A stretch of 64,000 bases of DNA from Flavobacteriaceae bacterium UJ101 (GTDB taxonomy: Bacteria > Bacteroidota > Bacteroidia > Flavobacteriales > UJ101), in NCBI GenBank assembly GCA_001880285.1, contig CP016269.1, forward strand, positions 372,001 through 436,000, in the 5' to 3' direction. Below, piece after piece: positions 1-64,000 of this stretch (the first letter of the stretch is position 1; the number at the start of each line of letters is the position of its first letter). The notes below the pieces were generated by a model. It was not told the origin of the DNA and ran no database searches. It saw nothing but the letters and a program-made list of their open reading frames with translations. The position numbers and the translations under genes are program-made.

Positions 1-24
1 AATTTCTTTTGGTAAAATTTTCAT
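1..24 (-). CDS. N-terminus of a gene running off the window edge
   Basis: On the minus strand an ATG at position 24 opens a frame beginning MKILPKEI that stays open to the window edge. It follows the minus-strand symporter gene and an A-rich leader, as expected for a flavobacterial start. Eight codons are too few to identify a product. The call rests only on the start codon, the Lys-rich opening and the shared orientation. Confidence 0.3.
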
Positions 25-45
25 TACTTAATTAATTTTTTAGTT

Positions 46-231
46 TCATTTATTTTTAATTACAGCTAACAGTACTTGCATGATGTGATTGTATCCCAAA
101 GAAGAATCGTTAATGATCTTATTGAGTAGTTTTTCTAAATCATACCCTAACTTTTTAAACACCTAAAACTTGGTAGTTCCTGATGTAAATAAAATGATAT
201 ATACAAATACAATACCACCATGGTCATTCAT
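46..231 (-). pseudogene. Decayed small reading frame with an internal TAG
   Basis: The minus strand holds a frame that starts at an ATG (229-231), reads MNDHGGIVFVYIILF, meets TAG at 163-165, then continues in the same frame as VFKKLGYDLEKLLNK to a TGA at 46-48. The second half has protein-like composition (amphipathic, KLGYDLEKLLNKII). This looks like the C-terminal remnant of a lost gene, not noise. I cannot assign the family; a serine-hydrolase C-terminus was considered but is not demonstrable. The rest of the 315-base gap between positions 24 and 339 shows nothing else I can support. Confidence 0.3.
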
Positions 232-338
232 AAAGGCAAATTACTATCTTGAGAGAAACTGGAGTATGTTAATTTTAAGTTTAAACCAAACTAATATATT
301 CTAATATAAAAATTATTTCTCTTTTTAAGAATACAAGT

Positions 339-1790
339 TTATACAATACTCCCTGTTTTCTTGTTATCACGAATTAATAACAATCCTAAAAACATAATTA
401 ACCCATTATAAATTAATATTTCAAAACCAATTTCATGACCATTTTGATCTGCAAAATATTTAATAAGATACGAAATAACCGGAGCAAAGAAAGCTACCAA
501 AGGAACCCATCGATCTTTTATATTCCATTTGGTAAAAAGACCAAAGGCATACATTCCTAACAAAGGTCCATAAGTATAACCTGCTGCTTTGAATAGTTCC
601 CAAATAACTGATTCATCTTTAAAAGCTTCTTTGAACAGTAAAATAATAAAAATTAAAAGTATACTAAATCCAACATGTACTATTTTACGCAATCTTTTGG
701 CATTTTCTTTGGTTTCTATTTCTAAAATATCTACCGAAAAAGAAGTCGTTAATGAAGTTAGAGCAGAATCGGCACTAGAATAAGCCGCAGCAATTAATCC
801 TAAAATAAAAAAAGCAGATGTAACCTTACCTAATTCAGGTAACATCGCAATCATAGGAAAGAGTTTATCTTTATGAAAATCAAGACCATGTTGTTGTGCA
901 TATTGTGTCAATAGTAAGCCTAAGACCAGAAAAACTAAATTCACAAAAATAAGAACAACACTAAATGAAAGCATGTTTTTTTGTGCTTCTTTTACGTTCT
1001 TACAGCTTAGGTTTTTTTGCATCATATCCTGATCTAAACCTGTCATGGTAATCGTAATAAAAATACCTGCTAAAAAGTTCTTAAGAAAAAATTTACCATC
1101 ATTGGCATCATCAAAAAAGAAAATTTGACTCATTTCAGATTGTAAAACAGATTCAGAAATTGCTGAGAATGAATTCAGTTGTAATGCCCCACTAACAAAA
1201 TAAATGGTTACTCCAACCGCTATTAACATAAAAAGGGTTTGTAAGGTATCGGTCCAAATAATCGTTTTGATTCCTGCCCGAAATGTATAAACCCAAATTA
1301 ATACAATGGTCAAGGTTACAGTTAACCAGTACGGAACATTATATTGATCAAAAATTAACCATTGTAAAACATTGGCCACTAAAAATAATCGAAATGCTGC
1401 ACCAATTGTACGTGAAATTAAAAAAGCTACAGCTCCTGTTTTATAACTAAAAAAGCCAAATCGACCTTTTAAATAACCATAAATAGAAGTTAAATTGAGT
1501 CGATAATAAAGGGGTAATAAAACAAATGAAATAACTAAATAACCAAAAAAATAGCCCAAAACTACTTGCATATAGCTAAATGACTTGGCTTCTACTGCTC
1601 CAGGAACGGAAATAAATGTTACTCCTGATAATGAAGCCCCAATCATTCCAAAGGCTACAATATACCAAGGTGATTCTTTTTTACCTGTAAAAAATGCATC
1701 ATTATCATCTGATTTACCTGTAAAAAACGAAATAGAAATCAAGGCTATGAAGTAACCTATAATTAAAATTACAATTTCCGTTGCTGACAT
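339..1790 (-). CDS. Sodium:solute symporter (SSS family)
   Basis: A 483-residue polytopic inner-membrane protein with about 13 hydrophobic segments. It has the SSS-family signature in the first helices, including GASLSGVTFISVPGAVEA near residues 50-67, which corresponds to the sodium-binding region, and a Tyr/Ser-rich SAAYSSADSALTSL-type segment near residues 335-350. The family imports sugars, amino acids, sialic acid or vitamins with Na+; the substrate cannot be read from the sequence. It is divergent from recR, with 49 bp between the start codons. Length is normal for the family. Confidence 0.85.
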   Translation of the reverse strand: MSATEIVILIIGYFIALISISFFTGKSDDNDAFFTGKKESPWYIVAFGMIGASLSGVTFISVPGAVEAKSFSYMQVVLGYFFGYLVISFVLLPLYYRLNLTSIYGYLKGRFGFFSYKTGAVAFLISRTIGAAFRLFLVANVLQWLIFDQYNVPYWLTVTLTIVLIWVYTFRAGIKTIIWTDTLQTLFMLIAVGVTIYFVSGALQLNSFSAISESVLQSEMSQIFFFDDANDGKFFLKNFLAGIFITITMTGLDQDMMQKNLSCKNVKEAQKNMLSFSVVLIFVNLVFLVLGLLLTQYAQQHGLDFHKDKLFPMIAMLPELGKVTSAFFILGLIAAAYSSADSALTSLTTSFSVDILEIETKENAKRLRKIVHVGFSILLIFIILLFKEAFKDESVIWELFKAAGYTYGPLLGMYAFGLFTKWNIKDRWVPLVAFFAPVISYLIKYFADQNGHEIGFEILIYNGLIMFLGLLLIRDNKKTGSIV

Positions 1791-1839
1791 ATTTTAGCTT
1801 CTTAGTTAAAAATTCTTTCAAATATAGTAAATTTACGCC

Positions 1840-2457
1840 ATGAATTACCCTAGTAAGATTTTAGAAAATGCTGTATACGAAATTTCACAGCTACCTGGAA
1901 TAGGTAAACGTTCTGCGCTACGTTTGGTTTTACATATGCTACGACATGAAAAAGAAGATACAAAACGTTTAGCATTTGCCTTAAATCAATTGGTAGAAGA
2001 GATTAAATATTGCAAGCGGTGTCATAATATTTCAGATATAGAATTATGTGAAATTTGTGCAAATCCTGTAAGAGATCAGTATACCTTATGTATTGTTGAA
2101 GATGTTCGTGATGTTATGGCAATTGAAAATACAGGACAATACAAAGGGTTGTATCATGTATTAGGTGGTATTATTTCACCTATGGATGGTATCGGTCCTG
2201 GACAATTAAATATTCAATCTTTAATTGATCGCATAGAAAAAGAATCCATTAACGAAATTATTTTCGCTTTAAGTTCAACCATGGAAGGGGATACCACTAT
2301 GTTTTATATCTATAAAGTTTTAAAGGAAGTTAATGTAAAAATTTCAACCATTGCAAGAGGAATCTCAGTAGGAGACGAAATCGAGTATGCCGATGAAGTA
2401 ACATTAGGGCGTTCATTACTAAACCGAATTTCATACGAACAGGTTCTAAAAGGTTAG
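1840..2457 (+). CDS. recR: Recombination mediator protein RecR
   Basis: 205 residues, the usual RecR length. In order: helix-hairpin-helix ([19 protein letters not shown], about 17-35), a four-Cys zinc finger ([16 protein letters not shown], about 58-73), and a Toprim domain ([17 protein letters not shown] through [10 protein letters not shown]). RecR acts with RecO and RecF in loading RecA onto SSB-coated single-stranded DNA. The ATG lies 11 nt after a TAAATTTA box that resembles the phylum's -7 promoter element, so the leader is short. A strong hairpin follows at 2486-2514. Confidence 0.96.
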
Positions 2458-2485
2458 AATTAAAAAACAATATCTCAAATCTAAA

Positions 2486-2514
2486 AAAGCTGTAAATTAT
2501 TCATTTACAGCTTT
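2486..2514 (+). terminator. 11-bp hairpin downstream of recR
   Basis: A perfect inverted repeat, AAAGCTGTAAA and TTTACAGCTTT, with a 7-nt loop. The same 29 bases occur at 7331-7359 downstream of the intact tRNA-Arg(TCT). This copy is therefore the terminator that once followed the tRNA remnant at 2526-2577, and it may now end recR transcription as well. Confidence 0.75.
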
Positions 2515-2525
2515 CTAATTAGTTG

Positions 2526-2577
2526 TGATCTGAACAGGGATTCGAACCTATGACCGTCTGCTTAGAAGGCAAATTCT
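2526..2577 (-). pseudogene. 3'-half remnant of tRNA-Arg(TCT)
   Basis: The minus strand matches the intact tRNA-Arg(TCT) at 7371-7444 from the discriminator base back through the T arm and anticodon arm, with substitutions and one extra G. It then diverges where the D arm should begin, so there is no D arm and no 5' acceptor strand. It cannot fold as a functional tRNA. The same downstream hairpin follows both copies. See the island entry for interpretation. Confidence 0.85.
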
Positions 2578-2648
2578 AATACATTATATTTATCTAATAA
2601 CCATTGCTTTACATAAATATTTATTTACATTTGAAAACTTTTTAAAAA

Positions 2649-3056
2649 CTATCTTTTAACAGTTCTTTCTTCCCATTCATATTTTTTCACCTTCCAAATG
2701 CCACTTTCTTCATCCAACATTAAAATACCATATGCTATCATGCCTTCTATTTTATATGAATATTTAAAATGAATTTCTGTATCATTCATAAACTTCAATT
2801 CATTAAAGACAAGATTATTTTCTTTATTTAGATCTTTTGATAAAACAACTCCTTCACAATTCAATAAATAATTACCAACCTTCTCTAAATTAACATATAA
2901 AGGTGTTCTTTCTTTAATCTCTCTATGAAAAAAATTATCTGGATCATAAAAAATTTCACAAGGGATTTCTTTAATTTCCTTTACCTCAGAATTTTTTTCT
3001 TTATTACATGAAGTTATTCCTAATAAGATAAAACTAATTATTAAAAATTTGTTCAT
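2649..3056 (-). CDS. Small lipoprotein, unknown function
   Basis: 135 residues. The N-terminus is an SPII signal with lipobox GITSC (Cys17), followed by a Lys/Glu-rich linker (CNKEKNSEVKEIKEI). The mature domain of about 110 residues is mixed alpha/beta by appearance and ends with KKYEWEERTVKR. I do not recognise a family. It is predicted to be anchored in a membrane facing the periplasm or surface. It lies inside the tRNA-bounded island and has no close partner in sequence. Confidence 0.7.
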   Translation of the reverse strand: MNKFLIISFILLGITSCNKEKNSEVKEIKEIPCEIFYDPDNFFHREIKERTPLYVNLEKVGNYLLNCEGVVLSKDLNKENNLVFNELKFMNDTEIHFKYSYKIEGMIAYGILMLDEESGIWKVKKYEWEERTVKR

Positions 3057-3155
3057 AATCCATCTTTTTTAAAACTAATAAGAATATTTATAAATAAAAA
3101 TAGAGTAACTATATGATACATTAGCTACTCTTTCTCAATTTTCAATCAAGAAATA

Positions 3156-3419
3156 TTATTTCTTTACTTTATCTTTAACTTTTTTTAAATACCTTGGAAT
3201 AGTCATAACTAGAGCTGCTATTATTAAGCCTATCTGACTATAACTACTAAAAGTATCACTAAATGTTATTATTTTAAAAATTAAAGTTGAAACTAATATT
3301 AGCAATATAACAGTTTGAAAACCTATTGATTTTACAAAAGAATTATTCTTTCTAAAACTATATGTACCCACCAATAGAAATACGAAAACTATAATCAATA
3401 AAACTAATTTATCATTCAT
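3156..3419 (-). CDS. Small membrane protein, possible partner of the upstream lipoprotein
   Basis: 87 residues from the ATG at 3417-3419. An upstream in-frame ATG at 3473 would overlap the end of the preceding gene and add a non-signal-like leader, so I prefer the inner start (MNDKLVLLIIVF). There are three hydrophobic segments (about 4-20, 30-48 and 55-73) and a basic tail (RYLKKVKDKVKK). It starts 25 bp after the stop of the Cys-bracketed lipoprotein gene, so the two are probably co-transcribed. No family recognised. A self-protection role for a secreted peptide is only a guess from size, topology and position. Confidence 0.6.
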   Translation of the reverse strand: MNDKLVLLIIVFVFLLVGTYSFRKNNSFVKSIGFQTVILLILVSTLIFKIITFSDTFSSYSQIGLIIAALVMTIPRYLKKVKDKVKK

Positions 3420-3444
3420 ATTTTGAATTTTAATACTAAAATAA

Positions 3445-4050
3445 TTAACACTCACTACCACACTGAATAGCATATCCTATAGCAATTGCATCGGCTACAG
3501 GAGCTGGACCATCCGCCAAAGACATAGCAAAAGCTGAAGCTCCACATCCAACAGCACATAACCAACCAGGTACTTCCCAATTAATCTGATCTTGGTTGTC
3601 TGTAGTTTTATCTCCTTCTCCTTTTCCCCCTCCATAAAGAGTATCTATCCCTCTTCTAGAACTAGTATTCACTAGCTCTTTTTCTATCATGTCATATAAT
3701 CCTTCAGAATTTAATACTAGATCATATTTTTTAAACCCTTCATAATTAGAAATACTAACTTTAACTTCCATTAAATCTAAATTGACTTCATAAACCATAT
3801 CATGAACTATATCATTATATTCCTCATTATCAGTTACAATATTTGATATTTGATATATCATATCACCTTCATCAATATCACCACCACTAGCTCTCCTCGA
3901 GCTATTACCTACATTGTTAGAAACAATAGTCTTTTCAAAATTAACAATAGCATTAGAAGAATTAGTTTGTAAAACATTCTCATCTTCTGAACAAGAATAG
4001 TTTAAATTCAGTAAGGACAACGCTAAGAACGTTGTAAATAATTTTTTCAT
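3445..4050 (-). CDS. Lipoprotein with Cys-bracketed, small-residue C-terminus
   Basis: 201 residues. SPII signal with lipobox LNYSC (Cys20), a polar middle with two Ser-Arg-Arg sites (SSRRAS near 51-56, SSRRGI near 130-135), then a Gly-rich linker (YGGGKGEGDK). The last 40 residues are Ala/Gly-rich and hydrophobic, bracketed by two CxxxC pairs: C165-AVG-C169 and C197-GSE-C201, the last Cys being the C-terminal residue. This is the layout of a disulfide-closed helical hairpin, or of a peptide released from a precursor at the Arg-Arg sites. No family recognised; a bacteriocin-like peptide is one possibility. The gene is followed closely by a small membrane protein gene. Confidence 0.65.
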   Translation of the reverse strand: MKKLFTTFLALSLLNLNYSCSEDENVLQTNSSNAIVNFEKTIVSNNVGNSSRRASGGDIDEGDMIYQISNIVTDNEEYNDIVHDMVYEVNLDLMEVKVSISNYEGFKKYDLVLNSEGLYDMIEKELVNTSSRRGIDTLYGGGKGEGDKTTDNQDQINWEVPGWLCAVGCGASAFAMSLADGPAPVADAIAIGYAIQCGSEC

Positions 4051-4153
4051 AATAAAGTGTTTTGTTATACAATAATAATTATTTTTTATATGAAATCAAA
4101 ATTATTATAAACAATATATTACACCTAACGGTTTCCCGTAATGAAGTACTTTT

Positions 4154-4615
4154 TTAAAACTCCCTTACCAAACTAACCACCTGCCCTAAATACAATACGG
4201 TATCTTCTTCAGCTATTGAAACAGGTTTGTATTTGGTATTATCAGGACTCAATGTATTTTGGTCTTTTGTTTTAAGGAAACGTTTTACTGTAAAAGCATC
4301 TGAATTTAATGAAGCAATGACAATCTTATTATGCGTTATAGGAAGATCGGAACGTACAATTAAAATATCACCTTCAATTAAAGTTGGTTCCATACTATCC
4401 GATTTTACACGTACTAAATACGTGCTTTCAGGCTTGGAAAGAAATTTTTCATCCAACGATAAAGGAAGCTCTGTAAAATCTTCAGCAGGTGAAGGAAATC
4501 CTGCTTGTACTCCATCAGAATAATATTTCACATAGACTTTCATCCCATCTGTTTTAAATGGTATAAGCTCTATTTCTGAATCTTTTGATATGTTATGGAT
4601 ATTGATTAGTTTCAT
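4154..4615 (-). CDS. umuD: UmuD-like S24 autoprotease subunit of translesion polymerase
   Basis: 153 residues. The segment QAGFPSPAEDF (37-47) matches the UmuD self-cleavage region, with Ala38-Gly39 in place of Cys-Gly. The nucleophile is Ser74 (SDSMEPT) and the general base Lys111 (FTVKRF). The Gly39-Ser74 and Ser74-Lys111 spacings (35 and 37) equal those of Escherichia coli UmuD. The family is cleaved in a RecA-dependent manner during the SOS response and then partners UmuC. The start codon overlaps the umuC stop by 4 nt, so translation is coupled. Here umuC precedes umuD, the reverse of E. coli. Confidence 0.9.
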   Translation of the reverse strand: MKLINIHNISKDSEIELIPFKTDGMKVYVKYYSDGVQAGFPSPAEDFTELPLSLDEKFLSKPESTYLVRVKSDSMEPTLIEGDILIVRSDLPITHNKIVIASLNSDAFTVKRFLKTKDQNTLSPDNTKYKPVSIAEEDTVLYLGQVVSLVREF

Positions 4616-5853
4616 ACCTCTAACAATTCATTCCAATGGGTTGTATAACGTCTAGAAAGATGATTCTGATTCATCTTCCATGTACGTTGCAAATCTTGTG
4701 AGGCCAATTTAAGATGAAATCCTTGAGTACGCAAATGATCCATAGCTTGCATTAATTTGGAATCTTCTTTTTCTCTAGAGAATAAATTAAGCTGCTTTAC
4801 TTTGGCATCGGATAAATTCATTACCACTACTCCTGCCCTTTTATAGGAATAACCTTCTTTGTAAATCGCTTTTAATGCTTGTACGGCGTACTTAGAAATC
4901 ACAAAATCAGAATTTGAACCGTCTGGAATTTGAACTACCGTAGATTTATAATATTGTGGTTGCTCTTTTTTATGACCGTTCGTATAAATAAAAGCCATTA
5001 TAGCATGTGCCTGACTTTCTTGCTTTCTTAGTTTTTGAGCACATGTAATAGCAAAAGTGGTAATACGTTCCCGAAGATTATCATAATCATCATACTCCTG
5101 CTCAAAAGTACGTGTAGTGGCAATATTTTTCTTTTTGCTAAAATCATCTAAACCTAAAACACTTTCCCCTTCTAATTCTTTTTTTAGTCTCAATCCTACT
5201 ACAGAGAATTTAGATCGTACCCAACTATCATGACATTGGGTAAACTCATAGGCTGTATGAATACCGTATCTCTTTAATTTTTCTGCATTTCTTCTTCCTA
5301 CTCCCCAAACATCACCTATTTTAAGCCATTTCAAAGCTTTTATTTTCTTTTCTTCTGAATCGATTATATAAACACCTTGGGTTCGTTCAGGAAACTTCTT
5401 TGCAATTCTATTAGCTACTTTTGAAAGTGCTTTGGTAGGCCCAATTCCTACCGAAACTGGAATATGGGTTCTCTTAAAAACATCTTCTCGCATCTTTAAG
5501 CAATAATCATTTAAGTTATGGTTTTCATAACCGTTGAATTGCAAAAAGGATTCATCAATAGAATAGATTTCAATATCTGGGCAATACTCAATTAACACAG
5601 ACGTTACACGATTGCTAAAGTCTCCATATAAGGCATAGTTGGAAGAAAAAACGTGTACGTTATTTGTTTTAAATACCTTTTTATATTTGAATGCAGGCGC
5701 TCCCATAGGCACAAAAGGTTTCACTTCGTTGCTACGCGCAATCACACAACCGTCATTATTGGACAAAACCGCAATGGGTTTACCTTGTAATTGAGGACGA
5801 AATACACGTTCACAAGATGCGAAAAAATTATTGCAATCAACTAGGGCGTACAT
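4612..5853 (-). CDS. umuC: Y-family DNA polymerase UmuC
   Basis: 413 residues from the ATG at 5851-5853 (MYALVDCNNFFASCERVF). Ten extra in-frame codons upstream are not conserved in character, and the family begins at MxALVD. Catalytic acidic residues are visible at Asp6 and in SIDESFLQF. The helix-hairpin-helix (WGVGRRNAEKL), the little-finger region (KNIATTRTFEQEY) and the C-terminal DUF4113-like tail (RTWKMNQNHLSRRYTTHWNELL) are all present. It makes error-prone translesion DNA with cleaved UmuD. Palindromes at the start codon and about 100-140 bp upstream may be operator sites. It lies in the tRNA-bounded island; umuDC pairs commonly travel on mobile DNA. Confidence 0.93.
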   Translation of the reverse strand: MYALVDCNNFFASCERVFRPQLQGKPIAVLSNNDGCVIARSNEVKPFVPMGAPAFKYKKVFKTNNVHVFSSNYALYGDFSNRVTSVLIEYCPDIEIYSIDESFLQFNGYENHNLNDYCLKMREDVFKRTHIPVSVGIGPTKALSKVANRIAKKFPERTQGVYIIDSEEKKIKALKWLKIGDVWGVGRRNAEKLKRYGIHTAYEFTQCHDSWVRSKFSVVGLRLKKELEGESVLGLDDFSKKKNIATTRTFEQEYDDYDNLRERITTFAITCAQKLRKQESQAHAIMAFIYTNGHKKEQPQYYKSTVVQIPDGSNSDFVISKYAVQALKAIYKEGYSYKRAGVVVMNLSDAKVKQLNLFSREKEDSKLMQAMDHLRTQGFHLKLASQDLQRTWKMNQNHLSRRYTTHWNELLEV

Positions 5854-5866
5854 ACTGCAATAGTAT
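5852..5866 (-). promoter_or_regulatory. Inverted repeat over the umuC start codon
   Basis: ATACT-N5-AGTAT spans the start codon of umuC. Its position would allow a repressor to block transcription or translation initiation. Binding by LexA or another SOS regulator is inference only. Confidence 0.3.
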
Positions 5867-5953
5867 AAAAAAACCGCTAACATAATGTCGCGATTATGAG
5901 GCTCATTTTTGTCTATTCTATTTATAAAAAAAACAATAAATATGATTTTTAAC

Positions 5954-5993
5954 TATACGTATATGCAATTACTTATAGTCATTGTATGCATAC
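5954..5993. promoter_or_regulatory. Two 10-bp palindromes upstream of umuC
   Basis: TATACGTATA (5954-5963) and GTATGCATAC (5984-5993) are each perfect palindromes. Their centres are 30 bp apart, close to three helical turns, so they present on the same face of the DNA. They are the main structured sequence in the 147-bp gap between the hydrolase stop and umuC, and are the best candidates for SOS-type operators. Confidence 0.4.
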
Positions 5994-6000
5994 GTTTTTA

Positions 6001-6999
6001 TCAATTTTCATTTATCCAACTCAAAAAGTCTTTGAATATATCATCCCAATGATCTTCAAATTTTCCATTTTCTAATTCTTTTCCAAATGCGTGATCTAAA
6101 TCTAGATAAGTTTTAAAAGTTAAATTGTTTTTTTTGTTTCTTATAAATTCCACTGGTATTAAATAGGCTGATTCTAATGCTACTGCTTGGTCTTTTGTTC
6201 CAATTGCTACGAATAATGGCTTATCAATTTGTAATAAATTTTCAACTGGTGGCTCAGAAAAAGAACTCCAGCGCTTATAACTGTTATTTTTCCCTTCCCA
6301 AAATTTATCTGTCGCATTTGGATTTGCCATGATCTTTTTAAATTCTTCAAGAATTGAATTTATTTCCACTTGGGCTTTTTCTTCACTAATCAGTCCTTTG
6401 TCCACTTTTTTTCTTATAAACGTAATGAAATCGATAAGTTGTGTATTTCCTCCCCCTGACCAATATCCAAAGTGGGTGACATCTTCATTAATCGTACCTA
6501 ATTTAGCGACAACATCACTTCCTTCAGAATGCCCAAGTGCAATTATTTTTTCAAATTGATTCTTGTTATTTCTAGTTAGATCTTTTATAACTTGATCTAC
6601 TTGAAAAGTTCTATAACTTAATGTCTGATTTTCAAAATATGATTCTGGAATTGGAAATTCTTCATCCATTTTCGTTAAGAAAGGAAATCCTTTTTTAGAA
6701 ATGACAACAAATAAGTAATCATCAGGAAATAAATTAAAATCAAGAGGAATGACCGTACCAATATAGGTTTTATTATCTTCCTCCATTGTTTGGTAAAGAG
6801 ACATTGCTTTTGAACCTTGAAGATAAATTAGAACATTCTTAGTGGAATCAATACCTTTTTTTGAATAAGTATGATAATTTATTGTATCATTAGGTATTAT
6901 AATAGAATAATGCTTAAACGCTTTTAAATATTTAGTTCTTTGTCCAAACGAAAAAGAACAAGTAATTATGGATAGAAATAAAATTGTGAATGACTTCAT
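6001..6999 (-). CDS. Secreted alpha/beta hydrolase
   Basis: 332 residues with a Sec signal peptide ending near SFSFGQ (about residue 20). The nucleophile elbow GHSEG places Ser158. A candidate acid lies in FVAIGTKDQAV and a candidate His in LDLDHAFG near the C-terminus, so a complete Ser-Asp-His triad is likely. The family includes esterases, lipases and acyl-transfer hydrolases; the substrate is unknown. Predicted periplasmic or exported. It is upstream of umuC in the same orientation, but the 147-bp gap with palindromes suggests separate transcription. Confidence 0.75.
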   Translation of the reverse strand: MKSFTILFLSIITCSFSFGQRTKYLKAFKHYSIIIPNDTINYHTYSKKGIDSTKNVLIYLQGSKAMSLYQTMEEDNKTYIGTVIPLDFNLFPDDYLFVVISKKGFPFLTKMDEEFPIPESYFENQTLSYRTFQVDQVIKDLTRNNKNQFEKIIALGHSEGSDVVAKLGTINEDVTHFGYWSGGGNTQLIDFITFIRKKVDKGLISEEKAQVEINSILEEFKKIMANPNATDKFWEGKNNSYKRWSSFSEPPVENLLQIDKPLFVAIGTKDQAVALESAYLIPVEFIRNKKNNLTFKTYLDLDHAFGKELENGKFEDHWDDIFKDFLSWINEN

Positions 7000-7080
7000 A
7001 TAATAAGTTTTTAATTTATTTAAAAGACTCCTATAAAGGTGGAGTGTTGCAATTTTTATTTTATTCTACTACAAATTTTC

Positions 7081-7224
7081 TCAAATATATGCTACACTGT
7101 TGGTTTGCATCTTCGGTACAACTTCAACCTTCACTTTCGTCCTTCCTTCCGATAATATAATCTTTATTGGAAAGCCTTCACTTGACTCGCTATATTTATA
7201 TGACTCAATCTTCCCTTTGATCAT
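7081..7224 (-). pseudogene. 47-codon frame, possible integrase N-terminal stub
   Basis: An ATG (7222-7224) opens a 47-codon frame ending TGA at 7081-7083. It starts MIKGKIESYKYSESSEGF and contains FPIKIILSEGRTKVKVEV. That block resembles the N-terminal arm-type DNA-binding region of Bacteroidota tyrosine recombinases (Pro-Ile, then alternating hydrophobics, then a Lys-rich turn). It sits between the hydrolase gene and the terminator of the intact tRNA-Arg, where the integrase of a tRNA-targeted element would begin. The resemblance is by eye and weak; it could equally be a small unknown gene. Apart from this and the terminator, nothing else is visible in the 371 bp between 6999 and 7371. Confidence 0.3.
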
Positions 7225-7330
7225 AACTTAATATACGAAAATTTGAAAACTTTTGGTGCTTTTTCGGGGTGTTTTGACACTATTTTGAGTAAAATGAAAG
7301 AGATAAAAACATCAAATTCAGACAAAAAAT

Positions 7331-7359
7331 AAAGCTGTAAATTATTCATTTACAGCTTT
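7331..7359 (-). terminator. Terminator of the Ser-Pro-Arg tRNA operon
   Basis: A perfect 11-bp stem with a 7-nt loop, 11 bp downstream of the tRNA-Arg 3' end. It is identical to the hairpin at 2486-2514. Confidence 0.85.
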
Positions 7360-7370
7360 TTAATTAATTG

Positions 7371-7444
7371 TGATCTGGACAGGATTCGAACCTGTGACCG
7401 TCTGCTTAGAAGGCAGATGCTCTATCCAGCTGAGCTACCAGACC
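7371..7444 (-). tRNA. tRNA-Arg (anticodon TCT)
   Basis: 74 nt. Acceptor strands GGTCTGG and CCAGATC pair with one G-U. The anticodon loop CTTCTAA gives anticodon TCT, and the T arm carries GGTTCGAATCC. Discriminator A; CCA is not encoded. It is the last gene of a three-tRNA operon and the probable target site of the adjacent island, since its 3' half is repeated at 2526-2577. Confidence 0.96.
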
Positions 7445-7462
7445 AACCTTGTATTATTATTG

Positions 7463-7536
7463 TCGGGGTACCAGGACTCGAACCTGGGACCTCCACGTCC
7501 CAAACGTGGCGCGCTAGCCAACTGTGCTACACCCCG
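7463..7536 (-). tRNA. tRNA-Pro (anticodon TGG)
   Basis: 74 nt. The anticodon stem CCACG/CGTGG closes the loop TTTGGGA, giving anticodon TGG. The T arm is GGTTCGAGTCC. The acceptor begins CGGGGTG, typical of tRNA-Pro; CCA is not encoded. It lies between tRNA-Ser and tRNA-Arg. Confidence 0.96.
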
Positions 7537-7545
7537 AAAAATTTG

Positions 7546-7629
7546 CGGAGAGACGGGGACTCGAACCCCGGCAACGGTTTCCCGTTGACAGATTAGCAAT
7601 CTGCTGCATTACCACTCTGCCACCTCTCC
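7546..7629 (-). tRNA. tRNA-Ser (anticodon GCT)
   Basis: 84 nt with the long variable arm expected of serine tRNA (CAACGGGAAACCGTTG forms its own stem). The anticodon loop TTGCTAA gives GCT. Discriminator G; CCA is not encoded. It is the first gene of the tRNA operon. Confidence 0.96.
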
Positions 7630-7675
7630 TAAATTTTATTTGCAAAGATCTTCTCTCTCGTATTCTTAGCGGTTG

Positions 7676-7706
7676 CAAATGTAAGCTACCCGTATCAATT
7701 TCACAA
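7676..7706 (-). promoter_or_regulatory. Promoter of the Ser-Pro-Arg tRNA operon
   Basis: On the minus strand TTG (7704-7706), 20 bp, then TACATTTG (7676-7683). This fits the Bacteroidota sigma consensus TTG-N17-23-TAnnTTTG and lies about 46 bp before tRNA-Ser. Confidence 0.65.
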
Positions 7707-7775
7707 ATTTTTAAATAAAAAAATTACCATTATAAACCACTTTTTTTTAATCCTACTTTTAAAAAGAGAATTCTC

Positions 7776-9812
7776 CTATTCTGGATATTCAATTCGAACA
7801 TGGTAAATATTAATTAATCGTTTGATCAACACTTTTTTAATCTGTCCTATTTCTTTTAAAGAAATCTCCGCATTATTAAATTGTCCATTATCCAATTGTT
7901 TATCTATAATGGTATTTACCAACTGTTCAAAATCTAAACTTGTAGGGTTTTTTAAACTTTTTGATGCTGCTTCAATAGAATCACACATCATCAAAATAGC
8001 CGTTTCCTTAGAAAATGGTTTAGGTCCTTTATATTTAAATTGTTTGATATTAATTTCTTCTTCTGGATATTTTTCCTTGTATTTAGAATAAAAATAATAT
8101 ACTAACGAATCTCCATGATGTGTTCTGATAAAATCAATAATTCGATCAGGCAAACGGTATTTTTTAGCTAAATCAATTCCTTCTATAACATGTCCAATAA
8201 TAATTTCTGCACTTTCTACTGGATCTAAATCATCATGAGGGTTTATCATATGATTTTGATTCTCAATAAAAAAAGTAGGATTAGCTAATTTACCAATATC
8301 ATGATACATAGCTCCAATCTTAACTAATAAAGCATTTCCTCCAACTTCGATGGCTGCTTCTTCTGCTAAATTGGCTACTTGCATAGAATGTTGAAGTGTT
8401 CCCGGAGCTTCTGTAGCCAACTTTCTTAATAATGGATGATTCGAATCTGATAATTCTAATAAAGATAAATCCGACATCATTCCAAAAATTCTTTCGTACA
8501 AATAAATCAGAGGTAAAACAAGAAAAGTAAATATTCCTGATAATAAAAAATGAAACATTGGCTTCCACAATTCAGCAACATTCATCAATGTACCTTCTTG
8601 AATTAATATTCCACTTAAATATGACAATTCATATACTAAAATAATTTTAACAACTGCTATATATAAATTAACTCTCTTATGTAATTTTTGATTGGTTAAA
8701 ATGGTAATAATTCCTGCAATTAATTGTATATATAAAAATTCAAAACTATTATGAGCCAAGAATGATAAAATCAAAACCGTTACAACATGCGTTACAATAG
8801 CAGTTCCTTGATCAAAAAATGAACGAATTACAATAGGTTGTAAACAAAATGGTAGAATATAGAACAAATCTGGAAAAAGGCGATTCGCAATCATCCCTAG
8901 TCCTATCGTAAAAAGCACATTAAATACTAAAAAAGTAACTTGAATATTATTTTGTATAATTTCTTTCCTAAAATAATATAGATATAAAAAAAGAATTAAA
9001 ACTGTTAATGCAACAACAATAAGATAGCCTAACATTAACCCCCATTGTCTTTCATTATTCCAAACTTGTTTTTCGTATTCCTTTTTATATGAATTTAATA
9101 CTGTGAACTTATAATCATCAATAATATGACCTTTTTCTATAATTTCTTCACCCCGTTGAATTAATCCTTTTGTCAGTGCAATTTTATTAATTTTCTGTTG
9201 ATAGATTTCTTCTGTTAAGTTTTCATCATAAATTAAATTACCATTTAGAAAAGGTTGTATATCTTCATATAAAATAATTCCTATAGAATCATTTAAAATT
9301 TGAGTAACTTCTTGTTTAACTTTTTGAACATCGCTTAACTCACTAAGCAAATATTCAGAAGCGTGAAGTGAATTTTGATCTCTGATCACAATCTTTGGAT
9401 TGGATTGTCCTCCAATCGCAATTTTAGATTGAAAAATACCTCTAGAATAATCTTCCTTTAGTTTATAAATTAATCTATTTTTAATATTCTGATCTATTTC
9501 ATATTGATTTAAATCATTCTTAATCTTTGAAATAATGTTTGATAATATAGTCGTATCCTTCTCGTAATAAAATGCTTTTTGTTCTTCTAAAAATGCTTTT
9601 TCATTTTGAATTTCCTCAGGTGTTTTTTGAATTGCAAAATTAAAATCAGCTACTAAATCATCATATTTCCACGTTGTATTTTTATAAAATTCGTTATTAA
9701 AAACTAATTTTTTAGGCATACAATACACTATAGAAATTACAGTGACTAAAAATAAAATCACTCTAAAAATCAATTTATTTTTATTGTATACGTTTGTTAA
9801 TTTATTAATCAT
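7776..9812 (-). CDS. 7TM-HD family cyclic-dinucleotide phosphodiesterase
   Basis: 678 residues. One N-terminal transmembrane helix, an extracytoplasmic 7TMR-HDED-type domain (about 40-250), seven membrane helices (about 255-450), then a cytoplasmic HD domain. HD-domain metal ligands are visible in LQHSMQVANLAEEAA and AMYHDIGKL, followed by RTHHGDS. Characterised relatives (PgpH/YqfF) hydrolyse c-di-AMP; the exact nucleotide here is inferred. It is the last gene of an operon and overlaps the small membrane protein gene upstream by 8 bp. Confidence 0.9.
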   Translation of the reverse strand: MINKLTNVYNKNKLIFRVILFLVTVISIVYCMPKKLVFNNEFYKNTTWKYDDLVADFNFAIQKTPEEIQNEKAFLEEQKAFYYEKDTTILSNIISKIKNDLNQYEIDQNIKNRLIYKLKEDYSRGIFQSKIAIGGQSNPKIVIRDQNSLHASEYLLSELSDVQKVKQEVTQILNDSIGIILYEDIQPFLNGNLIYDENLTEEIYQQKINKIALTKGLIQRGEEIIEKGHIIDDYKFTVLNSYKKEYEKQVWNNERQWGLMLGYLIVVALTVLILFLYLYYFRKEIIQNNIQVTFLVFNVLFTIGLGMIANRLFPDLFYILPFCLQPIVIRSFFDQGTAIVTHVVTVLILSFLAHNSFEFLYIQLIAGIITILTNQKLHKRVNLYIAVVKIILVYELSYLSGILIQEGTLMNVAELWKPMFHFLLSGIFTFLVLPLIYLYERIFGMMSDLSLLELSDSNHPLLRKLATEAPGTLQHSMQVANLAEEAAIEVGGNALLVKIGAMYHDIGKLANPTFFIENQNHMINPHDDLDPVESAEIIIGHVIEGIDLAKKYRLPDRIIDFIRTHHGDSLVYYFYSKYKEKYPEEEINIKQFKYKGPKPFSKETAILMMCDSIEAASKSLKNPTSLDFEQLVNTIIDKQLDNGQFNNAEISLKEIGQIKKVLIKRLINIYHVRIEYPE

Positions 9813-10161
9813 ATTTTTCCCAATTTGGAATTATCTTCACTCCTACCAGTAAGCTTGATAAAAAGATAAAAAATAAACTTGCTGTATTGAAGGTATCTCC
9901 CAAAAATAACTGAACTAAAAAATCTAGTATTAAAAAGAGCATAAATAATATGACTCCTATTTTTTTAAAATTAAAGAACAATAGTAGCGAAATTAATGCT
10001 CCAACATTGAAGATAATATTCAAATAATAATACCATTGTGGTAATACATATGACTGCTCTGTAATTCCTACATATCCTCTATAACCTCCTACAAAACATG
10101 AAATAACAAGGAATCCTATTAACAGTTTAAACCAATTATCACGTTCTATAATTTTTTCCAT
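9805..10161 (-). CDS. Small integral membrane protein, unknown function
   Basis: 118 residues with about four hydrophobic segments (near 12-30, 42-60, 66-85 and 92-108). No recognisable family motif. Its end overlaps the start of the 7TM-HD phosphodiesterase by 8 bp and it starts 11 bp after the Nudix/winged-helix gene, so it is in the same operon. It may assist or regulate the phosphodiesterase, but only position supports that. Confidence 0.7.
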   Translation of the reverse strand: MEKIIERDNWFKLLIGFLVISCFVGGYRGYVGITEQSYVLPQWYYYLNIIFNVGALISLLLFFNFKKIGVILFMLFLILDFLVQLFLGDTFNTASLFFIFLSSLLVGVKIIPNWEKYD

Positions 10162-10172
10162 TTTTAATTAAT

Positions 10173-10874
10173 TTAAAATAAAAAATCATACCCTTTTGCG
10201 GACATTTTTTCATATTTATCTTCATCAAAACGATATAGCTTTGAAATTTTTCTACTATTGGTTGGATTAGTTGTTTTATCCGTGTCAATAATTAGGTCTG
10301 AATTGAATATCTTTTTACGAAAATTTCGCTTATCTAATTCTCGATCTAAGGTTGTTTCGTACAAAGTTTGAAGTTGGGCAATGGTAAACTCTTTTGGTAG
10401 TAAATGAAATCCTACTGGACGACGTTTTACACGACGTTTTAAACGTTCTTTGGCATACGTTATGATTTCCTCATGATCGTAAGCTAAATCAGGTAAATCA
10501 TTATATCTTACCCACTGTAATTCATTTTCTTCATTGATTAGTTTTACCTTTTCTTTATCTAATTTAATTAAAGCATAAAACGACACATTAATCACCCTTC
10601 CTTCTGGATTACGAAAAACCTTAGCAAAAGCTTTCAATTGCTCTAAATAAGTTGGTTGATCTCCAATATATTCTCGCATTATCATCTTAACACGTTGCTC
10701 TAATCCTTCATTAGGTAGTACATAAGCACTTGGTAAAAACCAAGCCCCTTCAAAAGGAGGTGTTTGTTTCTTTTTAATTAAAACCAACAACTCTTCTCCA
10801 TCAAAACCAAAAAGCACTAAGCTAGTTGCTAGTGCTATATCAAAATAAGTTTCTCTATTTTCGTTTCCTAACAT
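10173..10874 (-). CDS. Nudix-like/winged-helix protein (NrtR-type regulator)
   Basis: 233 residues. The N-terminal Nudix-fold domain (about 10-150) is followed by a C-terminal winged-helix domain (about 155-230, beginning RRPVGFHLLPKEFTIAQLQ). This is the architecture of NrtR-type regulators that sense nucleotide-sugar ligands. The Nudix box is degenerate: after the first Glu, the expected R-E-U-x-E-E-x-G reads M-I-M-R-E-Y-I-G, so hydrolysis is unlikely and ligand sensing more plausible. It lies 3 bp after the Lrp-family gene, in the same operon. Confidence 0.8.
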   Translation of the reverse strand: MLGNENRETYFDIALATSLVLFGFDGEELLVLIKKKQTPPFEGAWFLPSAYVLPNEGLEQRVKMIMREYIGDQPTYLEQLKAFAKVFRNPEGRVINVSFYALIKLDKEKVKLINEENELQWVRYNDLPDLAYDHEEIITYAKERLKRRVKRRPVGFHLLPKEFTIAQLQTLYETTLDRELDKRNFRKKIFNSDLIIDTDKTTNPTNSRKISKLYRFDEDKYEKMSAKGYDFLF

Positions 10875-10877
10875 ACA

Positions 10878-11360
10878 TTAGTATTTTTTAAAAATCGAAT
10901 GTAATAATCGATTACGGTCACTAATGGCTTCTTCTAAAGAAATAATAGACTCTGTTCTTAAAATTTCTGGAATTTCGTCAATTTTATATAAAATATCTTT
11001 TGCATCACTTGTATCACGTGCTAATAACTTACAAAAAATATTATATTTTCCTGAGATAACACTAGCTTCAACTATATTAGGTATTTCTCTTAATTTTTCA
11101 ACAACACTTTGTGTTTTTGAAGATTTTGTTAAAAGAACTCCTACATAGGCTACAAAAGAATATCCTAAAGTATTGTAGTTTATATCCAAATTTGTTCCTT
11201 TAATCAAACCAGCCTCTTCCATCTTTTTTACACGAACATGTATCGTTCCTGCTGAAACTAACATTTTCTTTGCTATTTCTGTAAAAGGCATTCTTGTGTT
11301 ATCTACTAAGTATTCTAAAATTTGTTTATCTATTTCGTCAATTTTATACTTTGGATTCAT
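10878..11360 (-). CDS. Lrp/AsnC family transcriptional regulator
   Basis: 160 residues. N-terminal helix-turn-helix (about 10-60: IDKQILEYLVDNTRMPFTE, then AKKMLVSAGTIHVRVKKM) and a C-terminal RAM ligand-binding domain (about 70-150: YVGVLLTKSS, ISGKYNIFCKLLARD). Members respond to amino acids and often autoregulate. It is the first gene of an operon with the Nudix/winged-helix, membrane and 7TM-HD genes. A minus-strand TATTTTTG box at 11388-11395, about 28 bp upstream, is a plausible -7 element. Confidence 0.9.
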   Translation of the reverse strand: MNPKYKIDEIDKQILEYLVDNTRMPFTEIAKKMLVSAGTIHVRVKKMEEAGLIKGTNLDINYNTLGYSFVAYVGVLLTKSSKTQSVVEKLREIPNIVEASVISGKYNIFCKLLARDTSDAKDILYKIDEIPEILRTESIISLEEAISDRNRLLHSIFKKY

Positions 11361-11490
11361 TCTTTCCTTATTTTGTTATTAACATTACAAAAATAGCACT
11401 ATTTTTTTATCAATCTAACATTTTTCACAAAATTATTTTATCATGACAATTATCATTTTATATACCAATCACATTTTCTATTTTTGCTCA

Positions 11491-11594
11491 CATATATAAT
11501 TAAAGAATACGAGAAATCGTACAAAATAATTATCATATCCTTTTGTTTGTTTACAGAGAGACTTATAGCCAAAAGCTAAAAGTCTCTTTTTTTA
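11491..11594 (+). ncRNA. Candidate small RNA ending in an intrinsic terminator
   Basis: A plus-strand TATTTTTG box (11479-11486) is followed about 70 bp later by a hairpin, AGAGACTT (11557-11564) and AAGTCTCT (11580-11587), and a run of seven T. Both flanking genes are on the minus strand, and the hairpin has no T run on its minus-strand side, so it is oriented to end a plus-strand transcript. There is no credible open frame inside. No clear -33 TTG is visible, so the promoter is weak evidence. Confidence 0.35.
11557..11594 (+). terminator. Plus-strand intrinsic terminator in the lrp-tamB gap
   Basis: An 8-bp stem, a loop that itself contains AGCC/AGCT-like pairing, and a T run. It belongs to no annotated plus-strand gene; see the candidate small RNA. 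Confidence 0.6.
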
Positions 11595-11604
11595 TTATAG
11601 ATCT

Positions 11605-14600
11605 TTAAGAATCTGTTTGGGTAGAATCTACTGTTTCTTGAACTTCACTTTTAAACAAAGTGTTTTCTATATTTAAAACTTGGTTTAAAGAATCTTGACG
11701 TATTTTTTCTCTTGCTTCTGCTTCAGCTCTTAAACGTTTATTACTTTTAAATATTTTTTGCTTTAATTCTTTAAATGTATTAAAATCTTCATGGTAATAA
11801 ATTCCTCCTCCCCAAGCTTGCGAATAGTTATTTGATGCGTTAAAATTTTCAATTCCAAAACTGGTTGGCCTACTAAAAGCTTTTAGTTTTAATGTTCCAT
11901 CATTTTGACTTGAGATATCGTATTCAATTTCTACACTTCCCGTAACCGACTGCGTATTTGTGACACCCTCTGAAGAACTACCTCCATCTACAGCGAATCC
12001 TCCGGAAACATTTACCGATACTCTAGGATTCACATCAACCGTACCTTTAACGTTTACAACATCAGAAGTATTGTATTCATCAGAGCCTTCTGTATATCCT
12101 AAGTTTAAGGTTACATAGCGACTAATATTAGAGAGTAAAGAAGATAACTGACCAAAAGCTAATTCGTAAGCAGTTGTTGTTAACCCACTCACATAATTGG
12201 TATTATCCGGAGGTAAAAATTTTCCAAATAATAAAATTCCTCCCCATTGTCTTACCTCTTCATCTTTATCACTAAATTTTAGATCTAAATTACTTTGAAT
12301 GGATTCCGAAGCATCAGGAGTTAATACATTAAACTCTATATTAGGAGAACTTAGAAGTCCTGTTAATGCCACTTCAACTTCTGTTTGTAAAGATTGTGCA
12401 TAACTACTCGATATATACTCTCCTACGTTTGATACATTTCTTTCAAAGTATGCTTTTACATCCAATTGCGCATCATATACATCTCCAATCCATCGAATGG
12501 AACTATTTGGTCTGATTTTAAATATTTTTTTAATAGCTCCTCTTGCAAAATTGTAATATCCATCGGTTATTTCTACTTCTCCATTCATCACCATATTACC
12601 TTCTAAATCTACATCTAAACGAACATCTCCTTTTCCACTTGCTACAATTTTATCATCATTTTTCTCATCTAGAATTAAATCTAATTTTGCATCTGGGGTA
12701 ATTTTTACATTCAATCCTAAATTCATACCCGTAGCTTGTTCAACAGGTTCAGAAACCTCTGTATCTTCTTCTTTATATCGATCTAAAATATTTACAAATT
12801 TAACAACTTCTGACACTTCTAAACTTTGTCCACCTGTGTTGATAGTCAATGCTGTTCTTGGAGCCGTTGTGGCAATTACATTAATATCTAAATCTGTTGC
12901 TGGACCTTTAATCGTCGCATATAAATCGTTTGCAAATACTTTCCCATAAAACAATGGGTTGTTATTAAACCCCGTATCCATTACCATAAAATTATCAGCA
13001 AAAAGGTCTAAATTTAAGTTCCAAACCAAGAAATCTTCATGTGATAAATCACCTGTAAGATATCCTTTTGTATGATTTTTAATATCTCTTAATTCAATTC
13101 TATCATAGAAATAAATCAATCCGGTAGAAATTAATATTTCGGGACTTCCTAAGATATCATAATCGGTTCCTAAGTATGAAATCTTCATCCCCCCATTATT
13201 CAAATTAAGACTTCCTTGATAATTAGGTTTTTTCAACGTTCCAGTTAATTCAACTTCTCCTTGAATAGTTCCTCGAATATTTTCAGCAACATCTACCATA
13301 AAAACATTCAAAATAGCCAATTCAAATCCATCAAAATTTACTTTCAGATCTAAATAATCTTCTTTTTTATTAGGATTTATATATCCTGTTATTGCCAATT
13401 GATCAAAATTCTCTTTTTGAATTTTTGAATTTACTTTGTATAATCCATTTTCAATTTCAACATTCATAAGAATATCACCAAAAGAATAATCATTATAACT
13501 AAAATCTTGAATTTTTAAATCTGCAATAGGTTGAAATGTATCTTTTCCATATTCAATAGTAACACTTCCATTTGCCAAACCTTCCAATTTAACATCTTCC
13601 AAAGGAGGTAATAATGCTTCTAATTGCGTACTTTGTACATCTAAATCTAAATTCAAATAATCATTTAAATATGAACCATTTATTTCTAGTTTTTGTAATC
13701 CCGACTCTATAACAATTCGATTAATATAGTATTCATTCTTTTCAATATCAAGTATTGCATAATGAGTATCTTCTTCATTATCAGGATTTAAAACCCATTC
13801 ATTATCATTATACTTTATCGTTGATTTTAAAAAACCTATCAAATCTTTTCCTTCAACATTTTTTGTTTTATATAAATTTAAACCAAATTCTTGTTTTGAA
13901 ATTCCACCAAAATGACCTGTAAACTTTGTTTTAACTTCTAAAGTATCATTATTATTAATTGTCAAGATTTTTACATTATCTAATTCATATCCATTTAAAT
14001 TAACTTTATCAGAAACTAGTGAGGTCTGAAAAAATGGATTTTTTGTATTCAATGTTACTTGTGATTCTCCTAATTCATATTGATCATATAATAATCCTGG
14101 GGTTTTTGTTTTTAAAATCAAATGATTTTCAGGTGTAATTTTCCCTTCTAGTTTTGTTCCTGGTTTTAGTGTTATAGCAGGGAATAAAATTTCAAAAAAG
14201 TAATCTTTTATATCAAAATTAAAATCAAAATATTGGCCTGGTTCCATAGGTTTAGGCTCATAATTGGTTAATAATTTTCCAAAAGCGTTTTCAGATACCT
14301 CCAACACTTCAGAAAGTTTAAACTCTCCTTCTATATAACCATTCATTATTTCTTCGGAACGAAAATTAACTAGTCGCTTCCCTTTTTCATCAATTGATGA
14401 ATTAATTAACATTTGGTTAAAAGCCAACGATTGTGTTGAAGTCTGATAAAATGTATTTTCTAATAAAACCTGACCTAATAAATCATCTATAGAACTGGCA
14501 TGTAAATCAATTGAAATATCCGTTGTTAAACGAGCAGCTGGGTCTTTTGAAATTCCTAATTTATATAAATCTACACTTCGTACTGTTGATTTAAAATTAG

Positions 14601-16149
14601 CATCGTAAACGGATGAAGAAAAATCCACATCTCCATCAAAATTCAAGGCAATATCAGGATCATTTATATCAACAATTCCACTAAACAATTGTTTCTCAAT
14701 AGAACCATCTATATAAATATTAGAAAGATGTTTATCCATTAAATCAATTCCTGATACATTTCCTTTTACTTTTACTTGCATAGTGTTTAGGTCATATCCT
14801 TTACCATCAACATCTAAATTTGCAGAAATTAATCCTAGTTCTTTAACGCCTGTTAAGGTTTTTAAATTGAACTTTTGTGGTTGAATATTTCCTATATAAC
14901 GAATTGATTCTTTTGCATAATCTTCAATTGTCATATTAGCTACCAAACTCCCTAAAGTTGAAGATTGAATGGATGATTTCGTTATAAAATCTTGACGATC
15001 AATCTCAACATCTCCTTTTAAAGTAACTTGCCCATAATCATTAATCAAACTCGGAATATCTTGATTAATGCTTTTAGGTAAAAATTTAATTAAATCATTA
15101 TAATTAGAAGTTACGTATGTATTTTTCCCTTTGATATGAAACTTTTGAGCATCATAGATTTCATCTAAAATAATACGTTTGCCTCCTACTCTTGTTTTTA
15201 AAGTAGCAATTTCAACATCTTGTAATTCTAATTTTGATAAAACACCTCGTATTTTCCCTTGAATATTAACTTTTGAAAACTTATCCCAATAAGGTACAAA
15301 ATATTGTACATCTTTCATTCCTACATGAGACCCTTTTTCTAAATCTACTTTCCAATTAATTTTATTATAAAAGTCACTAAAATCTTCTGAAGCATCGTTA
15401 TAAAGAAAAGCAAACTGTCCCTTCAACTTTGAATTACTAGTTTGAATTTCAATATCTTTAATTTCTAATAAGTCATCTCGATACGTAAAATCTCCTGCAA
15501 AACGCATCACTTCTGATTGAATTTTCTTATTACGTTTTGCTCTAAAAGTTAAATTTTTAATGTTTGCATAAATATCAGCATCATCTAATTTAAAATTATC
15601 TACTTCCAAGTTCAAATCGGACGCTTTTACCCAAACTTGTTCTTCTTTAGGCAAATTTTCATTAATAATTTCTAAATAACCATCATAAATATTAATATCT
15701 CCTTCTAAAATAAGTTTTGTAGAATCTTGAGTTTCACTTCCTGAGCTAAATTGATCAATAAAATTTAAAAAATTATCTTGAGCAGCTCCTTTATATGTTT
15801 TCACATAAACTTTAGGTTCAAATAGTGAAACCTCATCTATTTGATAAGGAGAACCATTGATCAATTTGAAATAATCTGGACTAGCTTGTAGTTCTTTAAT
15901 TGAAATTAACAAACTGTCTCGTTCATCTAAAGCCGAAATATTCTTTAAACTAATATCTCCAAAAAAAGTAATATCAACTCCTTCAACATTCATTTGTGTT
16001 CCAAACATTTTATTGACTTCTGGCATCACATAATCATGTACAATTTTGGATTGTACAGATGGAATTTGAATGGCGGTCAAAACTCCCGTAATTGCTAAAA
16101 AAATAACAATTAATAAAAAGAGGAATATTTTAAATATCTTTTTTAACAC
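11605..16149 (-). CDS. tamB: TamB-like translocation and assembly module protein
   Basis: 1514 residues. A single N-terminal membrane anchor (about 5-27) is followed by a long periplasmic region of repeated beta-strand/Gly-Asp segments (AsmA/TamB-type groove) and the C-terminal TamB (DUF490) domain (about 1050-1430). That domain carries LEGNMVMNGEVEITDGYYNF and FGQLSSLLSNISRYVTLNLGY. TamB spans the periplasm and works with a BamA-type partner in outer-membrane biogenesis or lipid transport. The likely partner, tamL, lies 2.6 kb away at 18772-21360 on the other strand. It is divergent from tsaD with only 24 bp between starts. Confidence 0.88.
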   Translation of the reverse strand: MLKKIFKIFLFLLIVIFLAITGVLTAIQIPSVQSKIVHDYVMPEVNKMFGTQMNVEGVDITFFGDISLKNISALDERDSLLISIKELQASPDYFKLINGSPYQIDEVSLFEPKVYVKTYKGAAQDNFLNFIDQFSSGSETQDSTKLILEGDINIYDGYLEIINENLPKEEQVWVKASDLNLEVDNFKLDDADIYANIKNLTFRAKRNKKIQSEVMRFAGDFTYRDDLLEIKDIEIQTSNSKLKGQFAFLYNDASEDFSDFYNKINWKVDLEKGSHVGMKDVQYFVPYWDKFSKVNIQGKIRGVLSKLELQDVEIATLKTRVGGKRIILDEIYDAQKFHIKGKNTYVTSNYNDLIKFLPKSINQDIPSLINDYGQVTLKGDVEIDRQDFITKSSIQSSTLGSLVANMTIEDYAKESIRYIGNIQPQKFNLKTLTGVKELGLISANLDVDGKGYDLNTMQVKVKGNVSGIDLMDKHLSNIYIDGSIEKQLFSGIVDINDPDIALNFDGDVDFSSSVYDANFKSTVRSVDLYKLGISKDPAARLTTDISIDLHASSIDDLLGQVLLENTFYQTSTQSLAFNQMLINSSIDEKGKRLVNFRSEEIMNGYIEGEFKLSEVLEVSENAFGKLLTNYEPKPMEPGQYFDFNFDIKDYFFEILFPAITLKPGTKLEGKITPENHLILKTKTPGLLYDQYELGESQVTLNTKNPFFQTSLVSDKVNLNGYELDNVKILTINNNDTLEVKTKFTGHFGGISKQEFGLNLYKTKNVEGKDLIGFLKSTIKYNDNEWVLNPDNEEDTHYAILDIEKNEYYINRIVIESGLQKLEINGSYLNDYLNLDLDVQSTQLEALLPPLEDVKLEGLANGSVTIEYGKDTFQPIADLKIQDFSYNDYSFGDILMNVEIENGLYKVNSKIQKENFDQLAITGYINPNKKEDYLDLKVNFDGFELAILNVFMVDVAENIRGTIQGEVELTGTLKKPNYQGSLNLNNGGMKISYLGTDYDILGSPEILISTGLIYFYDRIELRDIKNHTKGYLTGDLSHEDFLVWNLNLDLFADNFMVMDTGFNNNPLFYGKVFANDLYATIKGPATDLDINVIATTAPRTALTINTGGQSLEVSEVVKFVNILDRYKEEDTEVSEPVEQATGMNLGLNVKITPDAKLDLILDEKNDDKIVASGKGDVRLDVDLEGNMVMNGEVEITDGYYNFARGAIKKIFKIRPNSSIRWIGDVYDAQLDVKAYFERNVSNVGEYISSSYAQSLQTEVEVALTGLLSSPNIEFNVLTPDASESIQSNLDLKFSDKDEEVRQWGGILLFGKFLPPDNTNYVSGLTTTAYELAFGQLSSLLSNISRYVTLNLGYTEGSDEYNTSDVVNVKGTVDVNPRVSVNVSGGFAVDGGSSSEGVTNTQSVTGSVEIEYDISSQNDGTLKLKAFSRPTSFGIENFNASNNYSQAWGGGIYYHEDFNTFKELKQKIFKSNKRLRAEAEAREKIRQDSLNQVLNIENTLFKSEVQETVDSTQTDS

Positions 16150-16173
16150 AGTTAATTTCGTATTTTTGCCTTA

Positions 16174-17199
16174 ATGAAAAAACATCCTATCATACTCGGT
16201 ATCGAATCTTCTTGTGATGACACAGGAGCTTCTATTATACAAAACGGAAAAGTTTTATCTAATAGTATAGCCAATCAAAAAGTACACCAAAATTACGGTG
16301 GTGTTGTTCCTGAATTGGCTTCTCGAGCTCATCAACAAAATATAGTTCCCGTAGTTAATGAAGCGATAAAGGTAGCAAATATTACCGAAAAAGAAATAGA
16401 TGGAATTGCATTTACAAGAGGACCTGGTTTAATGGGTTCATTACTAGTAGGTACCTCGTTTGCTAAATCATTTTCTATGGCCTTAGGAGTTCCTCTAATT
16501 GAAGTAAATCATATGCAAGCTCATATTTTGGCACACTTCATTGAAGATGCTAACGAAACGAAACCTGAATTCCCTTTTATATGCTTGACAATCAGTGGAG
16601 GACACACTCAGATCGTACAAGTTGAAGATTTCTTTAATTTTAAAATTTTAGGTGAAACCATTGATGATGCGGTTGGGGAAGCTTTTGATAAGATTGCTAA
16701 AATAATAGGTCTAGAATATCCTGGAGGCCCCTTAATTGATAAATTAGCTCAAAAAGGGAATCCAAAAGCTTTTCAATTTGCTAAACCTCAGGTTGAAGGC
16801 TATAATTTTAGCTTTAGTGGTTTAAAAACTTCTGTTCTTTATTTTTTACAAAAAGAAATGAAAAAGGATCCTAATTTTATTAAAAATAATTTAATAGACT
16901 TATGTGCTTCTGTTCAGCATACAATTGTTGAGATTCTAATGAAAAAACTACAAAAGGTGGTTAAAGAAACAGGTATTAATCGAATTGCGATTGCAGGTGG
17001 CGTATCAGCTAATTCTGAAATTAGAAAAAGGTTACGTTATATGGAAAAATGGGGATGGGAAACCTATATTCCAAAATTTGAATACACTACCGATAATGCA
17101 GCCATGATTGCTATGGTAGGACAATTAAAATATGAACGAAGTGAATTCACTTCACAAAAAACAACAGCACAAGCACGATATAAAATAAGTGATAAATGA
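16174..17199 (+). CDS. tsaD: tRNA N6-threonylcarbamoyladenosine transferase TsaD
   Basis: 341 residues, standard length. The Kae1/TsaD signatures are visible: ILGIESSCDDTGAS at the N-terminus, metal-binding His pair in VNHMQAHILAHF (about 110-121), ISGGHTQIV, and the ATP-binding IAGGVSANSEIRKRL. With TsaB, TsaC and TsaE it makes t6A37 on ANN-decoding tRNAs in the cytoplasm. A TATTTTTG box at 16161-16168 ends only 5 nt before the ATG, so the transcript may be leaderless or nearly so. rsmE follows in the same direction. Confidence 0.96.
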   Translation: MKKHPIILGIESSCDDTGASIIQNGKVLSNSIANQKVHQNYGGVVPELASRAHQQNIVPVVNEAIKVANITEKEIDGIAFTRGPGLMGSLLVGTSFAKSFSMALGVPLIEVNHMQAHILAHFIEDANETKPEFPFICLTISGGHTQIVQVEDFFNFKILGETIDDAVGEAFDKIAKIIGLEYPGGPLIDKLAQKGNPKAFQFAKPQVEGYNFSFSGLKTSVLYFLQKEMKKDPNFIKNNLIDLCASVQHTIVEILMKKLQKVVKETGINRIAIAGGVSANSEIRKRLRYMEKWGWETYIPKFEYTTDNAAMIAMVGQLKYERSEFTSQKTTAQARYKISDK

Positions 17200-17267
17200 T
17201 AAGATCTATGTTTTTATTTTTGCACATAAATATCAATAATTTCTACTTTCTAATTCATAATTAAAAA

Positions 17268-17975
17268 ATGCGTTTATTTATAATTGAACATATTAATTCT
17301 AAAATTGTATTCTTAAACGAAGAAGAAAGCAAGCATATTTCACGTGTTTTACGTATGAACACTGGAGATACCATCCATTTAACAGACGGTAAAGGAACAC
17401 TATGTGAAGCAAAAATCATTTTTCTTTCAAATAAAAAATGTGAAGTTGAAATTGTTTCCACCATCAATAACTTTGAAAAGCGTGATTATTACTTACATTT
17501 AGCTGTTTGTCCAACAAAAAGTAACGATCGTTTTGAATGGTTTTTAGAAAAAGCAACCGAAATTGGTATTGATGAGATCACCATTTTAATTGGTGAAAAT
17601 TCTGAACGTAGAAAATTTAATACAAAGCGTTATCAAAAAATCATCCTTTCTGCTGTAAAACAATCTTTAAAAGCCTATATCCCTAAACTCAATGACCCTA
17701 TAAAAGTAACCGATTTTATTCTTAAAAATGATTTTGAGGGATCTAAAATGATTGCACATTGCGATACTCAATTTGAACGTAAAAATGTAAAATCATTTTT
17801 AGAAAAAAAGTCCAACACTTTAATTATGATTGGTCCAGAGGGAGATTTCTCTCCTTCGGAAATTCAACTAGCCTACCAAACAGGTTTTTCAGGAGTATCA
17901 TTATCTAATAGCCGACTACGAACTGAAACGGCAGGAATTGTCGCTACAGATTATGTAAGTTATCTTAATTTTTAA
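17268..17975 (+). CDS. rsmE: 16S rRNA m3U1498 methyltransferase RsmE
   Basis: 235 residues. N-terminal PUA-like domain (MRLFIIEHINSKIVFLNEEE, SKHISRVLRM) and C-terminal SPOUT methyltransferase. The knot motifs LIMIGPEGDFSPSEI (about 183-197) and LSNSRLRTETAG (about 210-221) are those of RsmE. It methylates U1498 of 16S rRNA using S-adenosylmethionine. A TATTTTTG box at 17215-17222 suggests its own promoter downstream of tsaD. Confidence 0.94.
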   Translation: MRLFIIEHINSKIVFLNEEESKHISRVLRMNTGDTIHLTDGKGTLCEAKIIFLSNKKCEVEIVSTINNFEKRDYYLHLAVCPTKSNDRFEWFLEKATEIGIDEITILIGENSERRKFNTKRYQKIILSAVKQSLKAYIPKLNDPIKVTDFILKNDFEGSKMIAHCDTQFERKNVKSFLEKKSNTLIMIGPEGDFSPSEIQLAYQTGFSGVSLSNSRLRTETAGIVATDYVSYLNF

Positions 17976-18020
17976 GAATAGAATCGACCTATCTCTTTTA
18001 ATAGTTACAATTATATTTAA

Positions 18021-18749
18021 TTAACCTCTTTTAAATTCACTTAAAATAATAGACGTTGCCATTGCTACATTCAAACTTTCTGTAGTTCCTTTTCCAAATT
18101 GAGGAATGGTAATTTTTTGAGTAACTCGTTTTTCTATTTCTTTTGAAATTCCATTTGCCTCATTTCCCATCACAATAATACCCTTAGAAGGCAATTTTTC
18201 TTGATAAATGTTATCCCCTTCTAAAAAAGTACCAAAAACTGTATTTGAGTAGTTCTGTAAAAAGACATTTAGATCTGTATAGAAAACAGCTACTCGAGTA
18301 AAAGATCCCATCGTAGCTTGTATCACTTTAGAGTTATAAATATCAACTGTATTTTCAGAACATATAATTTTAGAAACACCAAACCAATCTGCTAGACGAA
18401 TGATCGTTCCTAAATTCCCTGGATCATTTACACCATCTAATGCCAAAATCAGTTCATTTTCATCAAAAACCATCTTTTTATCATCAATCTTACACAATGC
18501 TAAAACACCATTAGGTGTTTTCAAATTACTTACTTTCCTTAATTCATTTTCAGAAATGAGGTACTTTTCAAAACTTCCTGTAAATTCATCTTTACACTCT
18601 TCTAAGCAAAATAGTTTTTCAACCTGAATCGGGCTCTTTAAAACTTCTTTAACAGATTTAATACCTTCTACTACAAATAATTTATGTAGATTTCGAAACT
18701 TTTTGTGCTTTAACGATTGAATAAGTTTGGAATGATTTTTTGTTAGCAT
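18021..18749 (-). CDS. SpoU/TrmH family RNA 2'-O-methyltransferase
   Basis: 242 residues from the ATG at 18747-18749 (MLTKNHSKLIQSLKHKKFR). An earlier in-frame ATG would run into the divergent tamL gene and adds an atypical leader. An N-terminal substrate-binding domain (to about 95) precedes the SpoU catalytic domain. SpoU motifs 1-3 are visible: DPGNLGTIIRLADWFG, IVMGNEANGIS, IPQFGKGTTESLNVAMATSI. The RNA target is unknown. It is divergent from tamL with a 22-bp gap, so their promoters must overlap. Confidence 0.92.
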   Translation of the reverse strand: MLTKNHSKLIQSLKHKKFRNLHKLFVVEGIKSVKEVLKSPIQVEKLFCLEECKDEFTGSFEKYLISENELRKVSNLKTPNGVLALCKIDDKKMVFDENELILALDGVNDPGNLGTIIRLADWFGVSKIICSENTVDIYNSKVIQATMGSFTRVAVFYTDLNVFLQNYSNTVFGTFLEGDNIYQEKLPSKGIIVMGNEANGISKEIEKRVTQKITIPQFGKGTTESLNVAMATSIILSEFKRG

Positions 18750-18756
18750 ATATTTG
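18727..18756 (+). promoter_or_regulatory. Promoter of tamL inside the start of the SpoU gene
   Basis: TTG (18727-18729), 19 bp, TATATTTG (18749-18756). It matches TTG-N17-23-TAnnTTTG exactly. The -33 element lies within the first codons of the divergent SpoU gene, and the -7 box overlaps that gene's start codon. Confidence 0.6.
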
Positions 18757-18771
18757 TAAATAAAACTAAAA

Positions 18772-21360
18772 TTGATACAATTTAGAACAAAGATAGTATT
18801 ATTCACCCTGCTTTTCTTTATTTTTTCATGCTCTACTACGAAAAAAATACAAGAAGGAGATTATCTTTTAGCTAAAAATATTATTAAAGAAGATGGAACA
18901 AAACTTATTGGAAGTGATGCTTACAATAGTATCTTCCAAAAAACAAATAAAAAAGTATTCTTTATTTTTCCTTTTGGATTATGGTTTTACAACTCTGCTA
19001 ACAACGATCTACAACCTGCTCTAGAAGAATGGTATCAAAATGAAAACAGAACTGAAAAAGATTTAGATTCTTTATTAATTAAAACTGATTCTTTATACCA
19101 TTGGACAAATTCTGAAAGAGAGCTTTTCTTTAAACGTATGATTATGCTTCGAAATAAATTCTTAGTGCGTAATCAGGAATTACCTAAATTAGTTGATTCT
19201 TCTTTTACTAATAAATCGGAGCGTACTTTAAAAAATTACTACGGTTTTAAAGAAGGGTATTTGGATGCCAAAGTTACAAGTGAAACACAAATTTATCCTA
19301 AAAAGAAAAAAGCAAAAGTTATTTATCACGTAACCAAAGGAAAACCTTATGTTATTGATTCTTTACGCTATTTTATTAAAGATGAAAATATCAAATCACT
19401 TTATTTAAAGCATTTAGATCAATCTTTTTTGAAGAAAGGACAAAATTTTAATGAAGATCATTTCTCACAAGAGCAAAGTCGTATTGTTAAATTAATGCGA
19501 AACAATGGTTATTATTACTTTCAACCAAGTAATATTCGTATGGAAGTTGATTCTGTTAATTTGGGAAATAGAAGGTTAATTGGTATTTTAAATATCGGTC
19601 CAACTAAAGCAGATTCTTTGGACAATTACAATAAAATCTATACTATTTCAAAGGTAAATATTATATCAGACTATTCCAGTTCAGAGGCTTACAAATTACC
19701 TAAAAGTGTACCTATTTACCACAGAGGATATGATATTTTAAGTTATGACTATTTAAATTACAAGCCACGTGTATTTACTGATATTACCACAATTGAAGCA
19801 GATTCGATTTATAGACTAAATCATGATATTGTTACCAAAAACAACTTTAATAATCTAAAAAACTTTCAAACACCTGACATTCGATACCAACACGATACAA
19901 TTTCAGATGGTAATTACTTAATTTCGAATATATTTCTTACACCTCAGAAAAAATATGGTTTAGATTTAAGTTTTGATACCTTTACTTCTAATTATTTAAC
20001 CATTGGATTCTCTCCTAATATTTCTTTATTATCAAGAAATGTTTTTGGAGGAGCTGAAAATCTAGAATTATCCTTAAAACTAACAGGTGGGACTGTAGCC
20101 AATATTGACAATACTTCAGGGTTTGCTATGGAGGCCTCCGTAGGGGGGAAATTATCATTTCCTCGTTTTATTATTCCTTTTAAAAACACAGAAGGAATGC
20201 TCTCAAAAACAGCCAATCCCCGAACCAATATCAACCTATCAGCCACTTGGCAAAATAATATTGGAATTGGAAAAGTAGGTTTATCAAACATTATTGATTA
20301 TACTTGGAATTCAAGCAATACCGTTTCTCATAAAATCGAACTATCGAACATTCAATATATTCGAAATCTAAATAAAGAAAAGTATTTTGACCTTTATACC
20401 AGTGATCGTGATATTCGTGATGCACAATATGCCGATTATTTTGGTTTTCGACCTAATATTGAAACAGCATATAACGATGGTAATATAACAGATAATCAAA
20501 TGTCCATTATCATTCGTCAAGATCAAGATTTTCAAAATTCTAGTTACTATAATCAAACCGTTTATGATGATTATATTGATATGACACAACGTCAAAGACG
20601 TATTACAGAAGATGTATTAATCAATTCTTCTTCTTATACGTTTGAATACGACGGGCGCCGTGATAGTTCTAAGAGAAATCCTATATATTTTAATGGTAAA
20701 ATTGAAGCTGCCGGAAATAGTCTCAATTTATTAGATCAAGCTTTTGGTTTTAGATCCGCTGGAGATGCCCTTATTTATAAAAACTCAATATTAGGAGTAG
20801 GATATGCCCAATTTCTAAAATTTGATTTTGATACAAGAAAATATTGGCGTTTAAATAGAAAAAATGAATTAGCAGCTCGTTTTCTGTTAGGTTTTGCATA
20901 TCCATACGGAAACGCAACTTCAGTTCCTTTTAGTAGAACATATTTTGCTGGGGGGTCTAATGATATCAGAGCTTGGAGAGCCTATGATTTAGGCCCAGGA
21001 GAAAGTAATCGAGGGAGTCAAAGTTTTTCCACAGAACACTTAAAAATAACAACAAGTTTTGAATGGAGAAAAAAATTAAGTGGTAGCATAAATGGAGCAC
21101 TATTTGTAGATGCAGGAAATATTTGGGCCACAAGTGATGATTCCCGTCCAGAATCTTTATTTAAATTCAATTCTTTTTACAAACAAATTGCAGTTGGTTC
21201 AGGTTTTGGATTTCGTTATGATATGGGCTACGATATTGTCATAAGGCTAGACTTAGCGTATAAAATACACGATCCCAACCAAATTCAGGGTGACAGATGG
21301 TTTAAGGATTTTAAAATTTGGAAACCTAATTTAAATATTGGTATTGGATATCCATTTTAA
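18772..21360 (+). CDS. tamL: TamL: lipoprotein BamA/TamA-family outer-membrane protein
   Basis: 862 residues, starting at a TTG codon. The SPII signal ends at FIFSC, placing the lipidated Cys at 20. POTRA-like domains follow (about 150-370, for example KAKVIYHVTKGKPYVIDSL), then an Omp85 16-strand barrel (about 420-862) ending GIGYPF with a terminal Phe, as outer-membrane barrels do. TamL is the lipidated TamA form typical of Bacteroidota and pairs with TamB. The TTG start is supported by the promoter at 18727-18756 and by the complete signal peptide it gives. Confidence 0.88.
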   Translation: MIQFRTKIVLFTLLFFIFSCSTTKKIQEGDYLLAKNIIKEDGTKLIGSDAYNSIFQKTNKKVFFIFPFGLWFYNSANNDLQPALEEWYQNENRTEKDLDSLLIKTDSLYHWTNSERELFFKRMIMLRNKFLVRNQELPKLVDSSFTNKSERTLKNYYGFKEGYLDAKVTSETQIYPKKKKAKVIYHVTKGKPYVIDSLRYFIKDENIKSLYLKHLDQSFLKKGQNFNEDHFSQEQSRIVKLMRNNGYYYFQPSNIRMEVDSVNLGNRRLIGILNIGPTKADSLDNYNKIYTISKVNIISDYSSSEAYKLPKSVPIYHRGYDILSYDYLNYKPRVFTDITTIEADSIYRLNHDIVTKNNFNNLKNFQTPDIRYQHDTISDGNYLISNIFLTPQKKYGLDLSFDTFTSNYLTIGFSPNISLLSRNVFGGAENLELSLKLTGGTVANIDNTSGFAMEASVGGKLSFPRFIIPFKNTEGMLSKTANPRTNINLSATWQNNIGIGKVGLSNIIDYTWNSSNTVSHKIELSNIQYIRNLNKEKYFDLYTSDRDIRDAQYADYFGFRPNIETAYNDGNITDNQMSIIIRQDQDFQNSSYYNQTVYDDYIDMTQRQRRITEDVLINSSSYTFEYDGRRDSSKRNPIYFNGKIEAAGNSLNLLDQAFGFRSAGDALIYKNSILGVGYAQFLKFDFDTRKYWRLNRKNELAARFLLGFAYPYGNATSVPFSRTYFAGGSNDIRAWRAYDLGPGESNRGSQSFSTEHLKITTSFEWRKKLSGSINGALFVDAGNIWATSDDSRPESLFKFNSFYKQIAVGSGFGFRYDMGYDIVIRLDLAYKIHDPNQIQGDRWFKDFKIWKPNLNIGIGYPF

Positions 21361-21374
21361 AAACTGTATATTTG
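21344..21374 (+). promoter_or_regulatory. Promoter of the class II aldolase gene
   Basis: TTG (21344-21346), 20 bp, TATATTTG (21367-21374), giving a leader of about 35 nt before the ATG at 21416. The -33 element lies inside the last codons of tamL. Confidence 0.6.
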
Positions 21375-21415
21375 TTTAGAAATTGTAATTAATATTCATA
21401 ATAAAATTAAACATA

Positions 21416-22486
21416 ATGAGTAGAAAATTTGCCCCTGGCGTAGCTACTGGAGATCAAGTTCAAGAAATCTTCAATGATGCTAAAAAGAATGGATACATGT
21501 TACCTGCTGTTAACGTTGTTGGATCCAATACAATCAATGCTGTAATGGAAACTGCAGCAGAATTAAACGCTCCTGTTATCATTCAATTTTCAAATGGAGG
21601 TGCTGTTTTTAATGCAGGTAAAGGATTATCAAATGAAAACCAACAAGCCGCTGTTTTAGGAGCTGTAACTGGAGCTAAACATGTTCACGACTTAGCGGTA
21701 GCTTATGGGGTTACTGTAATCCTGCATACCGATCATTGTGCTAAAAAATTATTACCATGGATTGATGGCCTATTAGATGCTTCTGAAAAATGGTATGCAC
21801 AAACTGGAAAACCATTATTCTCTTCACATATGATTGACCTATCAGAAGAGCCTCTTGAAGAAAATATTGCGATCTGTAAAACCTATTTAGAGCGTATGGC
21901 CAAAATGGACATGACGTTAGAAATTGAATTAGGAATTACCGGAGGTGAAGAAGATGGTGTTGACAATACTGATGTTGATGACTCTAAACTATATACACAA
22001 CCTGAAGAAGTAGCTTATGCTTATGAAGAACTTTCAAAAGTTTCACCTCGTTTTACAGTAGCAGCTGCCTTTGGTAATGTACATGGTGTTTACAAGCCTG
22101 GAAACGTAGTTTTAACACCTAAAATTTTAGATAATTCACAAAAATACATTCAAGAAAAATACGGAACAGCTGAAAAACCAGTTGATTTTGTTTTCCACGG
22201 AGGTTCAGGTTCTGAATTAGAAAAAATTCACGAAGCAATTGGATATGGAGCTATCAAAATGAATATTGATACTGATTTACAATATGCATTCACTGAAGGT
22301 ATTCGTGATTATATGCATGAGAAAAAAGATTATGTTTCTTCTCAATTAGGAAATCCTGATGGACCAGAAGAACCTAATAAAAAGTATTACGATCCTCGTA
22401 AATGGTTACGTTTAGGAGAAGAGACTTTCAAAAAGCGTTTAAAAATGGCCTTTGAAGATCTAAAAAATATTAACACTTTAGGATAA
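21416..22486 (+). CDS. fbaA: Class II fructose-bisphosphate aldolase
   Basis: 356 residues, the class IIA length. Zinc and substrate motifs are present: ILHTDHCAKKLLPWIDGLL (about 101-119), AAFGNVHGVYKPGNV, VFHGGSGSELEKI and KMNIDTDLQYAFTEG. It catalyses reversible cleavage of fructose 1,6-bisphosphate to two triose phosphates in the cytoplasm. It has its own promoter and is closed by a terminator at 22515-22547. Confidence 0.96.
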   Translation: MSRKFAPGVATGDQVQEIFNDAKKNGYMLPAVNVVGSNTINAVMETAAELNAPVIIQFSNGGAVFNAGKGLSNENQQAAVLGAVTGAKHVHDLAVAYGVTVILHTDHCAKKLLPWIDGLLDASEKWYAQTGKPLFSSHMIDLSEEPLEENIAICKTYLERMAKMDMTLEIELGITGGEEDGVDNTDVDDSKLYTQPEEVAYAYEELSKVSPRFTVAAAFGNVHGVYKPGNVVLTPKILDNSQKYIQEKYGTAEKPVDFVFHGGSGSELEKIHEAIGYGAIKMNIDTDLQYAFTEGIRDYMHEKKDYVSSQLGNPDGPEEPNKKYYDPRKWLRLGEETFKKRLKMAFEDLKNINTLG

Positions 22487-22514
22487 AAAGATCTAAATAC
22501 GATCATATATTAAT

Positions 22515-22547
22515 AAAAGACTACTCAAAAGGGTAGTCTTTTATTTT
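22515..22547 (+). terminator. Terminator of the aldolase gene
   Basis: Stem AAAAGACTAC/GTAGTCTTTT (10 bp) followed by a T-rich run. Confidence 0.85.
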
Positions 22548-22570
22548 TGTAAAATTTTATCAATAATCTA

Positions 22571-22600
22571 TTGTTAAATCATTTACTGTTATTATTTTTG
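22571..22600 (+). promoter_or_regulatory. Promoter of the NTF2-like gene
   Basis: TTG (22571-22573), 19 bp, TATTTTTG (22593-22600), 18 bp before the ATG at 22619. Confidence 0.6.
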
Positions 22601-22618
22601 TTTCAGATAAAATAATAT

Positions 22619-22996
22619 ATGAAAGATAATCACACTCAATTAGAAGAAGTTTTAAAAGCAAGCAAAGGATGGATGAATGCTTTTAACACAGGGAATGCAA
22701 AAGGATGTGCCAATGCATATACTGAAAACACCAAAATGGTCGTAACGCCTATGGGTACTTATGAAGGGAAACAAGCTGTTTTTGAATTTTGGGATACCTT
22801 AATTAATCAAGGAGCAAAAGATGTGGTTTATACTAACACTAAATTAGAAACCATAGACGACCGAACTGTTCTTCTTTCTGCAAACTGGTCAATGAACATA
22901 GGAAGAGGAATTATTACAGAAGAAAAATGGGTAAAACAAGATGACGGAAAATGGTTATTAGAATTTGACGCCTTTGAAATACAGGAACAATACTAA
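22619..22996 (+). CDS. SnoaL/NTF2-like protein (DUF4440-type)
   Basis: 125 residues with the NTF2-like pattern: WMNAFNTGNAKGCANAYTEN at the N-terminus, MVVTPMGTYEGKQAVFEFW in the middle, and EEKWVKQDDGKWLLEFDAFEI at the end. No signal peptide. The fold hosts small-molecule isomerases, hydrolases and binding proteins; no specific role can be read. It is monocistronic, with its own promoter and a terminator at 23017-23065. Confidence 0.8.
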   Translation: MKDNHTQLEEVLKASKGWMNAFNTGNAKGCANAYTENTKMVVTPMGTYEGKQAVFEFWDTLINQGAKDVVYTNTKLETIDDRTVLLSANWSMNIGRGIITEEKWVKQDDGKWLLEFDAFEIQEQY

Positions 22997-23016
22997 AACC
23001 AAAAAATTAATTTAAT

Positions 23017-23065
23017 AAACCATTACTTTTTCTTTATAAGAATATTAACAAGTAATGGTTTTTTA
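23017..23065 (+). terminator. Terminator after the NTF2-like gene
   Basis: Stem AAACCATTACTT/AAGTAATGGTTT (12 bp) followed by TTTTA. Confidence 0.85.
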
Positions 23066-23106
23066 TATTCTTATTTTTATAAAAACATTTATATAATAAA
23101 TACCTC

Positions 23107-24003
23107 ATGAAAAAATTATTTTTAACACTTACTGTACCTTTATATTTGGCTTCAATATCATGCAATAGTGATGATGACAACACAGTCTCAACAGATATAA
23201 CACCTGTTTTATCACAAACCATCACTGGTATTGAAGGACCTGAATCGGTACTTTTAAACACAAATGACAACCTTCTTTATGTATCCAATCAAGCGGGTTC
23301 TACTGACGGAGATGGTTATATCTCTATTTTAGATCAATCAGGAACAGTAATCAATCAAAAATGGGCTACAAACCTAAATGATCCAAAAGGGATGGTCATT
23401 TACAATAACAAAATGTATGTTGGAGATACCAATGGTTTAGTTGAAATTAGTATGACAGATGGATCTATTCTACAAATTTATGGAGAAGGACAAAATTTAA
23501 ATGATGTTGCCATTGATAACGATGGGAATATTTATGTATCTAATATGTTTACTTCTGCCATCTATCAATTGGATACAAATGGTAATTTCTCTGAATGGTT
23601 ATCCGGTAGTGATATCCAAAACCCTAATGGTATTTTAATTGATGGAAACACTATGTATTTGGCTCCATGGGGAACTTTCACAGGGAATGATTTTGCTTCG
23701 GCTCCCCCTGCACCTGTTTTAAAAGTTGATTTAACTACAAAAGCCGTTTCTCAATTATCTAAAACTACCTTAGGGAACTTAGATGGTATTCAATTCAATT
23801 CCACTAAAACTGTACTTATTGTTTCAGATTGGATTTCTGGAAAAATATATCAAGTAAATCTTTCCGATGGTTCTTCACAAGAAATACTTGATGTTAAAAA
23901 TACTTCACAAACATTTGGTGGTTCTGGTGATATATTGGTAAATGGCTCAAAACTATATATACCGATGTATTTAGACAATAGTATATTAGAATATAATATA
24001 TAA
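23107..24003 (+). CDS. SMP-30/NHL-like beta-propeller lipoprotein
   Basis: 298 residues. SPII signal with lipobox ASISC (Cys19), then an Asp-rich linker. The mature part shows repeated propeller blades (LLYVSNQAGSTDGDGYISIL, NKMYVGDTNGLVEI, DNDGNIYVSNMFTSAIYQL, GNTMYLAPWGTF), as in SMP-30/gluconolactonase-like and NHL proteins. Probably membrane-anchored in the periplasm or on the surface. Ligand or reaction unknown. It is convergent with the next gene. Confidence 0.8.
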   Translation: MKKLFLTLTVPLYLASISCNSDDDNTVSTDITPVLSQTITGIEGPESVLLNTNDNLLYVSNQAGSTDGDGYISILDQSGTVINQKWATNLNDPKGMVIYNNKMYVGDTNGLVEISMTDGSILQIYGEGQNLNDVAIDNDGNIYVSNMFTSAIYQLDTNGNFSEWLSGSDIQNPNGILIDGNTMYLAPWGTFTGNDFASAPPAPVLKVDLTTKAVSQLSKTTLGNLDGIQFNSTKTVLIVSDWISGKIYQVNLSDGSSQEILDVKNTSQTFGGSGDILVNGSKLYIPMYLDNSILEYNI

Positions 24004-24008
24004 AATAT

Positions 24009-24036
24009 TCATAACCTTGTTAGCTTTCTACAGTTA
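24009..24036. terminator. Hairpin between convergent genes
   Basis: TAACCTTG...CAAGGTTA (8 bp) in the 39-bp gap between two converging lipoprotein genes. It may stop either strand; the T run is weak. Confidence 0.45.
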
Positions 24037-24042
24037 GCAAGG

Positions 24043-24966
24043 TTATTTCATTCTAACACTCAACACCTTTGACCCGTTACCATCTGAATCTGTTACAATT
24101 TTATATTTTTCTTGCTTCATTATGGATACTGATTCTGCCTTTACCGGTAATATTTCCCCATCCTTTTTTAAAGCAAAAGCTTTCAAGTAATGATCATTTA
24201 ATTTATCTAAATTTATCTCTCCAATAAAACTTCCTAAAATTGCTCCATCATTTATCGGATCAGTTTTATCTTCTACAGAAGATGTAAAAACCAATCGATT
24301 CTTTTCTTGATCATAATCTAAACCTGAAAAAGTAGATTCTATTGAGTTAATTGAGGGTAATTTATAATGTCTAACAATAGGTATTGGAATTGTATTTTCT
24401 AAAATAAATTTTTTAAAATCTTCTAAGGAATATTCATAAAGAGCATTATTTTCTCGATTAACTAAAAATAATTGAGAAGATGTGACAGCAACTCCTTCTA
24501 TATTAAATTGTTTCCTTTTAATATCTTCCAGACTCATTATAGTATCATAAAAATCTTTTAAAGAATAACTTTTTACTTTCTCAGATTCTATATCAATTAA
24601 TTTTAACACTGTTCTTTTCTTTTTAGATCCTGATCCAAAAACAAATAAATCCTTTTCAATTAAAACTATAGATTCAAAATCAGGTTTTATTTTTTTTGGT
24701 ATTTTTTGATATTCTAAAAAAGTAGAGTCTAATAAAGGTATTTTATTTATTATCTTATTCATATCATCCACTTCAAACAACCATGGAGAATCATCTCCAA
24801 TAATATAATGCTTTTCATTTACATCTTCACTCCCTGATGCAGAAGGTATCCCTTCTAAAACTTCAATAGAACTCACTTCTACTCCATCTAACGAACTACT
24901 TTCTTTCTTACAGGATAATAAACTTGAAAATAAAATAATAATAATCAACTCTATTTTTTTACACAT
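24043..24966 (-). CDS. Lipoprotein, unrecognised, propeller-like
   Basis: 307 residues. SPII signal with lipobox SLLSC (Cys19), followed by KKESSSLDG. The mature region has spaced hydrophobic strands and turns (HYIIGDDSPWLFEVDD, IKPDFESIVLIEKDLFVFGSG, NIEGVAVTSSQLFLVNREN) that suggest a beta-propeller. Some Bacteroidota DUF6929-type proteins have this character, but I cannot confirm a family. Predicted to be a periplasm-facing lipoprotein. Confidence 0.65.
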   Translation of the reverse strand: MCKKIELIIIILFSSLLSCKKESSSLDGVEVSSIEVLEGIPSASGSEDVNEKHYIIGDDSPWLFEVDDMNKIINKIPLLDSTFLEYQKIPKKIKPDFESIVLIEKDLFVFGSGSKKKRTVLKLIDIESEKVKSYSLKDFYDTIMSLEDIKRKQFNIEGVAVTSSQLFLVNRENNALYEYSLEDFKKFILENTIPIPIVRHYKLPSINSIESTFSGLDYDQEKNRLVFTSSVEDKTDPINDGAILGSFIGEINLDKLNDHYLKAFALKKDGEILPVKAESVSIMKQEKYKIVTDSDGNGSKVLSVRMK

Positions 24967-25090
24967 AAGTTTCTTCTTAAATTAATCTTATAACACAAAA
25001 ATACAATCTAATGTAAAAACTATTTTACTCTTTTTATCAAAAACTTGATTCATTTAAAATTATTTTTATATCTTAATAGAAACTATTGTT

Positions 25091-25642
25091 ATGAGCACTT
25101 CTCCTCTTGAGCAAAAACAATTTCCAATTGGAAAATTCGAAAAACCTCACTCTATTTCATCCACACAAATTCAACAATGGATTATTATTATTAAAACTTT
25201 TCCCAAAACCCTACGTAAATTAGTTGACCCTTTATCTAAAGATGATTTAAAGTTAACTTATCGCCTTAATGGATGGAATATTCAACAATTGGTTCATCAT
25301 TGTGCAGATAGTCATATGAATAGCTTTATTCGCTTTAAACTTGGATTAACAGAAGATTCCCCCACTATCAAACCCTATTTTGAAGACCGTTGGGCAACAC
25401 TACCTGATACATTACAAGTAGACATCTCAGAATCTTTAAAGATTCTAGAAGGATTACATATTAGATGGACTACTTTATTGGAATCATTATCTTCAAAAGA
25501 CTTAAAAAGAGTTTTTATTCATCCAGAACATGGGCAAAGCATTTCACTTGCTGAAAATATTGGGTTATATGCTTGGCATTGCAACCATCATTTGGCACAT
25601 ATTGAACAAGCGCTTCAATACCAAAATAATAATGAAAAATAA
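25091..25642 (+). CDS. YfiT/BstA-type DinB-superfamily metal protein
   Basis: 183 residues. The opening resembles the YfiT family (LEQKQFPIGKFEKP), followed by a four-helix DinB-like bundle. Candidate metal ligands are His residues in LVHHCADSHMNSFIRFK and in WHCNHHLAHIEQAL near the C-terminus. YfiT/BstA relatives are putative metal-dependent hydrolases or thiol S-transferases; which applies here is not shown. The MBL-fold gene starts 59 bp downstream. Confidence 0.8.
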   Translation: MSTSPLEQKQFPIGKFEKPHSISSTQIQQWIIIIKTFPKTLRKLVDPLSKDDLKLTYRLNGWNIQQLVHHCADSHMNSFIRFKLGLTEDSPTIKPYFEDRWATLPDTLQVDISESLKILEGLHIRWTTLLESLSSKDLKRVFIHPEHGQSISLAENIGLYAWHCNHHLAHIEQALQYQNNNEK

Positions 25643-25701
25643 TACCTACATTATTATAATTGTTATTTTTTTTGTTTTAGTTTTGCGTATAATTTTGAAA
25701 A

Positions 25702-26466
25702 ATGAAAATACATCATATCAGAAATGCAACAATGGTTATCGAAACAGGTGATCAATTTATCTTAGTAGATCCTATGCTAGGACCATCTAAAACCTCTGCA
25801 CCATTTGCTTTTTTCAAACACAAAGCCAAGCGAAATCCTTTAGTAGATTTACCTGAAAATTGTATGCAAATCATTAATAAAACAACTCATTGTTTAATTA
25901 CACACCTGCATCCTGATCATTTAGATAAAGATGCTGAAGATTTCTTAACGCGAAATACGATTGCTGTTACATGCCATGAAAATGATGAAAACACATTACA
26001 AAAACGAGGTTTATACATAAAAAATGCCTTACCTTATTGGAAAGAAGCTTCATTTCTAAACGGTAAAATTATACCCATTCCTGCTAAACATGGTTATGGA
26101 TGGGTTAGCAAGCTAATGGGAAATGTAGCAGGCTATTATATTGAATTACCCAATTCTCCCTCTCTTTATATAAGTAGCGACACCATTTATACCGATGATG
26201 TTCATAAAGTTTTAACAGAACTTCAACCTGATATTTCTATTTTAGCCTGTGGTTCAGCAAGTTTAGATATTGGGAAACCTCTTTTAATGAATATGGATGA
26301 TATATTAAAATTTATTAAAAATACTCCTGGAAAGATTCTTGCTAATCACATGGAAGCCTTAAATCATTGTCCAACAACTCGTTCACAGCTTAAAAACGAG
26401 GTTGAAAAAATAGGATTATTAGATAAAGTAGCCATTCCTGATGATGGAGAAACAATTATCTATTAA
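25702..26466 (+). CDS. MBL-fold metal-dependent hydrolase
   Basis: 254 residues. The metallo-beta-lactamase signature HxHxDH is present as HLHPDH (about 73-78). Other landmarks are IRNATMVIETGDQFILVDPM at the start, HGYGWVSKLMGNVAGYYIE, and a later metal site in SDTIYTDDV and ANHMEALNHC. The UlaG-like branch is a plausible placement. No signal peptide, so cytoplasmic. Probably co-transcribed with the YfiT-like gene. Confidence 0.85.
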   Translation: MKIHHIRNATMVIETGDQFILVDPMLGPSKTSAPFAFFKHKAKRNPLVDLPENCMQIINKTTHCLITHLHPDHLDKDAEDFLTRNTIAVTCHENDENTLQKRGLYIKNALPYWKEASFLNGKIIPIPAKHGYGWVSKLMGNVAGYYIELPNSPSLYISSDTIYTDDVHKVLTELQPDISILACGSASLDIGKPLLMNMDDILKFIKNTPGKILANHMEALNHCPTTRSQLKNEVEKIGLLDKVAIPDDGETIIY

Positions 26467-26522
26467 TTCATTTTAAAATGCATGAATGGAAAAAGTAATT
26501 TTTATTCTCTTATCAATAAAAA

Positions 26523-26550
26523 ACCTCAATACATTTAAATGCATTGAGGT
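26523..26550 (-). terminator. Terminator of the carbonic anhydrase gene
   Basis: A 12-bp stem with one mismatch (ACCTCAATGCAT/ATGTATTGAGGT read on the minus strand), followed on that strand by TTTTTT. It lies between convergent genes. Confidence 0.7.
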
Positions 26551-26574
26551 CTTAGTTTTATATTAAAGCTATTT

Positions 26575-27141
26575 TTATAGAAAATCTACTTTCCCTGAAT
26601 CTAAATTATAATAAGCCGGTACTATTTTTACTTTTCCTTGATCTATAGCATTTTTAATAATATCTGATCTATTTTTTAACTCTTCTGCATTCATTTCTGC
26701 ATTCTTCTTAACCACATCATTTACTTGAGCTCCTTCGTTTGAAGCTGCTATTGCAGGTGTAATATGCGATAATAAGTGATTTAAATTATATCCATTATCT
26801 CCTCCACCTATTGCAGCCGTTACAGCACCACAACTTTGGTGACCTAAAACTACAATAACTTCAGAACCTAAATGAGCTACAGCATACTCAATACTTGCTA
26901 TTGAAGAACTGTTTGCAACATTTCCTGCTACACGAACAACAAATAATTCACCTAAACCAGAATCAAAAGCTAATTCAGGAACCACACGACTATCCGCACA
27001 ACTTAAAATAATTGCTTTAGGAGCTTGCCCTCCTGTTAATTCTCCACGACGAACTCCATCTTGTAATTTCCCTTCTAATTTATCTGCAACGAACCTTTCG
27101 TTACCTTCTTTTAAGCGTTGAATCACATTTTCAATTGCCAT
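26575..27141 (-). CDS. Beta-class carbonic anhydrase
   Basis: 188 residues. Zinc ligands Cys48, His101 and Cys104 sit in ILSCADSRV and VLGHQSCGAV, with the Asp50-Arg52 dyad typical of beta carbonic anhydrases. It interconverts CO2 and bicarbonate. No signal peptide is visible, so cytoplasmic. It is the last gene of a probable operon peroxiredoxin-bestrophin-carbonic anhydrase, 41 bp after the bestrophin. The proximity to two bestrophin channels suggests bicarbonate supply or pH control. Confidence 0.94.
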   Translation of the reverse strand: MAIENVIQRLKEGNERFVADKLEGKLQDGVRRGELTGGQAPKAIILSCADSRVVPELAFDSGLGELFVVRVAGNVANSSSIASIEYAVAHLGSEVIVVLGHQSCGAVTAAIGGGDNGYNLNHLLSHITPAIAASNEGAQVNDVVKKNAEMNAEELKNRSDIIKNAIDQGKVKIVPAYYNLDSGKVDFL

Positions 27142-27182
27142 AATTTTAATTTTTTTTATTTTTTACTAAAATACATTTTTTT

Positions 27183-28244
27183 TTACATTTGAACGTGATG
27201 TTCCTCTGGAAATTGCTTTGGAATCATATCATGATCCTCATCTAACATTTGTCTAAGATCAATTTCAATTCCCCTTGCAATGGTTGAAATAGGAACATCA
27301 TTGGCTGTTCCTTCAAACGGGTTTTCACCAGTACGTGCCATACGTTCCATAGTATGAAAAACCCAAGAAACTGCTGTACAAAAAGGTATTCCCAACCATA
27401 TGAAATTATGTCCTATCATAGGATAACTTGATATTAAACTCTCTCCTACTTTCGAAAAACTTGGTATAATACCAAAAGGTAATAACAATAAAAATACTCT
27501 CACATAATAATAAGCCAAACTTGCATATTGTCGTGGATATGGGAAATTTTTAATTCGTTCTGATTTTCCTTGTAAATTAAACATTTCTTCTAAAAGATTT
27601 TCTAATTCTAAAAACGAAAATTCCCAAATTAGACCTTTTTCTTTTAACTTTTTAAGATGTTTTGATTGTAAAAATAAAATAGCTGTAGCTTTATTTCCTT
27701 TATTCATTACATACTCCCATTCATCGGCTGAAAGATAATGAAATAAGTCTTCATCTAAGGAAAACATCTTTTCGGGAATATGAATCATTTTAGACCATTC
27801 CCTATTGGTTTTACTATCTTCAAAAGTCTCCCATGGTTTTCGTTGACGCATGGCATGTCTTAAAGCTGTTAGCCAAGCTATATGTCGATAAACAATTGTT
27901 TGTATATTCTCCTTTAATTCTTCTTCTGATACAGGTTCGCTAGCATACTCATTACTTACCATATCTCTCACTTTCATAGTAAATGTTCGTGAGGTATTCA
28001 CCATTCCTCCCCATATTTTTCTCGCTTCCCAAATCCTTCCGTAAGCTGAATTATTTTGAAACCCTACAATAAAAGCTACTGCTGTACCAATCAAAGCAAC
28101 AGGCGTCCATGGTACATCTAAAAATTTAAATTCAAATATATGATATAGGACTACTACTATTGTTGAAAATACAGCAAATAAAATGGTATCATGACGAGAC
28201 CATAAAAACATTTCTTTTACTGTGTATCTTTTTTTTGTTAACAT
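27183..28244 (-). CDS. Bestrophin-family anion channel (copy B)
   Basis: 353 residues. The UPF0187/bestrophin pattern is clear: an N-terminal helix pair (SRHDTILFAVFSTIVVVLYH), GTAVAFIVGFQNNSAYGRIW, EARKIWGGMVNTSRTF, then later helices and the C-terminal [20 protein letters not shown]. Bacterial bestrophins form pentameric channels, and eukaryotic ones can pass bicarbonate; the ion here is unproven. It starts 20 bp after peroxiredoxin B and is followed by carbonic anhydrase. It is a paralogue of the gene at 30356-31462. Confidence 0.9.
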   Translation of the reverse strand: MLTKKRYTVKEMFLWSRHDTILFAVFSTIVVVLYHIFEFKFLDVPWTPVALIGTAVAFIVGFQNNSAYGRIWEARKIWGGMVNTSRTFTMKVRDMVSNEYASEPVSEEELKENIQTIVYRHIAWLTALRHAMRQRKPWETFEDSKTNREWSKMIHIPEKMFSLDEDLFHYLSADEWEYVMNKGNKATAILFLQSKHLKKLKEKGLIWEFSFLELENLLEEMFNLQGKSERIKNFPYPRQYASLAYYYVRVFLLLLPFGIIPSFSKVGESLISSYPMIGHNFIWLGIPFCTAVSWVFHTMERMARTGENPFEGTANDVPISTIARGIEIDLRQMLDEDHDMIPKQFPEEHHVQM

Positions 28245-28264
28245 ATATTAACCTTTTTTAAAAA

Positions 28265-28912
28265 TTACAACGTTTTTAAAACAGCTATTAATTCATCTGG
28301 ATCAGGGCGCTCGCGATAATCAGGTTCACTCTCAACATATCGAATAATACCTTCTGTATCTACTAAAAAACGTGCAGGCATAGGTAATTCCCATTCATCA
28401 TCACCATGATATTGTTTTAAATTAATTTGAAACTTATCTCTATACAATTCAATTAAATCATCTGGCATTTTAAATTTTAACCCAAATTGATCTGCTACTT
28501 TATTACTTTGATCTGTTAAAATATCAAAGTTCAATTTTTGCATTAAAGAAATTTTCTTAGAATATTCTTGTAATTCTGGTGATATTGAAAATAATGTTGC
28601 ACCATATGATTCTATTTCATCTTTATAATGTTTAAGATTAGCTAAATCAACATTACAATAGGGACACCAAAACCCTCTGTAAAAAGTGATCACAACAGGC
28701 CCTTTTGAATACAACTCTTTTACATTGATCACTTCATTATTTTGGTTTGGAAGCTCAAAATCCGGTATTTTATCTCCTATTTTAAGTACTTTATCTTGAA
28801 TACCTGATTTTTTTAATGAATCTGTAGCATTATGCATAATTTTTAAGAATTGAGGTGCCATATTACCCTCTATTCTTTTTTTTGTTGCTTTTAATTTTTC
28901 TTGAAAAGTCAT
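28265..28912 (-). CDS. Peroxiredoxin-like AhpC/TSA family protein (copy B)
   Basis: 215 residues with a thioredoxin fold. An N-terminal helical extension (MTFQEKLKATKKRIEGNM) precedes the domain, whose site is FYRGFWCPYCNVDLANLKHY: a CxxC motif instead of the classical peroxiredoxin TxxC. The family reduces peroxides or acts as a thiol-disulfide enzyme; the substrate is unknown. No signal peptide. A TATTTTTG box on the minus strand (28932-28939) lies 20 bp upstream. First gene of the peroxiredoxin-bestrophin-carbonic anhydrase unit. Confidence 0.88.
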   Translation of the reverse strand: MTFQEKLKATKKRIEGNMAPQFLKIMHNATDSLKKSGIQDKVLKIGDKIPDFELPNQNNEVINVKELYSKGPVVITFYRGFWCPYCNVDLANLKHYKDEIESYGATLFSISPELQEYSKKISLMQKLNFDILTDQSNKVADQFGLKFKMPDDLIELYRDKFQINLKQYHGDDEWELPMPARFLVDTEGIIRYVESEPDYRERPDPDELIAVLKTL

Positions 28913-28997
28913 TTAACTGTAATTTTTTTTACAAAAATAGATTTTTTTTTATTACAGTTAAAATAGAAAAAATTGATTTATTAATGCATATTATTTA

Positions 28998-29582
28998 TCA
29001 AAGTTTCTTTACATATTTTGTTATAATAACAATTTGTTGCCCTTCTACTTTCCCTTCAATATATTCTGCATTCTCATGATCTAATGAGATTCTCCTTACT
29101 GCTGTTCCTCGCTTTGCAACCATACTAGATCCTTTTACAGGAAGATCTTTAATCAAAACAACACTATCTCCTGATTGTAACACAACACCATTACAGTCCT
29201 TATGAACTACTTTATTTTCATCTTCCTCTTCTCCCTCTCCTGTAGCTTTTGCCCATTCTAAAGTCTCATCATCCAAATACATCATATCCAATAAATCCTG
29301 AGGCCATCCTTCTGATTTTAAACGTGATAACATTCTCCAAGAAACAACTTGAACTGCAGGAAATTCACTCCACATACTATCATTTAAACAACGCCAATGA
29401 TTTACTTCTGTTTTAGTTGGATCTTCAATTTGTTCGAAACACGTTTTGCAGGTTAACACACTCTTTTCTAATTCACTTTTTGTTACAGGAGGAACCTCAT
29501 AAACTTTTAAATCTTCAGCTGATCCACAAAACTCACATTTAGATTCACTACGTGCTTTTAATTTTTTCTCTAGAGTACTCAT
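28998..29582 (-). CDS. PhnA-like zinc-ribbon protein
   Basis: 194 residues. The N-terminal zinc ribbon uses CEFC and CKTC pairs (about 17-47), with an extended middle. The C-terminal PhnA domain (about 125-194) includes HKDCNGVVLQSGDSVVLIKD and EYIEGKVEGQQIVIITKYVK. Despite the name, PhnA relatives are not established phosphonate enzymes in most bacteria, so the function is open. It starts 18 bp after peroxiredoxin A, in the same unit. Confidence 0.85.
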   Translation of the reverse strand: MSTLEKKLKARSESKCEFCGSAEDLKVYEVPPVTKSELEKSVLTCKTCFEQIEDPTKTEVNHWRCLNDSMWSEFPAVQVVSWRMLSRLKSEGWPQDLLDMMYLDDETLEWAKATGEGEEEDENKVVHKDCNGVVLQSGDSVVLIKDLPVKGSSMVAKRGTAVRRISLDHENAEYIEGKVEGQQIVIITKYVKKL

Positions 29583-29600
29583 TTATTTTCTATAATGTTT

Positions 29601-30248
29601 TTACAATTCTTTCAACGTTTCTAACAGATGGTTAAAATCTGCTCTTTGTGTATAATCTTCTGAAAAAGCAATATGACGAATAATTCCTTTAGAATCAATC
29701 AATACCTGTGATGGCATAGGTAATGTCCAACTAGAATCATTATTATAATGTTCCAAATCAATATTCAACGCTTCTATGTACAATGACTTTAGATTTCTAG
29801 ATAAAGAATACGTTAATCCAAATTGACTTGCTATTGAATTATGTGGATCTGAATACAATTTGAATTTTAATTGACTTCTTTCTATTATTTTAGCATTATA
29901 ATCTTTAATTTGAGGTGAAACTCCTATAATTGAAGCTCCTAATTGTTCTATTTCAGAGACATGTTCATTTAAATATGCTAATTCCATATTACAATACGGA
30001 CACCAAATTCCTCTATAAAAAATTAAAATCACAGGTCCTTTCAAATACATTTCTTTAATATTAAGATATTCTCCTTCTTCATTTTCTAACGAAAAATCAG
30101 GACATTGACTTCCCTTTTTTAATACTTTTTCCCTAATTCCAGAATCAATTAATTCAGCAGTTGCTTCATGTATAGTTTCCGTATAATGAGCGGGTAAGTT
30201 TTTTTCCATTACATGCTTTAAGTTCGCTATTTTTTCTTGAAATGTCAT
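29601..30248 (-). CDS. Peroxiredoxin-like AhpC/TSA family protein (copy A)
   Basis: 215 residues from the ATG at 30246-30248 (MTFQEKIANLKHVMEKN). This start is chosen over one 14 codons upstream because it matches the paralogue at 28265-28912 in both opening and length. The site is FYRGIWCPYCNMELAYLNEH. Copy A lacks obvious signal sequence. A minus-strand TATTTTTG box at 30267-30274 lies upstream. A terminator at 30321-30352 separates it from bestrophin A. Confidence 0.88.
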   Translation of the reverse strand: MTFQEKIANLKHVMEKNLPAHYTETIHEATAELIDSGIREKVLKKGSQCPDFSLENEEGEYLNIKEMYLKGPVILIFYRGIWCPYCNMELAYLNEHVSEIEQLGASIIGVSPQIKDYNAKIIERSQLKFKLYSDPHNSIASQFGLTYSLSRNLKSLYIEALNIDLEHYNNDSSWTLPMPSQVLIDSKGIIRHIAFSEDYTQRADFNHLLETLKEL

Positions 30249-30320
30249 CTTTAATTTATTTAGGTTCAAAAATACATGTAATAAATTCAAAAAGTCTTAA
30301 TTTCATCAAAATAATAATTA

Positions 30321-30352
30321 AAAAAAGAGAAACTTTAAGGTTTCTCTTTTTT
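30321..30352 (-). terminator. Terminator of bestrophin A
   Basis: A perfect 13-bp stem with a 6-nt loop (AAAAAAGAGAAAC/GTTTCTCTTTTTT) directly after the bestrophin A stop codon. A and T runs make it work in either direction. Confidence 0.85.
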
Positions 30353-30355
30353 CTA

Positions 30356-31462
30356 TTACATTTCAATATTATTCCTCCATTCATAAGGTTTTGGAATATC
30401 AGTATCATCTATCAATTGACGAATATCAATTTCAATTCCACGAGCCATCGAAGTAATAGGCACATCATTAGGTCCTCCTTCAAATGGATTTTCAGTATTC
30501 TCTCCTACAAGTTCCATCACATGAAATACCCAAGAAATCAACACACTAAAAGGAATCGATAACCAAACAAAATGTTCTCCAATAAATTCTTTAAAATGAT
30601 GTAATAAACTAGTATGCTCTAAATGTTTATTTAACTCCTCCAATACACCATCTCCAATATTTTCAAAAGCTTCCATTATACCAAAAGGCAATAACAAAAT
30701 AAATACCCATATAAAGATATAGTTCAATGTTGCAAATTGCCTTGGATAAGGGAAATTCTTGATACGTTCTGACTTTCCTTGTAATGTATAAAACTCAACC
30801 AACATTCTTTCCATTTCAACATATTCATAGTGCTTAATTAAATTTTGGTCTTTCAATTCTTTTAAGTGCTGGGACTGTATACCTAATAATTGAGAAGCTT
30901 GATTTCCTTTCTCAAAAATAACTTTCTTCTCTTCTTTAGATAAATAAGGATCAATTGCCTCTTCTACAGGTATTAATTCTTCAGGAATATCATATTGAGT
31001 TCTTCGAAATTCAATATTGGATTTATTTTTCCACAAATGAGCCTCCCAAGGTTTTGATTTTCGTAATTGATAACGTAAAGCGGTCATCCATGCAACATGA
31101 CGGTGCACTAAAACACGATGAATCTCTTTTAGCTCTTGTTCGGAAAGCTGTTTTTCTCCATCTTGATGATTTTTAATAAAATCTTTTACCATAATTGTCC
31201 AAGAACGTGATGCATTAACAATTCCTCCCCATATTTTTCTTGCTTCCCAAGCTCGGTCATAAGATGCACTATTTTTAAATCCCATTATAAAAGCTACAGC
31301 TGTACCTAATAAACCAATAGGCAACCATGGTAAATGCAGCCATTTCCACCCCAGTAAATCAAATAATACAACAGGAATTATAGCCAACAATGTAAATACA
31401 TAAATATAACGACGCGTCCATTTAATCATTCCCGACATGGGAAATATCTTCTTTGTGTACAT
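30356..31462 (-). CDS. Bestrophin-family anion channel (copy A)
   Basis: 368 residues. It shares with copy B the segments LGTAVAFIMGFKNSASYDRAW, EARKIWGGIVNASRSW, YTLQGKSERIKNFPYPRQFA and NPFEGGPNDVPITSMARGIE. It carries an extra loop between the later membrane helices (about 270-300), so the copies have diverged. The inner-membrane channel function is inferred from the family. A minus-strand TATTTTTG box at 31478-31485 is the likely promoter; the same promoter-like sequence context occurs before peroxiredoxin B. Confidence 0.9.
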   Translation of the reverse strand: MYTKKIFPMSGMIKWTRRYIYVFTLLAIIPVVLFDLLGWKWLHLPWLPIGLLGTAVAFIMGFKNSASYDRAWEARKIWGGIVNASRSWTIMVKDFIKNHQDGEKQLSEQELKEIHRVLVHRHVAWMTALRYQLRKSKPWEAHLWKNKSNIEFRRTQYDIPEELIPVEEAIDPYLSKEEKKVIFEKGNQASQLLGIQSQHLKELKDQNLIKHYEYVEMERMLVEFYTLQGKSERIKNFPYPRQFATLNYIFIWVFILLLPFGIMEAFENIGDGVLEELNKHLEHTSLLHHFKEFIGEHFVWLSIPFSVLISWVFHVMELVGENTENPFEGGPNDVPITSMARGIEIDIRQLIDDTDIPKPYEWRNNIEM

Positions 31463-31545
31463 TAATTATTTTTTTTACAAAAATAGCTTTTTAAAAAATA
31501 TATAAGTATCTTTTACTTCTATTAAAATAAAAATAATTACTGACC

Positions 31546-31950
31546 ATGAATATTGTTGATAAAATAGCCTGGATTGAAATAAAAAATGGAAAAATATTAA
31601 GTACGCGTTCAAAAGGGAAAAACACTTTTTATATACCTGGAGGTAAAAGAGAAACTAACGAATCTGATGAAGAAACACTTATCCGTGAAATTAAAGAAGA
31701 ACTAAGTGTTGATATACTTCCTGACACTATTGAATATATAGGAACTTTCAAAGCCCAGTCAGATGGTGCTCCAGAAGGAGTTATAGTAAAAATGACTTGT
31801 TATAAAGGGAATTATGTTGGAAATTTAAAAGAAAATAGTGAAATTGAAGAAATAAGATGGTTAACTTTTGAAAACTTAGATATTATTTCTGAAGTAGATC
31901 GAAAAATTTTCACTTTTTTAAAAGACAATGATAAAATAAATGCTTTTTAA
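31546..31950 (+). CDS. Nudix hydrolase
   Basis: 134 residues. A complete Nudix box is present: G-KRETN-E-SDEETLI-REIKEE-LS-V, about residues 35-57, preceded by YIPGG. The family hydrolyses nucleoside diphosphates linked to another moiety; the exact substrate cannot be read. ridA follows after 39 bp on the same strand. Confidence 0.9.
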   Translation: MNIVDKIAWIEIKNGKILSTRSKGKNTFYIPGGKRETNESDEETLIREIKEELSVDILPDTIEYIGTFKAQSDGAPEGVIVKMTCYKGNYVGNLKENSEIEEIRWLTFENLDIISEVDRKIFTFLKDNDKINAF

Positions 31951-31989
31951 ACTACATTTTAATATATTTGGTTTTAAAAATTAATTCAA

Positions 31990-32367
31990 ATGAAAATAAT
32001 AAATACATCTAATGCTCCCGCAGCAATTGGTCCTTACAGTCAAGCAATTAAAGCTAATGGTTTTATTTTTTGTTCAGGTCAAATTCCATTAATACCTGAA
32101 ACTATGGAGTTAGTTGAGCATGATATAACCAAACAAACTCAACAAGTTTTACAAAATTTAGATGCTGTTCTACAAGAAGCAGGTTCATCTAAAGATAATG
32201 TTGTTAAAACCACTATCTTTCTAGCTGATTTTAACGATTTTGGAACAGTAAATGAACTTTATGGAAACTATTTTGGGAATCACAAACCTGCACGAGCAAC
32301 CGTTGAAGTTAGTCGTTTACCTAAAGATGTTTTAATTGAAGTGGAATGTGTAGCATTAGAAGGATAA
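31990..32367 (+). CDS. ridA: RidA family enamine/imine deaminase
   Basis: 125 residues, standard length. Landmarks are APAAIGPYSQAIKANGF at the N-terminus, FCSGQIPL, and the C-terminal ARATVEVSRLPKDVLIEVEC that carries the conserved Arg and Glu of the active site. RidA hydrolyses reactive 2-aminoacrylate-type intermediates released by PLP enzymes. Cytoplasmic trimer by family. Confidence 0.94.
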   Translation: MKIINTSNAPAAIGPYSQAIKANGFIFCSGQIPLIPETMELVEHDITKQTQQVLQNLDAVLQEAGSSKDNVVKTTIFLADFNDFGTVNELYGNYFGNHKPARATVEVSRLPKDVLIEVECVALEG

Positions 32368-32480
32368 TCATTACAGACTAATCTATTTTATTTAAAAAAT
32401 ATTATAAAAAACATCAATATTGAAATAAAAAAAATTAATATTCAACAATATTACTTTTTATGATATGCCAAGTAATAAAA

Positions 32481-32516
32481 AACATAAACAATTTATGGTA
32501 TAAATTGTTTATGTTT
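32481..32516 (-). terminator. Terminator of tRNA-Arg(TCG)
   Basis: A 15-bp stem AACATAAACAATTTA/TAAATTGTTTATGTT with a short loop, followed by T runs on both strands. It lies 8 bp past the tRNA 3' end and could also stop ridA transcription. Confidence 0.85.
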
Positions 32517-32523
32517 TTATTTG

Positions 32524-32597
32524 TGACCGCGGAGGGATTCGAACCCCCAACCAACGGAGCCGAAATCCGTTATTCTATCCAGTTGAACTACGCAGCC
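32524..32597 (-). tRNA. tRNA-Arg (anticodon TCG)
   Basis: 74 nt. Acceptor GGCTGCG pairs with CGCGGTC with two wobble pairs. The anticodon stem ACGGA/TCCGT closes TTTCGGC, giving TCG. T arm GGTTCGAATCC; discriminator A; CCA not encoded. A minus-strand TACATTTG box at 32610-32617 is the likely -7 element. Confidence 0.95.
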
Positions 32598-32713
32598 CTA
32601 AAAGTTAAGCAAATGTATTATTTATCTTTTAATTAATAAAATCATTTACTTCTCAATTCATTTTTTCATATAGTAAATTTCAAATTATATTATAACAACC
32701 AATCACTGTATGC

Positions 32714-32756
32714 TATTTGTAGTGTAATTATAGTATTAAGTAGATTATTTGTAGTG
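32714..32756 (+). promoter_or_regulatory. Direct repeats upstream of the QVGINT protein gene
   Basis: TATTTGTAGTG occurs twice, at 32714-32724 and 32746-32756, offset by 32 bp (about three helical turns). They precede a TACTTTTG -7-like box at 32790-32797. They could be binding sites of a dimeric activator; this is inference. Confidence 0.35.
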
Positions 32757-32814
32757 CTGACACTTAATGATATCCCTCGCTTTAATCAATACTTTTGCAA
32801 AATAATTTTTGAAA

Positions 32815-33699
32815 ATGAAAATGAAAATGAAAAAATTTATTCAGCAAAACACCTTTCTATTCTTTATCATTCTATCTTCTAATATTTATTCACAGGTAGG
32901 AATTAATACGGTAACTCCTAATAGTACATTTGTAATAGAAGGATCATTCGAAACTGCTTACAAGCAATTCAATTCTGTATTATATAATATTACCTCCTCT
33001 GATTACTATATAACTTATAATGGTAATACTTCAGGATTTATTATTTTACCTCCTATTGAAAGTGATTCTTCTAAAAAATTTACAGGTAGAATTTACAAAA
33101 TAAAGAATATTTCCTCATCCAACTTGTCTCTTAGAACATCAGGAAGTGATAAACTAAGACCTTCCGGCACTCCAGTAACATCTTTTAATATTCCTCCTGG
33201 TAGTTACCTAGAAGTCATCTGCAACGATAACAATTCTGGTGAAGCTACTTGGGATATTTCCTTTATAGCAAGTCCTAGTTTGCCTCCTACAATAGATTTT
33301 TACTTATTTCAATTAAAAATCCCTCCTCATCACCAACATGTCCCAGATTTTACTAATCATACAAATTCAAGTTATGACTTTGATAATTGGCATGTTATTT
33401 CAAAATCATCCAAAGGAGCAAAAGTGACAAACACAAGTATAAATTCAAGTGAAATGACAATTGTTTATGAATATCAAGGCACTGCATTTGACACTTCTAA
33501 TCTCTATCCACTTATCACAACGGGTAATAATTCTGGCTATACAGATGTTCATTCTGCTAGTTTTATTTCTTTACAAAATGTACGCGGTAAAACTCAATTA
33601 ACCATTAAAGTTACAAGGATTGACTTTACCGAAGAAGGAGGTAACAGTAATTGGGGAGGAGTATTCTTTCAAAATGTACTCTTCATGAAAAGATTATAG
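32815..33699 (+). CDS. Secreted protein with QVGINT surface-protein opening
   Basis: About 294 residues. The signal peptide ends near NIYSQ, and the mature chain begins QVGINTVTPNSTFVIEG, a signature of many Bacteroidota surface and fibre-like proteins. The rest is Ser/Asn/Thr-rich beta structure with an HHQHVPDF stretch and ends NVLFMKRL. No T9SS C-terminal sorting domain is recognisable. The start has three consecutive ATGAAA repeats (ATG at 32815, 32821 and 32827), plus a TTG at 32809, so the exact initiation codon is uncertain. A TACTTTTG box lies just upstream. Confidence 0.65.
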   Translation: MKMKMKKFIQQNTFLFFIILSSNIYSQVGINTVTPNSTFVIEGSFETAYKQFNSVLYNITSSDYYITYNGNTSGFIILPPIESDSSKKFTGRIYKIKNISSSNLSLRTSGSDKLRPSGTPVTSFNIPPGSYLEVICNDNNSGEATWDISFIASPSLPPTIDFYLFQLKIPPHHQHVPDFTNHTNSSYDFDNWHVISKSSKGAKVTNTSINSSEMTIVYEYQGTAFDTSNLYPLITTGNNSGYTDVHSASFISLQNVRGKTQLTIKVTRIDFTEEGGNSNWGGVFFQNVLFMKRL

Positions 33700-33722
33700 T
33701 TAAATCAGAAATTCAGTATAAT

Positions 33723-33756
33723 AAACAACCCTTTTAAAAATTTAAAAGGGTTGTTT
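33723..33756 (-). terminator. Terminator of rpe
   Basis: A near-perfect stem of about 16 bp (AAACAACCCTTTTAAA/TTTAAAAGGGTTGTTT) between convergent genes; it can serve both strands. Confidence 0.8.
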
Positions 33757-33766
33757 ACTTAAAAAA

Positions 33767-34414
33767 TTATCCTTTAATTAACGAAATCATTTCAATAGGA
33801 TTTTCTGCTTTAAAAACAGCACTTCCCGCGACTAACACATCAGCACCTGCTTGATATAATCTTTGAGCATTATCTTTATTTACGCCTCCATCTATTTCAA
33901 TTAATGCTTTACTATTCTTTTGAAGAATGAGATTTTTCAATTTCTCTACTTTAGAATACGTATTTTCAATAAATTTTTGCCCTCCAAAACCTGGATTTAC
34001 AGACATGATTAAAGCTAAATCAATATCTTGAACAATATCTTCTAAAACAGAAACGGGAGTATGAGGATTTAACGCAACACCTGCTTGCATACCTTCTTCT
34101 TTAATCGCTCCAATTGTTCGATGCAAATGAGGTGAAGTCTCTTGATGAACTGTCAATATATCAGCTCCTACATTTTTAAATTCTTTAATATAACGCTCTG
34201 GTTGTACAATCATTAAATGAACATCAAATGTTTTCTTAGCATATTGCTTTGCAGCTTTAATTACAGGCATTCCAAAAGAAATATTAGGGACAAAAACACC
34301 ATCCATTACATCAATATGAAACCAATCGGCATCACTTTCATTAATCATCTCTACATCACGTTGTAAGTTGGCAAAATCTGCTGCTAAAATTGACGGGGCT
34401 ACTAGCTTACTCAT
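33767..34414 (-). CDS. rpe: Ribulose-phosphate 3-epimerase
   Basis: 215 residues from the ATG at 34412-34414 (MSKLVAPSILAADF); a 13-codon longer start is not family-like. TIM-barrel motifs: WFHIDVMDGVFVPNISFG (His, Asp ligands), DVHLMIVQPERYI, MSVNPGFGGQKFI, IEIDGGVNKDNA and VLVAGSAVFK. It interconverts ribulose 5-phosphate and xylulose 5-phosphate in the pentose phosphate pathway. Usual length. Confidence 0.95.
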   Translation of the reverse strand: MSKLVAPSILAADFANLQRDVEMINESDADWFHIDVMDGVFVPNISFGMPVIKAAKQYAKKTFDVHLMIVQPERYIKEFKNVGADILTVHQETSPHLHRTIGAIKEEGMQAGVALNPHTPVSVLEDIVQDIDLALIMSVNPGFGGQKFIENTYSKVEKLKNLILQKNSKALIEIDGGVNKDNAQRLYQAGADVLVAGSAVFKAENPIEMISLIKG

Positions 34415-34509
34415 ATACTTATTTAAAAATTTTACGAAAGATACGAAAATCAATGAATAATGTATAATGAAAAGTATTCTACTTACTACTTCACCTCTAT
34501 CTTAAAGAA

Positions 34510-35199
34510 TTAAAATAAATCTTTAAACGATATTTTTTCTTCTTTAGGTTCTTCTTCTACAATCCAATATTGATCTTCTAATTCTTCTTTTGCTTCATAA
34601 TCCCAACTATATTTACGTTTTGGTTCTATTTGAACACTACGAAAATAATAGGCCATCAAAAAACCAATAATAGCTCCTGCTAAATGTCCTTCCCATGAAA
34701 TACGTTCTTGAATGGCAAATTCAAAAGGAAAAATACCCCATACCATACTTCCATATAAAAAAGAAACTAATAAAGAAATAGCCATCAATTTTATATTTTT
34801 ACGAAATACACCACTAAAGAATATATAACTAGCTAACATATAAACCATTCCACTTGCTCCAATATGATATGCTTTATTAGCTATCAACCAGGTTAATAAA
34901 CCGGTCAATAATGTTCCCATCACCAAAATAAACCACGAAGTTTTTCTATAAAAATAAATTAACATGGCACTTAGAACAAATAACGGAATAGAATTATGTG
35001 CTGCATGAGTAATATCTCCATGAATAAAAGGCATAAAAAAAACACCACGTAATCCTTCAAAATCTCTTGGTAAAACACCCCAATTAGCTAAACTATGTTG
35101 CGTAATAATCTCAAAAATCTTTATTCCCCAAATCATAATCAAGAGAATAGAAGGTATCTTAATAGCATACTCTAACCGTGTGGAATCTTTTTTTATCAT
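34510..35199 (-). CDS. Rhomboid family intramembrane serine protease
   Basis: 229 residues with six hydrophobic segments. The catalytic pair is visible as GASGMVYML (Ser in the fourth helix) and GHLAGAIIGFLMAYY (His in the last helix); HAAHNSIPLFVLSA supplies the loop His-Asn region. The basic N-terminus and the acidic C-terminal tail (KEELEDQYWIVEEEPKEE) are cytoplasmic by topology. Rhomboids cleave single-span membrane proteins. It follows bioD by 18 bp, the same orientation. Confidence 0.88.
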   Translation of the reverse strand: MIKKDSTRLEYAIKIPSILLIMIWGIKIFEIITQHSLANWGVLPRDFEGLRGVFFMPFIHGDITHAAHNSIPLFVLSAMLIYFYRKTSWFILVMGTLLTGLLTWLIANKAYHIGASGMVYMLASYIFFSGVFRKNIKLMAISLLVSFLYGSMVWGIFPFEFAIQERISWEGHLAGAIIGFLMAYYFRSVQIEPKRKYSWDYEAKEELEDQYWIVEEEPKEEKISFKDLF

Positions 35200-35217
35200 T
35201 GTATCATTATCTCCATA

Positions 35218-35847
35218 CTATAAAGTCAAATACTGTGCTAATTTTTCTTTCATTTTATCGGCTTCTTTTAAAATAACCGATTTTGTAAGTGCTTCATAAG
35301 TATCAACCCTAGTAATCATCGGGATTTTAGTCATTTCAATAATAATTTCTTGTGTGGCCTTATTTTCATCTCCATTAAAAACAATCCCTAATGGCTCAAT
35401 GCCATTTTGACGTAATACGTCGATTGTCATCAAAGTATGATTAATACTTCCTAAATAATTTTTTGAAACCACTATTACTTTATCATCAGGTTGAATTAAA
35501 TCTAAAATAGTTTGTTGGTGATTTATAGGCACTTTTAACCCTCCTGCTCCTTCAATAACCAAATTATTTTGTGTTTCAGGACGTTGAATTGTATCTAAAT
35601 CAATATGGATATTTTCTAAATCTGCAGCAGCATGTGGAGACATAGCATGTTGTAAAGCATAGCTTTCAACATGAAATTTTGTCATAGGATTAGAAACAAA
35701 TTGCTGTACTTTTATAGTATCTGTATTTTCTAAATCTCCTGCCTGAATAGGTTTCCAATAATCAGCCTTAAGAGCTTCTGTTATAATAGCGGAAATTACT
35801 GTTTTTCCAACATCTGTACCTATTCCTGTTAAAAATAATGTGTTCAT
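35218..35847 (-). CDS. bioD: Dethiobiotin synthetase
   Basis: 209 residues. P-loop variant TGIGTDVGKTVISAII at the N-terminus, DYWKPIQAGD, VIEGAGGLKVPI and VSKNYLGSINHTLMTIDVLR. BioD closes the ureido ring of dethiobiotin with CO2 and ATP. It is the third gene of the unit bioF, DinB-like gene, bioD. Confidence 0.93.
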   Translation of the reverse strand: MNTLFLTGIGTDVGKTVISAIITEALKADYWKPIQAGDLENTDTIKVQQFVSNPMTKFHVESYALQHAMSPHAAADLENIHIDLDTIQRPETQNNLVIEGAGGLKVPINHQQTILDLIQPDDKVIVVSKNYLGSINHTLMTIDVLRQNGIEPLGIVFNGDENKATQEIIIEMTKIPMITRVDTYEALTKSVILKEADKMKEKLAQYLTL

Positions 35848-35866
35848 ACTTTTCTAAATAATGTAA

Positions 35867-36322
35867 TCAAAATTTAAAGTTACTAAAGTCTTTTTGAAAA
35901 ACTTGTTTTATATGATGTTTTAAATGATCAAGATAATCATCAATTAAAAACAATACCGTATATTCTTGATTCCCAACAATACATGTTTTAACTAAATTTT
36001 CTTCAGAAAAATTATTCCAAATATGTACTATTTGTAATTGAACCTGTCTAAATAACTCTATAATATTTTCACTTGAAAAAGTTTGATAAGCATTATAATG
36101 AACCCATTCATTTTGGTTATATGAAATTACTGGATCTTCCTCATATTGAGCTCTAATAAATCGTTGAATATTATTTTGTCCTGAATCAATTAAATGTCCC
36201 ACAATTTCTTTATTACTCCACTTTTTAGAATCTTTCTTCAATTCAAAGTCTTTTGAATCTTTACATTTTAAAGCTATTACAACTTTTTCTGTAATTTCCT
36301 TTAACTCTCTGGCTTGTTTCAT
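35867..36322 (-). CDS. DinB-superfamily protein inside the biotin operon
   Basis: 151 residues with a four-helix bundle. Likely metal ligands are His in EIVGHLIDSGQNNIQRFIR and the paired His of DYLDHLKHHIKQVF. The start overlaps the bioF stop by 4 nt, so it is translationally coupled, and bioD begins 19 bp after its end. DinB-like proteins include metal-dependent thiol transferases and hydrolases. A role in biotin synthesis (for example as a pimeloyl thioester hydrolase) is suggested only by position. Confidence 0.8.
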   Translation of the reverse strand: MKQARELKEITEKVVIALKCKDSKDFELKKDSKKWSNKEIVGHLIDSGQNNIQRFIRAQYEEDPVISYNQNEWVHYNAYQTFSSENIIELFRQVQLQIVHIWNNFSEENLVKTCIVGNQEYTVLFLIDDYLDHLKHHIKQVFQKDFSNFKF

Positions 36323-37437
36323 TTTTTATCACTTTTTAATAGTTTTTTAATGCAGCCAATTAATTCATCTATTTCTTTAAAAGTGTTAAAACTATGCAAG
36401 CTAATTCTCAAACGTTCTTTTCCTTCTGGAACTGTTGGTGCATAAATAGGTTTTACATTATACCCTTTTTCATTTAACTCTTTTGAAACTTGAATCAAAA
36501 AAGATTTATTTTCATTAAAAAAAGACTGTATTGGAGTATTATTTAAAGAAAAAGAATCTTCAAGCTTTTCTTTTTTAATCATTTTTTGATAATAAAGAAT
36601 ATTTTGATTTAACTTTTCACGCGTTTTATCATCATGTTCCATTGTAGAATATTGTTCATGAATTTCTTGCATCAATGATGAAGGCAATGCTGTAGTATAC
36701 ATAAAAGAACGAGCAAAATTGGTTAAATAATCGGTTAAATCTTGTGAGCCTACCCAAACGGCTCCATGACGTCCCAATGCTTTCCCAAAAGTATACAATC
36801 GTGCAAAACAATCATCTTCTAAATTATGTAGAGCTAAAAGTCCCGCTCCTTTTTCTCCATAAAGTCCTAAACTATGTGCTTCATCTACAATTAAATAAAT
36901 TGAATACTTTTGAACCAATTCTTTTAATTTTTTAAAATCTGGAGAATCTCCATCCATTGAATAAATAGATTCTACTACAACATATATGATTGTATTCTTC
37001 TCTTGTTGTTCAATTTTCTTTTCTAAATCTTCTAAATCATTATGTTTAAAACGATAATGTTTAGCCAAGGATAAACGCATTCCATCACGAATTGAAGCAT
37101 GAATCAATTCATCATATAAAACAATATCTCCTTTTTGAGGAATACATGAAAAAAAACCAATATTAGCATCATAGCCCGAATTAAAAACTAACGAAGATTC
37201 ACCTTTATGAAATGTTGCTAAAAATTTTTCTACATGAATATGTTCCTTATGTGTTCCTGAAATTAAACGAGATCCAGAACTACCATTGGAAACAAAATGT
37301 CTTTTATTCCTTGCATAACCTAAATAATCATTTGAAAAAAAGTCTTTTTTATTTTTATTTGAAGGCTTAACAGTTCGGAAAACATGATTATTTTTACGTT
37401 CTTCAAGCTTTAATATGAGTCTCTTAGGTAAATTCAT
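36319..37437 (-). CDS. bioF: 8-amino-7-oxononanoate synthase-like PLP enzyme
   Basis: 372 residues. Alpha-oxoamine synthase features: FFSNDYLGYARN, SGSRLISGTHKEH, VFNSGYDANIGFF, the Asp of IYLIVDEAHSLGLYG, and the Schiff-base Lys in YTFGKALGRHGAVWVG. Linked to bioD, so KAPA synthase is preferred over the related Kbl or serine palmitoyltransferase. It condenses pimeloyl-thioester with alanine. First gene of the minus-strand unit, divergent from rpmH. Confidence 0.88.
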   Translation of the reverse strand: MNLPKRLILKLEERKNNHVFRTVKPSNKNKKDFFSNDYLGYARNKRHFVSNGSSGSRLISGTHKEHIHVEKFLATFHKGESSLVFNSGYDANIGFFSCIPQKGDIVLYDELIHASIRDGMRLSLAKHYRFKHNDLEDLEKKIEQQEKNTIIYVVVESIYSMDGDSPDFKKLKELVQKYSIYLIVDEAHSLGLYGEKGAGLLALHNLEDDCFARLYTFGKALGRHGAVWVGSQDLTDYLTNFARSFMYTTALPSSLMQEIHEQYSTMEHDDKTREKLNQNILYYQKMIKKEKLEDSFSLNNTPIQSFFNENKSFLIQVSKELNEKGYNVKPIYAPTVPEGKERLRISLHSFNTFKEIDELIGCIKKLLKSDKK

Positions 37438-37480
37438 TATTTAATTTTTCAAATTATTTCGGTAATTGATTAAACTTTTT

Positions 37481-37488
37481 TATATTTG
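37481..37488 (+). promoter_or_regulatory. -7 box of rpmH
   Basis: TATATTTG, about 50 bp before the rpmH start, in the gap between the divergent bioF and rpmH genes. No well-spaced TTG is visible. Confidence 0.5.
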
Positions 37489-37538
37489 CAGACTTAAAAG
37501 TAAGAAAACAAATTTTCACGGTTTAAAGATATAAAGAA

Positions 37539-37697
37539 ATGAGTAAAAGAACTTTTCAACCATCAGAAAGAAAAAAAAGAAACAAACACGGTTTTAGAGA
37601 AAGAATGGCTTCTAAAGCTGGAAGAAAAGTATTAGCAAGAAGAAGAGCTAAGGGCAGAAAGCAATTAACTGTTAGCGAAGTGCGAGCTAAAAGATAA
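37539..37697 (+). CDS. rpmH: 50S ribosomal protein L34
   Basis: 52 residues: starts [20 protein letters not shown], contains [19 protein letters not shown] and ends with a basic VRAKR tail. This is the complete L34 sequence pattern (RTFQPS, HGFRxRM, GRxVLxxRRxKGR). It is highly basic, as L34 always is. A strong terminator follows at 37722-37759. Confidence 0.96.
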
Positions 37698-37721
37698 TAA
37701 GCTTCAATATAAACTAGGTAT

Positions 37722-37759
37722 AGCTTGGATGTTTTATTTCACATCCAAGCTTTTTTTTG
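37722..37759 (+). terminator. Terminator of rpmH
   Basis: Stem AGCTTGGATGT/ACATCCAAGCT with an 8-10 nt loop and a T8 run. The -7 box of the next gene (TACTTTTG, 37761-37768) follows immediately. Confidence 0.88.
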
Positions 37760-37788
37760 CTACTTTTGTTTTAGAAAATTTACATATA

Positions 37789-38481
37789 ATGAGTTCCAAT
37801 GTTATTCAATTACATGATGTTTCTATCTATCAAAGAGATCATTTAGTATTATCCAATGTTTCTATCGAATTAAGAAAAGGAGAGTTTTCTTATTTAATTG
37901 GAAAAACAGGAAGTGGAAAAAGTAGTCTATTAAAAGTTTTATACGGAGATCTACCTCTAAGAAAAGGGGAAGCCACAATCGTGGGTTTTGATTTAAATAA
38001 GTTAAAAACAAAAGACATTCCTTTTTTAAGAAGAAAAATAGGTATTGTTTTTCAAGATTTTCAACTATTGAATGACAGAACCGTATATGAAAATTTAAAA
38101 TTTGTTTTAAAAGCAACAGGTTGGAAATCTAAAAATGAAATGGATACTCGAATTGATGAAGTTTTAGATTCTGTTGGTATGAAAACAAAAGGGTTTAAAC
38201 ATCCATATGAGTTATCTGGTGGAGAGCAACAGCGTGTTGTTATTGCACGAGCATTATTAAATAAACCTGAATTAATTATTGCGGATGAACCTACAGGAAA
38301 TTTAGATCCTGAAACTTCTATTGAAATCATGAACGTGATTCGTCAAGTTTCTGAAGAAAATAATTGTGCTGTATTTATGGCGACACATGATTTTGCTTTG
38401 ATAAAACGTTTTCCAAATAAAACATTCAAATGTGAAGCAGGTAAAATTGTTGTAGCAGAAGCACAAAGTATTTTTTTATAA
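37789..38481 (+). CDS. ftsE: FtsE-like ABC transporter ATPase
   Basis: 230 residues from the ATG at 37789 ([17 protein letters not shown]). A frame start 20 codons upstream is rejected because it precedes the promoter box at 37761-37768. Walker A is [14 protein letters not shown], the signature [17 protein letters not shown] and Walker [15 protein letters not shown]. It is the size of FtsE, which acts with FtsX in septal peptidoglycan control; no ftsX is adjacent, so a LolD-like ATPase remains possible. Confidence 0.82.
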
Positions 38482-38501
38482 TTTAAAATTAACTTTTTAT
38501 T

Positions 38502-38530
38502 TTGTACAGAATAAAAATTCTTTATATTTG
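38502..38530 (+). promoter_or_regulatory. Promoter of tRNA-Val
   Basis: TTG (38502-38504), 18 bp, TATATTTG (38523-38530), 12 bp before the tRNA 5' end. One of the best consensus matches in the window. Confidence 0.75.
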
Positions 38531-38542
38531 CACCTCAACAGA

Positions 38543-38620
38543 GGGAAATTAGCTCAGTTGGTTCAGAGCACCTCGTTTACACCGAGGGGGTCGGGGGTTC
38601 GAATCCCTCATTTCCCACCA
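38543..38620 (+). tRNA. tRNA-Val (anticodon TAC), CCA encoded
   Basis: 75 nt plus an encoded CCA (38618-38620). Acceptor GGGAAAT/ATTTCCC, anticodon stem CCTCG/CGAGG closing TTTACAC (anticodon TAC), T arm GGTTCGAATCC. It is the only tRNA in the window with an encoded CCA. Its 3' half and terminator are repeated at 38959-39029, beyond the GIY-YIG gene. Confidence 0.96.
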
Positions 38621-38623
38621 ATA

Positions 38624-38660
38624 AAATCCATAATACTAAAAAGTGTTATGGATTTTTTTT
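38624..38660 (+). terminator. Terminator of tRNA-Val
   Basis: Stem AAATCCATAA/TTATGGATTT with a T8 run. An almost identical hairpin lies at 38995-39029, in the second repeat copy. Confidence 0.85.
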
Positions 38661-38673
38661 ATACTTAACAATT

Positions 38674-38922
38674 ATGAGTTGCTATGTTTATATTCTGTAT
38701 TCTAAAACATTGGATCGTTATTATATAGGTCAAACTCAAAATTTAGAGGAGCGAATTAAAAGGCACAATTCTAAGCACAAAGGTTTTACAGGAAAAACTA
38801 ATGATTGGGTTATTCTTTATAGAGAAGTATTTGCAAATCAAAGAGAAGCAATTAAACGAGAAAAGGAAATTAAAAATAAAAAGAGTAGAAAATATATTGA
38901 ATATTTACTTAGTGAAAAATAA
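38674..38922 (+). CDS. GIY-YIG nuclease domain protein
   Basis: 82 residues, a stand-alone GIY-YIG domain: CYVYILYSKTLDRYYIGQT (Tyr-Val-Tyr and Tyr-Ile-Gly), LEERIKRHN, and the basic AIKREKEIKNKKSRKYIEYL. The catalytic Arg of LEERIKRH and the late Glu are present. UPF0213/URI-type proteins are single-domain nucleases of unsettled function. The frame stays open after its TAA stop for about two dozen codons (NLEYPEFTSGGSGVRIPHFP) into the tRNA repeat, suggesting an ancestral longer frame read into tRNA sequence. Confidence 0.85.
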   Translation: MSCYVYILYSKTLDRYYIGQTQNLEERIKRHNSKHKGFTGKTNDWVILYREVFANQREAIKREKEIKNKKSRKYIEYLLSEK

Positions 38923-38939
38923 TTAAGGAATTTAGAATA

Positions 38940-38990
38940 TCCCGAATTCACTTCGGGAGGGTCGGGGGTTCGAATCCCTCATTTCCCACT
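38940..38990 (+). pseudogene. tRNA-Val 3'-half copy
   Basis: Matches tRNA-Val from the variable arm to the acceptor 3' strand, ending ACT in place of ACC. Upstream of the match is a hairpin CCCGA-ATTCACT-TCGGG that looks like an anticodon arm but differs from the Val arm, and there is no D arm or 5' acceptor. Not a functional tRNA. Confidence 0.75.
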
Positions 38991-38994
38991 AATA

Positions 38995-39029
38995 AAATCC
39001 ATAATGCTAAAAAGTGTTATGGATTTTTT
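38995..39029 (+). terminator. Second copy of the tRNA-Val terminator
   Basis: Same stem as 38624-38660 with one change in the loop. It now ends the GIY-YIG transcription unit. Confidence 0.8.
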
Positions 39030-39083
39030 AATTTTATTATTCCTCCTATTTTTTCATATATTTACTTACTTAACAACTAAAAA

Positions 39084-39611
39084 ATGTATCAAAAAATTTC
39101 ACGATTCTTAGAACGGTTCTTCACTAAAGCTCAAATTTATAAATTCATGTTCAATATATCGCCTATGTACCGAAATACGGTTGGTCGTGTTCTAGTAGTT
39201 TCTAAAGATTTACATTATGTAAAAATCAAAATTCCTTTAAACTATCAAAATCGAAATTATGTTGGTGCTATGTTTGGAGGAAGTATGTTTTCAGCAACCG
39301 ATCCTATTTATATGATTCAATTAATGGAAATTTTAGGAGAAAAATATGTTGTTTGGGATAAGGCTGCCACTATAAAATACAAACGCCCTGGTAGATCTAC
39401 TGCTTATGCTGAATTCATATTATTAAAAGATGAAATTAACATTATAAAACAACGTGTTGATAAAGAAAACGAAATTGATTTAGAAAAACAAGTTAATTTA
39501 GTCTCTAGTGAAGGTATTATTTTTGCAGAAGTTTATAAAACCCTCTATATCGCTAAAAAATCTTTTTATAAAGAAAAAATGATGAAAAAAAAGCAAAAAC
39601 ACAATAAATAA
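39084..39611 (+). CDS. DUF4442 hotdog-fold protein
   Basis: 175 residues. The family pattern includes FMFNISPMYRNTVGRVL, VKIKIPLNYQNRNYVGAMFG, SMFSATDPIYMIQLMEILG and the basic VWDKAATIKYKRPGR. Members are distant thioesterase-fold proteins of unknown reaction. A Lys-rich tail (KEKMMKKKQKHNK) ends the chain. No signal peptide. Confidence 0.8.
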   Translation: MYQKISRFLERFFTKAQIYKFMFNISPMYRNTVGRVLVVSKDLHYVKIKIPLNYQNRNYVGAMFGGSMFSATDPIYMIQLMEILGEKYVVWDKAATIKYKRPGRSTAYAEFILLKDEINIIKQRVDKENEIDLEKQVNLVSSEGIIFAEVYKTLYIAKKSFYKEKMMKKKQKHNK

Positions 39612-39698
39612 TAAAATTTGATTCTACTACAAATAATAAATGATTTCTTTCACTTTTAATCATTATTTATAACAGGCTCTTTTTGCTATATTTGGTTT

Positions 39699-40013
39699 AT
39701 GTACCTCTTAAAGAAAATAACAGCAATAAATACTTTTATACACCTTTCGTTAATTCTACTTTCATTAATTTTAATCATATTAGAAGTTCCTAATTTTGAC
39801 GTTATTTTAATGTTCATAACACCTGTATTTGGAATCTCTGGTATTATCTCTATTATATTATTCGTACTCATCGTTATTAAAAAGTTTGAGGACAAAAAAA
39901 GATGGATATATTTTAGTTTAATACCTGTCATAACTTTTCTAATATTTATTATACTCATTGTAATATTAATCTATATTATTTCAACCTTTGAAGGTAGTAT
40001 GAAATTTTTTTAA
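39699..40013 (+). CDS. Small membrane protein, unknown function
   Basis: 104 residues with three hydrophobic helices (about 10-30, 36-62 and 72-96) and a basic loop KKFEDKKRW. No family recognised. A TATATTTG box (39687-39694) ends 4 nt before the ATG, so the mRNA would be leaderless if that box is the promoter; no other in-frame start with a better context exists before residue 45. On the opposite strand an overlapping frame exists and is rejected. Confidence 0.55.
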   Translation: MYLLKKITAINTFIHLSLILLSLILIILEVPNFDVILMFITPVFGISGIISIILFVLIVIKKFEDKKRWIYFSLIPVITFLIFIILIVILIYIISTFEGSMKFF

Positions 40014-40129
40014 TTATAACACTTCTTTTCAACTTAGATAATTCTAGCTTTTACGTCACACAACTCACAAATAATCTGTATATTTGATAAGTTAGTTGTA
40101 AGACATTAAAATTAAAACGCAGATAAATC

Positions 40130-40531
40130 ATGCTAAAAACATATCAAGGAACTGTTTATCCTTGGAATTGTGATCATATGAATCACATGAATGTTCAATT
40201 CTATGTAGAAAAATTTGATCAAGCTACTTGGAATTTATTTTCAAATTTAGGATTGACTTCAAACTACCTAAAAGAAAATAATGTGGGAATGGTTGCTTTA
40301 GAACAAAACATACAATATTTAAAGGAAGTTTTAGCAGGAGATAATCTCTCAATTGAATCTGAAGTTTTAGAAGTCAAAGGAAAAACAATCCGATTTAGAC
40401 ATGTAATGAAAAATTTAGAATCAAATGTTATTGTTTCTGAAACGGAATTAGTTGGCTTACATATCAATACTTTAGAAAGGAAAGGAATTCATCTTCCTGA
40501 TTTTATATTTAAAAAACTAAGTGAAGTATAA
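40130..40531 (+). CDS. Acyl-CoA thioesterase, 4HBT hotdog family
   Basis: 133 residues. The 4-hydroxybenzoyl-CoA thioesterase-like pattern is clear: YPWNCDHMNHMNVQFYVEKF with the catalytic Asp/Asn-His region, LEQNIQYLKEVLAGDNLSIE, and IRFRHVMKNLESNVIVSETE. It hydrolyses acyl-CoA; chain length is unknown. A TATATTTG box at 40079-40086 lies about 43 bp upstream. Confidence 0.88.
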   Translation: MLKTYQGTVYPWNCDHMNHMNVQFYVEKFDQATWNLFSNLGLTSNYLKENNVGMVALEQNIQYLKEVLAGDNLSIESEVLEVKGKTIRFRHVMKNLESNVIVSETELVGLHINTLERKGIHLPDFIFKKLSEV

Positions 40532-40626
40532 TACAATCATGATTCTATCTTTAGAATCAAAAATATTAATAAAATAACGGTTTTATGCTTTTTTCATAAA
40601 ACCTATAGCAATAAATTAAAATTACT

Positions 40627-42081
40627 ATGAGTATACGAAATTTAGAACCTCAAGCTGTTTGGAATCATTTTGCTGATTTAAATGCTGTACCTCGTGCTTC
40701 AAAAAAAGAAGAACAAGTTATTCAATTCATGAAAGAATTTGGTGAAAAACTTAATCTTGAAACACATGTAGATCAAGTAGGTAATGTTATCATTAAAAAA
40801 CCTGCTTCAATTGGAATGGAAGATCGTAAAACCATTATTTTACAATCTCATCTAGATATGGTTCACCAAAAAAATTCTGATGTTGACTTTGATTTTGCTA
40901 CACAAGGCATTGACATGATTATTGAAAATGAGTGGGTAAAAGCAAATGGAACCACTTTAGGTGCAGATAATGGTATGGGAGTTGCGATGATGATGACACT
41001 TTTATCATCTACTGGAATTCCTCATCCAGCTATTGAATGTTTGTTTACTATTGATGAAGAAACAGGCATGACTGGAGCACAGCATTTAGATGCTACACAT
41101 TTATCAGGCGAAATTTTATTAAACCTCGATACAGAAGAAGATGATGAAATTGATGTAGGATGTGCTGGAGGTGTCGATACAAGTGCTAATGGAACATATA
41201 ACCAAAAAGCACCTAAAAATAATTCTACAGCCTTTGAACTGACTTTAAAAGGCTTACAAGGTGGTCATTCCGGTATGGAAATTCATTTAGGGTTAGGAAA
41301 TGCTAACAAACTAATGAATCGAATATTATATACTTTATCAAAAGAATATGGTATTGAAATTTCACTAATCAAAGGTGGTGGTTTACGTAATGCTATTCCA
41401 AGAGAATCCTTTGCTATATTTACAGTTTCTCATGATCAAGTAAGTTCTTTAAAAGAAACGTATAATACTATTACTTCCTCTATTCAAGCAGAATATAAAG
41501 TTATGGCTCCCAACCTATCTTTTGAATTAAAAGATGCTAGCTTACCTGAAAAAGTAATGGTTAAAGAAGATCAAAAATCATTATTACAATCTATTTATGC
41601 ATGTTTCAACGGTGTATTCAAAATGAGTGCTGATATTGAAGGATTAGTAGAAACTTCATCTAACTTAGCTAAAATCACCTTGGAAAACGGTTCATTTGAA
41701 ATGCAATCTTTACAACGTTCATCTATTGAAAGTTCAAAATGGGATGTTGCCAAAACTGTTGCTACTCCTTTTCATTTATTAGGTTATAAAGTGACTCATG
41801 CAGGTTCATATCCTGGTTGGCAACCTGAAATGGATGCTCCTATTTTACAAGTTGCTAAAAAAACATATATCGATATGTTCAAAGAAGAACCTAAAGTAGT
41901 CGCTTGTCATGCAGGTTTAGAATGTGGTTTACTAAAAAAACACTTACCTAATACTCAAATGATTTCATTTGGGCCTACTATTTTAGGTGCTCACTCTCCT
42001 GACGAAAGGATAAATATTGCTTCCGTTCAAAAATTTTGGAATTATTTGTTAGAAGTTATTAAAGAAATTCCTAAAAAATAA
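40627..42081 (+). CDS. pepD: Aminoacyl-histidine dipeptidase (PepD, M20 family)
   Basis: 484 residues. Two-zinc M20 motifs in order: LQSHLDMVHQKNSD, GTTLGADNGMGVAMMMTL, FTIDEETGMTGAQHLDA, LNLDTEEDDEIDVGCAGGVD, GGHSGMEIHLGLGNANKLMN, CHAGLECGLLKK and the final His in GAHSPDERI. Full family length including the lid domain. It cleaves Xaa-His and other dipeptides in the cytoplasm. A 13-bp hairpin at 42137-42170 follows. Confidence 0.94.
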   Translation: MSIRNLEPQAVWNHFADLNAVPRASKKEEQVIQFMKEFGEKLNLETHVDQVGNVIIKKPASIGMEDRKTIILQSHLDMVHQKNSDVDFDFATQGIDMIIENEWVKANGTTLGADNGMGVAMMMTLLSSTGIPHPAIECLFTIDEETGMTGAQHLDATHLSGEILLNLDTEEDDEIDVGCAGGVDTSANGTYNQKAPKNNSTAFELTLKGLQGGHSGMEIHLGLGNANKLMNRILYTLSKEYGIEISLIKGGGLRNAIPRESFAIFTVSHDQVSSLKETYNTITSSIQAEYKVMAPNLSFELKDASLPEKVMVKEDQKSLLQSIYACFNGVFKMSADIEGLVETSSNLAKITLENGSFEMQSLQRSSIESSKWDVAKTVATPFHLLGYKVTHAGSYPGWQPEMDAPILQVAKKTYIDMFKEEPKVVACHAGLECGLLKKHLPNTQMISFGPTILGAHSPDERINIASVQKFWNYLLEVIKEIPKK

Positions 42082-42136
42082 TTTAAATAGAGTACGTACA
42101 TTATTTTATGAAATAATACTTCACTTATCATAAATA

Positions 42137-42170
42137 CGAAAGTCTTTAGACTAAAACCTAAAGACTTTCG
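42137..42170 (+). terminator. Hairpin after pepD
   Basis: A perfect 13-bp stem CGAAAGTCTTTAG/CTAAAGACTTTCG with an 8-nt loop. The following T run is poor, so it may be a transcript-end structure or a processing site. Confidence 0.55.
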
Positions 42171-42225
42171 TTATACTTATAGAATATTTTGCAACAAAAT
42201 CTAATTTACCGTTACTCTATATTAT

Positions 42226-43041
42226 ATGAAACCCTTATTATATTCTATATTAACCTACTTTATATTTACTCCTTTTTTCTTTTCACAAGAAAGAGAATTA
42301 TTGCAAGGACGAATAGAAATTGATTTAGAAGGAGAATCTCCTGAAGGAATTCAAATTGTCAATACTAACACTTCTCAAAAAGTCACAACTGATGTACATG
42401 GTTATTTCAAAATACCAATTCAATTAGATGATATTCTCCATGTCTATTCAAATGATTTTGAAGAACGACGTTATACTATAACAGCTAAAAATATAGAAAC
42501 AAAAAAAGTCATTATTCATTTGAATATAGAACCCAACATGATTGAAGAAGTTGTGGTAAGTCAATTAAAATTTACGGGAGATTTAGCCAAAGATGTTAAA
42601 AATAACCGTGATCATTTAAAAAGTTATAAACAACAACAAATCATAGCTAAGGTTAAACCAACTGATTTAAGTACAGGAGAGTTTACTCCTATCAATATTA
42701 GTCAGGGTTATCGTTCAAAATTTAAACTTAAAACCGCTGCTCATAAAAAACGATTAGCCGCTTTAGAATATAGAGGGGAACTTGAAACTCAATTACAAAT
42801 TCAATATTATTTTGATGAAGACTTCTATACAGAAACCTTACAAATTCCTCAAAAAGAAATTCAAAACTTTATTGTTTATTGTTGTGCAAAATCAAATATA
42901 AAAGAGCTTGCTCAATCCAATCAATTTATTAAAATACAACTCAAATTAATCGATTTAGCACCTCAGTACATTGCTCAAATGAAAAATGCACTAAATGATC
43001 AAAGCTATAATGAAGTTCCATTCTCTTCTTACTTATCATAA
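42226..43041 (+). CDS. Secreted carboxypeptidase-regulatory-like protein, copy 1
   Basis: 271 residues with a Sec signal ending near FFFSQE. The mature protein begins with a carboxypeptidase-D-regulatory-like beta-sandwich (about 24-110: LQGRIEIDLEGESPEGIQIV, VTTDVHGYFKIPIQLDDILH, IHLNIEPNMIEEVVV), as found at the N-terminus of TonB-dependent receptors. A charged helical C-terminal region follows (NFIVYCCAKSNIKELAQSNQ). It is a paralogue of the next gene. Outer-membrane or periplasmic role unknown. Confidence 0.72.
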   Translation: MKPLLYSILTYFIFTPFFFSQERELLQGRIEIDLEGESPEGIQIVNTNTSQKVTTDVHGYFKIPIQLDDILHVYSNDFEERRYTITAKNIETKKVIIHLNIEPNMIEEVVVSQLKFTGDLAKDVKNNRDHLKSYKQQQIIAKVKPTDLSTGEFTPINISQGYRSKFKLKTAAHKKRLAALEYRGELETQLQIQYYFDEDFYTETLQIPQKEIQNFIVYCCAKSNIKELAQSNQFIKIQLKLIDLAPQYIAQMKNALNDQSYNEVPFSSYLS

Positions 43042-43092
43042 AAATAACTTTAATCTTTTTATTTTGGTATAAAGATTGTTTCTTTACATTAT

Positions 43093-43947
43093 ATGAGATT
43101 ATTTGCCTTTTATAGCATCTTTTTATTTATTTCTTCACTTCTTATAAGTCAAGAAGCAAAAAATATTCAAGGACAAATTATCATTGATGTAGAAGGTGAA
43201 ACTCCTGAAAATATTGAAGTTCTAAACCTAAATACACATCATTATGTATTAGCTGATGAAATTGGAAACTTTGAAATCAAAGCTCATGCTAATGACACAC
43301 TTCAATTTAAATCCATTTTTTTTGAACAGCGTAAATATATTATCAATGAATTAGCTTTCGATTCGAGGAAAATATTTATCCATTTAAATATTGATGTTAA
43401 TAAGATTGAGGAAGTTGTAGTTAACGGGCTTTCTTTTACAGGTAATTTAGAAAAGGATGTAAAAAAAAATCGTCCCCTATTACGTAGTTATAAAAATGAA
43501 AAGTTTAAAGAAGCTTTAGGTTATCCAACTTTAGCATTTGAACCTCAACGTAAATATACTAAAAAGTTGTTACCTGAAATTGCAGGAATTCCTATTCCTT
43601 TAGGGTTAGATGTTGATGCGTTAGGAAAATTAATCACTGGAGAATATCGAAAAATACAAGAATACCGTGAAGAACGATATAAAAATGAATTGCTAAGAAA
43701 GGTTGAAAACTATTATAGTGATTTCTTTTTTATCAATTTCTTAAAAATTCCAGAAGATGAAATTAAAAATTTCGTTCACTATGCTTATTATTTTTCTGGT
43801 ATGGAGACTTTAGTAAAGCAAAATCGTTTTGAAGCTTTACGTGAACAATTAATTAAATTAGCTCCTAATTACAGAAAACGACTCAATCAATATCGATTAA
43901 TTGATGATTCTGATATTATCATAAAAAATGAAAAAGCCTCCCAATAG
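43093..43947 (+). CDS. Secreted carboxypeptidase-regulatory-like protein, copy 2
   Basis: 284 residues, same architecture as copy 1: signal peptide to about LLISQ, beta-sandwich with IQGQIIIDVEGETPENIEVL and IHLNIDVNKIEEVVVNGLSF, and a charged C-terminal half rich in Tyr/Arg (EYRKIQEYREERYKNELLRK) ending with YYFSGMETLVKQNRFEALR. The two copies share the EEVVV-x-(Q/N)L-x-FTG-(D/N)L block and the KDVK(K/N)NR segment. The stop codon lies inside the terminator hairpin at 43931-43956. Confidence 0.72.
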   Translation: MRLFAFYSIFLFISSLLISQEAKNIQGQIIIDVEGETPENIEVLNLNTHHYVLADEIGNFEIKAHANDTLQFKSIFFEQRKYIINELAFDSRKIFIHLNIDVNKIEEVVVNGLSFTGNLEKDVKKNRPLLRSYKNEKFKEALGYPTLAFEPQRKYTKKLLPEIAGIPIPLGLDVDALGKLITGEYRKIQEYREERYKNELLRKVENYYSDFFFINFLKIPEDEIKNFVHYAYYFSGMETLVKQNRFEALREQLIKLAPNYRKRLNQYRLIDDSDIIIKNEKASQ

Positions 43948-43956
43948 AGGCTTTTT
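43931..43956 (+). terminator. Terminator overlapping the end of copy 2
   Basis: Stem AAAAAGCCTC/GAGGCTTTTT (10 bp), loop CCAATA. The loop contains the TAG stop of the preceding gene. Confidence 0.85.
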
Positions 43957-44070
43957 CTAACATATTACAAAAAATTCAATTTAGCTTTTTCCAACTGCAT
44001 TTTCATTCTATCGTAAACTGATCTTCATATCCTACTACATAAGCTAAATTGATCCTTCTGCTCCATCTCA

Positions 44071-45021
44071 TTATCTATAATATCGTTCTCCAGAATAAGG
44101 TCTAAACTTTAACCCTACGCTTATTAAATGTCCGTCTCCAAATTGTCTTGCAAAATCATTCGTTCCTATTGAATATCCATAACTTGCTGTAAACACCCCC
44201 ATATCAAATCCAATCATTGGGAAAACTTGCAACTGTTGTGATCCATCAGCATCTGTTGACTGTGAATAGGAAACTCCTCCCCAAAATGAATTTTCATTAC
44301 TTGTAAAATACTTACCTTTTACATTTAAATCCAATCTATTCTCGGAATTAGAATTGGTTTTGAACAGTAACGAAGGTTCTACTTCAAAAGAATTTCCTAC
44401 AGGGATATGATACCCCAAAACTCCATAAAAGTTGGTAGGTTCTGGCTCCAAACCATTAATAATAGGTTCTCGATTATTCAAAGGAATATCTTCAATTGAA
44501 GCTCCGATAAAAAAGTTTCTCCATTGAGCAAATCCTCCTAAATTTACATTAGGTATAAAAACACTTTCTTCTTGAAGTAAAGGGTCATTAGGATCCGATG
44601 GATTTAATTTATCATAATCTACCTTATAGATATATCCATTAAAAGAAACTCCAAAAGAAAACTGATTAGGTAAATAGCTATCATAATCTTCATCAATTGG
44701 AATATGATAAGCAAAGGATAGATTCAATCCTTGTTTAGATGTAGCTCCATTTTCATCACTAAAAAAGTATGCTCCAATCCCTGTATTTCTTCCTAAATAA
44801 CCGTGAGCACTCAATGTTTGTGTTTTAGGTGATCCATCGAGTCCAGAATATTGTTGTTTATACGTCCCGTTTATCTTCCATTCTTCTTCAAAGCCAGCAT
44901 AGGCAGGATTGATTAAATAATAATCGGTCACTAAATAGTGTTCAAATTGTTCAAGACCTGATTGAGAAAATACAACGAAAGGCATTATTCCCAATATAAT
45001 GTTTAATAAATATTTTTTCAT
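44071..45021 (-). CDS. PorP/SprF-like outer-membrane protein of the T9SS
   Basis: 316 residues. Signal peptide to about FVVFSQ, then the PorP/SprF pattern of short beta strands: LEQFEHYLVTDYYLINPAYA, WKINGTYKQQYSGLDGSPKT, HGYLGRNTGIGAYFFSDENG, LNLSFAYHIPI, and the C-terminal LISVGLKFRPY. It overlaps the end of the upstream giant T9SS cargo by 1 nt. PorP/SprF proteins usually sit beside type-B cargo proteins and are needed for their secretion or anchoring. Confidence 0.9.
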   Translation of the reverse strand: MKKYLLNIILGIMPFVVFSQSGLEQFEHYLVTDYYLINPAYAGFEEEWKINGTYKQQYSGLDGSPKTQTLSAHGYLGRNTGIGAYFFSDENGATSKQGLNLSFAYHIPIDEDYDSYLPNQFSFGVSFNGYIYKVDYDKLNPSDPNDPLLQEESVFIPNVNLGGFAQWRNFFIGASIEDIPLNNREPIINGLEPEPTNFYGVLGYHIPVGNSFEVEPSLLFKTNSNSENRLDLNVKGKYFTSNENSFWGGVSYSQSTDADGSQQLQVFPMIGFDMGVFTASYGYSIGTNDFARQFGDGHLISVGLKFRPYSGERYYR

Positions 45022-48000
45022 TATCTGTTTTTAAGGGTTAAGTGGCTTCTGAAAATTTTACCATCAGGTAGTTTGATGATATACCAATAGTCATTTGAAG
45101 GTAATCTTCTTCCTAAGAACGTTCCGTCCCATGAGAATCCATTACCTACAACGGTTTTCAAAACTTCTTTCCCTTCTCTTGAAAAAACTTGAACTGTTGC
45201 TTCTGGAAAAGCATCTAAACCTTCCACAGTCCAATAATCATTAAATCCATCTCCATTTGGTGTAAATACATTGGCTATTGCATCTTGTGTAATTAACCCA
45301 ATTGTACCCAAAGTTGTAATACATCCTTGCGAACTTTTCGCATATACGGTATAAATTCCATCATCAATTCCAGTAAATCTTGGATTGGTTTGGAAATTAG
45401 TTCCATCAATTGAATATGTATATTCTGAAGGATTTTTCACAATCGCTTCAATATAATCTGGACCTGTTATTAAATCAACTAAAATAGGCCCTTCGTAATT
45501 TTCTACAACAATTACTTCTGTTGTACTACAGCCATTTTCGTTATAAACGGTAATCGTATAACTTCCTGGCTCTTCTACTGTAATTTGCTGTGTCGTTTGT
45601 CCTGTACTCCATTCGTAAGAGAAATGTCCTTCTCCTGCATCTAAAACTACATTATCTTCTGGACATTTAAACACTTCTTTTTCTACATTCAAAATTGGAT
45701 TTTGAATGATCACTAAATTAACTTCCACTACACCTTTACATACCGTTCCATCTTTTACTTTAGCATATACAGTTTGGTTATAGGCCGTAGTATTTGTATA
45801 ATTTTGAGGAAGTTCATTTTGTTGTAAATCTGCATCTGATAAAGAAGCATAATAAGCTATTGATGTACCTTCTATTATTTCAAAAATAGCAGTATCATTT
45901 TCTGACAAATCAAATGTAGTAAATCCATTATCATCACTTTCACAACCAATTTGTTCTATACTTCCACTTGAATCAGCACTAGAAACAATCAACTCAATTT
46001 CAGCAACAGAATAGCATCCTGTTTGATTATCTTCTACTTTTACATAAATAGTCTCTCCTCCTGTTGAATTATAGGCAACAGCTAATTCATTCACATTATT
46101 TTCTAAATCTGAAGTAGAAAGAAAATAAGCAAATTGATAATCTTCAGCATTGGTTATAATCGCTTCATTAGCATTTGTTAAAATAAAAGTTGAACTATTA
46201 TCGCCATCCAATTCACATTCAGTTAATGATGTATTTTGTACGGTCGGCAAATTGGAAACTTTCAATTCTAAAGTACTGATGGTATAACATCCTAAATTAT
46301 TTTCTGAATCAATTCTCTGATAAAGTGTTTTATCGTTTACTAATGTATAATTTGATGGATCTGAAATTGGGTTTACTTGATTTTCTGCATCTGATAATGT
46401 TTCATAATATACTATACTCCATATTGGATCTACCACAATTTCCTTTTCATATTCAGTTAAATCAATCACTAAACTTGATCCTTCATCTATACAAAATGAA
46501 TCTTCAATATCTTTTCCAACAGGTCCTTGTTGTTCCTCAAATCTTATCTCTCCTATAGATGAACATGTTTCAAAAGAAGCAAAGCGTACATAAACGATCG
46601 TTCCCTGTTTTATAATATCATATGCTGTTGGGTTTGAAATAGGATTAAGATTATTTTCTGCATCTGAAATTGATGTATGATAAGTTATGGCAACACCAGC
46701 TCTATCAGCCATAAAGGTTTCTTCAAGAGTTGTTAAATCAAATAATACTGTACCATTATCTTTACAGAACTTAACAATAACACTATCTGTAGCTAATTGT
46801 GGTTTTTCTTTTATTACAAAATCAACTGTAACATAAGTATAACATTTTTCTCCTGAATAAACTTTAGCTATCAACTGATTATTAGTTGTAGTTACTAAAT
46901 AACTAGGTGTTGTAATTTCATTGATATTATTTTCTCCATCTGATTGTGTTAAATAAAAATCAATTTCATATTTATTGGAAGAATCAATTGCCATTCTAAC
47001 ATCATCCAATTGAACAGGAACTTCTGAATCATATTCTGAATCACATACTTCGTAATTTAAAACTAATGATTCTAAAACTGGTAAATATTCCAATTCAATT
47101 GTAATGGTTGTATAACTTTCACAACTATCTGTACTACTAACTGTTCGTACATAAAAAGTAGTGGTTGTTTCTTTTACTGTTACGGCTGTAGGATCAATAA
47201 TTTTATTTACCTGATCAATTGTATTTTGTTCTGTTAGATAGTATTCATAATCAAGTGATGAATCTAGTTGAGTTTCATAAGATGTTAAATCAATCACTTC
47301 ACCATCTTTTTCAGCATCACAAAATATATCATTAACAGGTTCTATTTCAGGTCCTGAAATTACATTCAATTGTACTTTTATAAACTCAAAACAATCCGTA
47401 TTTGTAATATATCTTGCGTAGATCGTTCTCGTTTCCGTTTCATATAATAAAGGAAGAGGATTTTGTCCTGATATAGCTTGTGCTTCAGTCAAATGAAATG
47501 TAACCTGAGTTGCTATAGAATTATTAATAATTTCTTCTTTTATAGGATTCAAATCAAAAATTTCTTTACCATCTTGATTTTCGTCACATTCATCAATTGA
47601 CAAAGTTCCTTTGTACTCTGGTTTAAGATTTACGATTAATTTATATCTTGAATAACCTACACATCCATTTTCACTTTCTACTCTAATATAAATTGTCTGT
47701 GTTACAGGTTCCTCATTTGTATAATTATCTGGTAAAGGATTAATATTCTTTTCAGCGTCATCAAATGTTTTGTGAAAAGATATTGTATAATTTTCATGCC
47801 CTTCGATTATTTCAGAATTTCGATTAGGTAAATAAAATTCTGCATATTCTGTTTTAGAACATTCCTCATAAACAAGATTTCTAGGTGCAGGTAAATCTTC
47901 TACTGTAATTTGTACTTCATCAACCAAAACACAATCTGATAAAATAGCTTCTGCTTTATAATTACCCGTTTCAGAAACCTTTAATTTTGAACTAGTTTCT

Positions 48001-48980
48001 CCTGATATTTCAACTCCATCTTTATACCATTTATAAGTTGCTAATCCACTTAAGTCTCCTGCATCTAAAATATATTCATCTCCTCTACATATTGTTTGAT
48101 CTTCTCCTAAATCAATATTAAAACTGAAACCATCTCCAGCTAAAAATATAAAAGAATCATATTTACCATCTCCTCTTTCACCTAAAACTATTTTAATTTT
48201 ATAAGTCAATCCTGGTGTAACATCTTGTACCGCTGTTAAAGGAACAGTATAACCATTTACATCTATTGTATTTTTTGTAGCACCTTCTACATACAAATCT
48301 TCTCTTCCTATATTAGCACATGATTTATTATTATGAATTGTCCCTACTCCTACTGCTTTGTTATCACCTGGTATAAGGGCTATATTTTTCCCATCAATCC
48401 CTGTATCATTTGTAATCCCAGGGCCACTAATTAAAAAGGCAAAACCATCTTGAAAATTAGTTGTAGCATCAATACATTCATAATCACCCATCAACTCATA
48501 TTCATTTGATCCAAAAATAAAATCAATTGAAATTTTATCTGTTAAAGGAATAATATCAAATTCTAAAGATGTTGAGTTATAGGTTTGGATGTTTCCTCCT
48601 AATTGTGCATTTAATATTTTTTGTAAGTCAGTATCCCCTCCCCAAGATCCAGTAACTTCATTTCCCTCTCCTATTTTGTCTTCTTTATTGTTATCAAAGG
48701 GAGCCGGAACGGAAGCAACATTTCCTGTTGACAAGACAATTCCATTATTAAAATTAAAATCAGAAGCGCCTTTTTCAAAATATCCATAACTTTTGATACC
48801 TTGAGGCTCTCCTGATTTTACCTTTAAATTGGTTATTTGTTCGCATCCACTAAATAAAACCTCTTGGATTAAATCATCTAGTGGAAGTGTACTTTCTGGT
48901 TTACCAGATGGATCTACCAATATCTGAGAAGCCAAAAAGTTAGATAATAATAGTGTTAATAATAATCTGTATTTAAGCAT
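45021..48980 (-). CDS. Giant secreted protein with T9SS type-B sorting domain
   Basis: 1319 residues. Signal peptide to about FLASQ. A choice-of-anchor-L-like N-terminal domain (about 35-290: FNFNNGIVLSTGNVASVPAP, FIFGSNEYELMGDYECID) is followed by an Ig/PKD-like segment. Seven or eight similar modules of 80-95 residues follow (about 365-1085), each ending in a YVR(V/F) or YAK(V) strand before a Cys, and holding N-x-I/L-P-x-x-Y motifs. After an Ig-like region, the type-B CTD (about 1235-1319) begins NVFTPNGDGFNDYWTVEGLD and ends RSHLTLKNR. An adhesin or motility-associated surface role is likely. Confidence 0.88.
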   Translation of the reverse strand: MLKYRLLLTLLLSNFLASQILVDPSGKPESTLPLDDLIQEVLFSGCEQITNLKVKSGEPQGIKSYGYFEKGASDFNFNNGIVLSTGNVASVPAPFDNNKEDKIGEGNEVTGSWGGDTDLQKILNAQLGGNIQTYNSTSLEFDIIPLTDKISIDFIFGSNEYELMGDYECIDATTNFQDGFAFLISGPGITNDTGIDGKNIALIPGDNKAVGVGTIHNNKSCANIGREDLYVEGATKNTIDVNGYTVPLTAVQDVTPGLTYKIKIVLGERGDGKYDSFIFLAGDGFSFNIDLGEDQTICRGDEYILDAGDLSGLATYKWYKDGVEISGETSSKLKVSETGNYKAEAILSDCVLVDEVQITVEDLPAPRNLVYEECSKTEYAEFYLPNRNSEIIEGHENYTISFHKTFDDAEKNINPLPDNYTNEEPVTQTIYIRVESENGCVGYSRYKLIVNLKPEYKGTLSIDECDENQDGKEIFDLNPIKEEIINNSIATQVTFHLTEAQAISGQNPLPLLYETETRTIYARYITNTDCFEFIKVQLNVISGPEIEPVNDIFCDAEKDGEVIDLTSYETQLDSSLDYEYYLTEQNTIDQVNKIIDPTAVTVKETTTTFYVRTVSSTDSCESYTTITIELEYLPVLESLVLNYEVCDSEYDSEVPVQLDDVRMAIDSSNKYEIDFYLTQSDGENNINEITTPSYLVTTTNNQLIAKVYSGEKCYTYVTVDFVIKEKPQLATDSVIVKFCKDNGTVLFDLTTLEETFMADRAGVAITYHTSISDAENNLNPISNPTAYDIIKQGTIVYVRFASFETCSSIGEIRFEEQQGPVGKDIEDSFCIDEGSSLVIDLTEYEKEIVVDPIWSIVYYETLSDAENQVNPISDPSNYTLVNDKTLYQRIDSENNLGCYTISTLELKVSNLPTVQNTSLTECELDGDNSSTFILTNANEAIITNAEDYQFAYFLSTSDLENNVNELAVAYNSTGGETIYVKVEDNQTGCYSVAEIELIVSSADSSGSIEQIGCESDDNGFTTFDLSENDTAIFEIIEGTSIAYYASLSDADLQQNELPQNYTNTTAYNQTVYAKVKDGTVCKGVVEVNLVIIQNPILNVEKEVFKCPEDNVVLDAGEGHFSYEWSTGQTTQQITVEEPGSYTITVYNENGCSTTEVIVVENYEGPILVDLITGPDYIEAIVKNPSEYTYSIDGTNFQTNPRFTGIDDGIYTVYAKSSQGCITTLGTIGLITQDAIANVFTPNGDGFNDYWTVEGLDAFPEATVQVFSREGKEVLKTVVGNGFSWDGTFLGRRLPSNDYWYIIKLPDGKIFRSHLTLKNR

Positions 48981-49045
48981 CGTTTGTAATATGTTATTAC
49001 TAAACTACAACGATGAAAATTATATTATTATCTCTTTTCTGCGGT

Positions 49046-50329
49046 TTATTCTTTGAAATCGTTAAATAAAGGTTTCCCTTCGACAAATTGATTTACGGCC
49101 TTTTTAACGTTCAAAATAGCTGTTTCGTCGTTAATATTGGATAATACTTCATTGATTAACGAAGCAACTTTTTTCATATCTTCTTCTACAAACCCTCTTG
49201 TTGTAAGTGCTGCTGTACCCAATCTTATCCCCGAAGTTGTAAAAGGAGATTTATCATCAAATGGTACCATATTTTTATTACACGTTATATCAGCTTTTAC
49301 TAATGCTTTTTCGGCTTCTTTTCCTGTAATATCTTTATTTCTTAAATCAATTAAAAAACAATGATTATCAGAACCTCCTGAAACAATCTCAAATCCAAAG
49401 CCAGTCAATTCCTCTGCTAATACTTTAGTATTTTTTATAATCTGCAAGATGTATTGGAAATAATCTTCAGATAAAGCTTCTCCAAATGCAATGGCCTTAG
49501 CTGCAATAATATGCTCTAACGGACCTCCTTGAATACCTGGAAAAACAGCCATATCTAATATTTTAGACATCATTTTGATTTCTCCTTTTGGTGTTTTCTC
49601 TCCAAACGGATTTTCAAAATCTTTTCCCATCATAATCAAACCTCCTCTTGGCCCTCTTAATGTTTTATGTGTTGTAGTAGTCACTATGTGACAATGAGGA
49701 AGCGGATCTTCTAAAATACCTCTTGCTATTAATCCAGCTGGATGCGATATATCAGCTAATAAAATAGCTCCTATTTTATCTGCTACTTCTCTAAATTTAG
49801 CATAATCAATATCTCTTGAATAAGCAGAAGCTCCACAAATAATCATTTTAGGCTTCTTTTCAAGTGCTTCTTTTTCCATTTGCTCATAATCGATCAAACC
49901 TGTCTCTTTTTTTACTCCATATGAACAAACTTTATATGTTTTTCCTGAAAAATTAACTGGTGAGCCATGTGTTAAATGTCCTCCATGTGATAAATCAAAT
50001 CCCATAATCAAATCTCCTGGTTTTAAGCAAGCCAAATAAACAGCTGCGTTTGCCTGAGATCCAGAATGTGGTTGCACATTAACATATTCTGCATTAAACA
50101 GTTCTTTTGCACGATCAATAGCCAATTGTTCTACTTTATCTACTACCTCACATCCTCCATAATACCTTTTACCTGGATAACCTTCGGCATATTTATTTGT
50201 TAAAACAGATCCTTGTGCTGCCATAACTTGTGGCGAAACAAAATTTTCAGAGGCAATCAACTCTAAACCACTTAATTGTCTTTTGTTTTCTTCTTGAATT
50301 AGGTCGAAAATGATTTGATCTTTTTCCAT
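49046..50329 (-). CDS. glyA: Serine hydroxymethyltransferase
   Basis: 427 residues. [36 protein letters not shown], the PLP Lys in [14 protein letters not shown], and the C-terminal [18 protein letters not shown]. It converts serine and tetrahydrofolate to glycine and methylene-THF. Full length. It is upstream of the T9SS cargo by 65 bp but a functional link is unlikely. Confidence 0.97.
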
Positions 50330-50384
50330 TCGTATTGATTATAAATTATTGGGTTTAAAGATAAAAAATAAACTTTTAAATAAC

Positions 50385-50422
50385 GAAAAAAAGAGCAACC
50401 AAAATAGGTCACTCTTTTTTTA
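50385..50422 (-). terminator. Terminator of the MFS transporter gene
   Basis: AAAAAAAGAG and CTCTTTTTTT arms enclose a looser GACC/GGTC pairing. It lies 80-115 bp past the stop codon of the minus-strand MFS gene and before glyA. Confidence 0.55.
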
Positions 50423-50499
50423 CAACAATCAACTAATCTAACTTTACACTAACTTCATAATTCACACAATTATCATGCCATAAACATTTTAATTGTTAT

Positions 50500-51783
50500 T
50501 TATTTTTTAAAATTTCTTATAAAATACATTCCTAGCATAAAAAATAGTGCCATTGAAAGTACTCCTAGCCTCATATTTCCAAATTGTTCTATCATCAGAC
50601 CAATTAAAAAAGTTCCTAAAATAATAGCTATTTTTTCTAAAACATCAAAAAAACTAAAATAGGTCGTAGTGTCATTAGTATTAGGAATCAATTTTGAATA
50701 AGTGGATCTTGATAATGATTGTATTCCACCCATAACTAAAGCTACCAAAGCTGCCATTAAATAAAATATATATTCTGCATTTTTATACTCAGGATTTATA
50801 CTATAACCTAAAATACAAACTAAAAACCATACACCAATTGCTACTTGTAATGCAAACTTATTTCCTTTTTTTTCTGACAATTTAGAATACAACGTGGCAC
50901 CTCCGATTGCAACAATTTGCATTACCAATACAATTATAATTAAAGTTTCTGCTTCTATTTTTAAATCATTTTTACCAAAAGGAACTGCTAAATAAAAAAT
51001 AGTTTGTACACCTACACTATAGCAAAAAAAGCCTAATAAAAAGTTTTTTAAGCTTGGATCTTTAAAGAGCTCTTTTCTAACTTTTATTAATTCTTTATAA
51101 CTATTTTGTATAATGTTATTTTTTTCTTTTTTGCCATTTGCGTTCCCTTTTGGCAAATTCATAATGGTATATTGAGCAAATCCAAACCACCAAACAGCTA
51201 CCAAAAGAAAACAAATACGAGTAGCGAAACTTTCTTCTAAACCAAGCGAGCTGTGCATCATAATAATAGCCAAACAAATCACCAATAAAAGAGCCGAACC
51301 TATATAACCTAATGAAAAACCTTTTGCACTCAAAGAATCATGATGTTCTTCTGTTGCTATATCTGGTAAATAGGAATTATAAAAAACCAAACTTCCCCAA
51401 AAACCTACACTAGCAAAAATACTACACAACAATCCTATATAAGCTGTTTCGGCAGATGTAAAAAAGAACAATCCTGCACAACTTAAAGAACCTAGGGTAC
51501 AAAATATTTTCAAAAACATTTTTTTATTTCCTATAACATCTGCAATAGCAGATAAAATAGGTGATAAAATCACAACCAATAAAAAAGAAAAACCTATAGA
51601 AAACGAATAAATTGCTTCATGACTCAATCCTAACAACTTAATACCTGTTCCTTCTAAGACACTTACATAATATAATGGAAAAATAGTCGTCGTTATAACT
51701 AGTGAATAAACAGAATTTGCCCAATCATAAAAAGCCCAGGCATTCATGGTTTTCGGGTCGTTTTTTTGAATTGTTTTTCTCAT
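50500..51783 (-). CDS. MFS transporter, UMF1-type
   Basis: 427 residues with about 12 membrane helices. The UMF1-family opening is visible (MNAWAFYDWANSVYSLVITT), with LLVVILSPILSAIADVIGNK, LVFYNSYLPDIATEEHHDSL and MGGIQSLSRSTYSKLIPN. Members include amino-acid exporters and the Atg22-type branch; the substrate here is unknown. Inner membrane. Confidence 0.86.
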   Translation of the reverse strand: MRKTIQKNDPKTMNAWAFYDWANSVYSLVITTTIFPLYYVSVLEGTGIKLLGLSHEAIYSFSIGFSFLLVVILSPILSAIADVIGNKKMFLKIFCTLGSLSCAGLFFFTSAETAYIGLLCSIFASVGFWGSLVFYNSYLPDIATEEHHDSLSAKGFSLGYIGSALLLVICLAIIMMHSSLGLEESFATRICFLLVAVWWFGFAQYTIMNLPKGNANGKKEKNNIIQNSYKELIKVRKELFKDPSLKNFLLGFFCYSVGVQTIFYLAVPFGKNDLKIEAETLIIIVLVMQIVAIGGATLYSKLSEKKGNKFALQVAIGVWFLVCILGYSINPEYKNAEYIFYLMAALVALVMGGIQSLSRSTYSKLIPNTNDTTTYFSFFDVLEKIAIILGTFLIGLMIEQFGNMRLGVLSMALFFMLGMYFIRNFKK

Positions 51784-51833
51784 AAATTTAGAGTCTTGAT
51801 AATTTTAAAGGTACTGTTTTCTATTTAATCTAT

Positions 51834-51868
51834 AAAAAAACCGTCAACAATTTAATGTTAACGGTTAT
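51834..51868 (-). terminator. Terminator of lpd
   Basis: On the minus strand AACCGTTAACA...TGTTGACGGTT, an 11-bp stem with one mismatch, followed by T7. Confidence 0.75.
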
Positions 51869-51891
51869 TTATCGTAATAAAATCTTTTATT

Positions 51892-53295
51892 TTACACATG
51901 CAATGGGCGATTATCCGTTGCTGCTAAAGCAGCTTCTTTAATTGCCTCTGTAAAAGTTGGATGCGCATGTGACATTCTAGAAATATCTTCAGCTGATGCT
52001 CGGTATTCCATAGCAACAACAGCTTCTGCAATCATATCTGCAGCACGAGCACCAAACATATGAACACCTAAAATCTCATCTGTTTTAGCATCTGCTATAA
52101 CTTTTACTAGACCTTCAATATCCATACTAGCACGAGCACGTCCTAAAGCACGCATAGGGAAAGATCCTACTTTATAATCAACTCCAGCTTCTTTTAATTG
52201 TTCTTCTGTTTTTCCAACACCCGCCGCTTCTGGCCATGTATAAACAACACCAGGAATCAAATTATAATCAATATGAGGTTTTTGGCCTGCTAAAAATTCT
52301 GTAACCAAAACACCTTCTTCTTCCGCTTTGTGTGCTAACATTGCTCCTCCAATAACATCTCCGATAGCATAGATATTCGAAATATTAGTTTGTAAATGAT
52401 CATTTACTTTTACAAAACCTCTTTCATCTGTTTCTACTCCTACATTTTCTAAACCTAAACCTGTCGTATAAGGTCTACGCCCTACAGAAACCAAACAATA
52501 ATCTCCTTTAAACTCTACTGTTTCTCCTTTCTTATTCTCTGCCGTAACGGTTACTTCACCTCCTGAAACAGAAGCTCCTGTTACTTTTGTTGATAGGTTT
52601 AATTTGAATCCTTTTTTCTTTAATGATTTTTGCATTTCTTTCGAAATAGCACCGTCCATTCCAGCTACCAAACGATCAGCAAATTCAACAACCGTTACTT
52701 CTGAGCCTAAACGACGGTAAACAGTTCCTAATTCAATTCCAATTACACCTCCTCCAATAACGATTAAATGTTTAGGAATTTCTTTTAAAACCAATGCTTC
52801 AGTCGAAGAAATAATACGTTTCTTATCAAACTTCAAAAATGGTAATTCTGTTGGTTTAGAACCTGTTGCAATAATGGAATATTTTGATTCTATCTCTTCG
52901 TTCGAACCATCTTCTTTTGTTATGGTAATATGAGTAGCATCTTTAAACGATCCTACCCCAGTAATAACATCAATTTTATTTTTATCCATTAAATATTGAA
53001 CCCCTCCTGTTGTTTGATCAACCACTGCTTTTTTACGAGCTACCATTTGACCAAAATCAATAGTAGGTGTTTCTATATTAATACCATGTTCTCCAAAATG
53101 CTTTACCGCTTCATCATAATGATGTGAAGAATCTAATAACGCTTTTGAAGGAATACATCCTACATTTAAACACGTTCCTCCTAATGTTGAATATTTTTCA
53201 ATAATGGCTGTTTTAAAACCTAATTGAGCTGCTCTAATCGCTGCTACATAACCGCCTGGTCCACTCCCTATTACGGTAATATCGTATGCACTCAT
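51892..53295 (-). CDS. lpdA: Dihydrolipoyl dehydrogenase
   Basis: 467 residues. FAD-binding DITVIGSGPGGYVAAIRAAQ, redox disulfide GGTCLNVGCIPSKALL (Cys41 and Cys46 region), NAD-binding LIVIGGGVIGIELGTVYRRL, and the C-terminal His-Glu active site SHAHPTFTEAIKEAAL. It is the E3 subunit of 2-oxoacid dehydrogenases and the glycine cleavage system. Monocistronic with its own terminator. Confidence 0.97.
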   Translation of the reverse strand: MSAYDITVIGSGPGGYVAAIRAAQLGFKTAIIEKYSTLGGTCLNVGCIPSKALLDSSHHYDEAVKHFGEHGINIETPTIDFGQMVARKKAVVDQTTGGVQYLMDKNKIDVITGVGSFKDATHITITKEDGSNEEIESKYSIIATGSKPTELPFLKFDKKRIISSTEALVLKEIPKHLIVIGGGVIGIELGTVYRRLGSEVTVVEFADRLVAGMDGAISKEMQKSLKKKGFKLNLSTKVTGASVSGGEVTVTAENKKGETVEFKGDYCLVSVGRRPYTTGLGLENVGVETDERGFVKVNDHLQTNISNIYAIGDVIGGAMLAHKAEEEGVLVTEFLAGQKPHIDYNLIPGVVYTWPEAAGVGKTEEQLKEAGVDYKVGSFPMRALGRARASMDIEGLVKVIADAKTDEILGVHMFGARAADMIAEAVVAMEYRASAEDISRMSHAHPTFTEAIKEAALAATDNRPLHV

Positions 53296-53431
53296 CTTTA
53301 TATGATTTCGTTTTGTTAATTAAATAATTGGATAAAGATATGAATTTTTTAAAAGCAGTACATTTTTAAAGAAAAAAAATAAAACAAAACCATATTTTGT
53401 TTTTACATTTACTTTAATAATTCCATTATCC

Positions 53432-54355
53432 ATGAAATTTAAATCTGTCATTAAAAACTGGTTGAAAGAAACGAATACTACTTTTGTTACTTTACTTAAA
53501 ATTATGGTTCCTGCTCTTCTTGTTATCAAAATTTTAGAAGAAATAGGTTTTATAACTTGGTTGGGTGAGTTTTTAGATCCTGTAATGGGAGCAATAGGAT
53601 TACCTGGTGAAACAGGGCTTGTTTGGGCATCTACTTTATTAGTAAATATCTATGCAGGGTTGATGGTTTTCTTTACTCAAATTGACTTCAACTCTTTAAC
53701 GGTCTTACAAGTTTCTATCTTAGGAAGTATGATGCTCATTGGTCATGGATTGATTATTGAAGGTTCTATTGCCAGAAAAGCTGGAATTCCTTTTCATTAT
53801 ACCTTATTATTTCGTGTAGGAGGCGCTTTTTTATATGCTTTTATTATATATATTTCATGTAATCAACTTGATTTATTACAACAATCTGTTTCTTTTGAGT
53901 TCATTCCTGAAATTTCTTCACAAGAAAAATCTCTTCTAGAATGGGGAAAAGAACAAATTTATGGGCTTATTATCATCTATTTTATTATTGCAGGATTAAT
54001 TGCTCTATTAAAACTAATGACCCATTTTAAAATTACTCATTTTATTCAAAAAATATTAGCTCCTATCCTGAATATTATCGGAATAGGTCCTAAAGCTATT
54101 CCTTTGACTTTAATAGGTCTAACATTAGGTTTAACTTATGGGGGAGGATTGCTAATTGAAGGGGCTAAAAGTGGAGCAATCGCCAAACGACATGTAATAC
54201 TCTCTATGTGTCTTATTAGCCTCTTCCACAGTATGATTGAAGACACCTTACTCATACTTATTATAGGAGCTAACCTCTGGGTCATTATGGTTTTTAGATT
54301 GTTTTTCACTTTAATCATTGTGTTTTTTATCAACAAAATCATAAAAACATCTTAA
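53432..54355 (+). CDS. Nucleoside-recognition (gate) domain membrane protein
   Basis: 307 residues with about nine hydrophobic helices. The nucleoside-recognition/gate pattern appears in MVPALLVIKILEEIGFITWL, GLTLGLTYGGGLLIEGAKSG and MCLISLFHSMIEDTLLILII. The family includes spore maturation SpmA/B-type and nucleoside-related membrane proteins of unclear substrate. Divergent from lpd. Confidence 0.82.
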   Translation: MKFKSVIKNWLKETNTTFVTLLKIMVPALLVIKILEEIGFITWLGEFLDPVMGAIGLPGETGLVWASTLLVNIYAGLMVFFTQIDFNSLTVLQVSILGSMMLIGHGLIIEGSIARKAGIPFHYTLLFRVGGAFLYAFIIYISCNQLDLLQQSVSFEFIPEISSQEKSLLEWGKEQIYGLIIIYFIIAGLIALLKLMTHFKITHFIQKILAPILNIIGIGPKAIPLTLIGLTLGLTYGGGLLIEGAKSGAIAKRHVILSMCLISLFHSMIEDTLLILIIGANLWVIMVFRLFFTLIIVFFINKIIKTS

Positions 54356-54429
54356 ATTTTATTTTTCTCTGTAACAATTTCGATAAATTAGAGACTTATT
54401 AAAAAATTTAAAGTTTTAAAATTTATTTT

Positions 54430-55749
54430 ATGAAAAAAATATTCTTTGCAGTAGGACTTATCTCCTCTGTTTTTTCTTTAGTCAATGCCCAACAAATTCA
54501 ATTTGAAGAGTATGATTTAGAAAACGGACTTCATGTTATTTTACAAGAAGACCATTCCAATCCTATTGTAACGGTTTCTGTTCTCTATCATGTAGGTTCA
54601 AAAAATGAAGAACCTAATCGTACAGGTTTTGCACATTTTTTTGAACATTTATTATTTGAAGGTTCTGAAAACATCAAACGAGGTGAATTTTCTCAATATG
54701 TAGAAAATAATGGTGGTGTTTTAAACGCTAATACCACAAAAGATCGTACTTATTACTATGAAACCTTACCTTCCAATCAACTGGCTTTGGGACTCTGGTT
54801 AGAATCTGAAAGAATGTTACATGCTAAAGTTGAAAATGTAGGAATAGAAACACAACGTGAGGTTGTTAAGGAAGAAAAACGATTGCGTATGGATAATCAA
54901 CCTTATATGACTGCATTCAGAAAAGAAATTTGGGAATATTTATTTCCAACTCACCCTTATAATTGGGCTGTAATTGGTTCTATAGATGATTTAAATGCTG
55001 CACAAGAAGCGGATTATAAAAACTTCTATGCAACTTACTATGTTCCCAATAATGCAACACTATCAATTGCGGGAGATATCAATCCTACTGAAGCAAAAAA
55101 ATTAATTCAAGATTATTTCGGATCTATTCCCAAAGGAACAAAAACAATAAAACGTCCTCACGTAACTGAAAAACCTATTACAAAAGAAATTGTTGTTACA
55201 TCAGAAGACAAAAACGCACAATTACCTGCTATTTTAATTGCGTATAGAACACCTAAAGAAACAGACAAAGATGCCTATGTTTTAGATATTATCTCGAATG
55301 TTCTTTCTAACGGTCAATCATCTAGAATTACCAAAAACGTAGTCAATAAAAAGCAATTAGCTTTGGCTTCAGGATCCTTTTTATATGGACTAGAAGATTA
55401 TGGTACATTTTTCATCTATGCTATGCCTAATCAGGGAGTAGAAACAGATAAATTACTAGAAGCCCTAGATCTTGAAGTTGATAATTTAATTAACAATGGA
55501 ATTTCTGAAAAAGAATTACAAACTCAAATCAATAAGTTAGAAAAACAATTTGTTTCAGGGAATGGTACTACTTCAGGAATTGCGGAAAACTTAGCCAATT
55601 ATCACGTTTATTTTGGTGATGCTAATTTAATCAATACAGAAATTGATAAATATAGAGCGATTACAGTTGAAGATATTAAACGTGTTGCTAAAAAATACTT
55701 AAATAAGAATCAACGTGTTCGCATGAATGTAGTTCCCTCAAAAAAATAA
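54430..55749 (+). CDS. M16 family zinc metallopeptidase, catalytically complete
   Basis: 439 residues with a signal peptide to about LVNA (residue 20). The inverted zinc motif HxxEH is His69, Glu72, His73 in GFAHFFEHLLFEG, with a downstream Glu ligand in ETQREVVKEEKRLR. The C-terminal inactive half of the clam fold has SSRITKNVVNKKQLALASGS and QFVSGNGTTSGIAENLANYH. Predicted periplasmic. It lies 25 bp upstream of its partner, which lacks the zinc motif. Confidence 0.93.
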   Translation: MKKIFFAVGLISSVFSLVNAQQIQFEEYDLENGLHVILQEDHSNPIVTVSVLYHVGSKNEEPNRTGFAHFFEHLLFEGSENIKRGEFSQYVENNGGVLNANTTKDRTYYYETLPSNQLALGLWLESERMLHAKVENVGIETQREVVKEEKRLRMDNQPYMTAFRKEIWEYLFPTHPYNWAVIGSIDDLNAAQEADYKNFYATYYVPNNATLSIAGDINPTEAKKLIQDYFGSIPKGTKTIKRPHVTEKPITKEIVVTSEDKNAQLPAILIAYRTPKETDKDAYVLDIISNVLSNGQSSRITKNVVNKKQLALASGSFLYGLEDYGTFFIYAMPNQGVETDKLLEALDLEVDNLINNGISEKELQTQINKLEKQFVSGNGTTSGIAENLANYHVYFGDANLINTEIDKYRAITVEDIKRVAKKYLNKNQRVRMNVVPSKK

Positions 55750-55774
55750 ATTAATCATCTTTTAAAAGAAAAAA

Positions 55775-57844
55775 ATGAAAAAATATATTATTGCCTTGAC
55801 TTTGGCATTCACAATAGGTCAAATTAATGCTCAAATTGATCGTTCAAAGGCTCCTATATCAGCCCAAGCACCTGAAATTAAAATGGGTGATGTAGCACAA
55901 TTTAAATTAAAAAACGGATTAAATGTGATTGTAGTTGAAAATCATAAACTACCTCAAGTTCGTGTTAGCTTAAACTTAGATTTACCTCCTATATTAGAAA
56001 GTGACAAAGCTGGAATTACTTCTCTTATGGGAGATATGCTTAGAGCAGGAACTACACAACATACCAAAGAAGAATTGGATTTAAAAATAGATGAATTAGG
56101 GTCTAGTTTCTGGTCCTATTCTGAAGGTGCTGGAGTCTCTTCTTTAACCAAACAATTAGATCCTTCGGTCGCTATTTTAGCAGAAATAATAAAAAATGCT
56201 AATTTCACAAATCAAAAAGAACTTGATAAACTTAAAAAACAACAAATTACCGCTTTAGAATCAGAAGCAAAAAATCCAGATGCTATTTCTTCTCAAGTTT
56301 CACAAGTTTTATTATTTGGTAAAAATCATCCTTATGGAGAATACATGACCAAAGAAACCATAGAAAACATTTCTTTAGCTGATTTAAAAGAATATTACAA
56401 TCAATATTTTAATGCCAGTAATGCTTATTTAGTTATTGTTGGAGATATCAATGAAAAGCAGGCAAAAAAATTAGCAGATCATTATTTTTCTGATTGGAAG
56501 AAAGGCACTAAAGCTCAAGCTTCCTTTTCTATTCCAACCAATGTTACTAAAACTGAAATTGATATTATTGATTTACCTTCGGCAACACAATCTTTAATTA
56601 ACATTACCAATCTTGCTCCATTAAAAAAATCAAATTCAGATTATTTTGCTGCACGATTAGCCAATACCATTTTAGGTAGTGGTGGTTTTGGATCTAGATT
56701 ATTTCAAAATATTAGAGAAGATAAAGGATGGACTTATGGTGCTTATTCTGGATTAAGCTCTGACGCTGATGTCATTGGTGTTTTTGATGCTTCCGCAAAA
56801 GTACGTAATGAAGTTACAGACAGTGCTGTGATCGAATTTATGAAAGAATTAAATAAAATCACTTCTGAAAAGCCAACATCTGATGAAGTAAAAAATATGA
56901 AAACTCGATCTACAGGTATTTTTGCTCTTCGATTAGAACGTCCTGAAACAGCTGCCAATTACGTATTAGAAGAAATCACAGATAACCTTGGTGAAGATTT
57001 TTATAAAAATTATTTAAAAAACTTAAATAATACAACCGATTCTGAAATATTAGCTGCATCAAAAAAATATATAAAACCCAATCAGGCAAGAATTATTATT
57101 GTTGGAAAGGCAGAAGATATTGTTCCTGGATTACGAAAACTGAATTATCCTATTCATTTTTATGATCGATTTGGTAACCCAACAAAAGATCCTACTATAA
57201 AAAAGAGTGCTGGAAAAGCTACGGCACAATCTGTTCTTAACGATTATTTCAATACCATAGGGGGAAAAGAAAAATTACAAGCAATAACATCTATAAAAGA
57301 AATTTACGATGCTGATTTTTCTGCTGTTCCAGCTCCTTTAAAAGTATATAACTTAAAAGTAGCACCTAATAAGTTCTCAACAACGGTTACCATCCCTTCT
57401 ATGAATAATGCTTTAATTAGTAAATTAGTATTTGATGGTACAAAAGGATATGAACAATCTCCTCAATCTAAAGCAGATTTTGATGCTACAAAAATTCAGG
57501 AATTAAAAAGTGAAAATGCTTTATTTCCTCAATTACATTATACAAACTCTGTTTTAAAAGGAATTGTACAGCTTAACGGACATGATGTGTATGAAGTGGT
57601 TACAAATAAAAAAACTGAATATTACAATACGCAAACACATTTATTAGAACGTGAAATTCGTATTGAAGACCAAGAAGGAAAACCCGTTGCCATTACAACT
57701 GATTTTTCAAACTATAAAGAATTTGAAGGTATCAAAATTCCTTATTCAAACGAATTAACGATTCCTGGAATGCCTAGTTCAATTAAATCTACTTTAAAAG
57801 AAGTTGAATTTAACATTGAAACATCTGATTTAGATTTCCAATAA
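55775..57844 (+). CDS. M16 family partner subunit with C-terminal LolA-like domain
   Basis: 689 residues with a signal peptide to about INA. The M16 fold is recognisable (FKLKNGLNVIVVENHKLPQV, FGKNHPYGEYMTKETIEN, SGGFGSRLFQNIREDKGWTY), but the zinc site reads MGDML instead of HxxEH, so it cannot cleave. After about residue 470 an extra domain (SVLNDYFNTIGGKEKLQAI through TTDFSNYKEFEGIKIPYSN) resembles outer-membrane lipoprotein-sorting LolA-type beta structure. The active/inactive pairing is known for M16 peptidases. Confidence 0.9.
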   Translation: MKKYIIALTLAFTIGQINAQIDRSKAPISAQAPEIKMGDVAQFKLKNGLNVIVVENHKLPQVRVSLNLDLPPILESDKAGITSLMGDMLRAGTTQHTKEELDLKIDELGSSFWSYSEGAGVSSLTKQLDPSVAILAEIIKNANFTNQKELDKLKKQQITALESEAKNPDAISSQVSQVLLFGKNHPYGEYMTKETIENISLADLKEYYNQYFNASNAYLVIVGDINEKQAKKLADHYFSDWKKGTKAQASFSIPTNVTKTEIDIIDLPSATQSLINITNLAPLKKSNSDYFAARLANTILGSGGFGSRLFQNIREDKGWTYGAYSGLSSDADVIGVFDASAKVRNEVTDSAVIEFMKELNKITSEKPTSDEVKNMKTRSTGIFALRLERPETAANYVLEEITDNLGEDFYKNYLKNLNNTTDSEILAASKKYIKPNQARIIIVGKAEDIVPGLRKLNYPIHFYDRFGNPTKDPTIKKSAGKATAQSVLNDYFNTIGGKEKLQAITSIKEIYDADFSAVPAPLKVYNLKVAPNKFSTTVTIPSMNNALISKLVFDGTKGYEQSPQSKADFDATKIQELKSENALFPQLHYTNSVLKGIVQLNGHDVYEVVTNKKTEYYNTQTHLLEREIRIEDQEGKPVAITTDFSNYKEFEGIKIPYSNELTIPGMPSSIKSTLKEVEFNIETSDLDFQ

Positions 57845-57867
57845 ATTTTACTAATAACTAAAATTAT

Positions 57868-57907
57868 AAATACCATTTCAAACCCAATTTGAAATGGTAT
57901 TTTTTTG
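57868..57907 (+). terminator. Terminator of the M16 operon
   Basis: A perfect 15-bp stem AAATACCATTTCAAA/TTTGAAATGGTATTT with a 5-nt loop and a T run. Confidence 0.92.
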
Positions 57908-57937
57908 TATCTTCATCACTTAAAATTTTAATTCTTT

Positions 57938-59458
57938 ATGAAAAAACTCATCCTATTTAGTCTCTGTTGGATTCTTTCTTACTCCATTAGTTTTGCTCAA
58001 GAAAATATTCCCACATTTATTAGTCAAGACTTAGATTCTTATATTAATAAAGCTATAAAAGACTGGCAAGTTCCAGGTTTGGCATTAGCCATTGTTAAAG
58101 ATGGAAAAGTAATTGTATCAAAAGGATATGGTGTTAAAGATATGAACTCACAAAATCCTGTTGATCAAAACACTTTATTTATGATTGCTTCAAATACGAA
58201 AGCTTTTGTAGGAACAAGCTTAGCACAACTAGATCATCAAAACAAACTGAACCTATCCGATCAAGTTTCTCATTATTTACCTCAATTTAAGATGCATGAC
58301 CCCAATCTAACAGATTATGTAACCCTAACCGATTTAGTAACACATCGTATGGGGTATGAAACATTTCAGGGTGATTTTATGTATATTGGTTCAAATTTAT
58401 CACATCAAGATGTATATGAAAAGTTTGCTTTACTAACTCCCAAATATGATTTTAGAACAAAATGGGGATATTCCAATGCTGGTTATCTTTTTGCAGGAGA
58501 TGTTATTCAAAAGGTAAGTGGCCAATCATGGGATCAGTATATTAAAACCCATTTTTTAGAACCATTGGAAATGCATAATACATACCTGTTTGGAAAAGAA
58601 ATTCAAACAGCTCAAAACAAAGCGTTTCCTCATTCCATTATCGATAACAAATTACAACGCATACCTTTTGGACATATGGATTTGTTAGCTCCCGCAGGAG
58701 GGATGGTCTCTTCTGTTGAAGATATGACACATTGGCTTATGGCGCAAACCTCAAACGGTCAATATAAAAATCAAGAAGTTATACATCCTGAAATTATCAA
58801 CAAAACAAGAACTCCCTACTCTATTTTAGGGACTACTTCTTTTCCTCATTCATCTTATCGTACCTATGGTTTGGGATGGCTTTTACAAGATTTTAATGGT
58901 GACTATGTAGTATCTCATACAGGTGGTATTGACGGATTTGTAAGTACCGTAGCTATCGTTCCTAATAAAAATCTAGGCCTTGTTATTTTAACCAATTCTG
59001 ATGAAAACTCTTTATATCAAGCCTTAAAATGGGACATCATAAATTCTTTTTACGAAGAAAATTCTTCAAAAACTTTTAACGATCGTTATTTAAAAAATGC
59101 GGCTCAAGATCAGGAAGAAAATTATCAAAAATCACAAAAATTAAAAGAAATAGCTTCTCAAAAGATCAAACTTCCTCTCGATGCAAAACAATTTATAGGA
59201 ACCTATGTAAGTAATGTTTATGGAAAAGCATGGATCAAAAAGAAAAAAGATCATTTTGAATTGACTTTAGAGCATCATCCTCAAGTAAAAGCAAGTATGC
59301 ATTATATTGGAGATGATACTTTTTTAGTTGACTATAAGAACCCTTTATTACGAATTAAGGAATTTCCTTTTAAAATTAACGATGGAAAAGTAGAAGGTTT
59401 CACATTAAGTGTAGCTTCTTTTCTTGAATTTACAACGTATGATTTCAAAAAACTATAA
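57938..59458 (+). CDS. Serine hydrolase, class C beta-lactamase/DD-peptidase-like
   Basis: 506 residues, signal peptide to about SISFAQ. Catalytic motifs: SxxK as IASNTKAF (Ser85, Lys88), YxN as WGYSNAGYLFAG, and the HTG in VSHTGGIDGF. A C-terminal DUF3471-like lipocalin domain (about 420-506) begins LDAKQFIGTYVSNVYGKAW. Predicted periplasmic. Such enzymes are esterases or D-amino acid peptidases more often than true beta-lactamases. The aminotransferase gene follows after 11 bp. Confidence 0.9.
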   Translation: MKKLILFSLCWILSYSISFAQENIPTFISQDLDSYINKAIKDWQVPGLALAIVKDGKVIVSKGYGVKDMNSQNPVDQNTLFMIASNTKAFVGTSLAQLDHQNKLNLSDQVSHYLPQFKMHDPNLTDYVTLTDLVTHRMGYETFQGDFMYIGSNLSHQDVYEKFALLTPKYDFRTKWGYSNAGYLFAGDVIQKVSGQSWDQYIKTHFLEPLEMHNTYLFGKEIQTAQNKAFPHSIIDNKLQRIPFGHMDLLAPAGGMVSSVEDMTHWLMAQTSNGQYKNQEVIHPEIINKTRTPYSILGTTSFPHSSYRTYGLGWLLQDFNGDYVVSHTGGIDGFVSTVAIVPNKNLGLVILTNSDENSLYQALKWDIINSFYEENSSKTFNDRYLKNAAQDQEENYQKSQKLKEIASQKIKLPLDAKQFIGTYVSNVYGKAWIKKKKDHFELTLEHHPQVKASMHYIGDDTFLVDYKNPLLRIKEFPFKINDGKVEGFTLSVASFLEFTTYDFKKL

Positions 59459-59469
59459 AGTTTAAAAAC

Positions 59470-60633
59470 ATGTATGATTTTGACGAAATACATCAACCTG
59501 AAAACAATTATTACAAGAACAGTTCTATTCGAAACCGTGAACTTTTTGGAACCGATCAAGTTCTTCCTTTCTGGATTGCTGATATGGATTTCAAAATTGC
59601 AGAGCCTATCACTCAAGAACTAAATCGTATTGTTTCTAGAGAAATCTATGCTTACGAATTTGTTCCTCGTGATTATTACCGTGTTATGGCAGACTGGTTC
59701 AATAAAAGACATCATTTTAAATTAAAACAAAATCGTTTCTTAGCTGTTCCTGGAATTTTAACGGGTATTGCTTTTTTAATTGAAGAGTTTTCTCAAAAAG
59801 GAGATGCTATTTTAATTCAAACACCCGTTTACCATCAATTTCAGTCTACCATCGAAAAAACAGAACGAAATGTAATTTGCAATTCATTAAAGATTTCAAA
59901 TAATTATTATGAAATTGATTTTGAAGACTTAGAATATCAATTCCAAATACACGCTATAAAAATGATGATTCTTTGTAATCCTCATAATCCTGTTGGACGT
60001 GTTTGGAAAAAAGAAGAAATAGACCGTATTGTCTCTTTAACTCAACAATATAATGTTATACTAGTGAGTGATGAAGTACATTCGGAAGTTATTTTTGGAA
60101 ATCGAAAGTTTAATAGTTTAACACAATACGATCACTCCAATATTATTTCCATTTTAGGAAGTACAGGAAAAACATTTGGATTACAAAGTATTGCTACTGG
60201 TATTTTTTATATTAATGACCATACTTTACGTTCACAACTTCAAAAACGAATTGAGGCTCTGCATTTAAATCATGGCAATACTTTTTCACGTTATGCAACC
60301 TATGCTGCTTATAAAAACGGAGAAGAATGGTATAATGAAATGATGGATTATGTTGAAAACAATTACAACTGGATAAAAGAATTTATTGATAAAGAACTTC
60401 CCCAAATAAAGATTCTTCCTTTGGAAGGTACTTATTTAATTTGGATTGATTTTCGAGCTTTAAATTTGTCAAAAGACGCATTAGAAACATTACTTTTTAG
60501 AAAAGCAGGTGTTGGATTTGCTCCAGGAGATTGGTTTGGCAAAGAAGGATTAGGTTTTATGCGCATGACCATAGCCTGTCCTTTATCCATTCTTCAAAAA
60601 GCATTTTATCAATTGAAGGAAGCTTTGAGTTGA
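59470..60633 (+). CDS. MalY/PatB family PLP aminotransferase
   Basis: 387 residues. Class I/II aminotransferase fold: VLPFWIADMDFKIAEPITQE, LAVPGILTGIAFLIEEFSQ, LCNPHNPVGRVWKKEEI, VSDEVHSEVIFG, and the PLP Lys in GSTGKTFGLQSIATG; C-terminal GFMRMTIACPLSILQ includes the substrate Arg. MalY/PatB members are often cystathionine beta-lyases. Probably in an operon with the serine hydrolase. Confidence 0.92.
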   Translation: MYDFDEIHQPENNYYKNSSIRNRELFGTDQVLPFWIADMDFKIAEPITQELNRIVSREIYAYEFVPRDYYRVMADWFNKRHHFKLKQNRFLAVPGILTGIAFLIEEFSQKGDAILIQTPVYHQFQSTIEKTERNVICNSLKISNNYYEIDFEDLEYQFQIHAIKMMILCNPHNPVGRVWKKEEIDRIVSLTQQYNVILVSDEVHSEVIFGNRKFNSLTQYDHSNIISILGSTGKTFGLQSIATGIFYINDHTLRSQLQKRIEALHLNHGNTFSRYATYAAYKNGEEWYNEMMDYVENNYNWIKEFIDKELPQIKILPLEGTYLIWIDFRALNLSKDALETLLFRKAGVGFAPGDWFGKEGLGFMRMTIACPLSILQKAFYQLKEALS

Positions 60634-60652
60634 AGAATTTATATTCTATAAT

Positions 60653-60684
60653 AAATCCCTTGCAAATACAAGGGATTTATTTTT
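60653..60684. terminator. Terminator between the aminotransferase and the GH17 gene
   Basis: A perfect 10-bp stem AAATCCCTTG/CAAGGGATTT with TATTTTT after it on the plus strand. It serves the convergent gene pair. Confidence 0.85.
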
Positions 60685-61615
60685 AAGATGCATTAATCAT
60701 TTTTTTTTGATACTTTAAATTTTCATGCTTATCCCACAAACCCCAATATGCTCCTACATCTCCTTCTGGTCCTACCTTCCATGATTCATCAAATGAAGAA
60801 AAATAAAATAATTCCACATTATGTTGCTTCGCCCACATTTGTACCTCAACAAAGTACCGCAAAGCATTTATTCGGGAAGGCACAGCTGCATCAAGGTTTT
60901 CACCAGCGCTAGGCCAACCTGTTTCTGTAACCATTATTTTTTTTCCTTTACCTGCTTCACTACTTATATGATGCATTCGATGAATGTTAGGTAGAGCTTC
61001 GTTAATATGACTACTTTCCCAAAACGGATAATAATTAGCTAAAATGACATCACATAAATCGGATAAATCGGGATGTTGATTAAATTCATAATAAGCATCT
61101 ACATAACCAACAGGAATATGCGATGGGACTCTTTCTCTAACTTCTTGAATCCAATCTATCAATTCTTCTTTACTAATATCATTACGATATAAAACTTCAT
61201 TTCCTACAACTGCCGTATCTACTAAACCTTCATTCGCTAATTGAATTAGGCTTTCTACTTCAATTCTATTTTTATCTTGCTCATCTCCTATCCAAGCTCC
61301 TACCATAGTTTTCAACCCAAAATCTTTTGCAATTTTAGGTATTAACTCATTACCTTCTACACAAGAAAATGATCGAACTGCTTTAATATAGGGGGCAATA
61401 ATCTTCATTCTTCTTCTCACTTGCGTTTCATTTAAAATATGTCCTGGTTTTTGTCCTTCTTCATAAGCACTAAAACAAATTCCATATATTCCCTCTGCTA
61501 ATATTTTATGGAATAATGTAATTAATTCTTCTTCTGACGTATCTTTATAACTTTTCCCTTTATAAAATTTCAAAAAACCCGGGGAATTTACATAATTATC
61601 TCCTCTGTATGACAT
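60683..61615 (-). CDS. Stand-alone GH17-like beta-glucanase, cytoplasmic
   Basis: 310 residues without a signal peptide. GH17 pattern: YGICFSAYEEGQKPGHI, RSFSCVEGNELIPKIAKDFG, MVGAWIGDEQDKNRIEVESL, acid/base Glu140 in AVVGNEVL, YYPFWE, and nucleophile Glu231 in MVTETGWPSAG. The family mainly hydrolyses beta-1,3-glucans such as laminarin. Without a signal peptide it should act on imported oligosaccharides. It lies 32 bp after the transporter-GH17 fusion, to whose second domain it is similar. Confidence 0.88.
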   Translation of the reverse strand: MSYRGDNYVNSPGFLKFYKGKSYKDTSEEELITLFHKILAEGIYGICFSAYEEGQKPGHILNETQVRRRMKIIAPYIKAVRSFSCVEGNELIPKIAKDFGLKTMVGAWIGDEQDKNRIEVESLIQLANEGLVDTAVVGNEVLYRNDISKEELIDWIQEVRERVPSHIPVGYVDAYYEFNQHPDLSDLCDVILANYYPFWESSHINEALPNIHRMHHISSEAGKGKKIMVTETGWPSAGENLDAAVPSRINALRYFVEVQMWAKQHNVELFYFSSFDESWKVGPEGDVGAYWGLWDKHENLKYQKKMINAS

Positions 61616-61647
61616 AGTGTATTATTGTTTTATCGTTAGTATTTAAT

Positions 61648-63999
61648 TTAGTATTTTAAGTTCCCCTCTTTATCCCAAATTCCCCAACGAGCTCCAACAT
61701 CTCCCTCATGATGAACTTTCCATGATTCATCAAATGAAGAGAAATAGAACATCGGTATTTTTTTCTCTATTGACCAATTTGCGATGTTAATAAAATACTT
61801 CATCGCATTATCTTCTGAAGGACTGGCTGCTTCTGTATTTTCTCCTTTATTAGGCCATCCTGTTTCAGTAATAATAACAGGCTTTCCTTTTGCTGCTTGT
61901 ATTGTTACAGCATGCATTTTTTTAAGGTAACTTGAAGATTCTTCAATACTAGATCCTTCCCAAAATGGATAACAATTTGCTAGAATAATATCACAAGCTT
62001 CTACCAAATGAGGTCTCTCATAAAATTGATAATAAGCATCCACGTAGCCAACTGGAATATTCGGTAATGCTTCTTTTACTTTACGAACATAACCCAATAA
62101 TTCTTCTTCCGATAATTCTTCACGAAGCAAAACTTCATTTCCTACCACCGCAATGTCTACATATCTTTTTTTAGCCAATTGAATTAACTTACTAATTTCT
62201 TTTTCATTTTGAGCTTTATCAGCTCCTATCCAAGCACCTACCATTGTTTTTAAGCGTCTTCCTTTAGCTACTTCTGGAATCAGTTCATTACCATCTGTAC
62301 ACGAAAATGATCGGATCCATTTTGTATACGGAGCAATTACGTCCATACGCTGTTGTATTTGCTCTTTTGACAATTGATCTCCTATATTTTGGCCTTCTAA
62401 ATAAGGACTAAAACATAAACCATGTAATCCTTTATTTAAAGTTGTAGAGAATATCGTTTTAATCTCTTCTGTAGATTTTGACGAAAAATCTATATCTGTA
62501 GAAGTATCGATTGATAGATCGGATGCTAATAACGAAGCTAACTTATCTGTTTGATAATAAGAAGAACTAATCGGTTTTCTCTTACGCCGATCTAATTCCT
62601 TTCTAATTTCTCCTGCTCGTTTTTCATCAATATCGTAATTCCACATTATATATATAGCAGCTAAAGTTCCAAGAATAGGAATTATTGTATAAAATACTCT
62701 CAAACCTGTAATAGCAAATTCTGTTTGTACTTCTGCATTAGAATCATAACCTACAGCAGCCATTAATAAGCCACTTAAACCTCCAGCAATCGCAGCTCCA
62801 AGCTTTACCATCCACCAATAAATAGCTCCAAATATTCCTTCTCTACGCTGATGAGTATTTAATTCATCTAAATCACAAACATCACTCGTCATTGACATCA
62901 TTACTGTAAAAAGTCCTCCTATTCCAAATGAAACAAATGGTAATGCAAATAAAAACATATAGGGTTTACCAGGTATAAATAAAAACCAAAATAAAACATA
63001 TCCTATTAATGAAATAGCTTGAGTTATAATAAAAGTTTTCTTTTTCCCTAATTTATTAGCCATATAAGTGACAATAGGAATTACAAGAAATGTTGTAATT
63101 AATGCTCCTACACTTCCATGTAATGTTGGCCAAATTCCTGCTGCTTCCGCACTTCCATTAAACAAATAATGTACAATAATGTAAAAAGTAAATAACATTA
63201 CTAAATTATAAGCATTAAACGTAAAGAAGGTTGAAAAACATAACATCCTAAATTGCTTTATACTAAATGCTATCTTAGCTCCTTCTATAATATCTTTTAA
63301 ACTATTTATTATATTAGTCAAAGAGATATCTGCATAATCTTCTTCATCTAGTGTAGATTTACTTTTTATAAAAATTGCTGGAATAATACCTAATAACCCG
63401 CAAAAAACACCTAACCAAATAGCCATTTCACGAACTGCTGCATCTGGTGCACTAAACCAATTCGGATCATAAATAATAACCCAAAACCATGGTACAATTA
63501 CCCATGCCCACTGTCCAATCCATTGTGAAATTGCCATAATATTGGTACGTTCATGAAAGTCATCACTCATTTCATAGCCCATAGCAACAAATGGAACACC
63601 AAATATGGTAAGCCCTAAATAAAATACAAAAGACCACAACATAAAGTAAGTAAAATTGTAATATAGGTCATTACTCGCATGCAATTGCCACATAAAGATA
63701 TAAGAAATAGCAAGTACAATAGCCCCTATAAAAACATATTGTCTCCGTCTTCCCCATTTGGATTTAGTATTATCCGAAATAAAACCCATTATAGGATCTG
63801 TAATCGAATCAAATAATTTAGGTAATAAATATATAAATATGAGCATCCAAGGTGGAAACCCTAAACCTTCAATCAAAACAACCATAAATACTCCAAGAGC
63901 AGCAGGAAACATTTGATTTGCTAACATTCCTAAACCAAAAGCAACCTTCTGATACATAGGGATTTTTTCTTTTATTTGAGTTACAGCAGTATTTGACAT
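61648..63999 (-). CDS. GPH-family sugar transporter fused to a GH17 domain
   Basis: 783 residues. Residues about 15-455 form a 12-helix GPH (glycoside-pentoside-hexuronide:cation) symporter: LLPKLFDSITDPIMGFISDN, KWGRRRQYVFIGAI, GYEMSDDFHERTNI, MTSDVCDLDELNTHQRREG. A linker of about 50 residues leads to a complete GH17 domain (about 505-783) with acid/base Glu in AVVGNEVL and nucleophile Glu in IITETGWPNKGENTEA. An even helix count puts both ends inside, so the hydrolase faces the cytoplasm and could act on sugars as they enter. The ATG lies one base from the window end; no frameshift is seen at the junction. Confidence 0.88.
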   Translation of the reverse strand: MSNTAVTQIKEKIPMYQKVAFGLGMLANQMFPAALGVFMVVLIEGLGFPPWMLIFIYLLPKLFDSITDPIMGFISDNTKSKWGRRRQYVFIGAIVLAISYIFMWQLHASNDLYYNFTYFMLWSFVFYLGLTIFGVPFVAMGYEMSDDFHERTNIMAISQWIGQWAWVIVPWFWVIIYDPNWFSAPDAAVREMAIWLGVFCGLLGIIPAIFIKSKSTLDEEDYADISLTNIINSLKDIIEGAKIAFSIKQFRMLCFSTFFTFNAYNLVMLFTFYIIVHYLFNGSAEAAGIWPTLHGSVGALITTFLVIPIVTYMANKLGKKKTFIITQAISLIGYVLFWFLFIPGKPYMFLFALPFVSFGIGGLFTVMMSMTSDVCDLDELNTHQRREGIFGAIYWWMVKLGAAIAGGLSGLLMAAVGYDSNAEVQTEFAITGLRVFYTIIPILGTLAAIYIMWNYDIDEKRAGEIRKELDRRKRKPISSSYYQTDKLASLLASDLSIDTSTDIDFSSKSTEEIKTIFSTTLNKGLHGLCFSPYLEGQNIGDQLSKEQIQQRMDVIAPYTKWIRSFSCTDGNELIPEVAKGRRLKTMVGAWIGADKAQNEKEISKLIQLAKKRYVDIAVVGNEVLLREELSEEELLGYVRKVKEALPNIPVGYVDAYYQFYERPHLVEACDIILANCYPFWEGSSIEESSSYLKKMHAVTIQAAKGKPVIITETGWPNKGENTEAASPSEDNAMKYFINIANWSIEKKIPMFYFSSFDESWKVHHEGDVGARWGIWDKEGNLKY

Positions 64000-64000
64000 A

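Follow-up and report, generated by a model that had tools for sequence, protein, structure and literature searches.

Here, we describe a cassette downstream of a tRNA-Val gene in a Flavobacteriales genome (3.07 Mb, single contig) that may be a unit from a family of small mobile elements living on tRNA genes. It lies in a 64,000-nucleotide window, the whole stretch of DNA that was analyzed. A unit of this family would measure about 315-380 bp and comprise the 3' part of a tRNA gene and its terminator, then a gene for a GIY-YIG nuclease, and finally a pseudo-tRNA of matching isotype in which a palindrome takes the place of part of the tRNA. Across the window locus and its relatives, we observed that the cassette is present or absent at one site, that native DNA is duplicated, that an intact tRNA is kept, and that cassettes are copied between loci and form tandem arrays. 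With moderate confidence, we favor a nuclease-driven element that is inserted into tRNA genes by homologous recombination and leaves one working tRNA behind. The window locus has the following parts.

38543..38620, + strand: intact tRNA-Val(TAC), the functional copy, at the left end (ARAGORN)
38588..38658, + strand: left copy of the 71-bp repeat, holding the T arm, acceptor 3' strand, and terminator (repeat comparison)
38620..38659, + strand: intrinsic terminator in the interval between the tRNA and the nuclease gene (inverted repeat I12 plus T run)
38674..38922, + strand: single-domain GIY-YIG nuclease gene, 82 aa (Pfam PF01541, E 3.6e-17)
38924..38989, + strand: pseudo-tRNA with a decayed D-arm remnant, a palindrome, and an intact T arm and acceptor 3' strand
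38940..38958, + strand: palindrome TCCCGAATTCACTTCGGGA, in place of the anticodon arm
38959..39029, + strand: right copy of the 71-bp repeat, holding the T arm, acceptor 3' strand, and second terminator

An earlier reading of the sequence alone had proposed that a 71-bp repeat with two mismatches flanks a single-domain GIY-YIG gene, and both the repeat (38588-38658 and 38959-39029) and the domain (E 3.6e-17) were confirmed. The two copies lie 371 bp apart, their similarity is far beyond chance, and identity is still 92% when the repeat is stretched to 83 bp. The nuclease gene is the only credible gene of the unit according to the ORF list and Pfam. ARAGORN reads the tRNA-Val as contiguous, with the insert downstream of it, and the interrupted tRNA that characterizes tRNA group I introns with GIY-YIG ORFs is thus absent. 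The same program miscalled the pseudo-tRNA (38912-38989) and the matching place in locus L002 as tRNA-SeC; annotation will acquire false selenocysteine tRNAs from such cassettes. The frame of the nuclease gene is indeed open past its TAA, as the sequence-only reading had noted, but nothing lends this openness a meaning, and a functional read-through was rejected as unsupported.

The only other tRNA of the genome that shares this 3' half, a second tRNA-Val at 1.994 Mb, is followed by the same cassette and then by a truncated further unit consisting of terminator, leader, and ORF start. From the tRNA to the right terminator the two tRNA-Val loci are 96.6% identical over 522 bp, whereas their flanks are unrelated; copying between the loci thus took in the cassette and both of its terminators.

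Relatives of the nuclease were collected by searches of the order, the genus Flavobacterium, the phylum, and a named genome collection. In each of five sets, many of them lie no more than 130 bp downstream of the 3' end of a same-strand tRNA gene (13/30, 27/63, 25/30, 20/35, and 21/28), far above the chance expectation of about 0.0008. The association of GIY-YIG genes with tRNAs that the sequence-only reading suggested looking for is thus general. It extends to at least a dozen isotypes, among them Val, Ala, Pro, Arg, both Met types, Asn, Asp, Lys, and Phe, and further His, Ser, Cys, Gln, and Gly. Hosts of the tRNA-linked cassettes are mainly Bacteroidota, with a thinner representation of Ignavibacteriota, Calditrichota (L053), Nitrospirota (L070), and Patescibacteria (L065, L074, L076, L080). 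Tandem arrays with a spacing of 315-380 bp are common (G038, G039, G415, G767, G626). The collections of 50,697 phage and 72,556 plasmid records yielded no match, and a phage or plasmid origin was rejected; there was one weak match to a viral contig. A profile match was found in 190 of 296 sampled Bacteroidota genomes, a count that may also include members of a tRNA-free branch with flanking repeats. The cassette would hence be present in a large share of Bacteroidota, hidden by annotation: it has been overlooked because its gene is listed as a plain GIY-YIG nuclease, and the pseudo-tRNA either as a tRNA or not at all.

The tRNA-free branch is a separate, well-supported clade of GIY-YIG genes that lie away from tRNAs and have genome-specific, dispersed, imperfectly palindromic repeats on both sides (e.g., GTCATGCTGAACTTGTTTCAGCATCTC; L021, L022, L024, L025, L027, L036, L093, L097, L098, L212-L214, L221-L226). 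This arrangement resembles a GIY-YIG version of the RAYT/REP systems.

Sites with and without the cassette, which the sequence-only reading had named as a check, both occur at one tRNA-Pro locus of Flavobacterium. The arrangement parA - tRNA-Pro - trxB contains a cassette in two species and lacks one at about 12 loci, i.e., it shows the presence/absence at a fixed site that is typical of homing genes. One occupied locus carries three units (L054 and L162, the same DNA in two collections) and the other a single unit (L164); L107 and L157 likewise derive from one genome. L164 exceeds the closely related empty locus L145 by a single unit of about 354 bp. L145 matches L164 up to L145:1586 and again from L145:1513, and this overlap of 74 bp, which spans the T arm to the native terminator, is duplicated in L164. 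The repeat thus marks the boundary of the cassette here, a point that the sequence-only reading had suggested testing. Another syntenic pair, L156 with the cassette and L146 with only a scar of the ORF start, records cassette loss. An intact tRNA was kept at nearly all sites examined. Among the relatives examined, no syntenic site, and hence no empty state, was found for the tRNA-Val locus of the window; the gene downstream of its cassette occurs in only 11 other genomes of 296 from the order, and in none of these does a tRNA or the upstream ABC gene lie nearby.

In eight Flavobacterium genomes, one tRNA-Pro is occupied and a second one of the same sequence, within a Ser-Pro-Arg cluster, is empty; either the tRNA sequence alone is therefore insufficient or insertion within the cluster is selected against. 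The Pro gene inside the cluster was empty and the stand-alone Pro gene occupied in L247-L252, L254, and L155. Arg is the last gene of this cluster in Flavobacterium and is often occupied in other species.

The pseudo-tRNA is a regular part of the unit. Downstream of 59 of 88 tRNA-linked ORFs we found a copy of the tRNA 3' end matching in 17 of 22 positions or better, and 52 of these 59 copies have a palindrome with arms of at least 6. The isotype of the pseudo-tRNA is that of the upstream tRNA, and the end of the ORF often lies within the TAGCTCAG of the pseudo-tRNA. The palindrome replaces the anticodon arm in the Val, Ala, Pro, Arg, elongator Met, Lys, Ser, and Gln types. Elsewhere its location differs: initiator Met types have it beside the anticodon, Asn types in the region of the variable loop, Asp types behind the anticodon loop, and Phe types in the T loop. 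Many terminal copies have a second palindrome in the T loop. Its position is fixed per nuclease clade. In 50 cassettes, the palindrome arms, which were read by hand, are 98% paired as compared to 82% with shuffled right arms (0/2000 as high), and there are clear double changes (C-G/T-A, C-G/A-T, and A-T/C-G/T-A). Pairing of the palindrome is thus maintained by selection through compensatory changes.

In the window, the arms of the palindrome read TCCCGA..TCGGGA. Stems of this kind between A and T runs occur 29 times in the genome, versus once for a reversed control pattern, and look like bidirectional terminators (e.g., L232-L243). A dispersed mobile palindrome was considered and rejected: the genome-wide copies inspected were mostly terminators, and we do not treat the motif as an independent repeat. 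As the genome commonly uses this motif as a terminator stem, the palindrome may have an ordinary role.

A mirror form of the cassette, in which a palindrome-bearing pseudo-tRNA is followed by the ORF and then by the intact tRNA, has the 5' half as the duplicated part. It was found in L065 (Patescibacteria), at a Flavobacterium tRNA-Pro (L210), and in the array of L228. The proposal of a tiny element that leaves a working tRNA and terminator behind is supported by these data, but its placement as an element inserting at the tRNA 3' end was too narrow, because mirror 5' insertions, tandem arrays, and the palindrome-bearing pseudo-tRNA belong to the system as well. Pseudo-tRNA units without an ORF also exist, in an array (L119) and in L139 and L152. 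Such nuclease-free, palindrome-bearing pseudo-tRNAs, in arrays or single (L119, L139, L152, L011), sometimes lie upstream of an intact tRNA, and are possible non-autonomous derivatives.

The protein belongs to the GIY-YIG superfamily (PF01541) by its profile match, active-site residues, and fold. Residues Y17, G19, R27, H31, and E63 are invariant and Y6 is nearly invariant in an alignment of 25 sequences. The AlphaFold model of the 82-aa protein has a pLDDT of 88, and its nearest folds are, in this order, UPF0213 (1zg2), Slx1, and I-TevI. Slx1 is a branched-DNA nuclease. The 82-aa nuclease has no added DNA-binding domain. It is under purifying selection, with dN/dS of 0.03-0.18 in species pairs with dS above 0.3; only these divergent pairs were used since the pooled figure holds duplicate loci, and the two copies of the genome itself are uninformative, as they differ at 4 sites. 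In a nuclease tree of 173 sequences and 78 columns, in which many forks are open, isotype labels require 34 changes against a mean of 122 for shuffled labels (0/200). Isotype preference is thus inherited with the nuclease. Switches of isotype also occur in the tree, and the Pro-directed sequences fall into at least two separate clades; in two of these, the palindrome occupies the same place.

In the nuclease-driven element that we favor, a move would begin with a break made by the nuclease. Host homologous recombination between the tRNA-like arms of a unit and an intact tRNA gene may then insert a unit as a partial tandem duplication, with an array unit, a circle, or another allele as the putative source of the incoming unit. 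A crossover 3' of the palindrome would place the intact tRNA on the left, which is the common form and the one seen in the window, and a crossover 5' of the palindrome would place it on the right, giving the mirror form. The palindrome could act as a hairpin or cruciform that is cut by a structure-specific, Slx1-like enzyme. As putative break site, the palindrome is slightly favored over the intact tRNA gene because its pairing is maintained and the fold of the protein resembles Slx1. The tRNA gene would instead be suggested by the clade-specific position of the palindrome and by the behavior of SegB (PMC13096335), but efficient cleavage of the intact tRNA is disfavored because the intact tRNA persists. 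A more specific and more tentative proposal, which we consider possible but rather doubtful in its entirety, is a nuclease-only element of less than 400 bp whose own cleavage site is the palindrome in its tRNA copy and which recombines homologously into one specific tRNA gene, on either side, with the gene always reconstituted; the repeat-flanked GIY-YIG relatives would then form a second branch operating on the same principle.

The likeliest alternative is classical homing, in which the intact tRNA would be cut at the position of the palindrome and repaired from an occupied allele, the palindrome being a resistance lesion. Such a scheme would fit a palindrome position that is fixed per clade (anticodon arm, variable loop, T loop, or beside the initiator anticodon) and recurs at the same place in two separate Pro-directed clades, as well as the inherited isotype preference and the cutting within tRNA genes by SegB (PMC13096335). 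The persistence of the presumed target, the intact tRNA, nevertheless makes it doubtful: carriers keep this tRNA, and the same genomes have identical copies that are unoccupied, so that carriers would cut themselves; carrier immunity via target destruction, a further trait of homing genes, is absent if the intact tRNA is the target. A mere lesion, moreover, need not stay palindromic through compensatory changes, and the 82-aa protein has gained no DNA-binding domain. We thus regard classical homing as rather unlikely.

It is considerably less probable that the unit is passive cargo, moved by unequal crossing-over of tRNA repeats or by a tyrosine integrase in trans, with the nuclease serving otherwise. 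Repeats do recombine unaided, ORF-less pseudo-tRNA arrays are known (L119), and insertion at tRNA 3' ends, the classic targets of integrases, regenerates these sites and leaves partial tRNA copies behind (PMC9897764). However, the unit has no integrase, the 5' half can be the duplicated side (L065, L210), nuclease clades track the isotype, and the nuclease gene is under purifying selection. Least probable is a domesticated host function with the pseudo-tRNA as a decoy or regulatory RNA (e.g., against tRNA-cutting enzymes) and the GIY-YIG protein as its partner, for although pseudo-tRNAs of the right isotype with a conserved hairpin and a protein under purifying selection would suit it, the patchy presence, the tandem arrays, the decayed copies, and the occurrence of two copies at unrelated loci are what selfish DNA typically shows, and the palindrome lies outside the anticodon arm in Asn, Asp, Phe, and initiator Met, which makes for no uniform RNA mimic.

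As a nuclease-driven element, the cassette would rank among the smallest autonomous mobile elements known, and it shows how a selfish nuclease could exploit essential tRNA genes without killing its host. Its isotype-associated enzymes offer a natural set for specificity studies of the bare GIY-YIG domain. Cassettes also account for spurious tRNA-SeC calls and, probably, for some breaks in assemblies at tRNA loci. A search of the open-access literature yielded no description of the cassette. The passages searched in a 2006 GIY-YIG phylogenomic survey do not mention such tRNA linkage (PMC1564403).

By sequence and fold, the nearest proteins are the UPF0213 GIY-YIG proteins (BH0048, PDB 1zg2) and Slx1, for which no tRNA linkage is reported in the literature consulted and which are not known as mobile elements. 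The REP/RAYT system resembles the cassette in tying a small nuclease-type gene to palindromic DNA and in having ORF-less derivatives, but its enzyme is a Y1 transposase, whereas that of the cassette is a GIY-YIG nuclease and its site a tRNA gene; in Pfam, the cassette protein matches GIY-YIG only, with no Y1 (HUH) transposase domain. The closest precedent is SegB, a phage GIY-YIG enzyme: it cleaves within tRNA genes and drives the amplification of the tRNA together with segB, in tandem and by homologous recombination (PMC13096335). SegB and the free-standing GIY-YIG homing endonucleases of T-even phages share with the cassette a nuclease gene beside tRNA genes and tandem tRNA-nuclease amplification (PMC13096335). 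In contrast to these, the cassette protein is a bare 82-aa domain, its hosts are bacterial chromosomes, its unit includes a palindrome-bearing pseudo-tRNA, and its nuclease clades keep to one tRNA isotype. Integrase-borne islands at tRNA genes carry the tRNA 3' part as a direct repeat, regenerate the intact tRNA, and leave a partial copy at the far end (PMC9897764). The cassette likewise has a tRNA end at both ends of the insert and a restored tRNA, but it measures only about 350 bp and has no integrase, its repeats include the terminator, a 5'-half version exists, and its partial copy contains a palindrome. The cassette lacks the defining trait of the SegB-type enzymes, carrier immunity by target disruption, and that of the islands, an integrase; in how it works, it resembles a hybrid of SegB-type free-standing nucleases and tRNA-regenerating islands.
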